Assembly: GCA_949751835.1 (NCBI GenBank)
Contig: CATKHK010000035.1
Location: 310,001 to 374,000 of the forward strand
DNA: 64,000 nt
Direction: 5' to 3'
Origin: Blepharisma japonicum
Lineage: Eukaryota; Ciliophora; Heterotrichea; Heterotrichida; Blepharismidae
In this document: positions 1 to 64,000 of the stretch, piece by piece
Layout: every line of letters starts with the position of its first letter
Numbering within the stretch: position 1 is the stretch's first letter
Notes under the pieces: model-generated
Told to the model about the DNA's origin: nothing
The model's database searches: none
What the model saw: only the letters and a program-made list of their open reading frames with translations
Program-made: the position numbers and the translations under genes

Positions 1-119
1 GAACAATTCAAGGGAGAAACGAGGTTCAAGTTGTAGTCCTTAACTGGGCTCAAGCAGGCTCAGGTGTTTATACCAACCCTGCTGGGCTTCTCTTTAAATT
101 GGCTATCACTTATAATTAA
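1..119 (+). CDS. Secreted beta-sandwich protein, tandem copy 1 (3' end only)
   Basis: The reading frame (first full codon at base 3) gives 38 residues ending in TAA at 117-119. It closely matches the C-terminal ends of the genes at 1439 and 3054: GRNEVQVVVLNW, then TNPAGLLFKL and AITYN. The 5' part lies outside the window. This copy has Glu where the other two have Val (GRNVVQV). It is the first visible member of a tandem family of small secreted proteins. Family membership is certain from the sequence; function is inferred only from the downstream copies. Confidence 0.85.
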   Translation, partial: TIQGRNEVQVVVLNWAQAGSGVYTNPAGLLFKLAITYN

Positions 120-1438
120 CTGATTGGCTTAAATACGCCTTATTTAATTTAAATTTCGTCAACTTTTGATATTAGGCTTTTATCAGCAATCATAATTTTA
201 GATAAAATGAATTATCATGCTTAGAGAAAATGGAACTTAAATTGCAATCTATTTACTACTTAAATAGAAACTTCTAATCAATATAATTGTTTGGCAAATA
301 AAAATAAATTAAATTAAGTCTTCTTTTTATTTTATAATTTTATTAAATTTATTAAAGATAAGCATATACTTACTTATTACAATCTTATTGAGCCGTGAGA
401 CATCTATTTTTATGTAATTTTAAAATTTAATACGAGTATAAGAGCACAATATTTTTGAATCAAAATGAAAGTCTTTATAAATGGGGTGGCGATAATAACC
501 AGGATATATGATATTTGCATTAGTGCAAATCAGAAAATTCTAATTAATAATTCTTAAATAAAATTTTAAAGCATGTAAATAAATTCAAAAGATCAATTCT
601 AATAAGTTCAAGCAGGATGCATCTAGAATACCTCTTTATATGACTAAAGTAAATTCTAATAAGACAAATACCATAAAAAAAATTGATGCAACATAATAAG
701 TAACTTCATTCATTTGCCTTTAGAATATCACAAATTAAAGGGTTTAATCCTAATCATAATTATTTGGTTATTAAAATATAATGTTTGCTGTCTATCTAAT
801 TGTATATTGCTTCTATAAAAATTTGAATTTATGAGAGGTTCAATTGATGCATTCCCATTATTGCAGAGTATTGCAACTTTAAAATTCCTCAATAGATCAA
901 GCTTTCTTAGTAATTATTCAAGAGAGAAGATAAGTTAAAATAAAATTTAGTGAAATAAGTAAAAATTAATATCAAACAAAGAGTAAATAGAATAAGAAAA
1001 GAAGTATTTTTTACTTGCATATTTTCATAATTACAAATCAGCAAATTCTAATTAATTAAAAACATAGAAAACGAAAAAAAGCTGCTAATTCTCAAATAAT
1101 TTTTTAATGCTTTATCTCTCTAGCTCAAAATAGAAAATTTTAAATTGGCAAGGTATTTAAATTCTTCGAGAGATTAATTTTAACAACTCTCCCGTCCTTA
1201 ATCGATAAACTTTAGTTGTTCCATTAAGGATAGGGGTTCTCAAAATGTTGGGGAAAAAATTACATTTTATTTTTTGAGGGGTTCGGGTTAATAAATTTTA
1301 ATTTATACAATTCTAAACTTTTATATTATTTAGTTTTGAGGCTGGGTTGAAGGCTAAGTAAAAATTAATCAATCTAATAAATTCTGGTCATTAATTAAGT
1401 CCATTTTTAATCATCGATATTATCCTTTAATAATAAAT
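120..1438. other. Long AT-rich spacer between array copies 1 and 2
   Basis: No open gene on either strand with TGA read as Trp. It holds the downstream repeat block of copy 1 (about 121-370) and the upstream block of copy 2 (about 820-1438). There is one less AT-rich island near 1190-1290 with the inverted pair TCCTTAATCGATAAAC and TTCCATTAAGGA (a possible hairpin). Nothing else recognised. Confidence 0.5.
1371..1438 (+). promoter_or_regulatory. Conserved 5' flank of array copy 2
   Basis: The stretch just before the start codon is almost identical to that before copy 3 (2989-3053). Shared blocks are CTAATAAATTCTGG, TCCATTTTTAATCATCGATATT and TTTAATAATAAATATG. Conservation immediately upstream of both starts, in spacers that otherwise diverge more, suggests promoter or 5' leader function. 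It could also simply be recent duplication. Confidence 0.45.
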
Positions 1439-1945
1439 ATGCTTCAATATTTTGTTTTGGCAACTCTTCTTGCTTGTCTCTCACCAGTATCAGCTGATAA
1501 TGTTCTTACTATCACCAGTGATGAGACATGGACTTGTATAGGTGCAAGCTATATTGGTAACGCTGCTTTGACTTGGACCAATTCAGTAAAGGCTTCAGTT
1601 TATAGTTCTAAATGGATTTGGAAAACCTTTCAAGTAGAAAACCCAACTACAGAAGAAAGTTACACGTTCCAAAAGGAATTCAATGTCCCTGGAAAAACAA
1701 CTTCAGCTCAGCTTATTCTTTCAGCTGATGATAGCTATGCAATCTTGCTCAATGGAAACTTTATTGGAGCTAGTGTGGATAGAACTAATGGAGGTCAAGC
1801 AACAGTGCAATATGATTTGCTCAGTAGAATATATCAAGGGAGAAACGTGGTTCAGGTTGATGTCATTAACTGGGCTTTAGCAGGTGCAACCTATATGACC
1901 AACCCTGCTGGGCTTATCTTTAATTTGACCCTCACTTATATTTAA
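1439..1945 (+). CDS. Secreted beta-sandwich (galactose-binding-like) protein, copy 2
   Basis: 168 residues ending in TAA. The N-terminus is a clear signal peptide (hydrophobic residues 4-15, probable cleavage after PVSA at about residue 19). The mature part is one domain: WIWK near residue 60, a YTFQKEFNVP strand, SADDSYAILLNGNFIG, then GRNVVQVDVINW and a TNPAGL-containing final strand. The pattern 'FxKxFxVP ... ADDSYxxxLNG ... GxNVxxVxVxNW' resembles galactose-binding-like jelly-roll domains found in secreted and cell-surface proteins. Two Cys (residues 11 and 33) are present, one of them in the signal peptide. Role is inferred: a secreted or vacuolar carbohydrate-binding protein. Start chosen at the only ATG that gives a signal peptide, preceded by AATAATAAAT as in copy 3. 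Confidence 0.85.
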   Translation: MLQYFVLATLLACLSPVSADNVLTITSDETWTCIGASYIGNAALTWTNSVKASVYSSKWIWKTFQVENPTTEESYTFQKEFNVPGKTTSAQLILSADDSYAILLNGNFIGASVDRTNGGQATVQYDLLSRIYQGRNVVQVDVINWALAGATYMTNPAGLIFNLTLTYI

Positions 1946-3053
1946 CTGATTGGCTTAAATTTGCCTTGTTTAGTTTAAATTTAGTCACTTTTGACATTAA
2001 GCTTTATCAGCAATCATAATTTCAGAAATAATTAATTATCATGCTTATAGAAAATAGAGCATAAATTGAAAGCTATTTATTATTAAATAGCAAAATTTTA
2101 ATCAATAATTACTTCAATAAACTGATTGCGAAATGAAGTTAAACTAACTTAAACCTATTTTTTACTTAATATTTATTATATTTATAAAATATAAGCAATC
2201 TTAAAGAACTGTGATGCATCTATTTTTACCCAATTGTAAAATTTAATACCCTATAAGGTAGAATAATTTTTTGAAACAAAATAAAATTCTTTATAAATAA
2301 GATTATTTTAATAGCCGAAATATAGCCAAAGAATCAATATGGATCTACCTGGGGTTGAAAAATTTTAGCAGCTCTCTGAGTTTGGTTTCCAAATCAAGTT
2401 GACAAGCTCATTATAGCAATAAATCTAGTAAAATTAGTGCCTAATCAATTCTATCCGTATTAAAAGTATTTCAAGACTAGTCACTTAGACAAATTTCTTG
2501 AAATTCAGCAAATTGAACTTTTCGGAGAGTAGACTTAGTAAATATACAGACTTTAGATCTGACAATGCTCCTTTTAAATGGGAGGCCCTTAATTCAGAAT
2601 ATCAGCTATGGATTCCTTAGATTTTAAATTCATGAGAGTCTCAATTATTAAATTCTCACTATTTCAGCGCATTCTAACTTTAAAATTCCTCATATATTAA
2701 TCTTATTAGTAGTTACTTGAGAAAGAAAGGAAACTAAATTAAATATTTACGAAATAAATAAAATAATTATCAAATGGTAAACATCATAAGAAAAGAAACA
2801 AATTTTTACATAGCATTTGCATGAGCATAAATCAACAAATTCTAATTAATTAGAAGCATATAAACCAAAAAAATTGTTAATTCTTAAATAATTTTTCTCA
2901 GACTTTATGTTTATACCTCAAAATGAAATTTTGAAATCAGTAAAGTGTTTTCAAAAGATTAATTCTAATAAGTGCAATTAATTAAACTAATAAATTCTGG
3001 CCATTGCATTAGGTCCATTTTTAATCATCGATATTGCTCTTTTAATAATAAAT
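1946..3053. other. Spacer between array copies 2 and 3
   Basis: No gene on either strand. It has the same downstream and upstream repeat blocks as the first spacer (downstream about 1950-2130, upstream about 2620-3053). The middle part (about 2330-2600) has a few GC-richer words such as GGATCTACCTGGGG. Its TTTAGATCTGAC and GGGAGGCCCTTAATTCAG-like words recur near 4070-4120 in the third spacer. Confidence 0.5.
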
Positions 3054-3557
3054 ATGCTTAAATATTTTGTTTTGGCAGCTCTTATCGCCTCGATGTCACC
3101 GGCATCAGCTAGCTCTCTTGTTATTGTCAGCGATGAATCATGGATTTGTGAAGGTTCTAACTACATTGGCAACGCTGTTAAAACTTATGCAGACACTACG
3201 ATAAAGGCTACACTTAGCAATGCCTCATGGATTTGGAAAGCCAGCCAAGTAGAAAACCCAACTGCAGAAGAAGCTTACATGTTCCAAAAGGAATTCAATG
3301 TTCCTGCAAAACCAACTTCATCTTTGCTATCTTTTTCAGCTGACGACAGCTATGCAGTCTTTCTAAATGGAAACTTTATTGCATCTAGTAAAAATAAAGC
3401 TAACGGAGGACAAAATCTAATCTCTTTAGATTTAACAAGTAGAACAGTTCAAGGGAGAAATGTGGTTCAAGTTGTAGTCATTAATTGGTCTGCAACAGGT
3501 GCAACTTATACTACCAATCCAGCTGGACTTCTCTTTCGTTTGGAAATCACTTATTAA
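3054..3557 (+). CDS. Secreted beta-sandwich (galactose-binding-like) protein, copy 3
   Basis: 167 residues ending in TAA, closely related to the product at 1439. It has a signal peptide with likely cleavage after SPASA, then the same domain: WIWKASQVENP, the FQKEFNVP strand, SADDSYAVFLNGNFI, GRNVVQVVVINW and TNPAGLLFRL. Differences cluster in the first 60 mature residues and in the loop after LNGNFI (SKNKANGG here, VDRTNGG in copy 2), while the core strands are conserved. That suggests selection for fold with variable exposed loops. Same family and probable secreted binding role as copy 2; ligand unknown. Confidence 0.85.
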   Translation: MLKYFVLAALIASMSPASASSLVIVSDESWICEGSNYIGNAVKTYADTTIKATLSNASWIWKASQVENPTAEEAYMFQKEFNVPAKPTSSLLSFSADDSYAVFLNGNFIASSKNKANGGQNLISLDLTSRTVQGRNVVQVVVINWSATGATYTTNPAGLLFRLEITY

Positions 3558-4725
3558 CTAACTGATTGGGCTAACTTTGTTTTATTTAGTTTGGGCTTAA
3601 TAAACTTTTAACATTAGAATTTTTCAGTAATAATATTTTTAATTAATTTGAATGATCAGGCTTATGGAGATAGAACTTAAATTGAAATCTATTTATTATT
3701 TAAATTGTAAATTCTATATACATAATTATTTTAATAAATTTATTTGGGTAATGAAAATAAATCATATCTTCTTTTATTTTATATTTCATTAAATTTTTAA
3801 AATATAAGCATCGCTACAGTCTTATAGTATCTGCAAAATAAAAATGGGATTAAATTTATGTTTTCACTTATTTAAACTTCTGAAAAAACTTCTGTTAATT
3901 CATAATAGAAGACATTCAGAAGGCATCAATATCAAGCTTACAATTGTATTAACTATTAACAGAAAAATCTATCAAAAAGTAATTAATAGCAATTGTTTGA
4001 AATCTAGAGGTTTTTCTTTTTTAAATTCAGCTAATTGAATTTTCCAGAGAATGATTTTAATAAAGTAGATTTTAGATCTGACGCTATTACTTTTCTATGG
4101 TAAGCCCTTTATTCAGGATACCGGCCATACATTATCTGCTTGAAGTAATCCTCATACTAAATCTTCTATGTGACAAAAATTAAGTGGTGTTAGATCTTAA
4201 ATCAGCAGGCCAAATGCATTAGCGTAGTTAACATAGACAGAGAGAAGATGAGAAGTTTGGCACCTGAGATTCAATAAGTTTGATGATGATACATTTAGAT
4301 AAACCTCTTTACATAAATAATAGTAATTCTATGGAGACGAATACCCACAAAAGTTCAACTTCAGTTGGTCATAAGAGTGTCTCAAAGGTTTAAAAATGTT
4401 TTAATCTTTAACTAAATTTTTTCTTGGATTATCTAAAAATAGGAAATTCCTGTAAAATTTTTGGTAGATTTAAAGTAACTGAAATTCCGAAATTAGACAT
4501 GAAAAAAACTTTCATTGAAAATAATAACTATGCAATATAATAAACATATTTTTCAAACATTTTAATAAGTAATGATCAATCAATTTATTTGGCTTTAAAA
4601 AAACTTTATAAGATCTCTTTATAAATAGCAAAGGAGTTTAGTTATATCAATATTGCATCTTAATCTTGTATGGAGATCTCTTTATATATAGACAAATTTA
4701 ATTTTTATTATAATTGATAAAGCAA
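3558..4725. other. AT-rich spacer after the secreted-protein array
   Basis: It contains the array downstream block (3560-3800), then words matching the middle of the previous spacer (about 4010-4130). No fourth copy of the gene could be found. A short forward open stretch at 3844-4038 has no family features and is treated as chance. 4150-4725 holds nothing recognisable. Confidence 0.5.
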
Positions 4726-5553
4726 TTAAACTAAAAATATTGATAGAATCCATATTGGCATGATAAATCTTTCGATTGATCCGGATAAAAGTGGATTTAT
4801 TTTCAAAGTTTTATTTCCTGAATCGTCATAATCATAATCATTACCATCATCATTACTGCCTTCATAATCATCGTCATCGAAGTCATAGTCATCATTATCT
4901 TGTGAGCCGTTATCATTACCACTCACTTCCCCATTATCGTTGCTATCTTTATCGCCATCACCTCTATCGTCATCTCTATTATCCCCTTTAGCGTCACCTC
5001 TATAATCTTGCTCATCATGAAGAATCCTGCTATTATTGAATGTAATCGGCTGGGATCCAGACTTAGTTATCTGCCACTTACCATTTGTATCAAAATTTCC
5101 ATAAACCCACAGTAGTGCATATAGTTGCCCAGAAATAAAGCTGACGTCTTTTGTATCATTTGATAAAAAGTTTCGACTCCAAGACAAATATTTATTTTCT
5201 CCTGCAATTCCTGCAAATTTATCAAATAAATCATCAGTTCCATTTAAGTCTTTGTCTAGCTGAGGAAATCCTCTTTCATTTGGAAATTCATCTTCAATTG
5301 AATCAGTTGTCAAGTTCACCAATACTACGTCCATGTAGTTAGATTTTGGAGCCTCATTCGAAGGTCTAAACCCCAAAAACAGCCATGAAATAGCATTTTG
5401 TTCAATGAGACTTAATGGAACTGAAAGGTTAAAAGAGACTGTTTCATTAGCTGGATAAGACCAGCTTAGCTCTATGCCATCATATAATGGAAATGCATTG
5501 ACCGCGAAAGGAAGCCATAACAGTAATAAACAAATTCTTTTATAGTTCATCAT
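4726..5553 (-). CDS. DOMON-domain surface protein with acidic stalk and GPI-like tail
   Basis: About 275 residues, starting at the Met-Met pair at 5553/5550, where a signal peptide (RICLLLLWLPFAVNA) begins. An in-frame Met is not needed upstream, and AATTATAATAAAT precedes this ATG as at other starts here. Residues 25-180 look like a DOMON domain (beta-sandwich that binds haem or sugar): ISWLFLGFRP, then MDVVLVNL, a YLSWSRNF strand and LLWVYGNFD near the end. A strongly acidic Asp/Asn/Gly stretch follows, then a short hydrophobic C-terminus (FIMPIWILSIFLV) with no charged tail, typical of a GPI-anchor signal. Inference: cell-surface protein, possibly redox- or sugar-binding. DOMON assignment is by pattern only. 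Confidence 0.7.
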   Translation of the reverse strand: MMNYKRICLLLLWLPFAVNAFPLYDGIELSWSYPANETVSFNLSVPLSLIEQNAISWLFLGFRPSNEAPKSNYMDVVLVNLTTDSIEDEFPNERGFPQLDKDLNGTDDLFDKFAGIAGENKYLSWSRNFLSNDTKDVSFISGQLYALLWVYGNFDTNGKWQITKSGSQPITFNNSRILHDEQDYRGDAKGDNRDDDRGDGDKDSNDNGEVSGNDNGSQDNDDYDFDDDDYEGSNDDGNDYDYDDSGNKTLKINPLLSGSIERFIMPIWILSIFLV

Positions 5554-5673
5554 ATTTATTATAATTAAAAAAAGGTTCTTATTCCTCAAATCAAAGGATT
5601 GTTTAAAACTTGCTTAAAATAATAATTTTATAAAAGTAATGGAGACGAAAATCAAATAATTTTGATAAGCAAA

Positions 5674-6003
5674 ATGGGTGCTTATTGTTGTTCTGCTGTT
5701 GAGAACACAGAAGGCGATTTTTCAATTGCAAAAGAAATTTCAAACAATAGCGTTTTGATTTTCAGTAAAACTGGATGCTCAACTTCATTAGATGCCAAAA
5801 TGAAATTATATTCTGAAGGTGTCAATTTCAAAGTTATTGAGGTTAGTAAGAGGACTAATAAAATAAAAGAAGACCTTAAAAATTATACACACAAAGAAGG
5901 ATTCCCTTATGTCTTTGTAGAAGGGTTGTATATTGGAGGAGTAAATGAGCTCCAGGAAAGAATAAACCAAGGGACGCTAAAGAAGTATAAATCAGACAAT
6001 TAA
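5674..6003 (+). CDS. Glutaredoxin-like protein with N-terminal lipidation motif
   Basis: 109 residues. The fold is that of glutaredoxin: VLIFSKTGC, active-site C35-S-T-S, then GFPYVFVEG with the cis-Pro and YIGGVNEL, the glutathione-binding GG. The second active-site Cys is replaced by Ser, so it is a monothiol-type site, though not the classic CGFS. The protein begins MGAYCCSA: Gly2 fits N-myristoylation and Cys5/Cys6 fit palmitoylation, so membrane attachment is likely (inference). Start taken at ATG 5674; the frame is open a little further upstream without an ATG. It faces the DOMON gene head to head across 120 bp. Confidence 0.85.
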   Translation: MGAYCCSAVENTEGDFSIAKEISNNSVLIFSKTGCSTSLDAKMKLYSEGVNFKVIEVSKRTNKIKEDLKNYTHKEGFPYVFVEGLYIGGVNELQERINQGTLKKYKSDN

Positions 6004-6292
6004 GAAAAATAAATGGAATTATATTATTCAAACATGATAAATTTAATTTGTTCTATGTAGAAAAAATATCAGCTTTAAGCTTTTTTAGTTAATATTTATA
6101 CTGGTCAAGTAAAAATTTATAATTCTCTGTAATAAAGGTTTAGTTAGAGTTTTAAGTATAATGAGAATATAAATCAAAATATTTATAAATTAGAGCCTTA
6201 AATCATGACCCTTCATTTTAATAAGTATTAATTATGATTTTTCAATTAAAACCATCTCCATATCTCCATCCTTAAATCATACAATTAACAAA

Positions 6293-7696
6293 ATGGAAAG
6301 TGAGAATCAACATGATTCAACCAAAACTCTTTCTGAGGCACAAACAGAAGGCTCCTTAGCAGAGACTGAAAGTACTCCTCCGACTATCCAAGACCAACCA
6401 AATCCTGCATCTGCAGAAGAATCCAAAGACCCAAACCCTGAAGAAACTAAAGATGCAGCCCCAGCTAAAAAGAAAAAGAAAAGAAATCGCAAAAAGCCTG
6501 CCAAAGAATCAGCAGCTCCAGTAGTTGCCACAGTAAATCGTTTCCAAGACAACTCTCACATACGTCTCTTAAAGAACTGGAATGATAATTCTAATTACAT
6601 GCAAACCAACCCACCATCAATTCCGATTAGCCAGCAATTTCCCAGCAATAACTTCCCTATAGGCGAAATCTGTGAATACTCGGGCGATAATGCCTATAGA
6701 ACTACAAGCGAAGAAAAGCGTGAATTAGAAAGACTACATTCTTATGATTATGAAGCTTTAAGAAAAGGCGCTGAAGCTCATAGACAGATTAGAAGATGGG
6801 CACAGAGCGTGTTGAGGCCTGGCCTTGATCTGCATGATTTTTGTGAAGAGCTTGAAAATTATTCAAGAGTTTTATTGGAAGGCGATGGAATTGAGGCTGG
6901 CGTTGGTTTTCCAACAGGCTGCAGTCTAAACTATGTAGCTGCCCATTTCACACCTAATCCTGGTGATAAAGTTGCATTAGGCTACGACGATGTCTGCAAA
7001 GTCGATTTCGGAACACACGTCGGTGGAAGAATCATTGATTGTGCTTTTACTGTCGCTTTTAATCCCAAATTCGACAACTTAGTCCACGCCACACAAGACG
7101 CCACAAATGAAGGTGTAAAGCATGCTGGAGTTGATGCAAGATTTTCAGAAATCGGAGGCGTAATCCAAGAAGCCTTAGAAAGCTACGAAATTGAGCTTGA
7201 TGGAAAAACTTACCCAATAAAGGCAATCCGTAACCTCAATGGACACAGCATTGGGCCATTCCACATTCATGGAGGAAAGAGCGTTCAAATTGTGAAAAAT
7301 AATGATCAGACAAGGATGGAAGAAGGAGAGTTGTATGCAATTGAGACATTTGGAAGCACTGGAAAAGGCTTAGTTCATGATGATTTAGAGTGCTCACATT
7401 ATATGATAGACTTTGATCTTTTTGGCAAGCCTATTCCACTGCGTGATAATAAAGCTAGAGGGTTGTTAAGACATATTGAAAAGAAATATGGAACCTTACC
7501 TTGGAGTAGACGTCAATTGCAGAGGGATGGAGAGACAAAACATATTTTGCCACTAAGGAATCTTGTGAATGCAGGAATAGTAGTTCCTTATCCTCCTCTT
7601 TGTGATGTTCGTGGAAGCTATGTATCTCAAATGGAGCATACTTTTATCATCAGACCTACTTGCAAAGAAGTCCTTAGTAGAGGTGATGACTTTTAA
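6293..7696 (+). CDS. METAP2: Methionine aminopeptidase 2
   Basis: 467 residues, usual length for the type 2 enzyme, which removes the initiator Met co-translationally in the cytosol using two metal ions. The N-terminal ~85 residues are acidic then polylysine ([14 protein letters not shown]), as in eukaryotic METAP2 where this part contacts the ribosome. The catalytic domain shows [28 protein letters not shown] (two metal Asp), [14 protein letters not shown] (metal and catalytic His), [12 protein letters not shown] (metal Glu), and terminal [14 protein letters not shown] (metal Glu). No in-frame TGA or intron needed. Confidence 0.97.
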
Positions 7697-7942
7697 AGAT
7701 AACGAAATTCAAAAAAATAATTCCTTGCATTCTTTTTCATATTTTTAAAATACTTCTCTGAATTTAATCATTATGGATTAGGATTATATAAAGTATTTCA
7801 TAATTTTAAGATGGAATTAGTGAAATCAAAGCTTAAATGAATATTTTGTGCATTAGCATACTTATCTGGGATTTATTTCAGCATCTTTTAGTATATTCCT
7901 TATTATTTGTTATTTCAGTTTATGAGGTGTTAAAAAGTTAGC

Positions 7943-8395
7943 TTATGAAGGTCCCTTTCTTTTTCCCTTTGTCTTAATCACCTTAGGAGCCGCTTGTTTA
8001 GGCTGTTTTTCGAACTTCTGGTGCTGTGCTTGCTGCTTCTTTTGCCTGTCCTTGATTTCTCTAATAGCCTGTTCTCTTTTAGCCTGTCTCAATTCTGGTT
8101 TTTCCTCTCTGGTTCTCTTAATATCATCCAAAGTGGCTCCAACATAAGCCTTTTGGATCTTTCCAACCTTGCGGACTCTTCTCTTCTTGATAGTCTCAAC
8201 TCTTCCTTTCTTATTTTCACGTCTCCAGGTCTGTGTCCATGTAAGCTTTACAGGCTTCACTCTTTGATGGAAAAGACATCTCACTTTTGACCCAATAAAC
8301 ATGTGGATTTTCCCGTCCTTTGTCACAAAGCGGCTTCCACGTCCTGGCCAAACTTTCATTTCGCTGAAAGAGCATGTCTCAGTGTTGATGACCAT
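7943..8395 (-). CDS. RPL24: Large-subunit ribosomal protein eL24
   Basis: 150 residues matching eL24 throughout: N-terminal CSFSEMKVWPGRGSRFVTKDGK, then the LTWTQTWRRENKKGR segment and a long basic Lys/Gln-rich helix. The Cys pattern of zinc-binding versions is reduced to one Cys near the start. It is the 60S protein at the subunit interface. Ends in TAA; convergent with METAP2 across 246 bp. Confidence 0.95.
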   Translation of the reverse strand: MVINTETCSFSEMKVWPGRGSRFVTKDGKIHMFIGSKVRCLFHQRVKPVKLTWTQTWRRENKKGRVETIKKRRVRKVGKIQKAYVGATLDDIKRTREEKPELRQAKREQAIREIKDRQKKQQAQHQKFEKQPKQAAPKVIKTKGKRKGPS

Positions 8396-8580
8396 CCTTT
8401 AAAATATGGATTATGAGAGGTTTACAATGCAATTTTAGTCCCAATAGAAAAATTAAGGGTTTGATAGGAAAATTTTATAAATACAAACAAAATATTTTAG
8501 TTATGTGAATGAGGGAAACTAGCAAGGGTCTCTTTAAGAGGGAAAGTATGAGATGGTGATTGGGAATCCCCAAGCTTTTT

Positions 8581-10059
8581 CTAAATAGAAATTACTGTGC
8601 TGCAGGTTACGTCAAAATCTAATGTATCACCATTGATTGAGCAGGCATGATTGTTTGTCGATGTAAGAAGGGAATCTTCTGTCGACATTGTAAAGTTATT
8701 TTGATTTGTAAATCAAGGATCTTGCAAGATTTCTGATACTTTTGGTCTTTTAGCTGCATCAACTTTTAGAATTCGAGTAATCAAGCTTTTGGCTGTAGAG
8801 GAAACATGCTGAGGAACAATAAACTGGCCGAGCTGGATTTTTCGGTAGAGATCTTTGTCGCCGTTTCCTTTGAACGGATAATGTCCACATAGCAGCACAA
8901 ATGTTAAAATACCTATAGCCCAGACATCGACTGGAGGTCCAGCATATTCTTTTCTTGCCACAATTTCTGGGGCCATATAGCTTGGAGTTCCGCAGAAAAT
9001 TTTAACCTTTTTATCAATTGGAAAGCATGTTGCAAAACCAAAGTCAATAATTTTTACATCATTTTTTTCGTCTAGCAACAGATTTTCTAGTTTTATATCT
9101 CTATGTGCAACATTTTTGCCATGGCAATACTCCATTGCACACAAAATTTGTTTGATTATTCGTTTTGCTTCATTTTCTTCTAATCTTCTATTAGGTTTTC
9201 TCTTTAGATATCCATGCAAGGAGCATCCAGATACATATTCCATTACAATATGTAACTGCCTTGTAGTATCAATAGTTTCATATAATTTTACAATATTAGG
9301 ATGATCTAGCATCGCTAAAATATCAATCTCTCTCATAACATTTCTCTTTCTATTTGAGTCTAATAATTTTATTTTTTCATAAGTTTTGAATGCAACTTTT
9401 CTATTTGTTGAGGTATGGACAGCATATTTTACAATTGCATAGGCTCCTTGGCCAATTTGCTTGTCGATTTTATAGTCTTCAATCTTTCCATTATGCTTTT
9501 GCTCAGTTGGACTACTTATTGTTAAAGTGTTTTCTTTTGCTGATAAAATAGCGGAAATTGTCTTAGGACCTAATGGAGATCTCGGAGGTAGTTCAAGCTT
9601 AATTTCTTGTCGTTCAGGAATTTTTCTTCCTGAAGGTGGTTTACCGGATAATAATACAGTATTGTGTCTAATTACGTTTTTATCGTCTTGCTTAATTAAT
9701 GCTGTAGGAGGTGTAGTTCTCGTTAAACTGCTCCTCCTCACAGGAATGCTCGATGCAGAGTTTTGTGTATTTTTTCCTAAGTTTTTTGCTTGAGATTCCA
9801 GAAATTTTCTGTACTCCCCAGATGTCATTGTTTTTGGCTCATTTTCATTAGTCATAGGCTGTGCATTTAGTTTTCTTATTAACTCAATAATGTTTTCTGC
9901 TGTGTGAGCATTTGCAGCTGAGGATGGTCTTTTTGATGAAGGTTTTGGAGTAGATATATTTAAAGGGCTTGCAATTTCGCGTTGAGGATGTTTGCTGTTC
10001 TTATCTGAGTAGTGGCCACTAAAGTTTAAAAGTTTACCTCTTGAATTATTTGACTGCAT
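8581..10059 (-). CDS. Ser/Thr protein kinase, CAMK-like (SNF1/MARK type)
   Basis: 492 residues if TGA at 8713-8715 is read as Trp. That Trp completes the family-typical 'DPWF' after the last kinase helix, and the frame then runs to TAG at 8581. Residues 1-200 are disordered Ser/Pro/Arg-rich sequence. The kinase domain follows: YKIDKQIGQGAYAIVKYA glycine loop, VAFKTYEK lysine, HRDIKLENLLL catalytic loop, IDFGFAT, FCGTPSYMAPEI and DVWAIGILTFVLLCG. A 45-residue tail follows. Start at ATG 10059; the frame is open upstream but without ATG. The target is unknown. Confidence 0.88.
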
Positions 10060-10339
10060 TTTACTATTAACGAATGAGTTTAACAGTAACAAAAGAAGAA
10101 AATAATAATAGTAAAATAAATTGAATTCTTACTAGAAATAGAGAATATAGGTTGTGATGTTTCCCAAATTTTGAGAGTTTCGATGGAAGAAATTTTTAAA
10201 AAAAAAAATCAAGAAATTGGAGTTTATAAGATATGAATAAAGAGGGAAATAACAAAAAATTAAAGCATCAGAAAATGTATATTTGGGCTAAAGAAACCAT
10301 GGTTTATTGCGTTTATATCCTAATTTCTAATAAAATTCT

Positions 10340-11320
10340 TTAATAATTTGCATACTCCTCTCGATGCTTCTCATGTGCAATATGAATTAATTTCACTGAT
10401 GCAACAGCTGCATTTCCAACTTTTCTGAATCTTCTCCTTGTATTAAATTCTCTTATCTTCATACTAACCTCAGGCATATTAGTGCGAGGGGTGTTTTCTC
10501 CAGTCATCCAAGGATGCCTCAAAACTTCTTCAGCATTAAATCGTTGTCTAGGATTAACTTGCAGCAAATTGGAAATTAAATCTTTTGCCATGCTAGAAAT
10601 ATCATCCCAATAAGGTGACGTGAATTCATATTGTCCTCTTTTAATCATGTCAAATAATTTCTCATTATTGTCTTCAAAAAAAGGTGGAAATCCGCACAGC
10701 ATTATATATAAAATGACCCCTACACTCCAATAATCGACTTCTAGGCCGTATCCTCGGGCTTCTATTATTTCTGGTGCTACATAGCCAGGAGTTCCACAAG
10801 CAGTCGTCATTAAATCGTCATCATAAAATCGTGCCAAGCCAAAATCTGTGATTTTTAAGATTCCGCCTTCATCTGCTGATGAAAGCAAAAGATTTTCTGG
10901 CTTTAAATCTCTATGCACTATCCCCATATCATGGCAGTATTTAATTGCTTCAACAACTGGACGAATGGTATCTGCAGCTTCTTTTTCACTATAATGGTCT
11001 TTTTCAACGATTTTTTCGAATAATTCGCCACCACTCATGATTTCCATGACAAAATTCAAATATCGAGGCTCATCAAAGACTTCGTAAGTGCGGACAATAT
11101 TTGGGTGGTCCACTTGAGAGATTATGTCTATTTCTAGCTGTAGGTTTGTAATTTCATCTTGTCCAAGCTTGGATTTATCAATAGACTTAATAGCAAACTC
11201 TTCACCAGTTGATTTATTTACAGCTCTTCACACTTTTCCGAAAGTCCCTTCCCCAAGCTGTTCAATGATTGTGTAGAAATTTTTCATAGCATCATCACGA
11301 TTTTCAACTCGTCGGTACAT
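10340..11320 (-). CDS. Ca2+/calmodulin-dependent-type Ser/Thr kinase
   Basis: 326 residues starting MYRRVENRDD at 11320. The glycine loop LGEGTFGKVWRA contains a Trp encoded by TGA (near 11229), so under the standard code the first 69 residues would be lost. All catalytic elements are present: FAIKSIDK, HRDLKPENLLL, ITDFGLA, ACGTPGYVAPEI, DYWSVGVILY. The tail after the kinase (RRRFRKVGNAAVASVKLI) is a basic amphipathic helix like calmodulin-binding autoinhibitory segments. There are no EF-hands, which separates it from the CDPKs common in ciliates. Ends in TAA. Calmodulin binding is inferred. Confidence 0.88.
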
Positions 11321-11603
11321 ATTTTTAAAAAAACCATTTTGGACATAAATTGAAAAGTCAATTTACTTAAATTTTTCAGAATCTGTATTAAAATGAGAGG
11401 CAAATTATCTTTAGCTTTATTTCTAAATTTTCGCCAAAAAAATAACTGAGAAAATAAAGCTTTAAAATTTGTAATTAATGCTGCTTAATTCATGGAGTTC
11501 AATTAAATTGCTATTTTTAAGTCAAATAAACAATTTATTTATCTCATAATACAAAATGATGAAAAAATAGTGGCTAAATTTTATTTCGAATAGGCATATA
11601 TAA

Positions 11604-11912
11604 ATGTTAGGGTTTCAAGCTAGAAGATTTAAGCACTTTTTGCTGACATATAAGTATGTTGAAGGAATGGTTGATAAGAGAGCTCCTTACAGAGACGCTC
11701 ACATAGCTCATGCAAGAGCATATGAGCCAAGAGGCTTAGTTCTTATAGGAGCTTTGCAAAATCCAATCGACACTGGAGTACTTTTATTCGAGGGAGAAGA
11801 AAAAATGATTAAAGATTATGCTCAAAATGATCCATATGTAATTAATCGGCTTGTTACAGACTATACAATAAGAGAAATCATGATCGTTGCTGGAAGTCTC
11901 CTGAAGAAGTAA
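11604..11912 (+). CDS. YciI-like (YCII-related domain) protein
   Basis: 102 residues forming one compact ferredoxin-like domain: HFLLTYKYVEGMVDKRAPYRDAH, the RGLVLIGAL strand, GVLLFEG and NDPYVINRLVTDYTIREI. The His and Asp of the bacterial YciI pocket (H in DAHIAH, D in NDPYV) are present. The family is small and its catalytic role is poorly defined. The first residues LGFQARRFKHF could act as a weak mitochondrial presequence (inference). Ends in TAA. Confidence 0.85.
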   Translation: MLGFQARRFKHFLLTYKYVEGMVDKRAPYRDAHIAHARAYEPRGLVLIGALQNPIDTGVLLFEGEEKMIKDYAQNDPYVINRLVTDYTIREIMIVAGSLLKK

Positions 11913-12023
11913 GAATATTTTCTTCTAATTAATCCAGAGCCAATTCAAATCTTTTGGTCTTAATTTTATATAATCCTCAATAGAAACTCTAATAAAGTGC
12001 GCGCTTTAAATCCTACATACTAA

Positions 12024-12299
12024 ATGGTTATTTATATAAATATGCAATCAGTATTGAAGTTCGTAGGACAAGGAGGAGATCCAGGTCAAGCTATGATTTC
12101 TGAAATCAAAAGCTATAATAAAATGATGTCTGCCTGCTTTGATGAATGCATCACCTCTCTATATGATAAATCTCTTAATGATGAAGAAAAAGGATGCTTA
12201 GATCGCTGCTACAGAAAAACTGTTCGAACCCACTCAAAATTTGTGAATTCCATAAATTACATCAACTTAGAACGTGCAGAAGGAGCCCCTAATGTTTAA
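12024..12299 (+). CDS. Small TIM chaperone (Tim9/Tim10/Tim8/Tim13 family)
   Basis: Up to 91 residues; a second in-frame ATG at 12042 (MQSVLKF) is an equally good start. The twin CX3C signature is present, CFDEC and CLDRC, separated by 16 residues, with the flanking helices expected of intermembrane-space TIM chaperones. These hexameric chaperones escort hydrophobic proteins from TOM to TIM22/SAM. I cannot place it in one subfamily. Ends in TAA, 36 bp before the convergent protease gene. Confidence 0.85.
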   Translation: MVIYINMQSVLKFVGQGGDPGQAMISEIKSYNKMMSACFDECITSLYDKSLNDEEKGCLDRCYRKTVRTHSKFVNSINYINLERAEGAPNV

Positions 12300-12335
12300 A
12301 TCCCACACATTATTTAAATCTATTTTATAAAAGCC

Positions 12336-13073
12336 TTAGTATAATATAAGACCCCAAACCATCTACATAACTCTTACCATAGCACATAAATCAAACGCCA
12401 TGTGCCCACAGACAACAGTTAACAATCCGTATCTTTCTTTCAGTTCTTGCATTAATATACCAACTACAAAAGTTACAGTAAACCCTAAAATCGACTGATA
12501 AATTCCCACAAATCTGATGCAAACGAACTAAATAACCCTTACAAAGTGATAATTCGCATACAGAGCCGAAATAATCCACTTATAGTCTGCTGGTAAACTT
12601 TTTACCAAAAACACTCTTCAGAAGCATTCTTCAATTCCCGGATTGACAATAGAAAAATACACAGCAAAGAGCAAAGGATTTAGAATATTTTCACAATCCA
12701 TAGCAAAATCATTGCAAACCATCCCTTCCAACCCCATAATCCAGAGGAAGAAAGGCTTGTATTTTAAGAACACAAAGGTCACGGGACCCATTACAAATAA
12801 AACAATCGCTGTAGAGGCACAAAGCCCGTACAGTAGCTCTCGTAATGGATCTTTTAGCTCGCCTGCTGTATAATCAAGGAGATGAGCGTCAGTAAATAAT
12901 ACCTTATAAGCTAGAGGAAGAGAAGCCAGCACAATGTGGAAGAGAATTATTGTCAGCCATGCATTGTGATAATAGTAGAGACCAAATGCTACACATGGTA
13001 ATGGACATAATGCAAAGAGGATTAATAAAACTGTTTGTATGCGGCTGGGTCTTTGACGGCTCTCTTTAACCAT
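12336..13073 (-). CDS. CPBP-family intramembrane metalloprotease (2 introns)
   Basis: 235 residues from three exons: 13073-12543, 12527-12378 and 12362-12336, ending in TAA. Multi-span membrane protein. The CPBP (CaaX protease/bacteriocin-processing) motifs follow in order: GIEECFWRVF (EExxxR, its Trp from TGA at 12618), a conserved His in ALYANYHFF, and GHMAFDLCA. The first intron (12528-12542) falls just after the second motif and removes an in-frame TAG. The second (12363-12377) is inferred from the same 15-nt pattern; if it is not used, the protein would end at TAG 12363. Substrate unknown; RCE1-like CaaX cleavage is possible but the motif is nearer the general CPBP group. Confidence 0.8.
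12363..12377 (-). other. 15-nt intron (CPBP gene, intron 2)
   Basis: On the coding strand GTAAGAGTTATGTAG: GT...AG, A at position 10, phase 0, with the terminal TAG in frame. Removal joins CAM to MVWGLILY and a TAA. Less certain than intron 1 because a short C-terminus has no family landmark. Confidence 0.6.
12528..12542 (-). other. 15-nt intron (CPBP gene, intron 1)
   Basis: Coding strand GTAAGGGTTATTTAG, phase 0. Splicing restores continuous reading between the second and third CPBP motifs (ANYHF to FVCIRF). A at position 10 as in all other introns here. Confidence 0.9.
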
Positions 13074-13470
13074 AGATGGATGGTATTATTATCGTCGAGA
13101 TTTAAAATTGATATGACGTCACATTTTGGCAAGAGAGAAAATTTGTCTTGTGGTGAATTTATTTATTAAGAATTTGAAAAATTTAATTTCAAATTGATTT
13201 TTAAATGTTTTTTTGATTCGAAACTATTAATAAAAAAGATTCTTGTACCTTATAATCTTTAAATGTTAAAACTACCATTATTCTCATATAATTCCTTTTT
13301 AAACAAATTTAAATCAAAAGCTCATGTATTTCTTCCATTTTATTTTTTAAATTCTAATTTAAATCGATATCTTAATTAACCATTTTCTTGAGTCTATATT
13401 AAGTAATCTAATTTAAATTTCAATTCCCTTAAAATTTTAGATTGCTATACGTTATGATTAATTATAAAAA
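13074..13470. other. Divergent intergenic region
   Basis: 397 bp of AT-rich DNA between the starts of the CPBP protease (minus) and the Lys/Glu-rich protein (plus), so it must hold both promoters. There is one palindromic TGACGTCA at 13114-13121, 41 bp upstream of the protease start. No small gene seen. Confidence 0.4.
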
Positions 13471-14964
13471 ATGGAGTGGACAGAGATAGAAGCAGGAATT
13501 GAGCACATGATCGATGAAAAGCTACAAGATCTCTATTCAACTGTGAAAAATCAACGTTTACTAATTGAAGAATTGCTCCTAAAATTATCTGTTGAACATA
13601 ACGAAAAACCAGCAAAGCTTAAGCCAGGTCTTAGTATAAATCTTGATAATCTTGCTGAAAAAGAACCAAAAAGGCCAAGCACAACCAGAGCCAGTATTGG
13701 AAGAACAGTTCATTTAGCTCCACGTCCATCAACTGGCAATGAAGAAGGAAAAAAAAAGCTTGAGGAAGATCGTAAAAAGAAAGAAGAAACCAAAAAATTG
13801 CGTGATGATGATTTAAAGAAAAAACGTGAAGAAGATGATTTAAAGAAAAAGCAGTTGATGGAAGAGAAAAAGAAAGAGCAGGCTAGAATTGCTGAAGAAA
13901 AAAAGAAAAAAGACGAAGAAGCCAAAGAAAAGAAAAGGTTACTTGAAGCTGAGAAAAAGCGAATTGCAGATGAGGAGAAAAAGAAAAAAGAAGAGGAGGC
14001 AAAGTTTAAACAACAAGAGGCTGAGAATAAGAAAAAAGCTGAAGCTGCTAAGAAACAGCAAGAAGAAAGCAAGAAAGTTGAAGCCAAAAAAGCTCTAGAG
14101 CTTAAAAAAGCTGAGGAAAAGAAAAAAGCTGAAGAAAGCAAAAAGAAAGTTGAAGAAGATAAAAAGAAATTTGAAGAAGCAAAGAAAAAAGCAGAAGAAG
14201 AAAAGAAAAGCAGAGCAGAACCAAAGAGAAATCATGAAGATATTAAGAAAAAGCTTGAAGAAAAGAAAAAACAGCCAGCAAAAAAGCAACTAAAGCATGA
14301 AGAGGAGAAAAAAGAAGATGCTGTTGAAGAAGTAAAAGAAAATCCAAGCTCTGATGAATGCCAAGCTGAGGAATCATGCAAAAGTGAAGAACCAATTCCA
14401 AGCACTCTTGAAGAAATCGAAACCCTTATATCTCAACTTAAAACTGATTATAAAGAAGAAGAGCTCACAGAAGCCAGTGCTTATATTTTATCTCCAGCTT
14501 CAATCAGTGCCTTAAGCCTCCTCGCCACAATGGACGATGGAAAATTCTACCTTGACACATTTCCAGATAAACAAGTAATTTGGGCTTTCCGAGTTTTCTT
14601 CCAATTAATGAAGCAAACACTTCCAGTAGACGATACAGCCGCATGGGAACAATGCCGAGAATTTTTCCTCGACATTAAAAACAAGGATGCCCACGAAGGT
14701 AAAGCTATCAACGATGTAATTATCGAAAAAATCCAAACTTTTGATTTTTCCCAAGAAAACCTCGATTTGCTTGAAAATCTTGTCACAGGAAATCAGCAAA
14801 ACCTTAACCCTCAAAAATACACCGATATCTGTGCATTAACTGGACTTATCATGTTTACTGTCAGAGAAGCGTTAATTTTTGGTGGAATTGCGAAAGGCTC
14901 CACTCCAGTCTCCAACATTTATGAAAGGCTTCTTCATAAAAAATCAAAATTGCAGGAGGCATAA
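13471..14964 (+). CDS. Lys/Glu-rich long-helix protein with helical C-terminal domain
   Basis: 497 residues, not recognised. Residues 1-45 are a short helix (IEHMIDEKLQDLYSTVK). Residues ~90-285 are almost only Lys, Glu, Ala, Asp and Arg with i/i+4 charge pairs, as in single stable alpha-helices or long coiled coils. After an acidic linker, residues ~315-497 form a normal-composition helical domain (LSLLATMDDGKFYLDTFPDK, then WAFRVFFQLM and REALIFGGIAKGS). A long rigid spacer with a folded end suits a cytoskeletal or basal-body linker, but that is inference. It is convergent with the next gene, leaving 22 bp between stops. Confidence 0.75.
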   Translation: MEWTEIEAGIEHMIDEKLQDLYSTVKNQRLLIEELLLKLSVEHNEKPAKLKPGLSINLDNLAEKEPKRPSTTRASIGRTVHLAPRPSTGNEEGKKKLEEDRKKKEETKKLRDDDLKKKREEDDLKKKQLMEEKKKEQARIAEEKKKKDEEAKEKKRLLEAEKKRIADEEKKKKEEEAKFKQQEAENKKKAEAAKKQQEESKKVEAKKALELKKAEEKKKAEESKKKVEEDKKKFEEAKKKAEEEKKSRAEPKRNHEDIKKKLEEKKKQPAKKQLKHEEEKKEDAVEEVKENPSSDECQAEESCKSEEPIPSTLEEIETLISQLKTDYKEEELTEASAYILSPASISALSLLATMDDGKFYLDTFPDKQVIWAFRVFFQLMKQTLPVDDTAAWEQCREFFLDIKNKDAHEGKAINDVIIEKIQTFDFSQENLDLLENLVTGNQQNLNPQKYTDICALTGLIMFTVREALIFGGIAKGSTPVSNIYERLLHKKSKLQEA

Positions 14965-14986
14965 TTTAATGGATTAAATCTTTAAA

Positions 14987-16477
14987 TTAACTATTGATTG
15001 AGTCTGAGATTAAATCATCTCTTGCGTTCCTAAATATTTCTTGATCACTTGCATTCTTGGAAGGAAAGACAATGTTGAAATTAGTTTCTTTATTTATGGC
15101 TTTCCAGAGGCCGAATAGTCTTTTCTTGAGATTGCCCAGCTCAATGTGCAGGCTTTCTTGTTTTTCTTCGAATTTTGATTTTGTAGCATTTGCTTTAGGC
15201 TTTAAATCTTCGATTCTTGGCTTGCCTGGGCCTTCAGCATCACCTTTGACTTTATCTTGTCGCTGGAAGAATTCAGAGAGTTTATAGAAATTGGAATTTA
15301 TATTGACGTCTAGGTTTTCAATATTTTCTCTTAATGCTTCAACTTGATACCAAGATCCTTTGAGCCATTGATCAAAGTCAACTTTGGCAGTTCCGAAAAG
15401 CTCATTTTGTTTTGCTTGGTCAGTAGTTCTATAAGTTTTAATATACCTCCTAGCTTTATCATTAAGATCGACTAAACTTTGGTTTAGTGATATAGTCACG
15501 TCATTCATCATCACAAAATTATCTGAAAATTTTTCAATTGTTTGTAGTAGATTTTTTACTTTTTCATTGAGCGCTGTAAGTTCTTTGGCTGGATCTGCTG
15601 CGTTTCTATAAGCTTCAATGCTAGCTAAATCTGAAGATAGTTTTTCATGCTGATTTTTTAAAGATAATAATTCTTGTTTGAAAAAGACTTCAAGCTGCCT
15701 ATGTTTATAATCCAAATATTCATTGAGCTCAGAAATAGAGTCATCAACCCTATGATTTAATTCTTCTAATAGCCAATTATCTCCACCTTTTCCACCATAA
15801 AGGGCATGGTCTTCCAACGCAGTTTCTACCTGCCCAATATCATCTTTAACTCTTGATCTTGCATTGCTGGACCTTTCTTCTAAATTTCCAATTTCTTTAA
15901 AATTTCCTTTAATGAACTCCCCATGCAGCTCAGTGACTTCTTTTTTGACTTCTTGGACTTCATTTTCCAGATCTTGCATGGTTTTAAGCATCTCTTCTCT
16001 GCTAGAAACTTCTTGCTTTTTCAAAGTAACTTTTTGTTTTGCTGCTATAGAATTTGAATGAGTTTCAATGTCAGTCAATGTTTTCTGCATTTCTGAGAGT
16101 GGACGGACTCCAGCTCCTTCACCATCAGCAAGAGACGTTGGGATTTGAATGCTCTGAGATTGAGCATTGATTTCTTTGACGAGCTTCTGCTGCTCAGCAC
16201 AATGAATTTCTAAGTCACAAATATCAGAAACGAGGGTTTTGGCTTCACCTTCGAGTTCTAAAACATTGTCTATTTGACCTATTAGTTGTAAGAGAGGGAT
16301 AAATGTGTCGTGCTGAAGCTGGAGGTTAGCAACCACATCTTCAAGAAGAGTTAGACGCTGGAGAAGCGGGTCAGCAGGACGCTGTTGAATAGGGCGAGGA
16401 GCAGATTTTTTTTGAGGTGAAGAGGATTGGGAAGGAGGGCGAAATGAGGTTGATTTTTTGGCCGGAGCAAAACTCAT
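14987..16477 (-). CDS. Coiled-coil protein with Ser/Pro-rich N-terminus
   Basis: 496 residues, not recognised. Residues 1-40 are basic Ser/Pro/Gln-rich and unstructured. From ~40 on the sequence is predicted helix with heptad-like hydrophobic spacing (LLQRLTLLEDVVANLQLQ, LLEELNHRVDDSISELNEYL, LRENIENLDVNINSNFYKL). There are no membrane segments or Cys-based motifs. Structural, probably cytoskeletal (inference). One ATG fits the start; ends in TAA. Confidence 0.7.
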   Translation of the reverse strand: MSFAPAKKSTSFRPPSQSSSPQKKSAPRPIQQRPADPLLQRLTLLEDVVANLQLQHDTFIPLLQLIGQIDNVLELEGEAKTLVSDICDLEIHCAEQQKLVKEINAQSQSIQIPTSLADGEGAGVRPLSEMQKTLTDIETHSNSIAAKQKVTLKKQEVSSREEMLKTMQDLENEVQEVKKEVTELHGEFIKGNFKEIGNLEERSSNARSRVKDDIGQVETALEDHALYGGKGGDNWLLEELNHRVDDSISELNEYLDYKHRQLEVFFKQELLSLKNQHEKLSSDLASIEAYRNAADPAKELTALNEKVKNLLQTIEKFSDNFVMMNDVTISLNQSLVDLNDKARRYIKTYRTTDQAKQNELFGTAKVDFDQWLKGSWYQVEALRENIENLDVNINSNFYKLSEFFQRQDKVKGDAEGPGKPRIEDLKPKANATKSKFEEKQESLHIELGNLKKRLFGLWKAINKETNFNIVFPSKNASDQEIFRNARDDLISDSINS

Positions 16478-16901
16478 TATATGGAAATTTTAGAATGAGT
16501 CAATTTTGGATATAAATTTAATTTAAAAAATACAAGTAATGGAAGTAAATTTTAATTTGCAAAAGTACAGTAAGAAATAAAATTATTATACAGAAAATAT
16601 GAAAGAAAAATATTTTAATTAGAATTGAGAGGAATATTAGTTTAATAATTAGTAGGACAAGAAATGATATTAATTTCTAGGTTTCCTTTGAATTTATTAT
16701 TTCCAAAATTCCTTATCCAGTCTATAAATTCTTGTATTTCGTATTCTGACACTTTTCTAAATAAAAATCACACCCACAAATATGGATTTAAATACACATA
16801 CAATTCTAATACTTAAAATCAATGTGGCTAATTATAATCACCCATTATAAAATTTCTCTAGCATTATTTTTCAAAATATTGCATAATAATTAAAAAAATA
16901 A
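16478..16901. other. Divergent intergenic region
   Basis: 424 bp AT-rich sequence between the starts of the coiled-coil gene (minus) and the small gene at 16902 (plus). No motif or RNA gene recognised. Confidence 0.4.
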
Positions 16902-17297
16902 ATGTTTGAAGTACCTATAGTTGCTCGCTCCCAATCTTGCTTTGAAAGAAATATTTCATCGCCTCTTGCTGATATAATAGAAGAAAATTATGAAAATGAA
17001 TGCATTCAGCCTAAAGAAGAAAAAGCTATAATATGAAATTTGCTACGAGAAAAAGAAGAAGATGCTCACCTAATTAAAATGCTCAAAGAATATTCGTTTT
17101 CATTGCAAAAGAAAATAGATAGCATGAAATGATCTTTGGAGGTTCTAAATAATGAATGCGAATCATTGAAGAATGCATTGACTGAAAATGATAATAGTCT
17201 TAGTATCAAATCAAACGGGCTATTTGCCAAAGCAATTGAAGCTAGAAATAGAAAAGCAAGCTTTTCAGGGAATTCGAGTAATGAAAATAATATTTAA
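16902..17297 (+). CDS. Small coiled-coil protein of unknown function
   Basis: 131 residues, visible only when two TGA codons are read as Trp (IIWNLLREKEED and SMKWSLEVLNNE); under the standard code it falls into three short pieces. The N-terminal 45 residues are polar; residues ~45-105 form a charged heptad-like helix; the tail is Ser/Asn-rich. ATG preceded by AAAAAATAA, stop TAA. Codon use and an unbroken frame of 131 codons in AT-rich DNA support it being real. No family recognised. Confidence 0.65.
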
Positions 17298-17445
17298 AGA
17301 TAGCATTGATAACTAGAATCATTATTTTAAACTTGAATAATCCAGTAAGATAAATAAATGGCAAATATAAATTGAATTAACTGCAAAAAGGAATTTTCAA
17401 AATTAAAATGAAATATTTTTATTAGAAAAATTTACAAAAATAAAG

Positions 17446-19149
17446 TTACTCACCAATCGCTAAATCACTCTCCCTTAGCATTTTATTTTTCTCATCTTGA
17501 GGAAATTCCATATATTTTACACCTTGGGCATCTTTTTTCTGTATTGTCCCATCAGTAAAGACTGTTTCTTCTTCTCCATCAGCGAATACACATTTTATAG
17601 TCCCATCAGGAAAAGTTATTTCTCTTGTACCATCTGGAAAATGCTTCTCTATTTGTCCATTAGAAAACTTATAAATTTGAAGTCCATCTGGCATAGTTGT
17701 TTGTGTGGTTTGTGCTTCAGAATAGAAATATATAATTTTTCCATCAGGGAAATTTTGTTTTATATCATTATTTGAATAATAAACCACACTATAACCATTC
17801 GGGAAAATTTCTCTTCTGACACCATTTGTGAATAAAATTTCTTTTTTGCCATCAGAATAAACTCGTTGAATTTTTCCATCATCTGTTTTAGATTCACTTA
17901 TAATTTTAGGAAGGCTGTCTTGTCTTCTGTGATTCCCTTCATGAAATTCTTGATTTGGAGGTTTTTTCTGTGGGCTGATTTTATAATTATCTTCATTTAT
18001 TTCTTTTTCTGGTTTATTTTCATAAAACCTTACTTTTTTATTAAGCTCATCTATATGCTTTTTAAGCTTGTCTATAATTTCTTCATATTTTGCATCTTTG
18101 GTTTTCGCTGCATCTTGCAGTCTTTGAACAGCCCTTTTTAGTGACTCGACTTCATCTTCTTTGCTATTATTTTTTTTGCCATTCATATGGATTTTCTTTA
18201 TTTCTTCTTTTTTTCAACTTTCAAATTCGTCCATTTCTTTTTTCTTCATGACATGAAAAGCTTTTTCTTCCTCTTCAAGCTTTTTCTTTCTTTTTTCTAA
18301 TTCATCTGCAATGGATTTTAATTTCAAACTTTCTTTTTTGAATTTTTCAATCTGCATCGCCAATTCAGTTTTCTCAGCTCTTTCAGTATTAAGTGTTTCT
18401 AGTTTTCTGACTTTTTTCACTGGAGTTGTATTTTTTGAAAATAATTTATCTCCAATTGATGAAGATCGCTGCAAAATATTAGTAGATTGTAATGGTCTAA
18501 TTTTAGGTGAGGAAACAGCTCGAATTTGGCTGCACAATTGTCCTTCGCCTCTTTTCAGAAATGGGGGCGATTTTTCTCTATTTTTTGCGCTGCTTTTATT
18601 TTCTCTCTGTGTTTCTTCTGTAGTCTCACTAGTCCTCACGATATTTGATAATTTCAGCTCCAAAGTCTTTTTTGGCATTTGTTGAATTACCCCTCCCGAT
18701 AATTTTCTCTTCTGATTTTCTTTTTTCGGCATTTCTTCTACTTTTTTCACAGGAATTCTATTATTGACTACTTTTTTACCATTCTCTTTATTAAGCTGCT
18801 CTTCCAATAATTCTTCAAAAGTTTTTTGGACCTGTTTAACCGGCACATCATCATATGGATTTTTTGGTCTTTCTTGTCTTTCTGGACTTTCTTTGGCTTC
18901 CCTTCTGCTGCTTAAAGGGGGAGACATACTTCTAAATGTTTGTCCTAGTGGCGATCTGATGCTTTGTAGTTCTAAATTCGGAGATAATATCGGATTATTT
19001 AAAGATTGTAATGAAGGATCTTGAAGAGGGTTAGAGGCATTTGCCGGTGATCCAGTCGGGTATAAAGAAGCCAAAAATCTAAGATAGCTTGCTTGGATTT
19101 CCAGCACTTTAGCAGGGTCGTAATTGTAAGATTCCCAATTCGCAGACAT
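17446..19149 (-). CDS. SAS4: Centriole assembly protein SAS-4/CPAP (CENPJ) homologue
   Basis: 567 residues with TGA at 18214-18216 read as Trp; otherwise it would appear as two adjacent genes. Residues ~109-119 carry KTFEELLEEQL, a short motif of the CPAP/SAS-4 family. A coiled-coil runs from about 270 to 380. Residues ~421-551 are the C-terminal TCP (T-complex protein 10) domain: a beta-sheet of repeated '-DGxxxxxFxNG/PDG' turns (SDGKKEILFTNG, FPDGTREITFPDG, FADGEEETVFTDG). This domain binds STIL/Ana2-like partners and SAS-4 delivers tubulin and pericentriolar factors to new centrioles. It is shorter than the human protein (over 1300 residues). The docking-complex gene lies 36 bp upstream on the same strand. 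Confidence 0.88.
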
Positions 19150-19185
19150 TTCTAGTTCCGTTATAAATAATAATTTATACTAAGT

Positions 19186-20697
19186 TTATACATGCAATTT
19201 AGGTTTATTTTTTCCTTCTGCGGATACTGGTTTTGGCGAATAGCTTGACCAGTCGATTTCTTCCTTCATGATTTTGAGGGCTTTATTAATGAAATCTTTA
19301 CGTTTCAGCGGGGTTGCAAATTCTTCTTGGGTCGTCTCTTCTTTTTCTTCAAGATATGCAAACTGGTTAGCTAACAAAGAAACAGGCGGGATATCGAATT
19401 CCTTAGGAGGTAAAGAATGAACTGGGACTGCTTTTAAGGCTGGAGATGCTTCTTCGTGAAGGAAAGAATTGCAGACTGTAAGTTGAGTGATTAAATCTTC
19501 TAGTAGGCCTAGTTGATCCTGAACATTTTCAATATCGGTTTCATCCTTGATATTGGGCGGCTTCTCCAGTCTAGTTTTTAAGTTGGCTGAATTTAAGAGC
19601 TCATGAATCATTTTTATATATGTGTTTAACGCTAATACTGAGCTTTCTATGCATACTGATTTTTCATATTCAATTGTACTTCTTTCCTGCAATTTTTTAT
19701 TTTCGTTCTCGACCTTTAGCATTTGATCCTTCAATGTCTGCTCATGTCCTGTTTTATTTTCATTATTTATCTTAATTTCTTTATTAAGTCTGTTACAGAC
19801 TTCTTCAAGAAATTCGATTTCTGAGTTAAGATTTGTCAAATTCGAAAGCATTTCGTGCTGCTGTTCTTCACTTTTAATGAAAACAGTCACTACATCGTCA
19901 TAGCTGTCATATCCTGTTGCTAAACGAATTTCAAAAAAACCGCTTTTCATTGTTTTAATTTTTCTTAAATATTGATCAAGGTTTTTTCTCTTTTCTTTGC
20001 ATTTCTCTTTTCAAATATTTTCTGTCTTCTTTAGCACTGCATTTGATACTGCCATATCGTTGGCGATATTTGCGCTTTGCTTGAGCCTTTCTTCAAGTTC
20101 TTTATCATAATCTTTTTTCTGATTTTTTTTCTCTTTGATAGCTTCACTGAGTTCTTCCATCCTACTAATGTACTTGCTTTTTATATTTGCGCTCTGTGCC
20201 CGAATTCTTATAGCTCTTTTTTGAACTGCTTCTTGGTAAAATGAATTCTCTCCGACTTCTTCATGCAGTTCTCCAGCTTTTACAGAGGAAAATGAAATAT
20301 CGTTTTGTAGTCTTTTAAACATATCTTTGTATAGAATTCTTTCACGTCTTAGAACGTTGATTTCTCCTTTTAAATTTTCATTTTCAGTTTGAGTTTCATT
20401 CAGATATTTTGTCTCTAACTGCAATTGTTTTTCGAGTTTTTTTATTTCCCGAGTTATACCTACTGAGGACATTGGTATTGGAGTAGACGAACGAGCTGGA
20501 AGGCCAGGTCTTGATAAATCTTCAGCGGTGATACGTATACGGCCATCAAGAACAGATGATTGTCGTTTTTCTTTTTCGAGCTGAAATGTAAAAATTTCTA
20601 GTTGGCGTTGGAGCTGGTCTGCGTTAGATTCATGGTTTTGTGAACTTTTATGTGATGCTAAGGAATATGATGAGTGTGGCCTACGCTTGTGTTCCAT
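19186..20697 (-). CDS. ODAD1: Outer dynein arm docking complex coiled-coil subunit (CCDC114/CCDC63/ODA1 type)
   Basis: 503 residues, TGA at 20011-20013 read as Trp joining the two halves. Almost entirely coiled coil. The diagnostic part is near residue 255: FFEIRLATGYDSYDDVVTVF followed by IKSEEQQHEML, NLNSEIEFLEE, the signature of the ODA1/CCDC114/CCDC63 family, which anchors outer dynein arms on axonemal doublet microtubules. The length is close to the family's (about 550-670). ATG at 20697, TAA at 19186. The SAS-4 gene starts only 36 bp further on the same strand. Confidence 0.85.
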
Positions 20698-21352
20698 TTA
20701 ATTAAATATAGTGAGCAGAGGCATAAATAGAATTAACGAAGAAAATTTGTATTTCTTCTAATGCAGGAAATGAACCTGCAGACAAATAATAATTTAGTAG
20801 AAATTTATTTGAGAGTATGGCTTAAACATATTAAATAATAGATAATTTATATCTAAGTTTAAACCTTATATGTTGTTTAAACTATATAGTTTTTATTAAA
20901 GCCCGCATCCATACCTATCATTTTAAATTTTTATCCTATTATTTATTCTATTTTTTAAATCTAATAGTCCCTATATAACATTGTATTAATAAATATATAA
21001 AACCAAAAAAATTTCTTCGACATTTGATTTATTTCACCATAATTTTGACAATATTTACTTTTTATCTCATTTCTTTTGTAATTAGCCATTTTTCAATTTG
21101 AATAATATTTTAACTCAATCAGTGCTTTGATTTAAAAGTGAATTTGCCAGAAGTCATATAAGATCATAAGATTCTTAAATTAAATAAATATCATTTTTAA
21201 TAAGACACTAAAAACCTGATGGTTTTATCTTTTTGTCTAAGGATTTGATTCTAACCGCTTATAAAAAGTGATTGACTCCTAAGCCACAAATTTTATTCTA
21301 AATTCTCATGTATTTTACTTAATGTAATCTATTTATTATTGTAAAACGGATA
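20698..21352. other. Divergent intergenic region
   Basis: 655 bp of very AT-rich sequence between the starts of the docking-complex gene and the Ca2+ ATPase. A purine-poor tract (20930-21120) and a word ATAGTTTTTATTAAAGCCCG are the only local departures. No gene or RNA recognised. Confidence 0.4.
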
Positions 21353-24319
21353 ATGGAGGAAGAGAATCTACTAGCTAGTAATTTTGGAACAACTCCAGAT
21401 CAACTAATGTAACAGTTACTCAGCACACTTTTCGACACTCATGCAATACATGACGGTCAAAGCTTAAAAAATTTCAATAAACTCGGCGGTATTGACTGAT
21501 TATGCAATGCATTATGCAGTAGTGAAAAAACTGGTTTACAATGCACTGAATATGACATACAAGTACGCCAAAAAACGTAATTTCTATTCAGATTTGGGGA
21601 TAACAAGCCATATATGCAGCCACCTACATCTATATGGAAAATCATATATGACCAATTTAAAAATTTCATTATCCAGCTCTTATTATTTGCAGGTATAGTA
21701 TCCCTCGCAATAGGATTAATTGAAGACTCAAGTGAAGGGTGGTATGAAGGCTGTGCCATTTTTATATCAATTTTCATAGTTATCACAGTTTTCACAGTTC
21801 AAGACTATTTCAAAGAACTTCAATTTAGAAGGCTAAATTCAGATACCAAAAGACATTATGTAAATGTCGTAAGAAATGACGAATTAGAAGAAATATGGGT
21901 CAATGATTTGGTTGCTGGAGATTTAATGTACTTAAACCCAGGAGACATTGCTCCTGCTGATGGAATTTTAGTCAGATCTTATGGAGTTACAGTAGATGAA
22001 AGTGCACTAACTGGAGAGAGCAAGACAATTGAAAAAGGAACTGACGACCCATTTATTATATCTGGATCGTCTGTGGTAGAAGGGACTGGAGAAATGATTG
22101 TTTGTTGTGTAGGTAAAAACTCCACCCTTGGCAAGCATCACAAGCTTATTTTACAGCAGCACTCAGACGAAGCTACCCCACTAGAAGACAAATTAGCCCA
22201 AATTGGTTTCCACATCGGAATTGTTGGTGCTATTGCAGCAATTTTGATTTTTGTTGCTTTATCAGCATTTATCCTTTCAGACATAGTTGAAGCTGGAACC
22301 TGGGATTCTGAAAGCACGGAAAAAATGTTTACAGCTTTTATTTTCGCAATTACTATATTAGTTGTAGTAATCCCAGAAGGTCTCCCATTAGCTGTTACAC
22401 TAAGTTTAGCATTTTCTATGAGAAAAATGAAAGAAGAAAATATTTTCGTAAAACATCTCAAAGCATGTGAAACCATGGGTGGCTGTCAAGAGTTGCTGAT
22501 TGACAAAACCGGGACTTTAACCAAAAATGAGATGAAGGTTGTTAAAGTTCTCATTGGTCTGAAAAAAGCCAATACAAAAACCCCTGAAGTTGACCCTGAA
22601 GTCACCAAAACCTTGGCAATTGCTGTAGCAAGAAACACCACAGCTGATGTACACTCTGTAGACGGGAATATCGAGAAAGCAGGAAATAGAACTGAGTGTG
22701 CTTTACTTATGTTTTTAATGGATTGGGGGCTGAATTACCATCAATATAGAAACATGAGAACACAAGTCATGCAGGTGCCTTTTAATTCACTTGTAAAAAT
22801 GATGAGCACTTTTAATGTAGAAACTACTGAAGACTCAGCTTTATATATAAAAGGAGCTCCAGAAAGGATTATGAGACGCTGCTCACATATGTTAAACCCT
22901 GATGGAAGCGTCACAGAAATAACTTCAGAAGACAAAGAAAAAGTTAAAGCAAAATTAATGTTATGGTCACAAAAATCATTGAGAACTATTGCTGTAGCTT
23001 ATAAAACTGGCTCTGTCAAAGAGCTAGGACTTAATGATAATCCTAATAAAGATCAAATGGATAATGCTGCTAACGGTATGGTGTTAGTTGCTATTTTTGG
23101 TATAGAAGACCCTGTGAGGCCAGAAGCGAAAGAAGCTATAGAGACTTTAAGAAAAACGGGAGTTACAGTCAGAATTATCACTGGAGATAACCCAGATATA
23201 GCCTCAAGAATAGGGAAACATTGCAGTATCCTTCCGTCAGACTATGATTACAAGCCAGAAAACGACACTATTATATTAGGGAAAGATTTTGATAGAAGAA
23301 CTGGAGGACTCATAGTAAAAGAAGAGAATGAAGAAATTAGCTATGCGATGGGCAATGAGAAAGAATTCAAAAAAATCGAAGAGCATTTGAGAATTTTGGC
23401 TAGATGTAGCCCACAAGATAAATTACTTTTAACTATTGGCATGAGAGGGCTTGGGAGAATTGTAGCTGTTACTGGAGATGGGACTAATGATGCAGCCGCC
23501 TTGCAGAGAGCAGATATTGGGATTGCTATGATGACCGCAACTCCTATGGCTAAGGAGGCGTCTGACATCATTTTGCTTGATGATAATATCCAAAGTATTG
23601 TCACAGCAATTAAGTGGGGTAGAAATATTTACTTCAATATAAGAAGGTATTTGCAATTCCAATTGACCGTAAATACTGTTGCTTTGTTGCTTTGCTTGAT
23701 AGGAGCGATTACTGTAGAAAGCTCTCCTTTAACTGCAGTTCAAATGCTATGGGTTAATTTAATGATGGATTCTTTGGCAGCTTTAGCGTTAGCAACACAA
23801 GATCCTGATGACAAAGTACTTGATTCAACTCCATATGGGAAAAACGAGTATATTCTGTCACCTTGGATAATTGCAAATATAATTATTCAATCAGTCTACC
23901 AAGTGACTGTAGTAGTCGTTATACTTTTCTGGGGTCCTGATATTTTTGGTATTGATGCTGGATGGGATTCTGATTGGCCTGAAGAAGAATCTGAACACTA
24001 TACTCTCTGCTTCAATATTTTTGTTATGTTACAGCTATTCAATCAGATTAACTGTAGAAAAATCAGACCAGAGGAATATAATGTTTTTGCAGGCATTTTC
24101 AATAATTGGCAATTTTTAACAATTTTGTCAATTGAATTTGTATGCCAAATATTGTTCGTACAAAAAGGTGGAGATTTTATGAATACAGAACCTTTAAGCA
24201 TAGAGGAGCTTGTGATTTGCATTCTAATAGGATCTACTACACTGTTAGTGACACTGATATTTAAGATTGGAGTGACTAATTATTATAGACCAAGAAATAA
24301 CGAACAAAAATTAGTTTAG
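21353..24319 (+). CDS. Plasma-membrane-type Ca2+-transporting ATPase (PMCA, P2B), 2 introns
   Basis: 978 residues from exons 21353-21408, 21424-21576 and 21592-24319, ending in TAG. The splices remove two 15-nt introns; TGA at 21499 gives Trp in GGIDWLCNAL. The segment RQKTFGDNKPY restored by intron 2 matches the 'R...FG.N.' region ahead of the first membrane span of P2B pumps. Landmarks: PEGLPLAVTLSLAFSMRKM (M4, Ca2+ site), DKTGTLT with the phosphorylated Asp near residue 374, KGAPE nucleotide site, TGDGTNDAAALQRADIG hinge, and C-terminal spans. The tail after the last span is short (about 15 residues), so no C-terminal calmodulin-binding helix is apparent. It exports Ca2+ or loads alveolar sacs (location inferred). 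Confidence 0.95.
21409..21423 (+). other. 15-nt intron (Ca2+ ATPase, intron 1)
   Basis: GTAACAGTTACTCAG, phase 2 (AT|C). The GTAA places an in-frame TAA after the preceding base. Removal lets the N-terminal domain read continuously from ATG 21353. Confidence 0.9.
21577..21591 (+). other. 15-nt intron (Ca2+ ATPase, intron 2)
   Basis: GTAATTTCTATTCAG, phase 2 (AC|A). Splicing gives RQKTFGDNKPY, the expected family sequence. A at position 10. Confidence 0.93.
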
Positions 24320-25089
24320 ATAAGTCACGATTTTTGCTTAATTAATTTAATATATCTAGCCACTTTAATATATAAAAATAGATAGGACATAGAATTTTTG
24401 GTTTATAAGAATTATACTTTAAGAAGATTTCAGACCAAAATATTAATTTTTATGAAATAAGCTGATAAAATTATAAATATTTTTTCAAAACTCTCCCATA
24501 AAATAATTTAGGTTTAGTTTATTAAAGATTTTTTTTCTATCATTTTATCTTCAATATCATGTTTTGCAATTTATTCTTTGAAAAGAAAATATCTTCCTAT
24601 TTATCCATATAATAAATAATTCTCCTATTCAAATTCTGAGGTAAATACTGATAAATATGTCTATTACTTAGCTTTTACTCTTAAAATTTAGATTTCTATC
24701 CTTAGCTTTTGCTAGCTTATATATTTCCTCTTTTGATAATACGATAAAAAATTAGCCTTCTTGCACTTTTATCTTTATTAATTTGATAAATTATCCAAAA
24801 TAGCTTCTGAAATAAATCGAAAAATTCTAAAAATTCTAAGAAATAGTTGTTTATCCATATATAATCAAAATAAAGCTGGCGTAAAATTTAAATTCCTTCT
24901 TAACTTTACAATAATTTTAAACCTCTCAGAACTAAAAAATCTTTTTCTATCTGCATCTAAATTAAATTTACATGTGAATTTCCATATTCAGATCTCCATT
25001 CTGCTTGTCTTCCTTACTTAAATACTAATGGTCGAAAATTCAATTCAATAAGCCTAATTCTCAAGAAAAATTATGCTTATAATAATAAA
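24320..25089. other. Intergenic AT-rich region
   Basis: 770 bp between the ATPase stop and the gene at 25090, both on the plus strand. Mostly A/T runs; no ORF with TGA as Trp of useful length, no RNA fold recognised. The last 20 bases (TTATGCTTATAATAATAAA) form the usual AT-rich leader before the next ATG. Confidence 0.45.
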
Positions 25090-25917
25090 ATGAAAAGAAT
25101 TCTATCGATTGACCCTCTACTCCTTCACGTGAAGGTCGGAGCTAGTCATCATCCAGGCCGCAAAAGCAAAAAAGATGCCCACATACGCAAATTGTTCTAT
25201 ACTTGTGGGGAGTTCAAGACTGCGCCTCCTAAGAAAGAGTACCTTAGGTGCAAACTTATCAGGGGCTTCAAGAGGGCAATTCGCCAGATAAGAAAAAATG
25301 TGCTCCCATCCAAGACATTGAACAGAATTAGGGGAAATCCGTACAATGCATTGAGAGTCTGGCAAGCCTTGGCAGGATGCTATGAAAAATACATGACGGT
25401 GCTTGAGCCTTTGTCGTGCACCGAAAAAGGCCCAAAGACAGATGGAAAAGTTAAGAAACGTATTCGAGGACGGTACTTAGAAAAAAGTTTCAACTCGACA
25501 TTTTGTATTGAATTTTTCTCTCATATCGGCGTTAGAGAGTCATTTTATTACTATGTCGAGTTCTTATTTGCCGATCTCAACCCAGAAGTCCTTTGTGATA
25601 AATTTGACTTCATGTGCTGCAAGGGTTTCCATTCACCAGAATGCGTTGAAAAATGGCTTCTGATCAAGAAATATATGAATTGCTATATGATTCAAGACCT
25701 GGGGCTCGAGCCTTGGTTTCCTCAGAATCATAGCAACTCATTTCTACCGAGTATCTTTACAGTCCGTCTAGACAATTGCGTAGATGTCGGGATGGATAAA
25801 AGAGAAATGGTCACAGAAGCAGGTGCCAAGGAAAATAAAGAAGAAATTTGGATCGTCGGGGATCTGGACTCTTCATTCAAATTTAAGTTTGATGGCTTTC
25901 AACTGAAGGCACTATAA
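25090..25917 (+). CDS. Unrecognised basic, Cys-containing protein; GC-richer gene
   Basis: 275 residues, TAA stop, no TGA codons or introns needed. The N-terminal half is strongly basic (HHPGRKSKKDAHIRKLF, LIRGFKRAIRQIRKNVLPSK, GKVKKRIRGRYLEK). The middle holds aromatic and Cys residues (FCIEFFSHIG, YYYVEFLFADL, KFDFMCCKGFHSPECVEKW). The C-terminus is acidic (ENKEEIWIVGDLDSS). The bases are visibly GC-richer than in neighbouring genes and use codons such as CTC, GTC and CGC rarely seen around it, hinting at transfer, a high-expression bias or a recent multicopy family. I could not assign a domain; the basic N-terminus suggests nucleic-acid binding (inference). Confidence 0.7.
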   Translation: MKRILSIDPLLLHVKVGASHHPGRKSKKDAHIRKLFYTCGEFKTAPPKKEYLRCKLIRGFKRAIRQIRKNVLPSKTLNRIRGNPYNALRVWQALAGCYEKYMTVLEPLSCTEKGPKTDGKVKKRIRGRYLEKSFNSTFCIEFFSHIGVRESFYYYVEFLFADLNPEVLCDKFDFMCCKGFHSPECVEKWLLIKKYMNCYMIQDLGLEPWFPQNHSNSFLPSIFTVRLDNCVDVGMDKREMVTEAGAKENKEEIWIVGDLDSSFKFKFDGFQLKAL

Positions 25918-26202
25918 GTAATACGATTATTTGATAATCTTTTCTAAGTTTAAATACATTATGTCCAAATTCCAGTAAATAAGGCGTTATTTTTGCATGA
26001 AATAGAAAAAATATGATTTCAAGACGAAGGATATGGAACGATTTGCAAAAGTACTTAAAAAGATTCGGCTTAGAATTGCTAATATAAAGAAATTTAATTA
26101 TTGCTTTGTCATATTAGATTGCATTAGGTACTTAAGCAAAATATCCATATTGGATAAAAAAGATTAATAAAATATTCAAATTCTAAGCTTCTATTAATTC
26201 TC

Positions 26203-26916
26203 TTACATTTGCATTGAGTTAAAAAGTTCGTCCAATTCGTTATTTTGACCTGCTGCTTTTGCAGGTTGCTGAGGTGCTGGCCCAGCAAAGTTGCTTAAAA
26301 CTTGTGGTTGTTCTTTGCTTTGCTGCTCTAGAGTTGGTTGCTCTACAACTGGCCTTATCATTGCTTTTTGGCTGGGCTCAGCCTCTATTAGATCTCTTTC
26401 ATATTCTTGTGCTTCAATTTCGTCTAGTTCTTGCAGCAGATCATCTTCATCAACAGTCGACATAAATCCTATAGGCTGCGAAATAGCTTCGTTTAGCTCT
26501 TGCACTAAATCTTGCTGTTCTTCCATTTCATCCTTCAGCTTATCCACATCTTCTATTTTAATTTCTCCATGAACTTGCTTTAGAGCCTGATTACCTGTTT
26601 TCAAAGAATCAAAAATATTTTTATTCATGCTGGCGCCTTCTATGGCAAATAGCTGTTGTTCGATGTTCATACGAGATCCCTCGAGTTTAGAAGCCTCACT
26701 TTCGTACATTTTTTTGCGCTTCAAAGAAATTAACGCACCTGCACGGTCGCCCTGCTTCTTTCTTTGGAGGGCATTTTGCAGTTCCATTTGAGCTTTGTTT
26801 TGGAGAAGTGTGGAGCGCTTTTCGATATCTTCTATTGTTTTCCTGAGGGATTCCATAGTTTTCAAAACCTCTTCAGGTTTCATGTTTTGCTTCTTTTTCT
26901 TGCCAAAAAGCCTCAT
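26203..26916 (-). CDS. SNF7: ESCRT-III subunit SNF7/VPS32 (CHMP4)
   Basis: 237 residues. Basic N-terminal helix MRLFGKKKKQ, long charged helical core (IEDIEKRSTLLQNKAQMELQ, KKQGDRAGALISLKRKKMYE), acidic autoinhibitory C-terminal part (DEDDLLQELDEIEAQ) and a Gln/Pro-rich tail. The core motif 'D+xxAlxxLkrKkxyE' is that of SNF7. It polymerises on membranes for budding away from cytosol, scission and repair. Normal length for the family. Ends in TAA; starts 57 bp from the divergent coiled-coil gene. Confidence 0.93.
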   Translation of the reverse strand: MRLFGKKKKQNMKPEEVLKTMESLRKTIEDIEKRSTLLQNKAQMELQNALQRKKQGDRAGALISLKRKKMYESEASKLEGSRMNIEQQLFAIEGASMNKNIFDSLKTGNQALKQVHGEIKIEDVDKLKDEMEEQQDLVQELNEAISQPIGFMSTVDEDDLLQELDEIEAQEYERDLIEAEPSQKAMIRPVVEQPTLEQQSKEQPQVLSNFAGPAPQQPAKAAGQNNELDELFNSMQM

Positions 26917-26973
26917 TTTATTTATATCAACAATAATATGGAATTAGGATATTAAAAGGAATATTTTGATAAT

Positions 26974-28092
26974 ATGTCGTATCAATCATCAAAAAGAAAT
27001 TTGCTATCCTCGCAAGAATTATTTTATAATTCTCCTGAAAATACAAAAATATCATCCAATACAATTACAAAATCTGCAAATAAATATAGAAGCCCAGATT
27101 CAACACCAGTAAGAACAAGATGCCACAGTTCAAACGGATTTAAACCTTCTTTGCATAATGAGATTCCTAAAGAAGTTGCATGCTTTGAATTATTATCAAC
27201 TGATGACTCTGACGTGAAAACCCTTTCTCAACAGAGCCCGGTCCCATCTTGTCAATCCCGCTTGCATCGAATAGAAAAAATTGATAATTTAATAGACAAG
27301 TTCAAAAGAGACATAAGTGCCCATTCGTTGAGAACTTTAGATCATGATCGACGATATTCACCTACAAAATCATACTCAGAAGACAAAAAAAAAATTTTAA
27401 TCGCCTCAGAAAAGAAAAATCGAGAGCTTAGGAAAAGGCTAAAGCTATTAGAAGATTCAGCTGAAGAAAAAATCCAAGCAGAAAATAAGCATCTTTTAGA
27501 TTACTTATCGAGCAATTTAGAGTCAAGGAGGGTGCTGGAAGAAGAAATAAATGCTTTGGAAAAAATTAATATGGAATTAGAAAACACCCCTCAGCATCTT
27601 AATGAAGAAGAATTAAACGAAAAAAATAAGGAATTAAAGCTGCAAAGCCATTTTTTAGCAAAGCAGCTGAAAGTACTGCAGGAAACAAAAATTTCTCCAA
27701 GTGATTATAATTTGTTTTTAGCACAGCTAAAAACCTTGGAAACTACACAAGAAGCACTTATCATTGAAAATGAGTTACTGAAAAAGCAGCTATTTGCTGC
27801 GAAAAAAGAAGATATCACTCAACTTAGTATAAAAAATGAAATTGAGGCTCATTCAAAGGAAATTTCTTTTATTCATAAAGAGATTACTCTATTAAAAAAC
27901 GTTGCTGAAAGTATTCTTACTGGGAAAAGCGTTAGCTTAGGGTTGCTATTAGGCTCAAAGCAATCGAGAGAATATAGTGACATTAAAAATATCACCGAAA
28001 GCATTTCTGATATAAAAAATGAGCTTTCAAGCATAAGCTCCTTAATTTGTGAAATTCAATCAGAAATCCCAACGAAATGTGCAATAAATTAA
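26974..28092 (+). CDS. Coiled-coil protein of unknown function
   Basis: 372 residues, TAA stop. Residues 1-120 are Ser/Asn-rich with basic spots; residues ~140-300 are coiled coil (KKNRELRKRLKLLEDSAEEK, LEEEINALEKINMELE, KELKLQSHFLAKQLKVLQE). No motif outside that. It shares a 57-bp region with SNF7, so the two are probably driven by one bidirectional promoter. Possible centrosomal or basal body protein by style only. Confidence 0.65.
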   Translation: MSYQSSKRNLLSSQELFYNSPENTKISSNTITKSANKYRSPDSTPVRTRCHSSNGFKPSLHNEIPKEVACFELLSTDDSDVKTLSQQSPVPSCQSRLHRIEKIDNLIDKFKRDISAHSLRTLDHDRRYSPTKSYSEDKKKILIASEKKNRELRKRLKLLEDSAEEKIQAENKHLLDYLSSNLESRRVLEEEINALEKINMELENTPQHLNEEELNEKNKELKLQSHFLAKQLKVLQETKISPSDYNLFLAQLKTLETTQEALIIENELLKKQLFAAKKEDITQLSIKNEIEAHSKEISFIHKEITLLKNVAESILTGKSVSLGLLLGSKQSREYSDIKNITESISDIKNELSSISSLICEIQSEIPTKCAIN

Positions 28093-28214
28093 ATTTGTGA
28101 GATTTAAAATCTTAAATATAAAGAAAGGTATTTTCCTTTATGTTAATTTATTTAATATAATGATTTTGACTTTTATTTACCAAAAAGCCAAAGGATCATA
28201 ATTTTAATTATCCC

Positions 28215-28871
28215 TTATTTTCTTGACTGTTTTTGCAGCTGAAGTAGTAATGAGGGATTTTTGACTTTAATAACTGCATTAATATCTTGAAGTCTTGCTT
28301 GCATGATTGCAAGCTTGCTTTTGACTGCATTATAGCGATAAGTAATCTGCTGTCGAACCATTTCTTCAGTGCTTGCCATGAAATCTAACGATAGCAGCTC
28401 AATAAACTTGTATTCCATGTTTTGAATGAAATCAAGCCTAGCTCTTCCATCTCTATGCATAATAAAGACAGCTAAGAAGTTGTGAGGCTCCTTTATGCAT
28501 GAATTCAGCATCCTGATAAGAATTGTGGGTAATTCAGAAAATTCTATCATCAATTTCTGGGTTTCTTGAAGCTGCTGGAAAGCTCCTCCATCTAAGGAGT
28601 GAATATAATGGAAGAAAAGGTCGTTCTCACTAGTTAATTCGATTTTTGCATGCTGTGGGTTATTATTATCGCCTAAAATGAGGACCTTTACTTTTATAGC
28701 TTCTAAGGTTCCCACTTCTTGAGGGCCACTTCCTGAGTCTTGAATTCTTAGTTCAAATGGAACTTCACGGTCATATACGATGCGGTGGCCTTCAATGAGG
28801 CTTGGATCCATTTCTTCGATAGCTGAGAAGTCAAAGGAGTTAATTAAACTATCTCCACGCTCGTCATTCAT
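28215..28871 (-). CDS. SAS6L: SAS-6-like protein (SAS-6 head domain, no long coiled coil)
   Basis: 218 residues. Residues ~35-185 match the N-terminal head of SAS-6, the ninefold centriole cartwheel protein: VYDREVPFELRI, then ELTSENDLFFHYIHSLDGG, QQLQETQKLMIEFSELP and a final LDFIQNMEYKFIELLSLDF strand pair before a helix. Canonical SAS-6 continues for 300 or more residues of coiled coil; here only ~35 residues follow (LAIMQARLQDINAVIKVKN). That short form is the hallmark of SAS6L, known from apicomplexans and trypanosomes at apical or basal complexes. Ends in TAA. Whether it builds cartwheels is not deducible. Confidence 0.8.
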   Translation of the reverse strand: MNDERGDSLINSFDFSAIEEMDPSLIEGHRIVYDREVPFELRIQDSGSGPQEVGTLEAIKVKVLILGDNNNPQHAKIELTSENDLFFHYIHSLDGGAFQQLQETQKLMIEFSELPTILIRMLNSCIKEPHNFLAVFIMHRDGRARLDFIQNMEYKFIELLSLDFMASTEEMVRQQITYRYNAVKSKLAIMQARLQDINAVIKVKNPSLLLQLQKQSRK

Positions 28872-29229
28872 TTTTTATTAACTCCTCCTCCTTCTTAAGC
28901 AAAGAAGATTACTCACCTTATTACCATAGAGAGGTTAGCTTTTCAATAATTCATTGCAATGACTTTTTAAGAATAATGGAAGACCTTGCTGGATAGTAGG
29001 TGAATCTCTGACTTGACTGATATTCGCCAGAGATATTTATCCTCAGGTAGGGCGTCGTTTTTAATCTTGGAGTGGATGGGTTAGAATAGACAGCTTTCTT
29101 CAAGTAGTAGAGTTGTATCTACCTAACGAGCAGAATATATGAAAAATTAATTTGAAGGACTAGAAAAATTTAGAAATTGAATAGGGACTGTTTTAATTTA
29201 AATAATAATAATAATAATAAATTTCTGAA
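28872..29229. other. Intergenic region with a GC-richer island
   Basis: Upstream flank of the SAS-6-like gene. Bases ~28960-29145 are less AT-rich than other spacers and contain a hairpin: ATCTCTG (29011-29017) pairs with CAGAGAT (29033-29039) around a 15-base loop. No frame is open for more than about 35 codons. It could be an unannotated small RNA or decayed coding sequence; I cannot assign it. A TAA trinucleotide run precedes the pseudogene (29205-29222). Confidence 0.35.
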
Positions 29230-29338
29230 CTATATTGGTATGCAATTAAAGCATTTGATTTAATCTGGTAGTGAGAATCTGATAAATGAGAAATCATTTG
29301 AAGAGTTTTCAAATATGTTGAGGGAAATGGCCAAATAA
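29230..29338 (+). pseudogene. Frameshifted 3' remnant of a P-loop ATPase paralogue
   Basis: The first part reads LYWYAIKAFDL, matching LYAIEGFDL near the end of the ATPase at 31066. The frame is then lost for a few bases. A different frame continues ENLINEKSFEEFSNMLREMAK and TAA, matching KALINAQSFENFTNLLKEE at the intact gene's end. Similarity ends upstream of 29230, so only the last ~37 codons survive. Direct evidence of duplication and decay within 3 kb. Confidence 0.75.
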
Positions 29339-30417
29339 ATTGAGCCTTTAACTTAAGCGGTTTAATTTATAATTATGGAATACTTAAGTCATTAAATGTT
29401 GATTGTATTCAATTTTATATTTTATGATTTAGCTGTGGCCTTTGAATTAATATTAGAGGAACATAAGTAAATATGATTTTCTATGCAATTATAAAAAGAT
29501 CAATCATCATATCGATAATAAAAGGATAAGAAACTCATATGAAAGTGAATTTTAGTAGTATAAGGGTTTATTAAGTGTTCCTAAAACTAGCTTTCTATTT
29601 GCGCAAGAGCATTTTTTACCCGGCACAAACATTAATCTGATTGCGCCTCAAAATAGCTTAATTTCATCTGTTTTCGCATATACCTTTATATCTAGTGATA
29701 TCTCATATACATAAGAATCCATCATAACTAAAATTCCCACACCTTTTAATGCCAATTTTCAATTCAAATTTATTAATATCTATTAATTTTTAATTATCTT
29801 AAACAGAAGTACTCTATATTGATATTTTTAATATTTTAAAGTCTAAAATTCATTCCTTTCTTTTTCCTTTTGTATTTTTTCACCCTGAAATTGCACCAAG
29901 AATTTTTTTGGGTGAAGTGAGAAATTTAGGAAAAACAACTCTGGTAGGTATCGAAAATTTTCTAAATTTTTAAATTAGAGAAAAAAAAAGAATGTTAGAC
30001 CGATTTTTCAAGTGAAAATTATCACATAAGAATTAGTAGGATAGTATGAGACAACACTGTTTCTTACAATTTTATTTGTCGCTATACTATACGTATTAGC
30101 TTGAATAAATAACTAACTAAATCATTTAAATCCATGTCCATTAATCTTGGAAGTGGTCATTATCTAAAAATGAAATTTATTAATATCTTCACCTGTAATT
30201 TTTGCTATAAATAAAAGGTGAGACCATAGAATCTCATATCTATTGAATTTCCTACAAGTTCATTCTAATGCGTCTTTATTTATTTTTTCCTCTTTCCATT
30301 GATTATTAAGATTTGTTGTCATTATAAATCTTATCCTATCATCAATAGCTACTTAAAATATTTAAGAATTTTTGGTTTCATTCTTTTAGCATTTGCTGAA
30401 TTTCAATCGACCTATAA
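29339..30417. other. Gene-free AT-rich region
   Basis: About 1.08 kb without a supportable gene. Weak hairpins only: CACCC/GGGTG around 29880-29912 and GAGACCATAGAATCTC at about 30220. One frame from 30299 to 30532 is open but overlaps and conflicts with the better fragment at 30418. Confidence 0.4.
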
Positions 30418-30828
30418 TCTCCCTTCAATAACTATCATGAATTCTTGGAATACTATGGAAATGCAAAAGCTGAGAAAATTGGTCTTTATCTTCGTCAGCA
30501 TAACCAATTTCGAAAATCTTCAATATTGCTGAAGCATCAGTCTTGGCACTCATCCATAGCCTTTCTATATAAAAAAGCACAAGTGTTTGTAGTAAAAACT
30601 GGCTTAACAACCTGCCTCAAATGTAGCAATACATTTAACTCAAAGAACTCTAATACATACATGAATTTAGCAAAGCATATGAAATTAACTTACTCGAAAG
30701 GAGAAACTGATGGGGTTATGGGCCATGACAAAACCACAAATGTGTATACTAAATACAGATGGTTTAGTCTTATGCCTTGAAAGCTTTATGGTTCAACTAT
30801 GAATTGAGTATTTGATTATATTTTATAA
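30418..30828 (+). pseudogene. Broken gene or gene fragment with a possible zinc-finger motif
   Basis: With TGA as Trp the frame runs from after a TAA at 30415 to TAA 30826-30828, about 136 codons, with no ATG at a sensible place. The sequence reads like real protein: YYGNAKAEKIGLYLRQHNQF, SSIAFLYKKAQVFVV, then TTCLKCSNTFNSKNSNTYMN with CxxC and a following HM. An overlapping frame upstream (30299-30532) is also open, as expected of a frameshifted gene. CxxC...H recalls a BED-like finger of transposon origin, but the second His/Cys is missing. Function unassigned. Confidence 0.4.
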
Positions 30829-31065
30829 GCACTTAAAATAGAGCAATCCATGCATTATGATTGGTCAACAATATTTGTTCTAGGACATTTCTAAAATTTT
30901 CAAACATTCATAATCATTAGGAGTTAAGCAAGTCAATAATAAGCTTGCATCTTTATACAAGAAAACTCGTCTCAAATATATATTATGAGCCCTAAATATA
31001 CAATTAATGGCTTATTTATTCATTCATTTTGGACATATTTTCTTAAGAAATTTTATAGAATCATA

Positions 31066-32400
31066 ATGGAATTTCTTAAGAAAGTTTTGGAATTACTTAA
31101 GAAAGTTTTTTGGTTTTTTACTACTCCTAAGGGCCTTATATTGCTGTTTGTTTGGTTTTGAGAATCTTGATGGCTCTTGGATAAGGCCTCATATGGTTTG
31201 AATAAAACGAACTGCAAATTCGATAGCAATATATGCTTTAAAGAAAGAGAGGTCTATAGCGAAATAAGCTCTCAAATTTTATCTGAATATGATTCTCGCC
31301 CTCTTGGACTTTTCTTTGGCTATAAAAAATCAGGTAAATCACTATATTTAAGTGATTTCTATTGTCATAATAGCGGTGTTTATTATATGCCTTTGTCATA
31401 CGATAAAATAACGGGAGGCCTTAATATTGATATTAATCCACTTAAAGATCAAATTTTCGCAGAAATCCCTGAAAAAGATTGAAAGAGTTGGTTTTCACAT
31501 AAGTTTGATTGAATTCTTAAATACATCAAAATAACCAATCAAAAAGATCCAAATTATACAATAGATAAGCTTGTACTTGACTTTAATGACAAAGAATTAA
31601 TCACTCATTTGATTGAGCAATTGGGAAGAAAACCGATTATTATATTTGACAATGTCGAAATTGTTCAAGGCTTTCCAGAACAAATAAAAGCATTATTAAA
31701 TTTCATTGATTATGGAATCAATAGTGGGCACTATAGGATTATTTTAAGTGGAAACGACGAATGGGTTCTCAGTTTTTTTTCTGAAAAGTATGACTATGAT
31801 GATAATAAAATCTATAAAATCTCAAACATCCCAGATATGAATAAATATGAGTCAATAGAATACCATAAATGCAAGAGGCCAAATGACACAGAAGATGTAA
31901 TAAGCTATACATATGATTATTTAAGAGGAAGTTTTCTTCAATATGATAGCTTTTTGCGTGTCTCTGCAGGATTTGATAAGCTTGAAAAGTGCGATGCAGA
32001 ATATATTATCAAAGAGTTAATAAGAGACCAAAAAAGAGATTTTGAAAGAGCCGACATATTTTTTGATCGTTTAGATCAAGAGATAAGCATTCATAAAGAT
32101 GGTGAAGCAAAGAAATATTTATTCAAGACATTTCAACTGATGTATTTACTAATTAAAAATGAAGGCCCAATTCTAGAAGAAAATGCTAGGTATTTTACTA
32201 AAGGGAATGAAAAAAGTATCGGGTTTATTTTTAAGACTACGCATGACTTCAAAAAAAATTCGTGAATATTTGATTTTAAATCAAATTTGCATAGGCTTTA
32301 TGCAATTGAAGGATTTGATTTAAGCCTTAGCAAAGCTCTGATAAATGCACAATCATTTGAAAACTTTACAAATTTGTTGAAGGAGGAATGGTCAATGTAA
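31066..32400 (+). CDS. Membrane-anchored P-loop (AAA-like) ATPase
   Basis: 444 residues from ATG 31066 to TAA, reading five TGA codons as Trp (three in or near the N-terminal membrane segment or just after Walker A, two later). Residues ~14-38 are hydrophobic and aromatic (VFWFFTTPKGLILLFVWFW), a likely membrane anchor. Walker A is G85-YKKSGKS-92 in LGLFFGYKKSGKS; Walker B is PIIIFDN (190-196). The rest (DYGINSGHYRIILSGND sensor-like strand, then YDYLRGSFLQYD) follows the layout of STAND/archaeal-type AAA ATPases. No known effector domain. A degraded paralogue end lies at 29230, so this is probably one of a multicopy family. Confidence 0.72.
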
Positions 32401-32868
32401 TAGACTTCGATAAATTATTAAGGGTTTTTAATTCTAAATATCTAGCATTTGCATGACTATAAAATATTTTATGTAATTTTAAATTCCCTAAATTAGCTGT
32501 AACTTTAAATTAATAAAATATAACTCTATATTCATAGATCTTTAAATATATTATAATATATCCTAAAAATATTTTTTCAAAAGATTTCTCATAATTAATA
32601 AGATAAAATGCAAAATGCATTCATTTTATAACTTTGCATAATCCTTATAATTTTTATTATTTAATTTAATAATGGTGCAGTAATTATTTTTAAATATTTT
32701 GCATTTAGCATGAACTAAAAATAAAGTATCCTCTAATTAATTTGAATTTCTAATTCTAAATTTCATTACCATTGAACTATATATTTATTTTTTTCACTAT
32801 ATACAATTAATCCTCTCTATAAAAATGCCAATTTTGTATTTAATCTTTCAATTAGGCTTTTGAATGCA
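32401..32868. other. Intergenic AT-rich region
   Basis: 468 bp between ATPase and F-box genes (both plus). It keeps loose resemblance to the sequence after the pseudogene at 29339, including TTAGCTGT followed by a TTTRAATTAATA-type word near 32500 and 29430, supporting duplication that included the 3' flank. Nothing else. Confidence 0.4.
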
Positions 32869-33876
32869 ATGGCTTATTTGAGTTTAGAAAAATTCAGGCT
32901 AACCAGAAGCATAATCCAAGGCATATCTCTTGTAAAACGAGAAGAGAATGATACATGTGAATATTGCTATCAATGCAACGAAGCAATCAACGATGATATT
33001 ATGATACACATAGGCGTAAAATTAATTTTTCAAATAGAAACCAGGACTTTCCATGTAAAATGTGTAAATCCTGTCGATTTTAAAATGCTGATACCTTTGA
33101 CGATACCTCAAGAAATCAATGACACTGGAATAATTCAATGAATTCAAAATTGAAATTCCAGCCTAAATTCAACACATCTAGAGCAGATGACAATCAATAA
33201 AGCTCTGCAAGGTAAAATTTGTACAAATCTTAGAAGACCTTGGCTAGAAGTCTTTAAATTTTTGAATTATAAAGAAGTGCTTTGAGCGATTTCTTTAGTT
33301 AATAAAGAGTTTTATGAGATTTGCTGGAGTGATGAAATTTGGTGCTTCTTTATGTATAGAGATTTTGGGGAAAAATGCCAATTAAAAAGACTATTAAGAG
33401 AAGAATATTTTCAAGCAATTTATATGAGATGTCATATATGTCACGAAAAATCTTATGAGCTAATATATCGGTGTCATGTAAAGAAAAGACCAGTATGCCA
33501 AAAATGCATCCTTACTAATCAAAAAGAAATCATGTGAAGTGATGCAAAATCAGCTTTTTCTGAAGAAAGGCTTAAGATGTTTTGATCTTGAAAAGGGGGG
33601 ATTCATCAAGCTGCATACTTAGACTTTGATGTTTACCCCAGAGCTGTGATCGACGAAATTCATGAAAGATTAATTAATTCTGGAGAAATCTATTTGGCAA
33701 ATTGCTTTAGTGATATTGCCAAAAATTATGAAAGACGGAATCTCCTAACAAGCATTATTATAAAAGAATCCAAAAACATTATTAAATGTTTGAAGGAAAA
33801 TAAACAAATTAACTCTCTTGCAGTTGACATGATTAAAAGTACAAGAATCAATATAAATAGAATTAATAATAATTAA
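32869..33876 (+). CDS. F-box-like protein with Cys/His clusters
   Basis: 335 residues when six TGA codons are read as Trp; under the standard code it breaks into small pieces. The N-terminus has CEYCYQCNEAIN and a later FHVKCVNP, a PARP/LIM-like zinc cluster. Residues ~117-166 form an F-box-like helix bundle: RRPWLEVFKFLNYKEVLWAI, LVNKEFYEICWSDEIW, where the Leu/Trp pattern matches F-box/WD proteins. A second cluster (MRCHICHEKSY ... VCQKCIL) may bind zinc. F-box proteins select substrates for SCF ubiquitin ligases; that role is inferred. Start ATG 32869 (MAYLSLEKF). Tail to tail with the next gene with 9 bp between stops. Confidence 0.7.
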
Positions 33877-33885
33877 TAATCTCAT

Positions 33886-35274
33886 TTAAACTTTTTCTAA
33901 AACAGCCAATTTTGCTTTGATTGAATTGATATACATTTCATCTACCTGGTTTGCCATTTCCAGAGTATTTGCGCCATTTATCTTAGTCTCGTTCTTCTTC
34001 GCAATTTTTTCCATCATGGCTGCTTTTACTTTTAATTTTTCGGCCTTTTCTTCTTCTGTTAGACTTTCATCATAAAGGTCATCTTCTCAATCAATTTTTT
34101 GTATTTCTGATCTTGGTTCGCTTCCCCTTAACTTCCTTCTCTCTCCTAAATAATCCACAAAAACAGGCTCTCTTTTGGGTTTTGGCTTAGGAATCATAGG
34201 ATTATCTTTTCATTTTTTGCCCAAAACAGATTTTGTATCTCTGTCTCTAGAATTATCTGATCTTCGTTCAGATACACTTCTAGAAGATTTAGTATAAATA
34301 GTAGACCTTACTATAGCATTGTGTTTTAGCCTTTCCACAATAAGCTGCATTTCATGCTTCTTGTATGGATCAATAGAAGGCTGAAACATTTCTTTAACCA
34401 ACTCTGCATATTGAAGCTTTTTATCGTATAAAATTTTTTTATTTATTCCTTCCTTCTCAAAATCTTCTTTTTTCTTTTTATCTTCTTCTAAAATTGCATC
34501 GGTAAACCTTGATTTCAAGCTTAAAGACGCTGCATTCATTTTATGCTCTAAAGATCTATTTTTCAGGTTTTGCCTTCTACGTTCATCAAACTCCTGCATA
34601 ATTTCATCATGATGTCGCGAATGTTCAACTAAATCATAATGGTCTAATGGTTTAAATAAATTTCTTTTTTTTGCTAGTTCTGCTTTTTTCTTTTCTAGCT
34701 CTGGCATAAGTACAGATTGCTGATAATTATCTTGAATTTTTTTAAATAAAGGTTTTTCTGATATAACTTTTTTATATTCGGTTTCTCCTATTTCTTTCAT
34801 TGTTGCGATTTCTCTTTTTCTTGCTTCTGATTTTTCTTTTAACTCCTTAAGCCTTTGCGCTTTTTTTTCTTCTTCCTGTTTTAACTCTAGCTCTTTGAGT
34901 CTCTCATATTCTAATCTTTCTTGTTCTTCTTTAGCGAGCATTTCTTTTTCTCTTTCAAGCTTTCGTCTTTCTCTCTCTTGCATTTCTTTGGCTAATTTTT
35001 TAGCGAGTTTTTTAGCTGCTTTAGTTTTTTCAATTTCTTCTAACGAAGAATCTAACTTATTTATTTTTTCGTTAGGGGTGGGTGATGGAGTTTGGCGTAA
35101 ATTTGTAAAATGTTTCAGTTTTCTTGGAAAGGAAGGTTGCTTAAAGAGAGCTTTTGCTTTAAAAGCCGTGAAAACTGAGAATAGAGTGTCAGAAATTTGT
35201 TGGGAAATGGAATCAAGAGTCTTTTTTGGAAGATTTAGTGAATCCAGTTGAACTTGAATATGATTTGATGCCAT
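33886..35274 (-). CDS. Charged coiled-coil protein
   Basis: 462 residues. TGA is read as Trp twice, near 34209 (GKKWKDNPM) and near 34088 (QKIDWEDDLYDE); the frame ends at TAA 33886. Residues ~85-160 are a Glu/Lys/Arg-rich helix (AKEMQERERRKLEREKEM, LKELELKQEEEKKAQRLKEL). Beyond it are conserved-looking short stretches (EKPLFKKIQDNYQQSVLMPE, LDHYDLVEHSRHHDEIMQEF). No family recognised; the style is that of basal body or axonemal accessory proteins (inference). Confidence 0.7.
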
Positions 35275-35451
35275 TTTAGCAATAATTCAATTATTTAGAA
35301 AGCATAAGAATCAGTATAAAGAGTATGCAGAATTTCAGTAATAAGAAAATACTTTTAGTAATCTATAAAGAGTGATAATTTATAAAAATAGCTCTACATT
35401 TTAAAAAAATCAGTCACAATTAATGCTGAAAATGTCAGCTCTATAATTAAA

Positions 35452-36669
35452 ATGATCAATACTAAGCTTCCAAACTGGGAGGTTGGGCCACGATACCGAC
35501 TTGTTCGGCGTATTGGAAAAGGAACCTATGGCTCTGTTTGCGAAGCTATCGATCTTCAAACTAACCAGAGAGTTGCCATCAAAAATGTCAAAGCTCTTTT
35601 CGACGATGTTATAGAGGCCAAGCATATGCTTAGAGAGATTTCTATCATGAGAACTCTTAATCATATCAATATCATTAAAATCGTCAATATTTTCACCCCA
35701 AGTGCATCTCAAGAGTTCAACAATGTGTACATCGTCATGGAGCATGCTGAAGCTGACCTTAAAAAACTCTCAAAATCTCCTACATATCTAGAGCATAACC
35801 ATATAAAACACCTTATGTACCAAGCTGTTTGCGGAATGCGCTACATGCACTCTGCAAATGTCTTGCATCGCGATATTAAGCCTGCAAATATTTTAATTAA
35901 TTCCAATTGCACCCTCAAAATATGTGATTTTGGACTATCAAGATCATATAGAAGCTTGAATCAGAATTTCGAAAGCCAAGCTGAGAATAATATGAATGAA
36001 GAAAGAGATATGAACGCTAGAGGGTTTCAGAAAGGATTTAAGAGGATTTTAACAGGCCACGTTGTAACACGCTGGTATAGAGCTCCTGAAGTAATTTTAC
36101 TTGAAAAAGAGTATGGAAAAGAAATGGATGTTTGGAGTTTAGGCTGTGTTTTTGCTGAAATGCTGCAAATGGTAAGAGAAAACAATCAAGAATTTATAGA
36201 AAGATGCCCATTGTTTCCTGGGAAAAGCTGCTTTCCTCTTTCACCAGACTTAAATACAGCCAATATGAGAGCAGGGTATCCCTGTTCTGAAAGTGACCAA
36301 TTAAATGTGATTTTTCAAATTATTGGAACTCCTTCAGCAGAGGATTTAAGATTTATCTCAGATGAAAAAGCAATTAGATATGTACAATCGTTTCCTTTCA
36401 TCCCCTCCAAAGACTTGCGAGAATATTTCCCAGCTTGCACAGCAGAAGAAATTGATTTGTTGCAAAGGCTTTTAACATTTTCTCCACATAGAAGAATTAC
36501 TCTTGATCAAGCCTTGCAGCATCCTTATTTTGCTATGATTAGAGATCCGAATTTGGAGAGGCTAGCAGAAACGCCTGCTGATTTTATTTTTGATAGGGAT
36601 ACTGATATCGATATGCAGACATTGAGAGATTTGTTCAGAAGAGAGATAAACAGATATAATCATATTTAA
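35452..36669 (+). CDS. Mitogen-activated protein kinase with atypical TGH activation motif
   Basis: 405 residues. CMGC/MAPK features: IGKGTYGSVCEA loop, VAIKNVK, HRDIKPANILI, ICDFGLSRSY, VVTRWYRAPEVILL, DVWSLGCVFAEML, PLFPGKSC, and LLTFSPHRRIT. A ~35-residue insert sits between DFG and the activation motif. The motif before VVTRWYRAPE is T201-G-H203, not TEY/TPY/TDY, so the usual phospho-Tyr is a His. Apicomplexan MAPKs of the Pfmap-2 class have a comparable TSH. Ends in TAA. Confidence 0.93.
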   Translation: MINTKLPNWEVGPRYRLVRRIGKGTYGSVCEAIDLQTNQRVAIKNVKALFDDVIEAKHMLREISIMRTLNHINIIKIVNIFTPSASQEFNNVYIVMEHAEADLKKLSKSPTYLEHNHIKHLMYQAVCGMRYMHSANVLHRDIKPANILINSNCTLKICDFGLSRSYRSLNQNFESQAENNMNEERDMNARGFQKGFKRILTGHVVTRWYRAPEVILLEKEYGKEMDVWSLGCVFAEMLQMVRENNQEFIERCPLFPGKSCFPLSPDLNTANMRAGYPCSESDQLNVIFQIIGTPSAEDLRFISDEKAIRYVQSFPFIPSKDLREYFPACTAEEIDLLQRLLTFSPHRRITLDQALQHPYFAMIRDPNLERLAETPADFIFDRDTDIDMQTLRDLFRREINRYNHI

Positions 36670-36735
36670 GAAAATATTTAGATAAATGTAGACATTATAA
36701 TAGAAATGAAGAATTTGAAATTTTATTAAATTTTA

Positions 36736-37149
36736 TTAGGAAGTATCTATCAGGGATTCTTCTTCGAACACAAAGAAACTACAAAAATTGCTGGTCCCAT
36801 AATTTTTACAGCCCCAGAATCTTCTTCCTGAATTTTGACCGTTCTTAATTGTTCTCATAACTGCAGGCTCATTGCACCGACAGAATTTTTTTTTATTGTC
36901 TGACTCTCATTCAATAACTATCTGCTCATTTTCGCTGAGGTTTATTTCAAAACTATTTTTCTTTCTTGGTTTTAAATGTTTTTCTTTCAAAAATTTACCA
37001 TCTAACGTGCTTTGGCGGTATTTAATACGATTCAACTCCCTTGGCTTGGCCTTTTGTCTTTCTTCTATATCTTCTTTCTCAATATTGTTTCTGACTATTG
37101 CTCTTTGGGGATTTGACGTAATTTTTGTTATTTTTAATTTTTTACCCAT
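36736..37149 (-). CDS. Small GRF-type zinc-finger protein
   Basis: 137 residues with TGA at 36907-36909 as Trp. The first ~80 residues are basic and polar. Residues ~91-130 match a GRF zinc finger: FCRCNEPAVMRTIKNG, GRRFWGCKNYG, FCSFFVFEEE, i.e. C-x-C, the Gly-Arg-x-Phe core and two further Cys. GRF fingers bind single-stranded nucleic acid in NEIL3, APE2, TTF2 and topoisomerase III; here there is no catalytic domain. Ends in TAA. Confidence 0.78.
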
Positions 37150-37661
37150 CTTGCAGTAAATATTATAAAGACATTTTATTTCGTAATTCTATAAGCTTAA
37201 AAATGGCTTTATTAATTGCGGGCAACTTTCATATGATACAATAGGGGCTCAAAGGTGGAAATCTACTTTCTTATAATAAATGGATAATTTAACTTTAATA
37301 AATAATTTTTTAAAGTATTAAAAAATGCTAATTAAATTTAGCAAGTCTCAGATTTTATCCGTTAAATGACCGTATATAGAATTAATCTTTTAGAATTTGC
37401 TGAGCACAGAATGTATAAGTTTAAAGCAAACTTTAAAGCTAAACTTTCTATAATTGGAATATAAATGGTAAAAAATTAAAATATGTTTTAATTTTATGAT
37501 TTTGAAAAACTTATTCAGATCTTTATTTATGAGATTCTATATAGACAAAAAATAATATTGTATTTAATATATTAGCTCAAACCAACAAATTAAGCATTTG
37601 AATATCATCATGAAGCTCAATTAAATCATCTTTATTTAACTTAAAAATTAATTTACATAAA
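37150..37661. other. Divergent intergenic region
   Basis: 512 bp AT-rich DNA between the GRF-finger start (minus) and the LRR gene start (plus). No RNA gene or small ORF supportable. Confidence 0.4.
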
Positions 37662-39140
37662 ATGCCAAAATTAACTAAAGAAGTAATAGACAAAGGTTTT
37701 GAAGACAGAAGAGAAGGTAGTGCAATTGTAATCCAAAGCAAACAAATTTCTTCTTTAGAAGGTCTCTCAAATCTAATATCAAACCCCAAACAATTAGTCC
37801 ACCTCGATCTTTCATTTAATATGATTCGTACAATTCCACCTCATCTCGAATTATTCCCCTCACTTCTTTATCTCGATTTATCAACAAATCTTCTTACTAC
37901 CATTGAAGGATTAGATAATCTTTCTGCCTTACAAGTTTTACGTTTATCTCGCAATAGAATTACAAAAATCGAAAACTTAGAAGGAAATCGCAATTTAAAC
38001 GCCTTAGATCTCAGCATGAATCAAATATCTCGAATAGAGCGAATAAGTCATTTAAGAAGCATGAAATTGCTTTACTTATATGGAAACCAAATATCTGCTT
38101 TAGAAGGGCTTGAAGGAATGCTTTATTTAAAAGAGTTAAGAATTGAACAAAACCAAATCCCTGATATAAATCATCTAGCGCTAATAGATACACAAATAGA
38201 AGAGCTTCAAGCTCATACAAATTCTATAGGTAATTTAGATGATGTTATCGTAGCGGTTTCTCGTTTGCCGAAGCTGAAAAATTTGTCTTTGTATAATAAT
38301 CCAGTTTCTTATGATCCAACTTACAGATTCCGTATCCTAAAGTTTAAAAATATCGTAAACTTAGATGGGCTACTTGTTAAAGACTATATAAGAGATGTAT
38401 TAGAAGACATGGAAGAAAACTATGATTTGGACCAAGTCGTTGTTAAATCTCAGCACAGTATAAGCGAGCTTATAGAGCACGAGCGAGAAGTAAAAGACAC
38501 GGCTATAAAATTAATGAAAATCCAAATAGATCAACTTGAAGACGATTTTTTTGCATTTAAAAGAGCAATGGAAATTGAACTGGAAAAGCTAAACGAGTAT
38601 GCAGCTATTATTAGAACCAAAAAGAATTTAGGTGAAGATGTAGCTTTAGACGTAATTAGAGTTAATGAGTGGAAGCAAAGAGTTCAAGAGATGGAAAAAG
38701 AAAGGCTGGAAAGCATAAGGCAAAGAAAATTAAAGCTTGAAGAAGAAAAGAAAAAATATTTAAGGGATAAGCGAGCAAATATCGATTTTACAGGAAAATT
38801 ATATGAAATTGCACAAGCAAATCCAAAGCTCTGGAGAGAAGTGAAAGAAGAAGTTTGGAAAAAGCAAGTCGAGTTTGAAGATCAAAACTTCACAGTCAAG
38901 CAGACAACAGTCAGAAAAATGAGTGATCATAATTTTAAACAGAGCTATGGGCAAGGTGTTAGTCCAGAAATTCAAATAAATATTGCTGAAGAAGCCATGA
39001 AAAAAATTGAAAATGAGCTTGGTGGCCAGTTAGCAAGAAATGCTGAGTCTCGGCTTGCCGCAACAGAAAATCAAGCTGCTGAAAAAATTCAACAAAAAGC
39101 AAAAGATGCTAAAAAATCCAAAGCGTGCTTAATTTTTTAA
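37662..39140 (+). CDS. SDS22-type leucine-rich-repeat protein with coiled coil and C-terminal CaaX box
   Basis: 492 residues. Residues ~25-215 are about eight 22-residue LRRs (LVHLDLSFNMIRTIP, LLYLDLSTNLLTTIEGL, VLRLSRNRITKIENL, ALDLSMNQISRIE), capped by a YDPTYRFRILKFKNIVNLDG LRR-cap. A charged coiled coil follows (~285-380), then a polar C-terminal part. The last residues KAKDAKKSKACLIF are a polybasic stretch plus CaaX box (C-L-I-F), predicting prenylation, probably geranylgeranylation, and membrane attachment. SDS22-type LRR plus coiled coil is common in ciliary proteins. Ends in TAA, 22 bp before the phosphatase. Confidence 0.85.
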   Translation: MPKLTKEVIDKGFEDRREGSAIVIQSKQISSLEGLSNLISNPKQLVHLDLSFNMIRTIPPHLELFPSLLYLDLSTNLLTTIEGLDNLSALQVLRLSRNRITKIENLEGNRNLNALDLSMNQISRIERISHLRSMKLLYLYGNQISALEGLEGMLYLKELRIEQNQIPDINHLALIDTQIEELQAHTNSIGNLDDVIVAVSRLPKLKNLSLYNNPVSYDPTYRFRILKFKNIVNLDGLLVKDYIRDVLEDMEENYDLDQVVVKSQHSISELIEHEREVKDTAIKLMKIQIDQLEDDFFAFKRAMEIELEKLNEYAAIIRTKKNLGEDVALDVIRVNEWKQRVQEMEKERLESIRQRKLKLEEEKKKYLRDKRANIDFTGKLYEIAQANPKLWREVKEEVWKKQVEFEDQNFTVKQTTVRKMSDHNFKQSYGQGVSPEIQINIAEEAMKKIENELGGQLARNAESRLAATENQAAEKIQQKAKDAKKSKACLIF

Positions 39141-39162
39141 AATCCTAATAAAATTGACATAA

Positions 39163-39648
39163 ATGTATACAATCAATAAGGTGTTACCTGGAATTTTCAT
39201 TGGAAACTACGATGCAGCCTCAAATATAGTTTTGCTTCAGCATCATGAAATAACTCACATATTAATTGTAGGCGAAGGCTTAGCACAGCGTTTCCCAAAT
39301 AACTATGCTTACAAACAAATTAATATTTATGATCTTGCATCATGCAATATTCATCAATATTTTGACGAATGCAATGATTTTATTGCAAACTGCCTGAAGC
39401 AAAAAGGAAAAATCCTTATTCATTGTGATACTGGAATTTCTAGAGCTCCCACAATTTTAATTGCATATTTAATGAAGACGAAAAATATTGGATTTACACA
39501 AGGGTTGGAGATAGTGAAAAAGAAGCACCCAGAAGCACAGCCGAACAATGGGTTTGCGTCACAGCTTTTACAGTATCAGAATAGTCTAGAAGCACTGAGT
39601 AAAAGAGATGGGATGAAAAATGATATATGTTCGTGTATAGTGATTTAA
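39163..39648 (+). CDS. Dual-specificity protein phosphatase with C-terminal CaaX box
   Basis: 161 residues, a compact DUSP domain: LPGIFIGNYDAA, VVG-like strand ILIVGEG, NIYDLASCNIHQYF and the signature IHC88DTGISR94AP. The usual Ser after Arg is Ala, and the general-acid Asp is in IYDLAS. The C-terminus CSCIVI ends in a CaaX-like box (C-I-V-I), with a second Cys just ahead that could be palmitoylated. It is not a PRL-type phosphatase by sequence, although PRLs also end in CaaX. Ends in TAA. Confidence 0.87.
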   Translation: MYTINKVLPGIFIGNYDAASNIVLLQHHEITHILIVGEGLAQRFPNNYAYKQINIYDLASCNIHQYFDECNDFIANCLKQKGKILIHCDTGISRAPTILIAYLMKTKNIGFTQGLEIVKKKHPEAQPNNGFASQLLQYQNSLEALSKRDGMKNDICSCIVI

Positions 39649-39758
39649 AGGTAGGATTGCGATTAGGAAGGATTAATACTAAATTTATACTTAAATAAGT
39701 TAGTATTTTTTATTTTTTATTTAGAAATCGAAAATAGCAAAATTAATAAGTAATTATA

Positions 39759-42098
39759 ATGAAAATCACTATCAAATTCGGAGATCGTGTATTTGAACTT
39801 AATGTGGAGCCTAACACCAAAGTCAAAGATCTCAAAGACGAAGTTGCTAGATTAACTCTTGTACCTCCTCACCTTCAGAAATTAAGCTTGTTCAGCTCAG
39901 GAGCAAAAGTAGTTCCCATTTAGGTTTTACTTCCAACGTCATCAAAAATTTCTCTATTCAATGTGCATAATGGAACTGAAATCTTCTTAGAAGCTGTAAA
40001 TATTACTTAGAAAGAAACAGAAAATCCTATTGCTCCTCAGCCAACACAAGATGATAGAAAACTAGTGAGAAGTAGGACTGCTCAGCCACTTTTTAATCCT
40101 ACTCCAGTGGCTCAACTTCAACAAAGAGGCTCCCTTACCCCTTCTAGTGTAGAAAAAATTACAGAGCATGAAGAGATTGAAAGCCCAAGTGTAGAGTATG
40201 AGCCATGACTAACTCAATGCGTTCTTGCATGTCAAGAAGGAAAAGTCCGCGATTTATTTTCAGTGCTTAAAGATTATATGAGAAAGAGAAATATGCGTGT
40301 TCTAGTGGAAGATGTTACTGAGTTTTTAAATTCGCCTCATAATGGAAAATGAAGCTGTATACATTTCGCTTGCTATATGGGCCATGCAAATGTAGTAAAA
40401 GAACTAATTGAGCTTGGAGTTAATTGCAATATCGAAACTGATGATCACTGAACTCCTTTGCAAATAGCTTGCTATCAAGGTCATAAAGACTGCGTAGAGT
40501 TACTTTTGAATCAACCTTATATACAAATAAATAAAATGACTGCAGAGCGAGGAACTGGCCTTCATTTATCTTCGTTAATGGGGCATACAGAAATAGTAAG
40601 GCTCTTGCTTGATAAAAAAGCTACAACGAAGCTAGAAGATCCTTATGGAAAAACTGCATTGGAATTAGCTATAAATATAGAAATTGCTGAATTAATACCT
40701 AAGTATATCGGTGAGGAATTATTAGAAAAATATGGCCAAAAAAATCATGAAAGACCTGCAGGATTCACTGGTGAAGTCTACTCTATTTCATCCTGGCAAA
40801 TTAATGACAAGCTTGTATTTTTGGTGATTGATACCCAGAATGGCACTTTTATTCACTACAATAATAAAAATGCATACTTAGAAGGCGCACAGCCAGATAT
40901 CTCTATACCATTTGTTGACATACAAGAAGTTAAAAGTGTTTCATCTACTATGTCTGAAGACAAATTTCATTTTGTTGTAAGCACACGTGATATCACGTTG
41001 AAATATTATACAAATTCAAAAGATAAATCAGCGGAGTGAATAACTCGACTATATGAGTGTATAAATTTCTTCCATCTATATATCCATCGTCCAGAAAATA
41101 GAGAATGGCTTGAGAATCAAGAAGAAAACAGAATTCCTATACAAATGGCAAGCTTTGAGCATCGAGAAAGCTTTGAAGAAGAAGCTGTTGAATATGACGA
41201 AGGGAGGCATATCAATGAAGACAGCTTTGACGTAGTCGAAGAAATCGGTTCAGGAAGCTTTGGGCATGTTTATAAAGTCATCAAAAAAGATAGCCAAGAG
41301 ACTTATGCATTAAAAGTCTTAAACAAGCCCATGCTAAAATCTCAAAAGCAGCTGAAATATGCCATTGCAGAGTGCAAAATATTAAAATCCATCAGACATC
41401 CATACATTATACCAATATATTGGGCATTTCAAACTAATAGACATTTATTTATGACTTTAGAATATTGCCCAAATGGAGATTTATCTCTTATATTAGAGCA
41501 TGCTCATTATTTAAGCACTGAAATTTCTAAGTTTTATATAGCAGAAACTATATTAGCTATAGAACATTTGCACTCTATGGATATCGTATACCGTGATTTA
41601 AAGCCCCAGAACATCCTAGTTGATGAATTTGGCCACATAAGACTAGCTGATTTTGGCTTGGCCAAGGAAAATGTTACTGAGAGCAACCCTGCTATGTCAT
41701 TTTGTGGATCTCCTGCTTATCTTCCACCTGAACTTCTAGCTCAAACAGGTGCTTGAAAGCCAGCTGATGTCTATTGTATAGGTGCTAATTTATATGAAAT
41801 GCTGGTAGGACAGCCTCCTTTTTATACAGAAAATATTACTGTTTTATATCAGCGCATATCTAAATCAAGAATAAAATTCCCTGAAGGGATGGACCCGGAT
41901 GCAAAAGATTTAATTAATTTAGTAATGAATAAAAACCCAGAAGAGCGTCCCAGCATTCAGCAGGTAAAGCAGCATAATTTTTTCAGAGACATTAACTGGG
42001 ACGATCTTTTTGCCAAAAAAATAGAGCCACCTATAAGCCAAGAGGATTTCAAAAAATTAAAAATTTTAAAAGAAAAGAAAAAACAAAAAAGACAATAA
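39759..42098 (+). CDS. UBL-ankyrin-PH-AGC protein kinase (2 introns)
   Basis: 769 residues from exons 39759-39908, 39924-39995 and 40011-42098; five TGA codons read as Trp; TAA stop. Residues 1-74 are a ubiquitin-like fold (MKITIKFGDRVFELNVEPN). Residues ~138-315 are ankyrin repeats (CIHFACYMGHANVVKELIE, TPLQIACYQGHKDCVELLL, TGLHLSSLMGHTEIVRLLL). Residues ~319-434 look like a PH domain, ending SAEWITRLYECINF with its invariant helix Trp encoded by TGA. The kinase (~478-736) has GSGSFGHVYKV, YALKVLNK, YRDLKPQNILV, LADFGLAKE, FCGSPAYLPPE and an AGC-like tail. It probably binds phosphoinositides and is ubiquitin-regulated (inference). Confidence 0.88.
39909..39923 (+). other. 15-nt intron (UBL-ankyrin kinase, intron 1)
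   Basis: GTAGTTCCCATTTAG, phase 0, in-frame TAG. Removal joins SSGAK to VLLPTSSK inside the ubiquitin-like fold. The only intron here starting GTAG rather than GTAA. Confidence 0.9.
39996..40010 (+). other. 15-nt intron (UBL-ankyrin kinase, intron 2)
   Basis: GTAAATATTACTTAG, phase 0, in-frame TAG. Lies at the end of the ubiquitin-like domain (EIFLEA to KETENP). A at position 10. Confidence 0.9.
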
Positions 42099-42122
42099 AT
42101 AACATATTTTCATAATTTAAAA

Positions 42123-42983
42123 ATGGAAGAAAAAGAAAATCTCATTGTCTGCATGGATCAAACAGAGTCGCTCCAAGACTCTTTTTCCAAATTTTTGCAA
42201 GCGAAAAAAAGAGAAATTAAAAACCGAAATTTTACAATTAAAAATTATAATTATAATCGCGAAGATCCAGAGTTTAGAAATCAATTAAGACAAAAATTTA
42301 TTGATAGGGCAAAGTATTATATTGGGACTCCTTATGCCCAACGATATCACGATGAAGGAACAGATGCATATAACAGCCCTTTATTTTTAGATTGCTGCGG
42401 GCTTGTAAGACAAGTAGTTTTTGATTTGAGCTCAGAATTTGGATTTACCCTATGCAGATGGAATCAGGCTTATCAGTCTGATACATTAGACTATATAAAC
42501 TACGAAGACATGAAACCAGGAGATTTAATATTTTTGTCTGGGACTTATTATAGTCCCAAAATGAAAAAGCAAATACATGATATGGTCCATGTGGAGATTT
42601 TCTTAGGAGGCGAAACTGGAGAACAGACCATTGGTGCTAGGTGGTGGAAAGGTAGGGTACAGATTTTTGATACTTACAAGTTTGTGAGCACAAATTACTA
42701 TGACATAAAATATCATTATAAGTCAATTGATAGATGGCTGCATGGGATATGTCAATCTGTATGCCCAGAACATAAGTGGGTTGATGATAGAAAAAACCGA
42801 TGGATGCCTCGGAATTCTATTTTTATGGAAGAAAGTTGTGAAGCCGTTGAAGAAATCTCGGATGGGAATATTGAAGAGGAAAGAGAAAACGCTCAGAATG
42901 AAATAATAGAAAGAGATTGTAAGATTGTACCTATAGAAATCGAAACTTCATCTGAGGTTCAAGGCTTAATGGTTAATGAATAA
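42123..42983 (+). CDS. NlpC/P60-like cysteine peptidase-fold protein
   Basis: 286 residues. Residues ~55-200 match NlpC/P60: FIDRAKYYIGTPY, then LFLDCCGLVRQV (catalytic Cys in the D-C-x-G motif, residue 91), MKPGDLIFLSG, and HVEIFLGGE with the catalytic His. Flanks are acidic and low complexity. In bacteria the fold cuts peptidoglycan; eukaryotic members act on other amides or lipids or defend against bacteria. No signal peptide, so cytosolic. It follows the UBL kinase by 24 bp on the same strand. Function inferred only at fold level. Confidence 0.82.
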   Translation: MEEKENLIVCMDQTESLQDSFSKFLQAKKREIKNRNFTIKNYNYNREDPEFRNQLRQKFIDRAKYYIGTPYAQRYHDEGTDAYNSPLFLDCCGLVRQVVFDLSSEFGFTLCRWNQAYQSDTLDYINYEDMKPGDLIFLSGTYYSPKMKKQIHDMVHVEIFLGGETGEQTIGARWWKGRVQIFDTYKFVSTNYYDIKYHYKSIDRWLHGICQSVCPEHKWVDDRKNRWMPRNSIFMEESCEAVEEISDGNIEEERENAQNEIIERDCKIVPIEIETSSEVQGLMVNE

Positions 42984-43038
42984 CAATTATTTTGAGTTTT
43001 TGATTCTTGGTATTGGTTTTTCTCTCCTAAAATAAAAA

Positions 43039-43542
43039 TTACGCTTTTCCAGCCAGCCATTCAATTTTCTTAAAATTTAACCCATTTTCATTAAAATATG
43101 CGACAAGTAGAATTTTATTAGAATAATTCGAAATCCTACACAATTCCACTAATTTTTGCGAAGGAATATCATTTTGTATAGATACCATATATTTACTATG
43201 ATTTGAAATAGGGTCTCCTTCATATACCAAAAATTCACAGCCAAACTTATGTCCTTCTTTAACAACCCAATGTTTCTCAGCAAAATATTTAAAAACTTCA
43301 TATATAATTCTGTCAGCAATTGGTTCATTTATGCTTATTATTCCTTTTTCTCATAAAAATCTCAATTGATAGCAGTTCAAAATAAAAGGAGGCCCTAAAC
43401 ATTTATTTTGGCTAGAAGCATGTGCAATAGTTCCTATCGCTGTGGGTACAATTTTAAACTCTCTTCTAAGCTGTAGCATAAAGTCTATTTTCATAAAAAT
43501 TCCATAAACCTTATTATTTTCTTCTTTTACAAGAATTTCCAT
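43039..43542 (-). CDS. TSEN34: tRNA-splicing endonuclease subunit SEN34
   Basis: 167 residues with TGA at 43351-43353 as Trp (RFLWEKG), which joins the two domains. The N-terminal part follows TSEN34: LRREFKIVPTAIGTIAHAS then QNKCLGPPFIL. The C-terminal nuclease domain has YEVFKYFAEKHWVVKEG, KFGCEFLVYEGDP (catalytic Tyr), NHSKYMVSI (catalytic His) and SNKILLVAYF (catalytic Lys). It cuts the 3' splice site of tRNA introns. Shorter than the human protein (about 310), lacking a linker. The start lies 14 bp from the divergent neighbour's start. Confidence 0.88.
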
Positions 43543-43556
43543 TCTTTATTAATTTC

Positions 43557-44987
43557 ATGTCAACTGTTTCTAAATATTGGGATAAATACCGAGAGCGGCA
43601 CAAATCAATAGAAAACACCCCCAAAAATACTGAAACTTCTACAGATAAACAAGCATATATAAACCATTTAGAATCTCAGATTGACAAAGTGTCTCAGAAT
43701 TCTATATCTTCCCAAACAGTAAATGATCAAATTGAAGCTTTACAAGGTGCTTTAAAAATTAATGAAGAAAAATTAATTAATTTGACAAGACTTGTGAAAC
43801 TTCAGCAGAATTATGCAGAAAATCAAGAAGATGATTTGAATACATTGAAAAAGAGAGTTGAAGTGATTGCTAATAATGAAGGGTACCATAGCACGAAGTT
43901 AAGTGATATTAGAAGCAATTTGCATGTAGACTCAAATAAAATGCAAGAGCTGGAAAAAAGAATTGAAGAGCTGGAAGATTTTCTAACAAGTGAAAAAAGC
44001 AATGAAAAAATTAAAAATTCTGAAGAAAAATTACTAAAAATCATTATGAAAATTAAAGAAGAAAATGACGAAAGGTATAAAGAAATGAAAGGGGTTATAG
44101 AACAAGCTATGGATTGCATAAAATCAGACCTTTTTGAAGAGTCTAAAGGAACTTCAAGCTTTGGGGTCCATGATCTCGAATCTAGCGGAAGTTTTGATAG
44201 CTTTAAACGGTTTATAGATAAAGAATTTGACAAAAAAGAGCATGAAATAAAAAATCTTGCAGAATCTCTATGAAAATCGGAAAAAAATTGCATAAAATTA
44301 GTTGAAGACTGTGCTATAAAAATAAATGACTGCGAAAAATCTATTAAAGATCTTGGAAAAATCATTGAAAATAATCGTGAAGATTTAAAAAAAATCGAGC
44401 GAGGTCACTTCGATATAGAAGAAATTGAGCTAAAAATCACTACAAAAGTAAATGCAACTGTGGAAAAAATTGCTGAACTTGTTAAGAAATATTTGAGATC
44501 TCAGCAAGAATTACAGTTAGAAGTAAAGAATTTATCAAATAAAATATCAAATATAGATTCTCAAAGTAATGGCCCCGATTCCCCAAGATTTAAAACCCCA
44601 GATGAGCTGAAAATAAATAAACCAAAACCTCCTTTATCTCCTTTATCTAAAACTTTAAAAGATTTAGAAGATTCAGCTCCTCAAGAAGACTTCCTATCTA
44701 AAAAGAGAAATTTATCTCAAGATTTTGAACAACCACAAGTCCCAAAAGATAGAAGATCACAGTCTCCTCACACACCTCGCTCTAATTCTGAAATATCCCC
44801 AAAAGCAACTGCAAAATCTTTAGCTATGGATCAAAGCATTAAGAAAAAATTAAGAGAAATTAAAGAAAAAGAAGCAGAGGACTCAAAGTTTAATAAAAGA
44901 TATCAAAAAGATTACAAGTTAGACAAAAAGAAGAAAAAATTATCCAAACTCGAAAAAGTTTACCAGCAGCTTTCAAATAGAGATTAA
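43557..44987 (+). CDS. Coiled-coil protein of unknown function
   Basis: 476 residues with TGA at 44271-44273 read as Trp; TAA stop. Heptad coiled coil covers most of residues 30-330 (LKKRVEVIANNEGYHSTKL, LEKRIEELEDFLTSEK). The C-terminal part is basic and Ser/Pro/Lys-rich (RRSQSPHTPRSNSE, KKLREIKEKEAEDSKF) with several SP/TP sites. No family recognised. Shares a 14-bp divergent gap with TSEN34; converges on the next gene with 18 bp between stops. Confidence 0.7.
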
Positions 44988-45005
44988 TTTTAAGTATATA
45001 ATCAG

Positions 45006-45764
45006 TTAGATTTTTCTTAGGATTCGAGAAGGTGATACCTTTTTATTTGGCTTTTCTTTGTATTTGTTAGAAATCCTCTTTAGCAATGCATCGATCTGCA
45101 ATAATGATTTTTGGATTTCTTTTTGCTCTTTATCTTCTTTGCCGATTTTCAATGGAGACTGGCTTTTGGTGGATTTTGATTTTATTGCTTTAAATTTCAT
45201 GTCAAGCTGATTCAGCGATTTTTTAATTGACATTTCTTCTTTGGCTAATTTTTCCATATCTTTTTCTCAGTTAATTTTGATCTCTTCTATTGGTTTTTTT
45301 AGCTCAGCCCCTATTGACTTCGAGTGTCTTCTTTTTATAACCTTCTGCTTTACTGCTGGTATCTGTTTTTGGCTGATTTCAATTTTTTCTGTTTGTTTCG
45401 GTGAAAGATTTGAAAGTCTTGGGGAATTTGATAAGGTCTTTAAAGGCTGCTGGGACACAATCGAGGCATCTTGAGAAGTATCTTGCTTTATGCTGCTTTT
45501 TGAGTTATCTTCCCACGCTTTTTCATTTATCGGTTTAATTAAATTTGGAAACACTTTTGGCGCTGGACTTACTCTTGGAGGTGATTTTTTCCTTGGTTCA
45601 GTTTCTTTATTTTCCGATTGAGCGAAACGTCTATATGAAAATTACTTGCTTAAATCAATAGATTCGTTTGTTGTCTTTTCTGCCTTGTCAATGCTTTCAC
45701 TTTCAATTGTGAGATTCTTTTTGATTCCTCTATCTTTTGAATATAACTTCTCAGCTCCTTTCAT
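45006..45764 (-). CDS. Basic coiled-coil protein of unknown function (1 intron)
   Basis: 247 residues from exons 45764-45646 and 45630-45006, TGA at 45267-45269 as Trp, TAA stop. The 15-nt intron removes an in-frame TAA in the N-terminal region. The sequence is Lys/Ser/Glu-rich and mostly disordered (NLIKPINEK, SNSPRLSNLSPKQTEKIEIS), with a C-terminal helical part (EMSIKKSLNQLDMKFKAI, EIQKSLLQIDALLKRI). ATG at 45764 is preceded by TTATAATAAT. Head to tail with SMC3, 49 bp apart. No function assignable. Confidence 0.65.
45631..45645 (-). other. 15-nt intron (gene at 45006)
   Basis: Coding strand GTAATTTTCATATAG, phase 2 (AA|A), GTAA supplies an in-frame TAA. Without splicing the upstream ATG and its 39 codons could not join the main frame. 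A at position 10. Confidence 0.85.
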
Positions 45765-45813
45765 ATTATTATAACAGCCAAAATTAGAAGTAATTAAATT
45801 TATCAATTAAGCA

Positions 45814-48800
45814 TTATTGAGCATTACTTGGCCTTGGCTCTTGTGCTGCCTGCTGGATGATTTCTAAGGCTTTTGGTTTGTCTATTTGTCTGATAGTGCT
45901 TGCTTTATTTTTGAACTTAACTTCAAAAATTTTTGCTGCATTTTTGCAGAGTTCTGGCTTAAAAGTAGTCATAATAAACTGCGCTTTATCAGCAGATCTG
46001 TTGATTAATGCAGCCAAAGAGTTTCGAAGCTGAGTATCTAAAGCAGCATCTAGTTCGTCGAAAAGATAAAATGGTGCAGGATCAGCTCTTTGAATTGCAA
46101 TAATCAGGGCAATAGCTACTGCAGTTTTTTGGCCTCCAGATAACTGCTGCATTTTATATACAGATTCATCATTCCTAGAGAAACTTACAGAAATGCTTAC
46201 CCCAATGTACTTATCCACCCCTTCTCCTTCCCCCTTTATCATCTTCAATTTTCCTTTCCCTTGAGGGACAATTTCATGGAAAACTTCACCAAAATTTTTA
46301 GCGACACTTCTAAATGTTCTTATGATAGCTTCATCTTTAACACCGTCCAGATGGGTCAGCAGCTCTTTAATTGCGTTATCAGAAGAGTCTAAATCTGCAA
46401 TTCTTTCTTTTAAGGCTTGAATTTTATCTGTAAATCTTGTATATTGTTCCAATGCTCGCTTGTTCACATGCATATATTTTTGAAGTTCTCTAGAGTTTTC
46501 TTCTAAGCATCGCATAAGTTCCTTAGGGTTTTCGTTGCGGTACTTTTCGTGCTCTTCTGCCGGTAAAGAACCTAGTGAGCCCATTTTTTTGAGATAGTCT
46601 TCTTTTATTTCAAGTAGATGAGCATGCTTGAGGCTTGCTTTATCAGCTTTTATTTGCATTTCGGCGACTTCTGTCATGATACGCTGCTGCTGGTCTTTTA
46701 GCTTTTTAGCGTTCTCACTAAGTTCTCTGGATTGAGCGATACAGGTTTTAAGCTCTTGGGCTGCCTGTTTGCCTTGTTCTTCAGAGCTTTCAAGAAGTCT
46801 GTTTACATGTGCAAGGTCATCTTCAAGCTCTTTTCTGTCTCTGGCTTGTTGTGAAATATTGCAGTCTTCCAGTTTTTCTTTCAATTTTCTTTCTTTTTCT
46901 GGGATAAATTGAGTCAGTTTTAGCTCAGCTTGATCTAGCTGATTTTGGATTGCCAGCCTTTGATTAGAAATATTCATTGTTTCTTTTTCAAGATTTTCTA
47001 TATCATGAAGCAGGCTTTCTAATTCTTTGATTTCTGCATTACTTAGGTCTCCCACCTCCTTTTTCTCTCTATCATTTTGGGCATTTTCTATATTTTCATT
47101 AAGCATCGCTATTTCTTTTGCATACATTTCTGAGAGTTTTTCTTTTTCAGTAATTTTTCTTGCAAGATCAAGTTTTTCCTGCTCCAGCGATTGCTCAGTA
47201 TTTTTCAAAGCCTGCAGCTTATTATTAGCGGCATCTTTAAACGCAGTAATATTTTGAGTCTGCCTTTGTAGTTCAGTGTCATGCGACACATTTTGATCTT
47301 TTTGCAACCTTATTTGGAATAAAGTTTGGTTGATTTCATTTATCTCATCTTTTAGTTTGCTCAAGTCTGCATAAACTCTAATTCTTTCTTTTTTAATATC
47401 ATGGAAGCCAGCCCTAACCATATATGCACCTGAATAAACCATCTGTCCATCAGGTGTAACACAATGCAATCTATATTCTTTCGCATAGCGATTGGCGACA
47501 TCTTGATTTCTGACTAGCAAAGTTTTTCCGAAAATATATTTAATTATTGGCGTCAGATCTAACGGAGCTCCTTCTTTAATTTTTATTTGTTTTACAAGAG
47601 GTATAGAATCAGAGCCAGAAGGGTAGACACGGTCTTTTATGTTTAGTTCATGCAACCATTCTGCAGGGTAAATGTTGATTCGTTCTCCACCGATTCTCGC
47701 ATTGATGTCTAAAACTTGTTTGGCAGTTTCAAAGGTATCAACAATTATGGCGAAACATTTAAGTTTGCTTGCGATGTCTGCACATGTTTGGAATTTTTGT
47801 GAAAATGTGATGTGATCTAGTAAGATTCCATAATATCCTGGCAAGCTTGCGCATTCTGTTTTTAATTTTTCTATAGTAGAAAACAGCTGGCCTGGAAGAA
47901 GAATTTGCAAACGGTGGGAGGCTTGTGTTATCTTTGATTCAGTTTGCTCCTTTTGACTATTCAACGCTTCTTCTTCTCCCCTCAACTTGTTTATTTCAAC
48001 TGCATTTTTTGCTCTGGATTGCTTAATGTTTCCTAAATCGTCCACATATTTCGACATTTTGTCTTTTTCTTCTTGAATTTGTTCTTCAATCATTGGCAAG
48101 CTTCCATCAATGTCTTTGACTCTTTTCCTATCATTTTTCAGCACCCTTTCAATAGCTGCTTCTTGTTCTTTGATTTCATTCCTATGTTCCTCTAATGCTT
48201 GAATTTCGCTGCTTAAAAACTTATTTCTGTCTTCAATTGATTTAAACCTTATTACTGATCCTTGCTTTGCAAATAATTGGTCTTTTCTTCTCTGTTTAAA
48301 CTGTAAGTTTCCCATGAATTTTTGTTCTTCCTCTTTTAGCTCTTCAAATCTGGGCCTTAATTCTTGGACTATTTTTTCTTCTTTTTTCCTTTCTTCTGTA
48401 ATTAGTTTTAGTTCTTTTTCAATTTTCTGATGCTCCAGCCCAATATTGCTATGCCTTTCTTTTAACGAATGAATTTGATTTTCAAGCTGGATTTTTTGGT
48501 TATGAAAATTAGACGTTGTTTCTTCTAAGGACTGCAGTGACAATTGATTTTTTTGGACCATGCTTGCTTTATTAGCCAGTTCTGCTTCATAAGTATCAAG
48601 CTGTTCTTGTAAAGTATTTCTATTTAATTTGAGGTTATTTATTTTGTCAAGTAAGTCGTTTTGTGATAGGTCAATAGCTTCAATTTGTTCTTGAGATTTT
48701 AGTACATGATTTTTGTATAAGATGTACTCCAGTGCCCTTCTAGTTTTTTCAATTTGTTGGTATCTTTTAAGCTCATCACTCTCAGACTCCAGCTCCCTCA

Positions 48801-49398
48801 TCCTGTCTTCAATCCTTCCCATGATTTCTTTAATTTTGTCTCTTTTTCTCTTGGTCTCTTCAAGTAGTTTTTCGCTTTCTCCTTTTCTTTCATCATATAC
48901 AATAGTCCCAGCCACTTCTTTAAGAAGCTCTAAGCATTGAGTTTCGTTCATGGCGGCCAAGCTTGCAACGCGCCCTTGTTGGACAACATAATAAGGGTTG
49001 GCTTTAGAAAATCCTGCACTTTCCAGCAAATTGCTGACATCTCCTTTAGTGACATGTTTAGCATCTATGAAATATTCGTCTTTATTTGACTTAAGGATAC
49101 GTTTGATTGACACAGTAGTTTTATCAACTGGCAATCTTCCATCAGAGTTGTCAAGGATTATTTCAACTGAGGCCGTATTTACTGCTTCTGCTGCACCTTC
49201 GTGGATTAAGCGAATTTTGTCTTCGTTGCGGATATTAGAAAATTTGTCGGAAAATACAAACATAATGGCGTTGAAGAAGTTAGACTTGCCATGGCCATTG
49301 AGCCCAACGAAGACATTATCTTTTGCAGAGAGAGGGCCGACAACAACTTGTTCTCGGTAGGTCTTGAAACCTTTGATGATGATCTGCTTGATATGCAT
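45814..49398 (-). CDS. SMC3: Cohesin subunit SMC3
   Basis: 1194 residues, standard length. N-terminal ATPase half with Walker A G32-LNGHGKS-39 and the SMC3-type VTKGDVSNLLESAGFSKANP region; two coiled-coil arms around a hinge (ITFSQKFQTCADIASKLKCF, ... GERINIYPAEWL); C-terminal half with LSGGQKTAVAIALIIAIQ signature and Walker B FYLFDELDAALD. SMC3 with SMC1 and a kleisin forms cohesin, holding sister chromatids in the micronucleus. Two departures: Walker A has His for the usual Ser/Gly (GHGKS), and of the two Lys acetylated by Eco1 (human K105/K106) only the second is kept (SNKDEY). No introns or TGA. Confidence 0.96.
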   Translation of the reverse strand: MHIKQIIIKGFKTYREQVVVGPLSAKDNVFVGLNGHGKSNFFNAIMFVFSDKFSNIRNEDKIRLIHEGAAEAVNTASVEIILDNSDGRLPVDKTTVSIKRILKSNKDEYFIDAKHVTKGDVSNLLESAGFSKANPYYVVQQGRVASLAAMNETQCLELLKEVAGTIVYDERKGESEKLLEETKRKRDKIKEIMGRIEDRMRELESESDELKRYQQIEKTRRALEYILYKNHVLKSQEQIEAIDLSQNDLLDKINNLKLNRNTLQEQLDTYEAELANKASMVQKNQLSLQSLEETTSNFHNQKIQLENQIHSLKERHSNIGLEHQKIEKELKLITEERKKEEKIVQELRPRFEELKEEEQKFMGNLQFKQRRKDQLFAKQGSVIRFKSIEDRNKFLSSEIQALEEHRNEIKEQEAAIERVLKNDRKRVKDIDGSLPMIEEQIQEEKDKMSKYVDDLGNIKQSRAKNAVEINKLRGEEEALNSQKEQTESKITQASHRLQILLPGQLFSTIEKLKTECASLPGYYGILLDHITFSQKFQTCADIASKLKCFAIIVDTFETAKQVLDINARIGGERINIYPAEWLHELNIKDRVYPSGSDSIPLVKQIKIKEGAPLDLTPIIKYIFGKTLLVRNQDVANRYAKEYRLHCVTPDGQMVYSGAYMVRAGFHDIKKERIRVYADLSKLKDEINEINQTLFQIRLQKDQNVSHDTELQRQTQNITAFKDAANNKLQALKNTEQSLEQEKLDLARKITEKEKLSEMYAKEIAMLNENIENAQNDREKKEVGDLSNAEIKELESLLHDIENLEKETMNISNQRLAIQNQLDQAELKLTQFIPEKERKLKEKLEDCNISQQARDRKELEDDLAHVNRLLESSEEQGKQAAQELKTCIAQSRELSENAKKLKDQQQRIMTEVAEMQIKADKASLKHAHLLEIKEDYLKKMGSLGSLPAEEHEKYRNENPKELMRCLEENSRELQKYMHVNKRALEQYTRFTDKIQALKERIADLDSSDNAIKELLTHLDGVKDEAIIRTFRSVAKNFGEVFHEIVPQGKGKLKMIKGEGEGVDKYIGVSISVSFSRNDESVYKMQQLSGGQKTAVAIALIIAIQRADPAPFYLFDELDAALDTQLRNSLAALINRSADKAQFIMTTFKPELCKNAAKIFEVKFKNKASTIRQIDKPKALEIIQQAAQEPRPSNAQ

Positions 49399-49499
49399 TT
49401 TTATTATTACCGCCTAAACAAGCATGAAGATTTAAGTAAAAATGTGGGGACCAAAACAGATAAAAATAAGCTTATTATCATAAAAGCAATTTTATATAA

Positions 49500-50939
49500 T
49501 TAACCACCGAGTCTCAGCTGGTCTTCTGAAGGCTGAAACACAAGAAATTGCCATGGATGCCCATAAGTTTCAAAATCAGGCTCAGGATGTCTTGAAATCA
49601 TAAAGAAATAGTTTATTTTGTGGTTTTTTACTTTAGAATTTCTCTCTTCTTCTTCCTCTTTTGCAGCATTGCCTCCAGAATATTTTACTGTACAGCTAAA
49701 GCTAAATCTTGGGTTTTGTTTTTCCTCAAGATTTACCCCTAAGAATACTGGTCTTGTAACTTCATAAACTTCTTGCTTATAGTCTGACCCATCTGATTTA
49801 TTAGCAAGAATTTTCATCAAGAATTCGCGTGCTGGACCTTCTGTGATTTTTTGCACGTATTCTTTGTTGAGGTCAAGGAATTGCTGATAGAAATCAACAA
49901 CTATGTGTTCGAGGTCATTTTCTAGCTGATAGATATCAAAGTCTGGGTCATAAGCTCGGATTACCTTTACAGCCTTGGCTTGAGCTGACTCTACTGTTGC
50001 TTGGCTTAGAAGTTCTCTTCCAGATTGAACAAGTCTACTGTCTGACATTTGGATGGAATCTTTTATATCAAGTCCTATCGATTGGATTCCTTCCTTAATA
50101 TCCTGAATATTTTCCTTTGCTTTTTTGACAGAGTCCTGCTTTAAAATTGTTTGTGTCGAATCAGATACTTTTGTCCCAATTTTCGATCCAATTACGCTGT
50201 CCTTTATTTTTTCCCATTTTGTCCTTTTTTTCTGAACAACTGCAAGAGCGCCTTTTTTCCATTCTGGAATATTTTCATCACCAGGGTGCTCTTCAAGCCA
50301 TTTCTTAAGCTCTTCTTCTTTCTCTTTTTGGATTCTAGCATTTTCTTTCATTAAATTTATTTTGTATTCTTGATCTGGAAATGTTTCTTTTATTGCGTCT
50401 TTTATATAAGAGCTTGCTATATGCAAATATTTTAGCTTAGGATACTTTTCATAATACGGAATTTTAGCTGGCTTTGGAATTTCTTCCTCTTTTTTAGGCT
50501 GTTCATATCCTGATGCCTTTTGTGTGTTTTCGGTTAATTTTTCTTTTGGTTCAGCTTTTTCCTCTTCTGGCTGCTGTTCGGATATTTTATCAGGTTTTAT
50601 AGGATATTTTCACTTTGAAAAATCTGGCATTGAAAATTTAGGCATCCTGAAATTTTGCAAAGATTCTTTTAACCTTTCTTGAGCTGTTTTGGCTTGCCCT
50701 GTTTGCTTAGAGAGATCCTCTTTTATGCCTTTGAATTGCGCCTTAAGGTCTTCGGTCATTTTAATTTGGTCCTTCATTCTGATTTCATCAGTACTTTTAG
50801 TATCTGTTGAGGTATTTAAGTTCATTTCTTCGGAAAGTTTTTGAAATTGCTTTTTCAAGCTCTCAGTATCTTTATTTGATGAAAAAAATCGAAGCAATTC
50901 ATGTCTTTGAGATCTAAGAAAAGTCAGCCTTTTAATCAT
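49500..50939 (-). CDS. TIM44: Mitochondrial import subunit TIM44
   Basis: 479 residues with TGA at 50610-50612 as Trp (SKWKYPIKP). It starts with an Arg/Ser-rich amphipathic presequence (MIKRLTFLRSQRHELLRFFSS). The middle is charged helix. The C-terminal ~190 residues match the TIM44 membrane-binding domain: IRAYDPDFDIYQLENDLEHI, VVDFYQQFLDLNKEYVQKI, EVYEVTRPVFLGV, and a final WQFLVFQPS strand. TIM44 tethers mtHsp70 to TIM23. Length is near the usual 430-460. Ends in TAA 101 bp beyond the SMC3 start. Confidence 0.9.
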
Positions 50940-51137
50940 TTCTATACCAGATAATTTTTTATTCTTAAATTTTATTTGTAAAACTTTGGAGCAAAGAGAA
51001 ATTTTAAAAATTCGAAAATGTTTTATATTAGTTTAATAAACGCAGAAAAAAATTTTTAAGCAATTTTGCAAGATAATCAAAATATTCATTTCTTATAATT
51101 TCCATTCAAATTATCAATAAAATTTGCTTATAATAAA

Positions 51138-51755
51138 ATGGAGATTGATTATGACTCAGAAGGGCAAGAAACATGCTCAAGTTTTATTAATTTTTATCAG
51201 CAATCATCTCCGAGAATGCTTTCTGAGGACTATTTTAGACAAAAAGCCTCAATTTCTGGTTTAGGCTTGAGTCACAAGGCGTATCTTTTTTTAGTCAAAC
51301 TGTCAAGGATAGGGAGCTCAGCAATTTGTTTTTCCTTTGAAGCTATTTTTTCAATTGTCGCAAATATTTATCAGTTATTGTGTCTTTCTGATATAGAGAT
51401 TGCACTTTGGCAAATTTATTTGACGAGATTCGCATGGCAAATCTCATATTCAAGATTAAGAGAAAGCTTATTATTTTCTGCTTATGCAGCTAAATGCTTA
51501 TTGAATACAAACACTGAAGATGCCTTATCAAGTCTTGAAGTCGAACCTGAGTGAAGCCTTGACAGATATATTCGATGAATAGAAAAATTCCAGAATTTTA
51601 TCAACGTAGACGTATATGAAATCAATACCGCATACAATGATTTAAACTATACTGAAATCAAAATTGAGGAAAGAAAAGACGAGATTGACTATAATTCCAT
51701 TGTCGATGAAATTATAGAAAGTACAGCAGAAACTACAAAAAAAAGGAAGCACTAA
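51138..51755 (+). CDS. Small helical protein of unknown function
   Basis: 205 residues with two TGA codons as Trp (EPEWSLDRYIRWIEKF); TAA stop. Mostly helix: KAYLFLVKLSRIGSSAIC, ICFSFEAIFSIVANIYQLLC, IEIALWQIYLTRFAWQIS, LRESLLFSAYAAKCLLNT. The packing resembles cyclin-like helical repeats but I see no cyclin-box Lys/Glu, so I do not name it. Acidic C-terminal tail ending KKRKH. ATG follows CTTATAATAAA, the common leader here. Confidence 0.6.
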
Positions 51756-51863
51756 AATTGTAGAGAGTTTGAAATTAATGTTTAATTATTATATTAAAAT
51801 GGATTTTGATTTAATGAATAAAGTAAGAAAGACTGTTTTATTTTAATTGCGATTAATTATGGA

Positions 51864-54473
51864 TTATTGAGAACCGAAATTAAAGATAAATCCATCATAA
51901 CGGTCTGGAGCCATTCTAGAATTAGAAGAAAACCAAATAGTGCACACTGAGTCTCCGACGTCTAGAGAAATAGAAGCAGACAATGTAGTGTAAGTCCCTC
52001 CTCTATAAAATACGACACTCTGAGGCTTTCTGTTTATGCCATATATTACAATAGTCGAAATATATGGAAATTCCCCTTGAATCATTTTATATCCCCTATT
52101 AACTGTTTGAATAGTTAAAACTGTTGAAGTTGCGTTTTTGTTTCAGTAATTGTAGTGAATCTGTGTGTAATGGCCTCTACTTAATGTGTCCAATGAAACA
52201 CCATCGTCGAAAACAACGTCCCCTTGAGCTTTTCCATTTTGATCCAAAGCAACAATTAGAGTAATTGGAGATTTTCTAAGTGTTTGGACATCAAGAACAG
52301 TATCATATGTGTCCAAAGTTGGAATTATATGTCCGCCTCTAATATGAATAGGAATATCTCCTGGAAGTGTCATATCTAGATACACTGAATTTTGTGCGTC
52401 CAATATAGTTTTATTGCCGTTATAAAGATTATACCAAATATCATCTGGGAAATATGAAACTCTTCCATCAATTCCTTCCCATAAACAAGGATGCACAATA
52501 AGTCCTTTTCCAAGCATGAAATGGTCTGTATCATTATTTAATAAGTTAGCGTCATCAGGATACTCGAAAAAGGTAGGCTTAAAGAAAATTCCTCCATTTT
52601 GGCTTACTTTGAACATTTCAGTAGAAAAATAAAGCATCAGCCAATACTTATTCCTTATCGCCATCTTTGAAGTTTCTAATAGAGTTGAGCCAAATGACCA
52701 TGGGTATTGATCAATACTATCGATACCGTTGTGATTCCTGGAAAATGGGTACAAAGTTCCAAGTTGGGTCCATCTTGTACATAACTCTTCAGTCGTGTTT
52801 AGCTGGAAGCCGCAAATATCAGCTCCAGAAAACGGAATCCCAAACATACCGAAATTATAAATTCCAGTAATTGAGTATTCCAAGAATGGCCATAGTGATT
52901 TATTGTCCCCTGACCATTTGCCTGCATATCTTCCAGTCCCTACAAAACTGCTTCTAGTGATAATAAAAGGCCTCAGGTTATAGACTTCGAAATATCTATA
53001 AGTGGCTATTGTTTCTGTAAACCCAAATAAGCTGTGGACATCATATTCAAGCAATCCTCCATAGTGCTTAGATGCTACATCTAATGATCTCATATTGACA
53101 TCTTCACCTGGAGTATAAGGCATGGTTAGGTTGGTAATAATTGAGGGGGGATGCCCAACTTCTCCGTTAATAAAATTACTAGCTTCGTTCATATCAATCC
53201 AAATCCCTGAAAAAGAGGTCAATTTTTCAAATTTCAGCATCTGGTTAAACCAAAAATTGGTAGAGTTAGGGTGGAAAAAGTCAACGAACACTGAAGTTCC
53301 TGGCCAGACTACACCCTGAGTCGGTCCATTAACATAAGCACTTTGAATATAAATATTTTGCTTTAACCCATCCACATAAGCTTGATATGATGGATCTACA
53401 CCAATTCCTGCATCTGTAATAGGAACAAAATGCTTGTTTTCTGAATGGAGCTGGTTTATCCATTTAGTGAAGTTCGCCTGAGGGTAGGTTTCAGGGTTCA
53501 ATGTAAAATCTTGGAATTCGTTCATATAATCGATATCAATCCACATGACATCTAAAGGAATGTCATAGTGAGTGTAATCATTCGTAACTTCTTCTACTAC
53601 TGAAATGTTTTGGAATCCGTATCGGCATTGGTGCCACCCTAAGCCCCACCATGGAGTTAAAACGGGATAGCCAATGAGATCATGATACTGACTTACCACA
53701 GTTTCTGGTTCTGGGCCAATAAATACATAGAAATCAATAATTCCTCCAGTAGTTCTAAATTCCACATAATTTCCCCCAACTGTTGCTGACATCGCATTGG
53801 AGTTCAGCAACAAAGCTCCATGAGCTGTAAGGTCATCGTCAATTGCAAGGTAAAATGGCTGAGAACTATACATATTTGAGTCAGGGGTATTTCCTGTATC
53901 AATAGGTGAACCTCTATCACGTGAATATAGAGTATAAGTCCCTTGAGCCAGCACAAAAGTTGAAACTCTTTCCCCAAGCCCCATAACGCTTATAGGATAT
54001 CCTACGTAATTAGAAAATCCTATATCTTGATTATTATAGAAGAATGGCTGAGCAGGGTTTAAGCTGAAGACAACCTTTTTGTCTGAATTTCTTGTAATTT
54101 GTATAGAGAGAGGACCTTCTGTTATTGGAGAAATAGTGTATTGAAGATTTTTTCCTGATGGAGTATAAGAGGGGATTGATATAGGAACTTCCCACCTTTC
54201 ATGGTCAGTATCAGTGATTTTGATTCGGACTCGGGTATCAGTATCAAATTGGATTGATATTGTTAGATTCTGGATGACTTGCTCCACTGCTGCTTGATAA
54301 CTGGCTGAGGAGAGTTCAGCTAATGCAACAATTCCATATGTGGAAGTAGTAACCTTAGTAACCACATATGGGTTTGCATCAGCTGAAAGAATTGTATCTG
54401 CAAGGAATTTATTGTTGATAGCACATGCTAGACTGAGTAAAGTAAAGAGAAGATGGACTGAACTCCTTACCAT
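51864..54473 (-). CDS. Lysosomal/secreted GH31 alpha-glucosidase
   Basis: 869 residues with TGA at 52143-52145 as Trp. Start at Met 54473, which begins a signal peptide (MVRSSVHLLFTLLSLACA); an in-frame Met 57 bp upstream is possible but hides it. N-terminal beta domain, then the (beta/alpha)8 barrel: WGLGWHQCRYGFQN, DVMWIDIDYM, nucleophile D427 in FSGIWIDMNEASNF, acid/base D523 in KWSGDNKSLWP, and GADICGFQ. It ends with beta domains (LPGDIPIHIRGGHIIP). Like acid alpha-glucosidase, it should release glucose from glycogen or starch in food vacuoles or lysosomes. TAA stop. Confidence 0.95.
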
Positions 54474-54672
54474 ATTAATTATCTCTCCAAGCTTAAATCT
54501 TTTCCTATGTATATTTTCATAAAAAATCACACAAATAATTAAATAGCCTTAAATCTCTACTACAATCTAGAAAATACGATACTAAAAATTTAATTTATAA
54601 AAAAATCGACATTTTTATGTATGGATCTTTTCATTTCCCTTATTTCCTTTGTGCTAAATTTAAACACTATAG

Positions 54673-55887
54673 TTAATCTAATAAAATTTCTTTTTGAGCT
54701 TGCTTTTTCTTGATCAATTCAATTAGACTTTGAAAAATAGCCATGCTCTCCATTGGAAACTCTGACCTCGCCATATTCATCCTATGTGCTCTTCTCCAGA
54801 TCCACTCAAATAAAAGTTCTTGCAAAAATGGTGCTGTCCTATATCTATTTTTTATATCATATTTCGTCCAAAGCCAAATATTATTGATGTTATTATGGTG
54901 TATGAATTTATTGTCAGGGTCTTCAAACCCTCTTGATTTGTCAAGCTGATAATGCGGGAATCCATAATCTTCGAGTCTTCCGTAGCAACCCAGTTTGTCA
55001 GTAATCACAACAGTCCCTACTTCGCAGCGCTTTTGGATTATAGGAATTATATATTCTGGGCTTCTTCTTGGCAAGCATTCTATATAGCATAGCTTGCTGC
55101 CTCTTTCAAAAAGAATCATAATTCATTTTTGAGGGGTTTTTCCTTTGCCGATTTCTATTTTTCTGCGGACAAAGTTTATTGTCCCAATTTCTACTACACC
55201 TGTAAATGGTGTGAATGTCGAGAGAAAATCACTTACCACGAGTTTTCTCAGCTTTCTAGATAATTTGGAGATACAAGAAGGAGTTACATCAAGCAACTGA
55301 GCGACTTCGTTATCTTTCATATAGCATACCCATAGAAACATGAAAAGCACAATTTTTTCTATAGTAAAAGAGACTTTTTCTCAGTAAGTCCCCTCTTTTA
55401 CGTTATATTTTACACCACATTTTTCACATCTAAATAAATACCCCATATATCCATTGTACTCAAAATTCATTTCTTTGTAGTAGCCATTTTCATCAATGCA
55501 GCTTTTGCATTTTCTAGACTCTGGAAAAATCCCAGATCTAAGTAAAAATGCCATAGCAAGTTCTTGGTCTTTACAAATATTAAAAAACACATGAGGTAGA
55601 GGAAGCTCTTTCAAATAGTCTACAAGTCTCTGGTTTTTGACTTTTCTTGTAGGACATAAATAACCTTGTGTTTTTTCTTCTGCAGAAGTACGAAGCTTGG
55701 TTTCTAATGAGTGAATTTTGGCTAAATATTTTTTGATTTCCTGCTGCTCCTTGCATTTTATTTTCATAAGCTTTTTATTGTAGATTAGCTGGGAGTTGAA
55801 TTGAGCATAATTCTGTAAGCAGCAGGAGCAGTCGTAGAAGTTTTGAGCGTGATCTTGGCAGATATGATCTGGAGCGGCATCCCCCAT
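54673..55887 (-). CDS. Transposase-derived protein, Merlin/IS1595 (DDE) type, catalytic residues lost
   Basis: 404 residues in one open frame with two TGA as Trp (GTYWEKVSF; TPQKWIMILF); TAA stop. Residues ~1-30 hold a His/Cys cluster (HICQDHAQNFYDCSCC). Residues ~125-170 are a zinc ribbon (CKSC ... FRCEKCGVKYN) as in IS1595/ISXO2 transposases, then an HTH (NEVAQLLDVTPSCISKLSRK). The RNase-H-like domain keeps the Merlin layout: VVEIGTINFVRRK, VITDKLGCYGRLEDYGF, HHNNINNIW. The first Asp is Gly (235), the second Asp (297) is kept, and the Glu is Asn (335). So strand transfer is not expected; the intact frame suggests a domesticated DNA-binding role. No terminal inverted repeats seen. Confidence 0.85.
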
Positions 55888-56287
55888 TTTAATAAATGTA
55901 TTTTACTTTTGATAAAATTCAATCCTGAATTACAAAAATATTGAAAATTATTACATAAATTTTATGATAAAAAAATTTTTGTAATTTTTTAATGAATATT
56001 TTTTAAATTTTAATTATAATATTTATATTTAAAGCTAAAATATGTAATATTGAAGCTACTTACACAATGAGATTATTTTCTTATAAATTACAGTTATCCA
56101 GCAGAAATATATTCATAAATGTAATAGCAATTCATATTTTGCTTAATTTTAAAGAATTCATATTCTCCAGCTTATTCTTCTTTCCTAAATTTTTACTCAT
56201 TATATTAAGTTCATTCAGGGTTTTAAGTTTTAATTAAAATTAGTGTTATTTTATCTCTTTTCAATGAAAGGTTAATAATCAAAGCGA
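55888..56287. other. Divergent intergenic region
   Basis: 400 bp AT-rich sequence between the transposase-derived gene start (minus) and the Cys-rich giant gene (plus), presumably holding both promoters. A-rich and T-rich runs only; no terminal inverted repeat or target duplication recognised. Confidence 0.4.
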
Positions 56288-59200
56288 ATGGCATTTTCTT
56301 TAATTATTCCTTTGCTACTTTTCCCTTGTATTTCTCAATTACTTATCTCGAACAGCTACCTCGGCATTTCTTATGGCAAATCCGATACAATTTCAGTTTC
56401 ATTAACTTATTACCCTTCATCATCAGTAACTATTTCCTTAAGCGAATCAAGCTCATTGATTAGTCTATCCCCGACATCTCTAACTTTTACCTCATCTGAT
56501 TATTTAAACCCTAAAACTTTTACAGTTTCTGTAATCTCAGTTCCAACAGCTCAGTCGAGCCTTTATTCAACTGTAATTATATCTTTATCTATTACCTCCT
56601 CAGATGTCAATTATAACAGCCTTCAATATTATACGACTGTCGATATAATAAATATTTGCACTCCAGGATCATATGACTGGACTAATACAAATACATGCTC
56701 AAGTTCTATAACAAATTTTGTAAGTTCTTCTAACACTATTGCTCCATGTAACACTGGTTATTACTATAATTCTGGAAGCTGTAATATTTGTGAAACTGGG
56801 AAATATTGCTATGATGGGAAAACGAATAGAAGCTGCCCAACTGGGTATTATAGCTCAAGCCAGGGGGCAGAATCTTGTAGTAAAATACCTGAAGGGTACT
56901 ATGCAAGCTCAGCTGTTTCTAGTCCTACAGCTGTAAGTGTCGGCTCTTTCACTATTCCAGGCCAGTCCAGCCAAACTCAATGCTTACAAGGAGACTATTG
57001 CCCAAACACAAATCTTCATAATGAAATAAAATGCCCATTGGGGACTTATTCAAGTGCAGGCAAAGCAAGCTGCATAACCTGTCCAGAAGGAAATTATTGT
57101 AGTTATAAATCAGCTACAGCTTGCCCAGCTAATACTTATTCTCCTGCAGGGAGACCTGAATGCATTTCTGGCTCTTACAGTGCTGCTTGTAGTAGTGTAA
57201 AGATATCTCCTGCTTATGAAGGTTATTATATCACTAGCAACACTCTCACTGCTTGCCCAGCATATCAAGTGTGTAGTGCAAGATTTAATTATAACCCTTT
57301 TACATGCCCTCAAGGAACTTATTATAATTCTGGAACTTGTTCTCTCTGTGCTGGAAGTCAGCAATGCCTCAATGGGAGTGGAGTTAATTGCAATTCTCCT
57401 TATATCAGTTGAGGGTTATTATGTCTTGGCTGCCCTTATCCTCAGTACACTTATTATTATTCTTGCTATCAAGCTGAAGTTGGATGGCGAATTGCTATAA
57501 GCCATCAAGCCTGCTGAACTAATTATTTTTCCCCTCTTGGAGATACAAAATGTTATTTTTGTTCTCCAGGATATGCATGCTCTGGCTATTATAATGGAAG
57601 CCCTAATACTAACTTAGGTCCTACTAATACAATATATAGACCGTATGATGGCACGGCTTATGGATGCCCTGCTGGGACTTATAATGATATAGCAGGAGCT
57701 ACAGATTTTAGATCATGCAAAATATGTCCTGGAGGATTTTTATGTAGTGCATCTCTTGGAGCTAAGCCAGCATCTGGAGTTTGCTCAAATGATAATGGTG
57801 GCAATGGTCAATGTGCAAAATGCGATATAGGTAACTTTTGCCCTGAAGGCTCACAAAATGGCTGAGTTTTTCAATGTCCAGAAGGAACTTATTCGTCTGC
57901 AAAAAGTTATAATTCTGTATGAGCTCACTGCAATACATGCTCAATTGGAAATGCTTGCCCTATACAGTCATCAATTGGTATAAATATAAATCCCGGATGC
58001 TATAGCAGCGATTTAAAGACATTTACATATTGCCCTTATGGGACTTATAGCAGTGGGGGAATATCCTCAAAAGGAGGCTGCCAGACATGTAATAATTATG
58101 TATCATGCTATGAAGGAAGCTCAAGCCCTATTCCTTGTTTATTAGGGTATGTTAACAAAAATCCGTTAGGAAGATGTGAGCCTTGCTCTGCAGCCTCTTA
58201 TGTATGCCCTGCAAGCAGCTGATCAAGTTCTCAAATTTCATGCGCAGCTGGCTATTGGTGTCCTGTAGGGTCTTACTCTATTTACCTATTTTCCTGCCAA
58301 AGTGGAATGTATAGCCTTGCTGGAATGTCAGCGCAAGATGATTGCGTGGAATGTCCCTCAACTGTATATTGTCCAGCAGCTAGTACAACAAATACAGGCA
58401 CATCTTGTGGAGCTGGTTTTTATTGCCCACAAGGAACTCCTATGAAAAATTACTTTTCATGCCCTCAAGGCACATATTCATCAGCTACAAACAATTATCA
58501 AAGCTCAGACTGTTCTCCATGTACTGCTGGATATGCGTGTCCGACTGGCTCAAGTTCTCCTATTGCTTGTGCGACTGGCAATTTTTGTCCTTCTGGCACA
58601 GAAAGGCCTGATCAATATGCCTGTCCTGCAGGTACTTATACTTCAAGCACCTCCTTGGTTTTAGCATCTCAATGTACAGCATGTGACCAAGGATATTATT
58701 GCCCTTCGGGATCATCAAAAGAATTCTCATGCCCTCCTGGAACTTATTTAACTGCAACCCGAAGCATTTCGATTTCTAACTGCGTTGTATGTCCATCAGG
58801 AAAATATTGTACAAGTTTAAGCACTGTTACTCCAACAGATTGCGGGGTCGGATTTTATTGTGATTCTGGAGCAACTCTTCCTTTAAAATGCTTACAAGGA
58901 TATTATTGTGATACTATAAACTTGACTTACAAAACAATGATTCTAAATTTATGCCCAGCTGGCTATTTATGCCCATCTCAGCTTTCAACAAATCCATCAG
59001 GAAACCCAAGTTATTTATGCATAGCTGGCTATTATTGTATAACTGCTGCATTTTTGCCATATCCATGCATACCTGGAACTTTTCTATCTACAACTGGAGG
59101 TACTCAATTAAGCGATTGCTCTCCAGCTGTAGCTGGAACTTATATTGACACTTTTGCTTCAACTTCAAATACAACTCCGTGTCCAGCTGGATATTACTGC

Positions 59201-62200
59201 CCAAGCAAGACTACAATTCCTTTACCATGCCCAGCAGGCACGTACCAGCCGAATACTAGTCAAACTGACTTCTCAAGTTGCGTTATTTGCCCAGCAGGAC
59301 AGTTTTGCAGTTTTATAGCTACAATAACTCCTACTGATTGTCCAGCTGGAAGCTACTGCATTGCAGGATCTCTAGTTGCAGTTAAATGCCCAATAGGAAC
59401 TTATGGAAGCTCAACAAAACTGCAAAAAGTGTCAGATTGCACTCAGTGTGATGCAGGAAAATATTGCAATGTCCCTGGCTTGACAAGTTACAAAGGAAGT
59501 TGCGCTGCTGGATTTCTTTGCACTGGAGGGTCGATAACGCCAAATCCAGTTGGCCAAAGTTATGGAGATGTCTGTCCAAGTGGGTCATATTGTCCTGCAG
59601 GGACTACTGCAGCTCAAGCATGCCCCTTGGGAACTTTTAATAACTATCCAGGGGGGAAATCAAGTGGAGATTGTATAGCATGTCCTGCTGGATTCTACTG
59701 TGCAAGCACAACGTCTGCTACACCTACAGGGCCTTGCGATGCTGGCTATTATTGTACAGGATCAGCTACTACAGCTCAACAAAATCCAGCTCAGGCAGGA
59801 TTTTATACAACAGTTGGAAGTCCAAACCAGATTCCTTGTGCTAAAGGTACTTATCAAGACCAAACAGGTCAGCCTTCTTGCAGCCCATGCACAACTGGCT
59901 ACTATTGCCCAAACACTCAAATGACTACTCCTATAGACTGCCCTTCAGGCTATTATTGTCCATCAGGAACAATTGGCCCTTTTCCATGTCCACCTGGATC
60001 TTATCGAGACACTGCAAATGCCGGGGCTAGCTCAGACTGCATTCCTTGCACTGCAGGGTCTTATTGTGCCTTATATGGCTTAAGTGCTGTTTCTGGGCTA
60101 TGTGCAAGTGGTTTCTTTTGCGAAATAGGCTCGCCTTATCAATATCCATCTACATTGGTAGATACTGGGAGCACAAAATATGGTCCATGCCCTAAAGGGT
60201 ACTGATGTGGAGTCGGCACAATTATTAGGACTCAAAATGCATGCCCTGCTGGATCTTTTAACCCTTCTGAAGGGGGAAAATCATCAAGCGACTGCTTGCC
60301 GTGCTCAGCTGGAAGATATTGCACAGGAACTCACAATGTTGATGACAGCCAGCTTTGTCCTGCTAATTATTATTGTCCTGAATCTAGCGTTTCTGGAACT
60401 GATCATCAATGTGCAGCAGGATATTATTGCCCTGGGGGAACAGCGAGTCAAATTTCATGTATGCCTGGGTATTATCAAGACTCACAAGGGAAATCTTCAT
60501 GCAAAAACTGCCCCATTGGCTATTATTGCCCAAGAGGAACTAGTGATTATACTCTAAATCCTTGCCCATCCGGAGCATATTGCCTTTTAAACACTCCGTT
60601 TTCCTATACAAGCAGGTGTCAGCCAGGGACTTTTAATATAAATACCCAACAAACATTATCCTCTGCATGCATAAGTTGCACAGGAGGCTATTATTGCCCA
60701 TTATATGGAATTGGGAGCTTAGCCTCATTTCAGTGTTCAGAAGGATTTTATTGCAGTGGAGGAGCTATTGTATCAAAGCCTATGATAGGGAGTTTATATG
60801 GGGGAATCTGTGTTAAAGGGCAATATTGTCCATTAGGGTCAAGCTCAGCAACAAGTTGTGATGGAGGGTATTATTGCTCAAAAGATCAATTAAACAATAA
60901 AAGTGGGCAATGTAAGGCTGGATATTACTGCTCTGGAGGATCTTTGGTTCCAAGTCCAAAGACTCCAACTTTTTCAAACGGAGATATCTGTCCTAAAGGA
61001 AATTACTGTCCACAAGGGTCTAGCGCTCCAATTCCATGCAGTTCTGGATATTATTTACCATATACAGGAGCTTCACTTGCTTCAGAATGCATTAAATGCC
61101 CAGCTGGTTATTATTGCCCGACAAGTGGCATTGATTTTCCTGCAACTCTATGCACGGCTGGGTATTACTGCCCAGGAGGTGACGTCAACCCTACACTTAT
61201 TTGCAGTTTAGGACATCAATGTCCTACTGGCTCTAGTGAAGAAATACAATGCCCTGATGGATATTTTCAAGATTCAACAGGGCAAGCAAGTTGTAAGCCA
61301 TGCACAGCAGGAAATTATTGTGAGCTAGGTGCTATTCAGGAAACTTTATGTCCAAAAGGCTATTTTTGTCCTGATTTTACAGGCTATAGATACACAAATC
61401 CATGTTCTATAGGCTATTATAATGATATCGAAGGAAAATCAAGCCCGTCTGATTGCAAGCCATGCACTGCAGGATCTTACTGCGAGCTCCCAGGACTTGA
61501 AACCCCTACTGGTTCTTGTTTAGGCGGATGATACTGCAGTGGGAGCTCTGTAAATGATAGGCCAATCGTATCTAGCTTAGGAGGAATCTGCCCATCAGGG
61601 ACCTATTGCCCAACAGGCTCTTCAACTCCTTTATCATGCACTCCTGGCTCTTATTGCAATCAGCAAGGTTTGGCTTCTACTGCAGGACACTGCTCAGTTG
61701 GGTTTTATTGCATCTCTGGCTCCAAAACTTGGGTTCCTATTGATGGAGCTATGGGAAATATGTGCGGACAAGGCAAATATTGTGATGTTGGAGCTTCTTC
61801 AGAAACTAACTGCCCTATTGGAACTTTTAGCCCAAGCAAAGGTTTAGGTCCCGTAAATGACTGCTTTTCTTGCCCATATGGCAATTTTTGTGGGAGCACT
61901 GGGTTGATTGCACCGACAGGGGTGTGCGATATTAATTACTATTGTGGAGCAGGAGAAAGCATTTCCAATCCTAATTTGTGTACTGCTGGGCATTATTGTC
62001 CGACTAATAGCTTTGAGCCTATACCATGTGACATGGGCACTTACCAATCAAGTGCTGGAAAGTCTTCTTGCCTAAGCTGTCCAGCCGGAAAATATTGCTT
62101 AGGAAATGTAAATACACCTCAAGACTGCCCAACAGGCCATTATTGCCCATCTCCAACAAGATTTGACATTGAATTTCCGTGTAAAAGTGGTACCTATGCT

Positions 62201-64000
62201 TCAGTCACTGGTCTATCTGCTTGCACTAATTGCCCAAGTGGAAGTTACTGCTCTCCAGGATCTTCAACTTCTAGCAACAAATGCTTATACTACTCATATT
62301 GTCCCATAAATACAGAAATTTCAATTATTTGTCCATTAGGCTATTACAATTCCAACACTTACGGACTTTCCTCTTCATCTCAATGCACTCCTTGCCCATC
62401 TGGTTCTTACTGTGTAGATGGGAGGATAACAGGACAATGCGAAGCTGGATATTTATGTGTTTTAGCAAGCCCTACCCCGACACCAAGTGGATCCAATTCA
62501 TATGGATATCCATGCCCTACCGGGAACTACTGCCCAAAAGGTACTTTATTGCCTGTTCCATGCCCATCAGGACTATTTAGAAAGATAACAGGGGGTAAAA
62601 GGCAAGAAGACTGCACCCAATGCCCACCTGGATCTTATTGTGTTAGTACAAATCCTGAGCCAATTTCATGCCCTATGGGGTATTTTTGTCCTCAAGGAGT
62701 CAGCAAGCCGATTTCTTGCCCTCAAAGGACATATGGAAGCAAAGCAGGAGGCACAGATCAATCCGTATGCTTAGCTTGTCCGGGGGGGTATTTGTGCACA
62801 AGATCAGGAATTGGAGACTATACTGCGTTCCCATGTAATAAGGTAGGATATTATTGTGTTCTTGGCGCTTCTGCACCTACTGCTTGCCCTCCAGGAACTT
62901 ACTCATCGTCACTTACAGCAGCTTCTATAGATGACTGTAATCTCTGTCCAGGAGGAAATCAATGCCCAGGGGCTTCTGATATTATTTTACCTTGTAGAGC
63001 AGGAACTTACTGCCCGAAAGGATCTCCAATTGAAAAAGCTTGTTCTATTGGTTACTATTGTCATGCAAATACAACAACTCCAGCTCTATGCCCTTTGGGC
63101 TATTACTGCCCAAAATATGACCAGAATGATTTATCCCAGTATCAAGACTCTAGTGAGCCACCAATTCCGTGTCCAGATGCATATATATGCCCAGTAGGTT
63201 CTTTTGAACCATTAAGATGCAAGCCAGGCTATTATGCGAGCAATAATAATTGTGTCGAATGCGGTAGTGGAACTTATTCTGATGGTACTTATGCAAAATG
63301 CAAAAACTGTTATGGAGGATTTATCTGCGCTTCAGCAGCTTCTAGACCAAATCCTGTTTCTCTAAAATATCATGGCGGTTACCCTTGCCCAGCAGGCTAT
63401 TATTGTCCATCAGGCTCTAAAACTCCAACAGCTTGCCCAATGGCTACTTACAATCCTTCTACATCCAAAACCTCTCAAGATTCTTGCTTGCCATGCCCCT
63501 CCAACACATATTCAGATACCACCGGATCATCTAAATGTCTCCCCTGCGGTACAAGTGCTTATTCCAGCGAAGGAAGTACAACTTGCGCATGCAAAGGTGC
63601 CAATCGATCATACCAAAAGTCTGACGGTAGATGCATATGCATCCCTTCATATGAATTTTTACAAGATGGAATTTACAGCTCAAATGAAGATTCTTCAGTT
63701 GACTGTTTCCCTATGGTCTATTCACATTGTGACCAAACACAAATAAGAAATCCTGATGGGTCTTGCTCTATGAAATCTGACTGTAGTAATGAATGCAATG
63801 GCAAATCAGGGACTCGCATGAGCAATGGCATATGCGAATGTGATAAAGTAAAGACTAGTGATGGCATTTGCAATAAAAATTGTAGAGAAAATGCACCAAA
63901 AGTTACAATGATGGGGAGTGTTACAAGTATTTTTGATCCAACTACCCAGAAATTTACAAATATTTCTTTAGGGAACAATAATGGATATTATGGTCACACA
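56288..64000 (+). CDS. Giant Cys-rich GCC2/GCC3-repeat surface protein (3' end outside window)
   Basis: At least 2571 residues: the frame is unbroken from ATG 56288 to the last base when TGA is read as Trp (sites include 57410, 57515, 57863, 57920, 58221, 60203 and 61529). Residues 1-16 form a signal peptide. Residues ~20-120 are a beta-sandwich like secreted-protein Calx-beta or Ig-like folds (LSPTSLTFTSSDYLNPKTF). From ~125 on, dozens of ~40-60-residue repeats follow 'CPxGxYCxxG...C...GTYxxxxG...CxxCPxGYYC', i.e. GCC2/GCC3 modules. From about residue 2415 the pattern changes to EGF-like Cys-rich sequence (SDCSNECNGKSGT, NGICECDKVKTS). Ciliates have many such surface proteins; a membrane anchor would lie downstream. 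Ligand unknown. Confidence 0.9.

What the first reader, a model, noticed from the sequence alone, without database searches (positions are those of the whole stretch)
54673..55887. Intact-frame Merlin/IS1595 transposase relative with a dead active site
Zinc ribbon, HTH and RNase-H fold are all preserved over 404 codons, yet the first Asp is Gly (235) and the Glu is Asn (335), with only Asp297 left. A conserved frame with lost catalysis and no terminal repeats fits domestication. In ciliates, domesticated transposases drive DNA elimination, so an inactive paralogue could be a DNA-binding cofactor.
Basis: partly seen in the sequence, partly recalled or inferred. Interest (0 to 1): 0.7.

Follow-up and report, generated by a model that had tools for sequence, protein, structure and literature searches.

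The report
Dead-site Merlin transposase kept by ciliate
This ciliate gene descends from a jumping-gene enzyme whose cutting site is lost but whose protein appears to have been kept by selection, one more member of a family of tamed transposases already reported in ciliates.

Summary
On the minus strand, 54673-55887 encodes 404 aa with two TGA codons read as Trp. It matches Pfam DDE_Tnp_IS1595 (E 1.2e-8). Aligned with 14 relatives, the triad columns read G235, D297, N335; the 10 bacterial transposases in the alignment have D, D, E. The same 45.2-Mb genome holds five such genes, all with open frames: three have complete DDE, and the window gene's sister reads D, C, I. The two incomplete genes form one clade (100/99). 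A codon model rejects neutral evolution for that pair and for the window branch alone (omega 0.06-0.14 by model, synonymous sites saturated). I found no convincing terminal repeats (5 of 100 shuffles matched the best) and no copies of its flanks.

Domestication is well supported; the proposed role in DNA elimination is plausible but untested here. The kind is known: DDE_Tnp_IS1595 proteins are published for Blepharisma (some strongly induced in development), Stentor (several without DDE), Oxytricha and Loxodes, and Paramecium PgmLs are triad-less subunits that serve an active paralogue. I read this as a new member of a known kind.

The parts
54673..55887 (-). 404-aa Merlin/IS1595-type transposase-derived gene, TGA = Trp (2 codons)
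55819..55860 (-). residues 10-23: N-terminal CxxH...CxxC cluster, putative zinc site, identical in 5 of 5 paralogues
55660..55743 (-). residues 49-76: best heptad-periodic stretch, putative coiled coil
   Evidence: own simple heptad score, no shuffle control
55417..55509 (-). residues 127-157: CxxC...CxxC zinc ribbon, aligns with that of the bacterial proteins in L023, L025, L026
55210..55371 (-). residues 173-226: region aligned with the part of bacterial IS1595 transposases before the catalytic domain (helix-turn-helix label recalled, not detected by Pfam)
54790..55209 (-). residues 227-366: RNase-H-like DDE_Tnp_IS1595 domain (boundaries from the alignment)
55183..55185 (-). codon 235: Gly in place of the first catalytic Asp
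54997..54999 (-). codon 297: second catalytic Asp, kept
54883..54885 (-). codon 335: Asn in place of the catalytic Glu
54862..54864 (-). codon 342: Lys conserved in 15 of 15 aligned proteins

Best explanation
It is a host gene derived from a Merlin/IS1595 transposase that belongs to a five-gene domesticated family and has lost its catalytic triad while its frame, zinc ligands and RNase-H-like domain stayed under purifying selection. The most likely mechanism is architectural. The protein probably dimerises or oligomerises through its N-terminal zinc/heptad region and RNase-H core, binds DNA through the zinc ribbon and HTH region, and acts as a non-cutting subunit beside one or more of the three DDE-intact paralogues during development of the new macronucleus. 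Shown by sequence: the family, the triad loss, the intact paralogues, the constraint and the lack of detectable transposon ends. Inferred: oligomerisation, DNA binding, partnership with the intact paralogues, and timing.
For: Five PF12762 loci in the genome, all with open frames of 394-406 aa. Triads: DDE in C8, C6 and C49; D-C-I in C94; G-D-N in the window. Window and C94 form a clade, 100/99. Omega = 1 on both triad-less terminal branches is rejected by 2dlnL about 143, and on the window branch alone by about 18. Within the RNase-H domain the values are 89.4 and 14.0 (p 3e-21 and 2e-4); freeing omega on these two branches gains little (2dlnL 3.33) and lowers it, so they are not relaxed against the rest. 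Neutral drift of the C94 coding sequence at 0.87 substitutions per codon leaves 11.5 stops on average, and 0 of 400 simulated copies stayed open. Seven of the eight window zinc ligands are invariant in all five paralogues. The locus sits between the open frame of a GH31 gene 142 bp away and a large open frame starting 400 bp away; both flanks gave one hit in the genome, themselves. Best inverted matches in the flanks are within shuffle range at 5 of 5 loci. Precedents: PgmLs lack the triad, bind Pgm and are needed for IES excision (PMC6143343, abstract and passages); DDE_Tnp_IS1595 is among the domains of the nine transposase genes in the 100 most induced Blepharisma genes (PMC9942806 passage).
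Against: No expression, binding or interaction data were available. Synonymous sites are saturated (third-position identity 0.365 against 0.278 by chance, window versus C94), so omega values are rough and part of the constraint could predate loss of catalysis. The free-ratio model puts omega 1.93 on the internal branch leading to the triad-less pair (2dlnL 13.8 over one ratio for six more parameters): selection there may have been relaxed or shifted, though the estimate is unstable. For the window branch alone in the N-terminal part, rejection of omega = 1 is weaker (2dlnL 7.2, p 0.007). The region aligned with the HTH is less well kept in the window protein (8 of 23 residues invariant in the intact paralogues) than in C94 (14 of 23), which does not favour preserved DNA specificity. 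The window's best inverted match was reached by only 5 of 100 shuffles, so a decayed repeat is not strictly excluded. The three intact paralogues could act without it.
Confidence: 0.5

Rival explanations
1. A domesticated triad-less transposase used outside DNA elimination, for example as a transcription or chromatin factor or as a repressor that occupies transposon ends, without partnership with the intact paralogues.
For: Kept frame and zinc ligands with lost catalysis fit any DNA-binding or scaffold role; Pgbd3 has no intact catalytic site but keeps DNA binding in primates (passage of PMC6143343).
Against: The N-terminal CHCC cluster and heptad stretch shared with the intact paralogues, and the published developmental expression of ciliate DDE_Tnp_IS1595 genes (PMC3558436 and PMC9942806 passages), favour a link to nuclear development.
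Confidence: 0.35
2. A decaying relic: an immobile transposase gene that has lost its active site and is on the way to a pseudogene.
For: Two of three catalytic residues are gone, and a sister gene has also lost two; the free-ratio model gives omega 1.93 on the branch leading to the pair.
Against: No stop in 404 codons; omega = 1 is rejected on the window branch (2dlnL about 18) and in its RNase-H domain (14.0); neutral simulation gives stops in 400 of 400 copies at 0.5, 0.87 and 1.2 substitutions per codon, and in 398 of 400 at 0.3.
Confidence: 0.08
3. An active enzyme with a rearranged or unusual catalytic site.
For: D297 and K342 remain, and some transposase families tolerate other third residues (recalled).
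Against: No acidic residue lies within five positions of the first Asp or the Glu except E233, which all 15 aligned proteins have; 14 of 15 keep D at the first position and 13 of 15 keep E at the third.
Confidence: 0.03
4. A member of a still mobile Merlin transposon.
For: Belongs to the IS1595/Merlin transposase family.
Against: No convincing terminal repeats, flanks found once, nearest paralogue only 44% identical, triad lost.
Confidence: 0.02

Closest known systems
Blepharisma stoltei MAC-encoded DDE_Tnp_IS1595 proteins (PMC9942806; outline, sections 8, 10 and 14 and passages seen, SI not seen)
   Same: Same Pfam domain, same genetic code, no flanking terminal repeats, reported as likely domesticated; some are strongly induced in development.
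   Different: The main-text parts I saw stress members with complete triads; I could not see whether this incomplete member is listed in SI Figs S9/S10. It may be the same gene or its orthologue.
Merlin-related proteins of Stentor coeruleus and S. roeselii (PMC8101967; passages seen)
   Same: [quoted passage not shown] domestication proposed.
   Different: Another heterotrich genus; sequences not available here for alignment.
Oxytricha DDE_Tnp_IS1595 macronuclear proteins (PMC3558436; abstract and passages seen)
   Same: Family called domesticated, in which 7 of 11 members keep the catalytic residues; expressed almost only in conjugation.
   Different: Reported with DDD residues; distant ciliate class.
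Paramecium PgmL1-5 (PMC6143343; abstract and passages seen)
   Same: Catalytically incomplete paralogues of a domesticated transposase kept beside an active one.
   Different: PiggyBac superfamily, not Merlin; the Paramecium role is shown by experiment, this one is not.
Bacterial IS1595-type transposases (10 plasmid-borne examples aligned, 9 annotated as IS1595 family or IS1595-like)
   Same: Zinc ribbon in three of ten (by eye), RNase-H-like domain, conserved Lys after the Glu.
   Different: All ten have DDE; none shows the N-terminal CHCC/heptad extension.

Membership tests
DDE_Tnp_IS1595 / Merlin-IS1595 transposase domain family | Profile match to PF12762 above its cut-off | tested here: met
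   35.5 bits against a cut-off of 27, E 1.2e-8; 5 of 5 loci over the cut-off
DDE_Tnp_IS1595 / Merlin-IS1595 transposase domain family | NCBIfam IS1595 transposase model NF033547 above its cut-off | tested here: inconclusive
   5 of 5 members match at E up to 1; only the intact C8 protein's score was shown (89.9 bits, cut-off 75)
Active Merlin/IS1595 transposon | Complete DDE triad | tested here: not met
   G235, D297, N335
Active Merlin/IS1595 transposon | Terminal inverted repeats | tested here: not met
   Best ungapped inverted match in 700-bp flanks scored 13; 5 of 100 shuffles did as well; AT-rich match 187 bp from the ATG. Borderline, and gapped repeats were not sought
Active Merlin/IS1595 transposon | 8-bp target-site duplications | not testable with these tools
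   Element ends cannot be placed without terminal repeats
Domesticated transposase | Purifying selection without mobility | tested here: met
   saturation limits precision
Domesticated transposase | Expressed, with a host function | not testable with these tools
   No RNA or phenotype data held
PgmL-like non-catalytic excision subunit (works like) | Catalytically incomplete paralogue beside a complete one in the same genome | tested here: met
   Three DDE-complete and two incomplete members
PgmL-like non-catalytic excision subunit (works like) | Binds the active paralogue and is needed for DNA elimination | not testable with these tools
   Needs pull-down and knockdown

The most novel reading that the evidence does not exclude
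Heterotrich ciliates run a second, Merlin-based DNA-editing complex beside PiggyMac: three active subunits (C8, C6, C49) and two non-cutting subunits (this gene and C94), a parallel from another transposase superfamily to the Paramecium Pgm/PgmL assembly.
Probability: 0.2. Interest if true: 0.65.

Novelty: new member of a known kind. Interest (0 to 1): 0.33.

Why it matters
If it is a non-cutting partner of the intact Merlin-like enzymes, dead-subunit recruitment would have evolved in two different transposase superfamilies in ciliates, which suggests a general rule for how transposases become precise genome-editing machines. The gene gives a clear knockdown and pull-down target. By itself, one more triad-less paralogue in a published family is modest.

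Tried and rejected
Relatives in public prokaryote genomes and viral contigs: 101 and 219 stretches matched the patterns, none was confirmed (the method leans on short peptide patterns and misses distant kin). Solved structures: no convincing relative by sequence profile (best E 0.29, a match over the heptad-rich stretch to B-cell receptor-associated protein 31; 0.15). Structure prediction never ran, so the fold and any oligomer interface are unmodelled. Erosion focused on the active-site pocket: not found; within five residues of the triad the two triad-less proteins keep 22 of 46 bacterial-majority residues against 36 of 69 for the intact three (Fisher p 0.71); in the rest of the domain 30 of 96 against 59 of 144 (p 0.14). 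Intron artefact: three GTA...AG stretches of 15-16 nt lie inside the frame (one of 15 nt at residues 66-71, two of 16 nt starting at codons 89 and 187). None matches a five-residue insertion in the paralogue alignment, but the 15-nt one lies in a weakly aligned linker, so it is not strictly excluded; it is far from the catalytic positions. The idea that Asn is a normal third residue of this family (recalled from IS1595 subgroup descriptions) was not borne out in this set: all 10 bacterial relatives have Glu in that column; the set was fetched with a DDE-complete query, which may favour Glu. Mutual rescue of the two triad-less proteins was rejected because neither has the Glu.

A correction: I first read the C94 triad as D-C-T, and the tree row bears that name; the column count shows D-C-I.

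Samples and rows dropped: of 55 plasmid records with a match, 40 were listed, 11 were fetched and 10 were aligned, two of them nearly identical (the Acinetobacter johnsonii pair). L032 was left out because its stretch also holds part of a drug-resistance gene. The codon model used the 378 of 425 alignment columns without gaps. Flank copy number was tested for the window locus only, terminal repeats for all five loci. Some branch lengths hit the upper bound, another sign of saturation.

Full report
What is there. The window's minus strand at 54673-55887 carries an ATG-to-stop frame of 404 codons with two TGA codons read as Trp. It matches Pfam PF12762 DDE_Tnp_IS1595 at E 1.2e-8 over residues 243-350. 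The open frame of a glycosyl hydrolase family 31 gene (51864-54530, minus) begins 142 bp beyond its stop, and a very long Cys-rich open frame starts 400 bp beyond its ATG on the other strand (56288 onwards, plus). GC is 35% in the gene against 18% and 23% in its flanks.

The active site. Residues 235, 297 and 335 are G, D and N. I aligned the protein with its four paralogues and ten plasmid-borne bacterial transposases, nine of them annotated as IS1595 family or IS1595-like. In these 15 rows the first column is D in 14 (the window is the exception), the second D in 14 (C94 is Cys), the third E in 13 (the window Asn, C94 Ile); the Lys seven residues on is present in 15 of 15. No acidic residue within five positions makes up for the losses.

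The family. The genome that holds the window (45,185,585 bases, 224 contigs) has five PF12762 loci, found alike by the window protein, by the Pfam model and by the intact C8 protein. All five have open frames, 394-406 aa. C8, C6 and C49 have the complete triad; C94 and the window gene do not. Window and C94 are 44% identical and form a clade with support 100/99 (the row name there calls C94 'DCT', which one search corrects to D-C-I). Both lost the Glu, to different residues; whether once or twice cannot be told.

Selection. Third codon positions of the window and C94 genes are 36.5% identical against 27.8% by chance, while first and second positions are 58.7% and 65.6% identical. A branch codon model with TGA as Trp gives omega 0.10 overall, and 0.063, 0.106 or 0.138 for the window branch depending on how branches are grouped; forcing omega = 1 on the two triad-less terminal branches costs 2dlnL about 143, and on the window branch alone about 18. 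In the RNase-H domain alone the costs are 89.4 and 14.0; in the N-terminal part 63.4 and 7.2. The triad-less terminal branches are not relaxed relative to the rest (2dlnL 2.9 for the whole gene; 2.13 and 3.33 for the two parts, in each case towards lower omega). Against this, the free-ratio model puts omega 1.93 on the internal branch leading to the pair (2dlnL 13.8 for six more parameters), which may mark relaxed or shifted selection around the loss of catalysis, or be an artefact of saturation. A neutral simulation starting from the C94 coding sequence leaves 11.5 stops on average at 0.87 substitutions per codon, the branch length that the omega = 1 model needs; 0 of 400 copies stayed open. 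Branch lengths are saturated, so omega is rough, and constraint from before the loss of catalysis cannot be fully separated, especially if the Glu was lost independently in the two genes.

Other parts of the protein. A Cys/His cluster (C10, H13, C20, C23) is identical in all five paralogues, and so are the zinc-ribbon positions C127, C154 and C157; C130 is Cys in the two triad-less proteins and Gly in that column of the three intact ones, which have CxC spacings instead. A heptad-rich stretch follows the first cluster in all five (simple score without a control). The ten bacterial relatives lack this N-terminal extension. Of residues invariant in the intact three, the window and C94 proteins keep 52 of 108 each in the RNase-H domain; in the region aligned with the HTH the window keeps 8 of 23 and C94 14 of 23.

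Mobility. The best ungapped inverted match between the 700-bp flanks is within shuffle range at all five loci; shuffles that did as well numbered 5 (window), 78, 89, 64 and 41 of 100. The 400-bp and 142-bp intergenic flanks of the window gene each gave one hit in the genome, themselves. The nearest paralogue is 44% identical, so no recent copy was found.

What is published. The Blepharisma stoltei MAC genome paper reports DDE_Tnp_IS1595 proteins without flanking terminal repeats, some with complete triads, and puts DDE_Tnp_IS1595 among the domains of nine transposase genes in the 100 most induced in development (PMC9942806; outline, sections 8, 10, 14 and passages). The companion paper says not all DDE/D domains in Blepharisma keep the triad (PMC9942856, passages). 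Stentor has 381-425-aa Merlin-related proteins, several without DDE, with no conserved terminal repeats, proposed as domesticated (PMC8101967, passages). Seven of 11 Oxytricha DDE_Tnp_IS1595 proteins keep catalytic residues, and the genes are expressed almost only in conjugation (PMC3558436, abstract and passages). Loxodes has two related proteins (PMC11441545, passage). Five groups of catalytically incomplete PgmLs bind Pgm and are essential for IES excision in Paramecium (PMC6143343, abstract and passages). A search combining IS1595, 'catalytically inactive' and 'domesticated' found nothing, and Merlin, domesticated, transposase and Stentor found only PMC8101967; supplements were not readable, so this gene may already be listed there.

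Reading. The gene is most likely a domesticated Merlin-type transposase without a working triad, under purifying selection. The partner-subunit model is the best-supported guess by analogy; it is not shown. The finding is a good example of a known phenomenon rather than a new one.

Noticed in passing
L011 1228-2787 (G000 contig C6 near 283422-284489): A 519-aa PiggyBac homologue whose frame by eye keeps three Asp motifs (SIDES, FFDRW, GGVDYFD), a candidate PiggyMac-type excisase in the same genome.
   Followed up: partly
L014-L022 (contigs C112, C5, C214, C9): Further PiggyBac-like stretches, seven of nine with TAA or TAG in the matched frame, either intron-split genes or decayed copies.
   Followed up: no
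window 56288-64000 (+): Open frame of at least 2571 codons of Cys-rich repeats running off the window end, resembling giant ciliate surface or secreted proteins (resemblance recalled).
   Followed up: no
window 51864-54530 (-): Glycosyl hydrolase family 31 gene; the 888-aa open frame begins at a GTG and may include an upstream extension.
   Followed up: partly
window, both strands: GTA...TAG spacing of 16 nt is more frequent (27) than any other length from 11 to 23 nt (11-22), in line with the tiny introns published for Blepharisma; 15 nt is not in excess (15).
   Followed up: no
L003-L005 zinc ribbon: The three catalytically complete paralogues have CxC spacings where the two triad-less ones share CxxC with bacterial IS1595-type proteins.
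   Followed up: no
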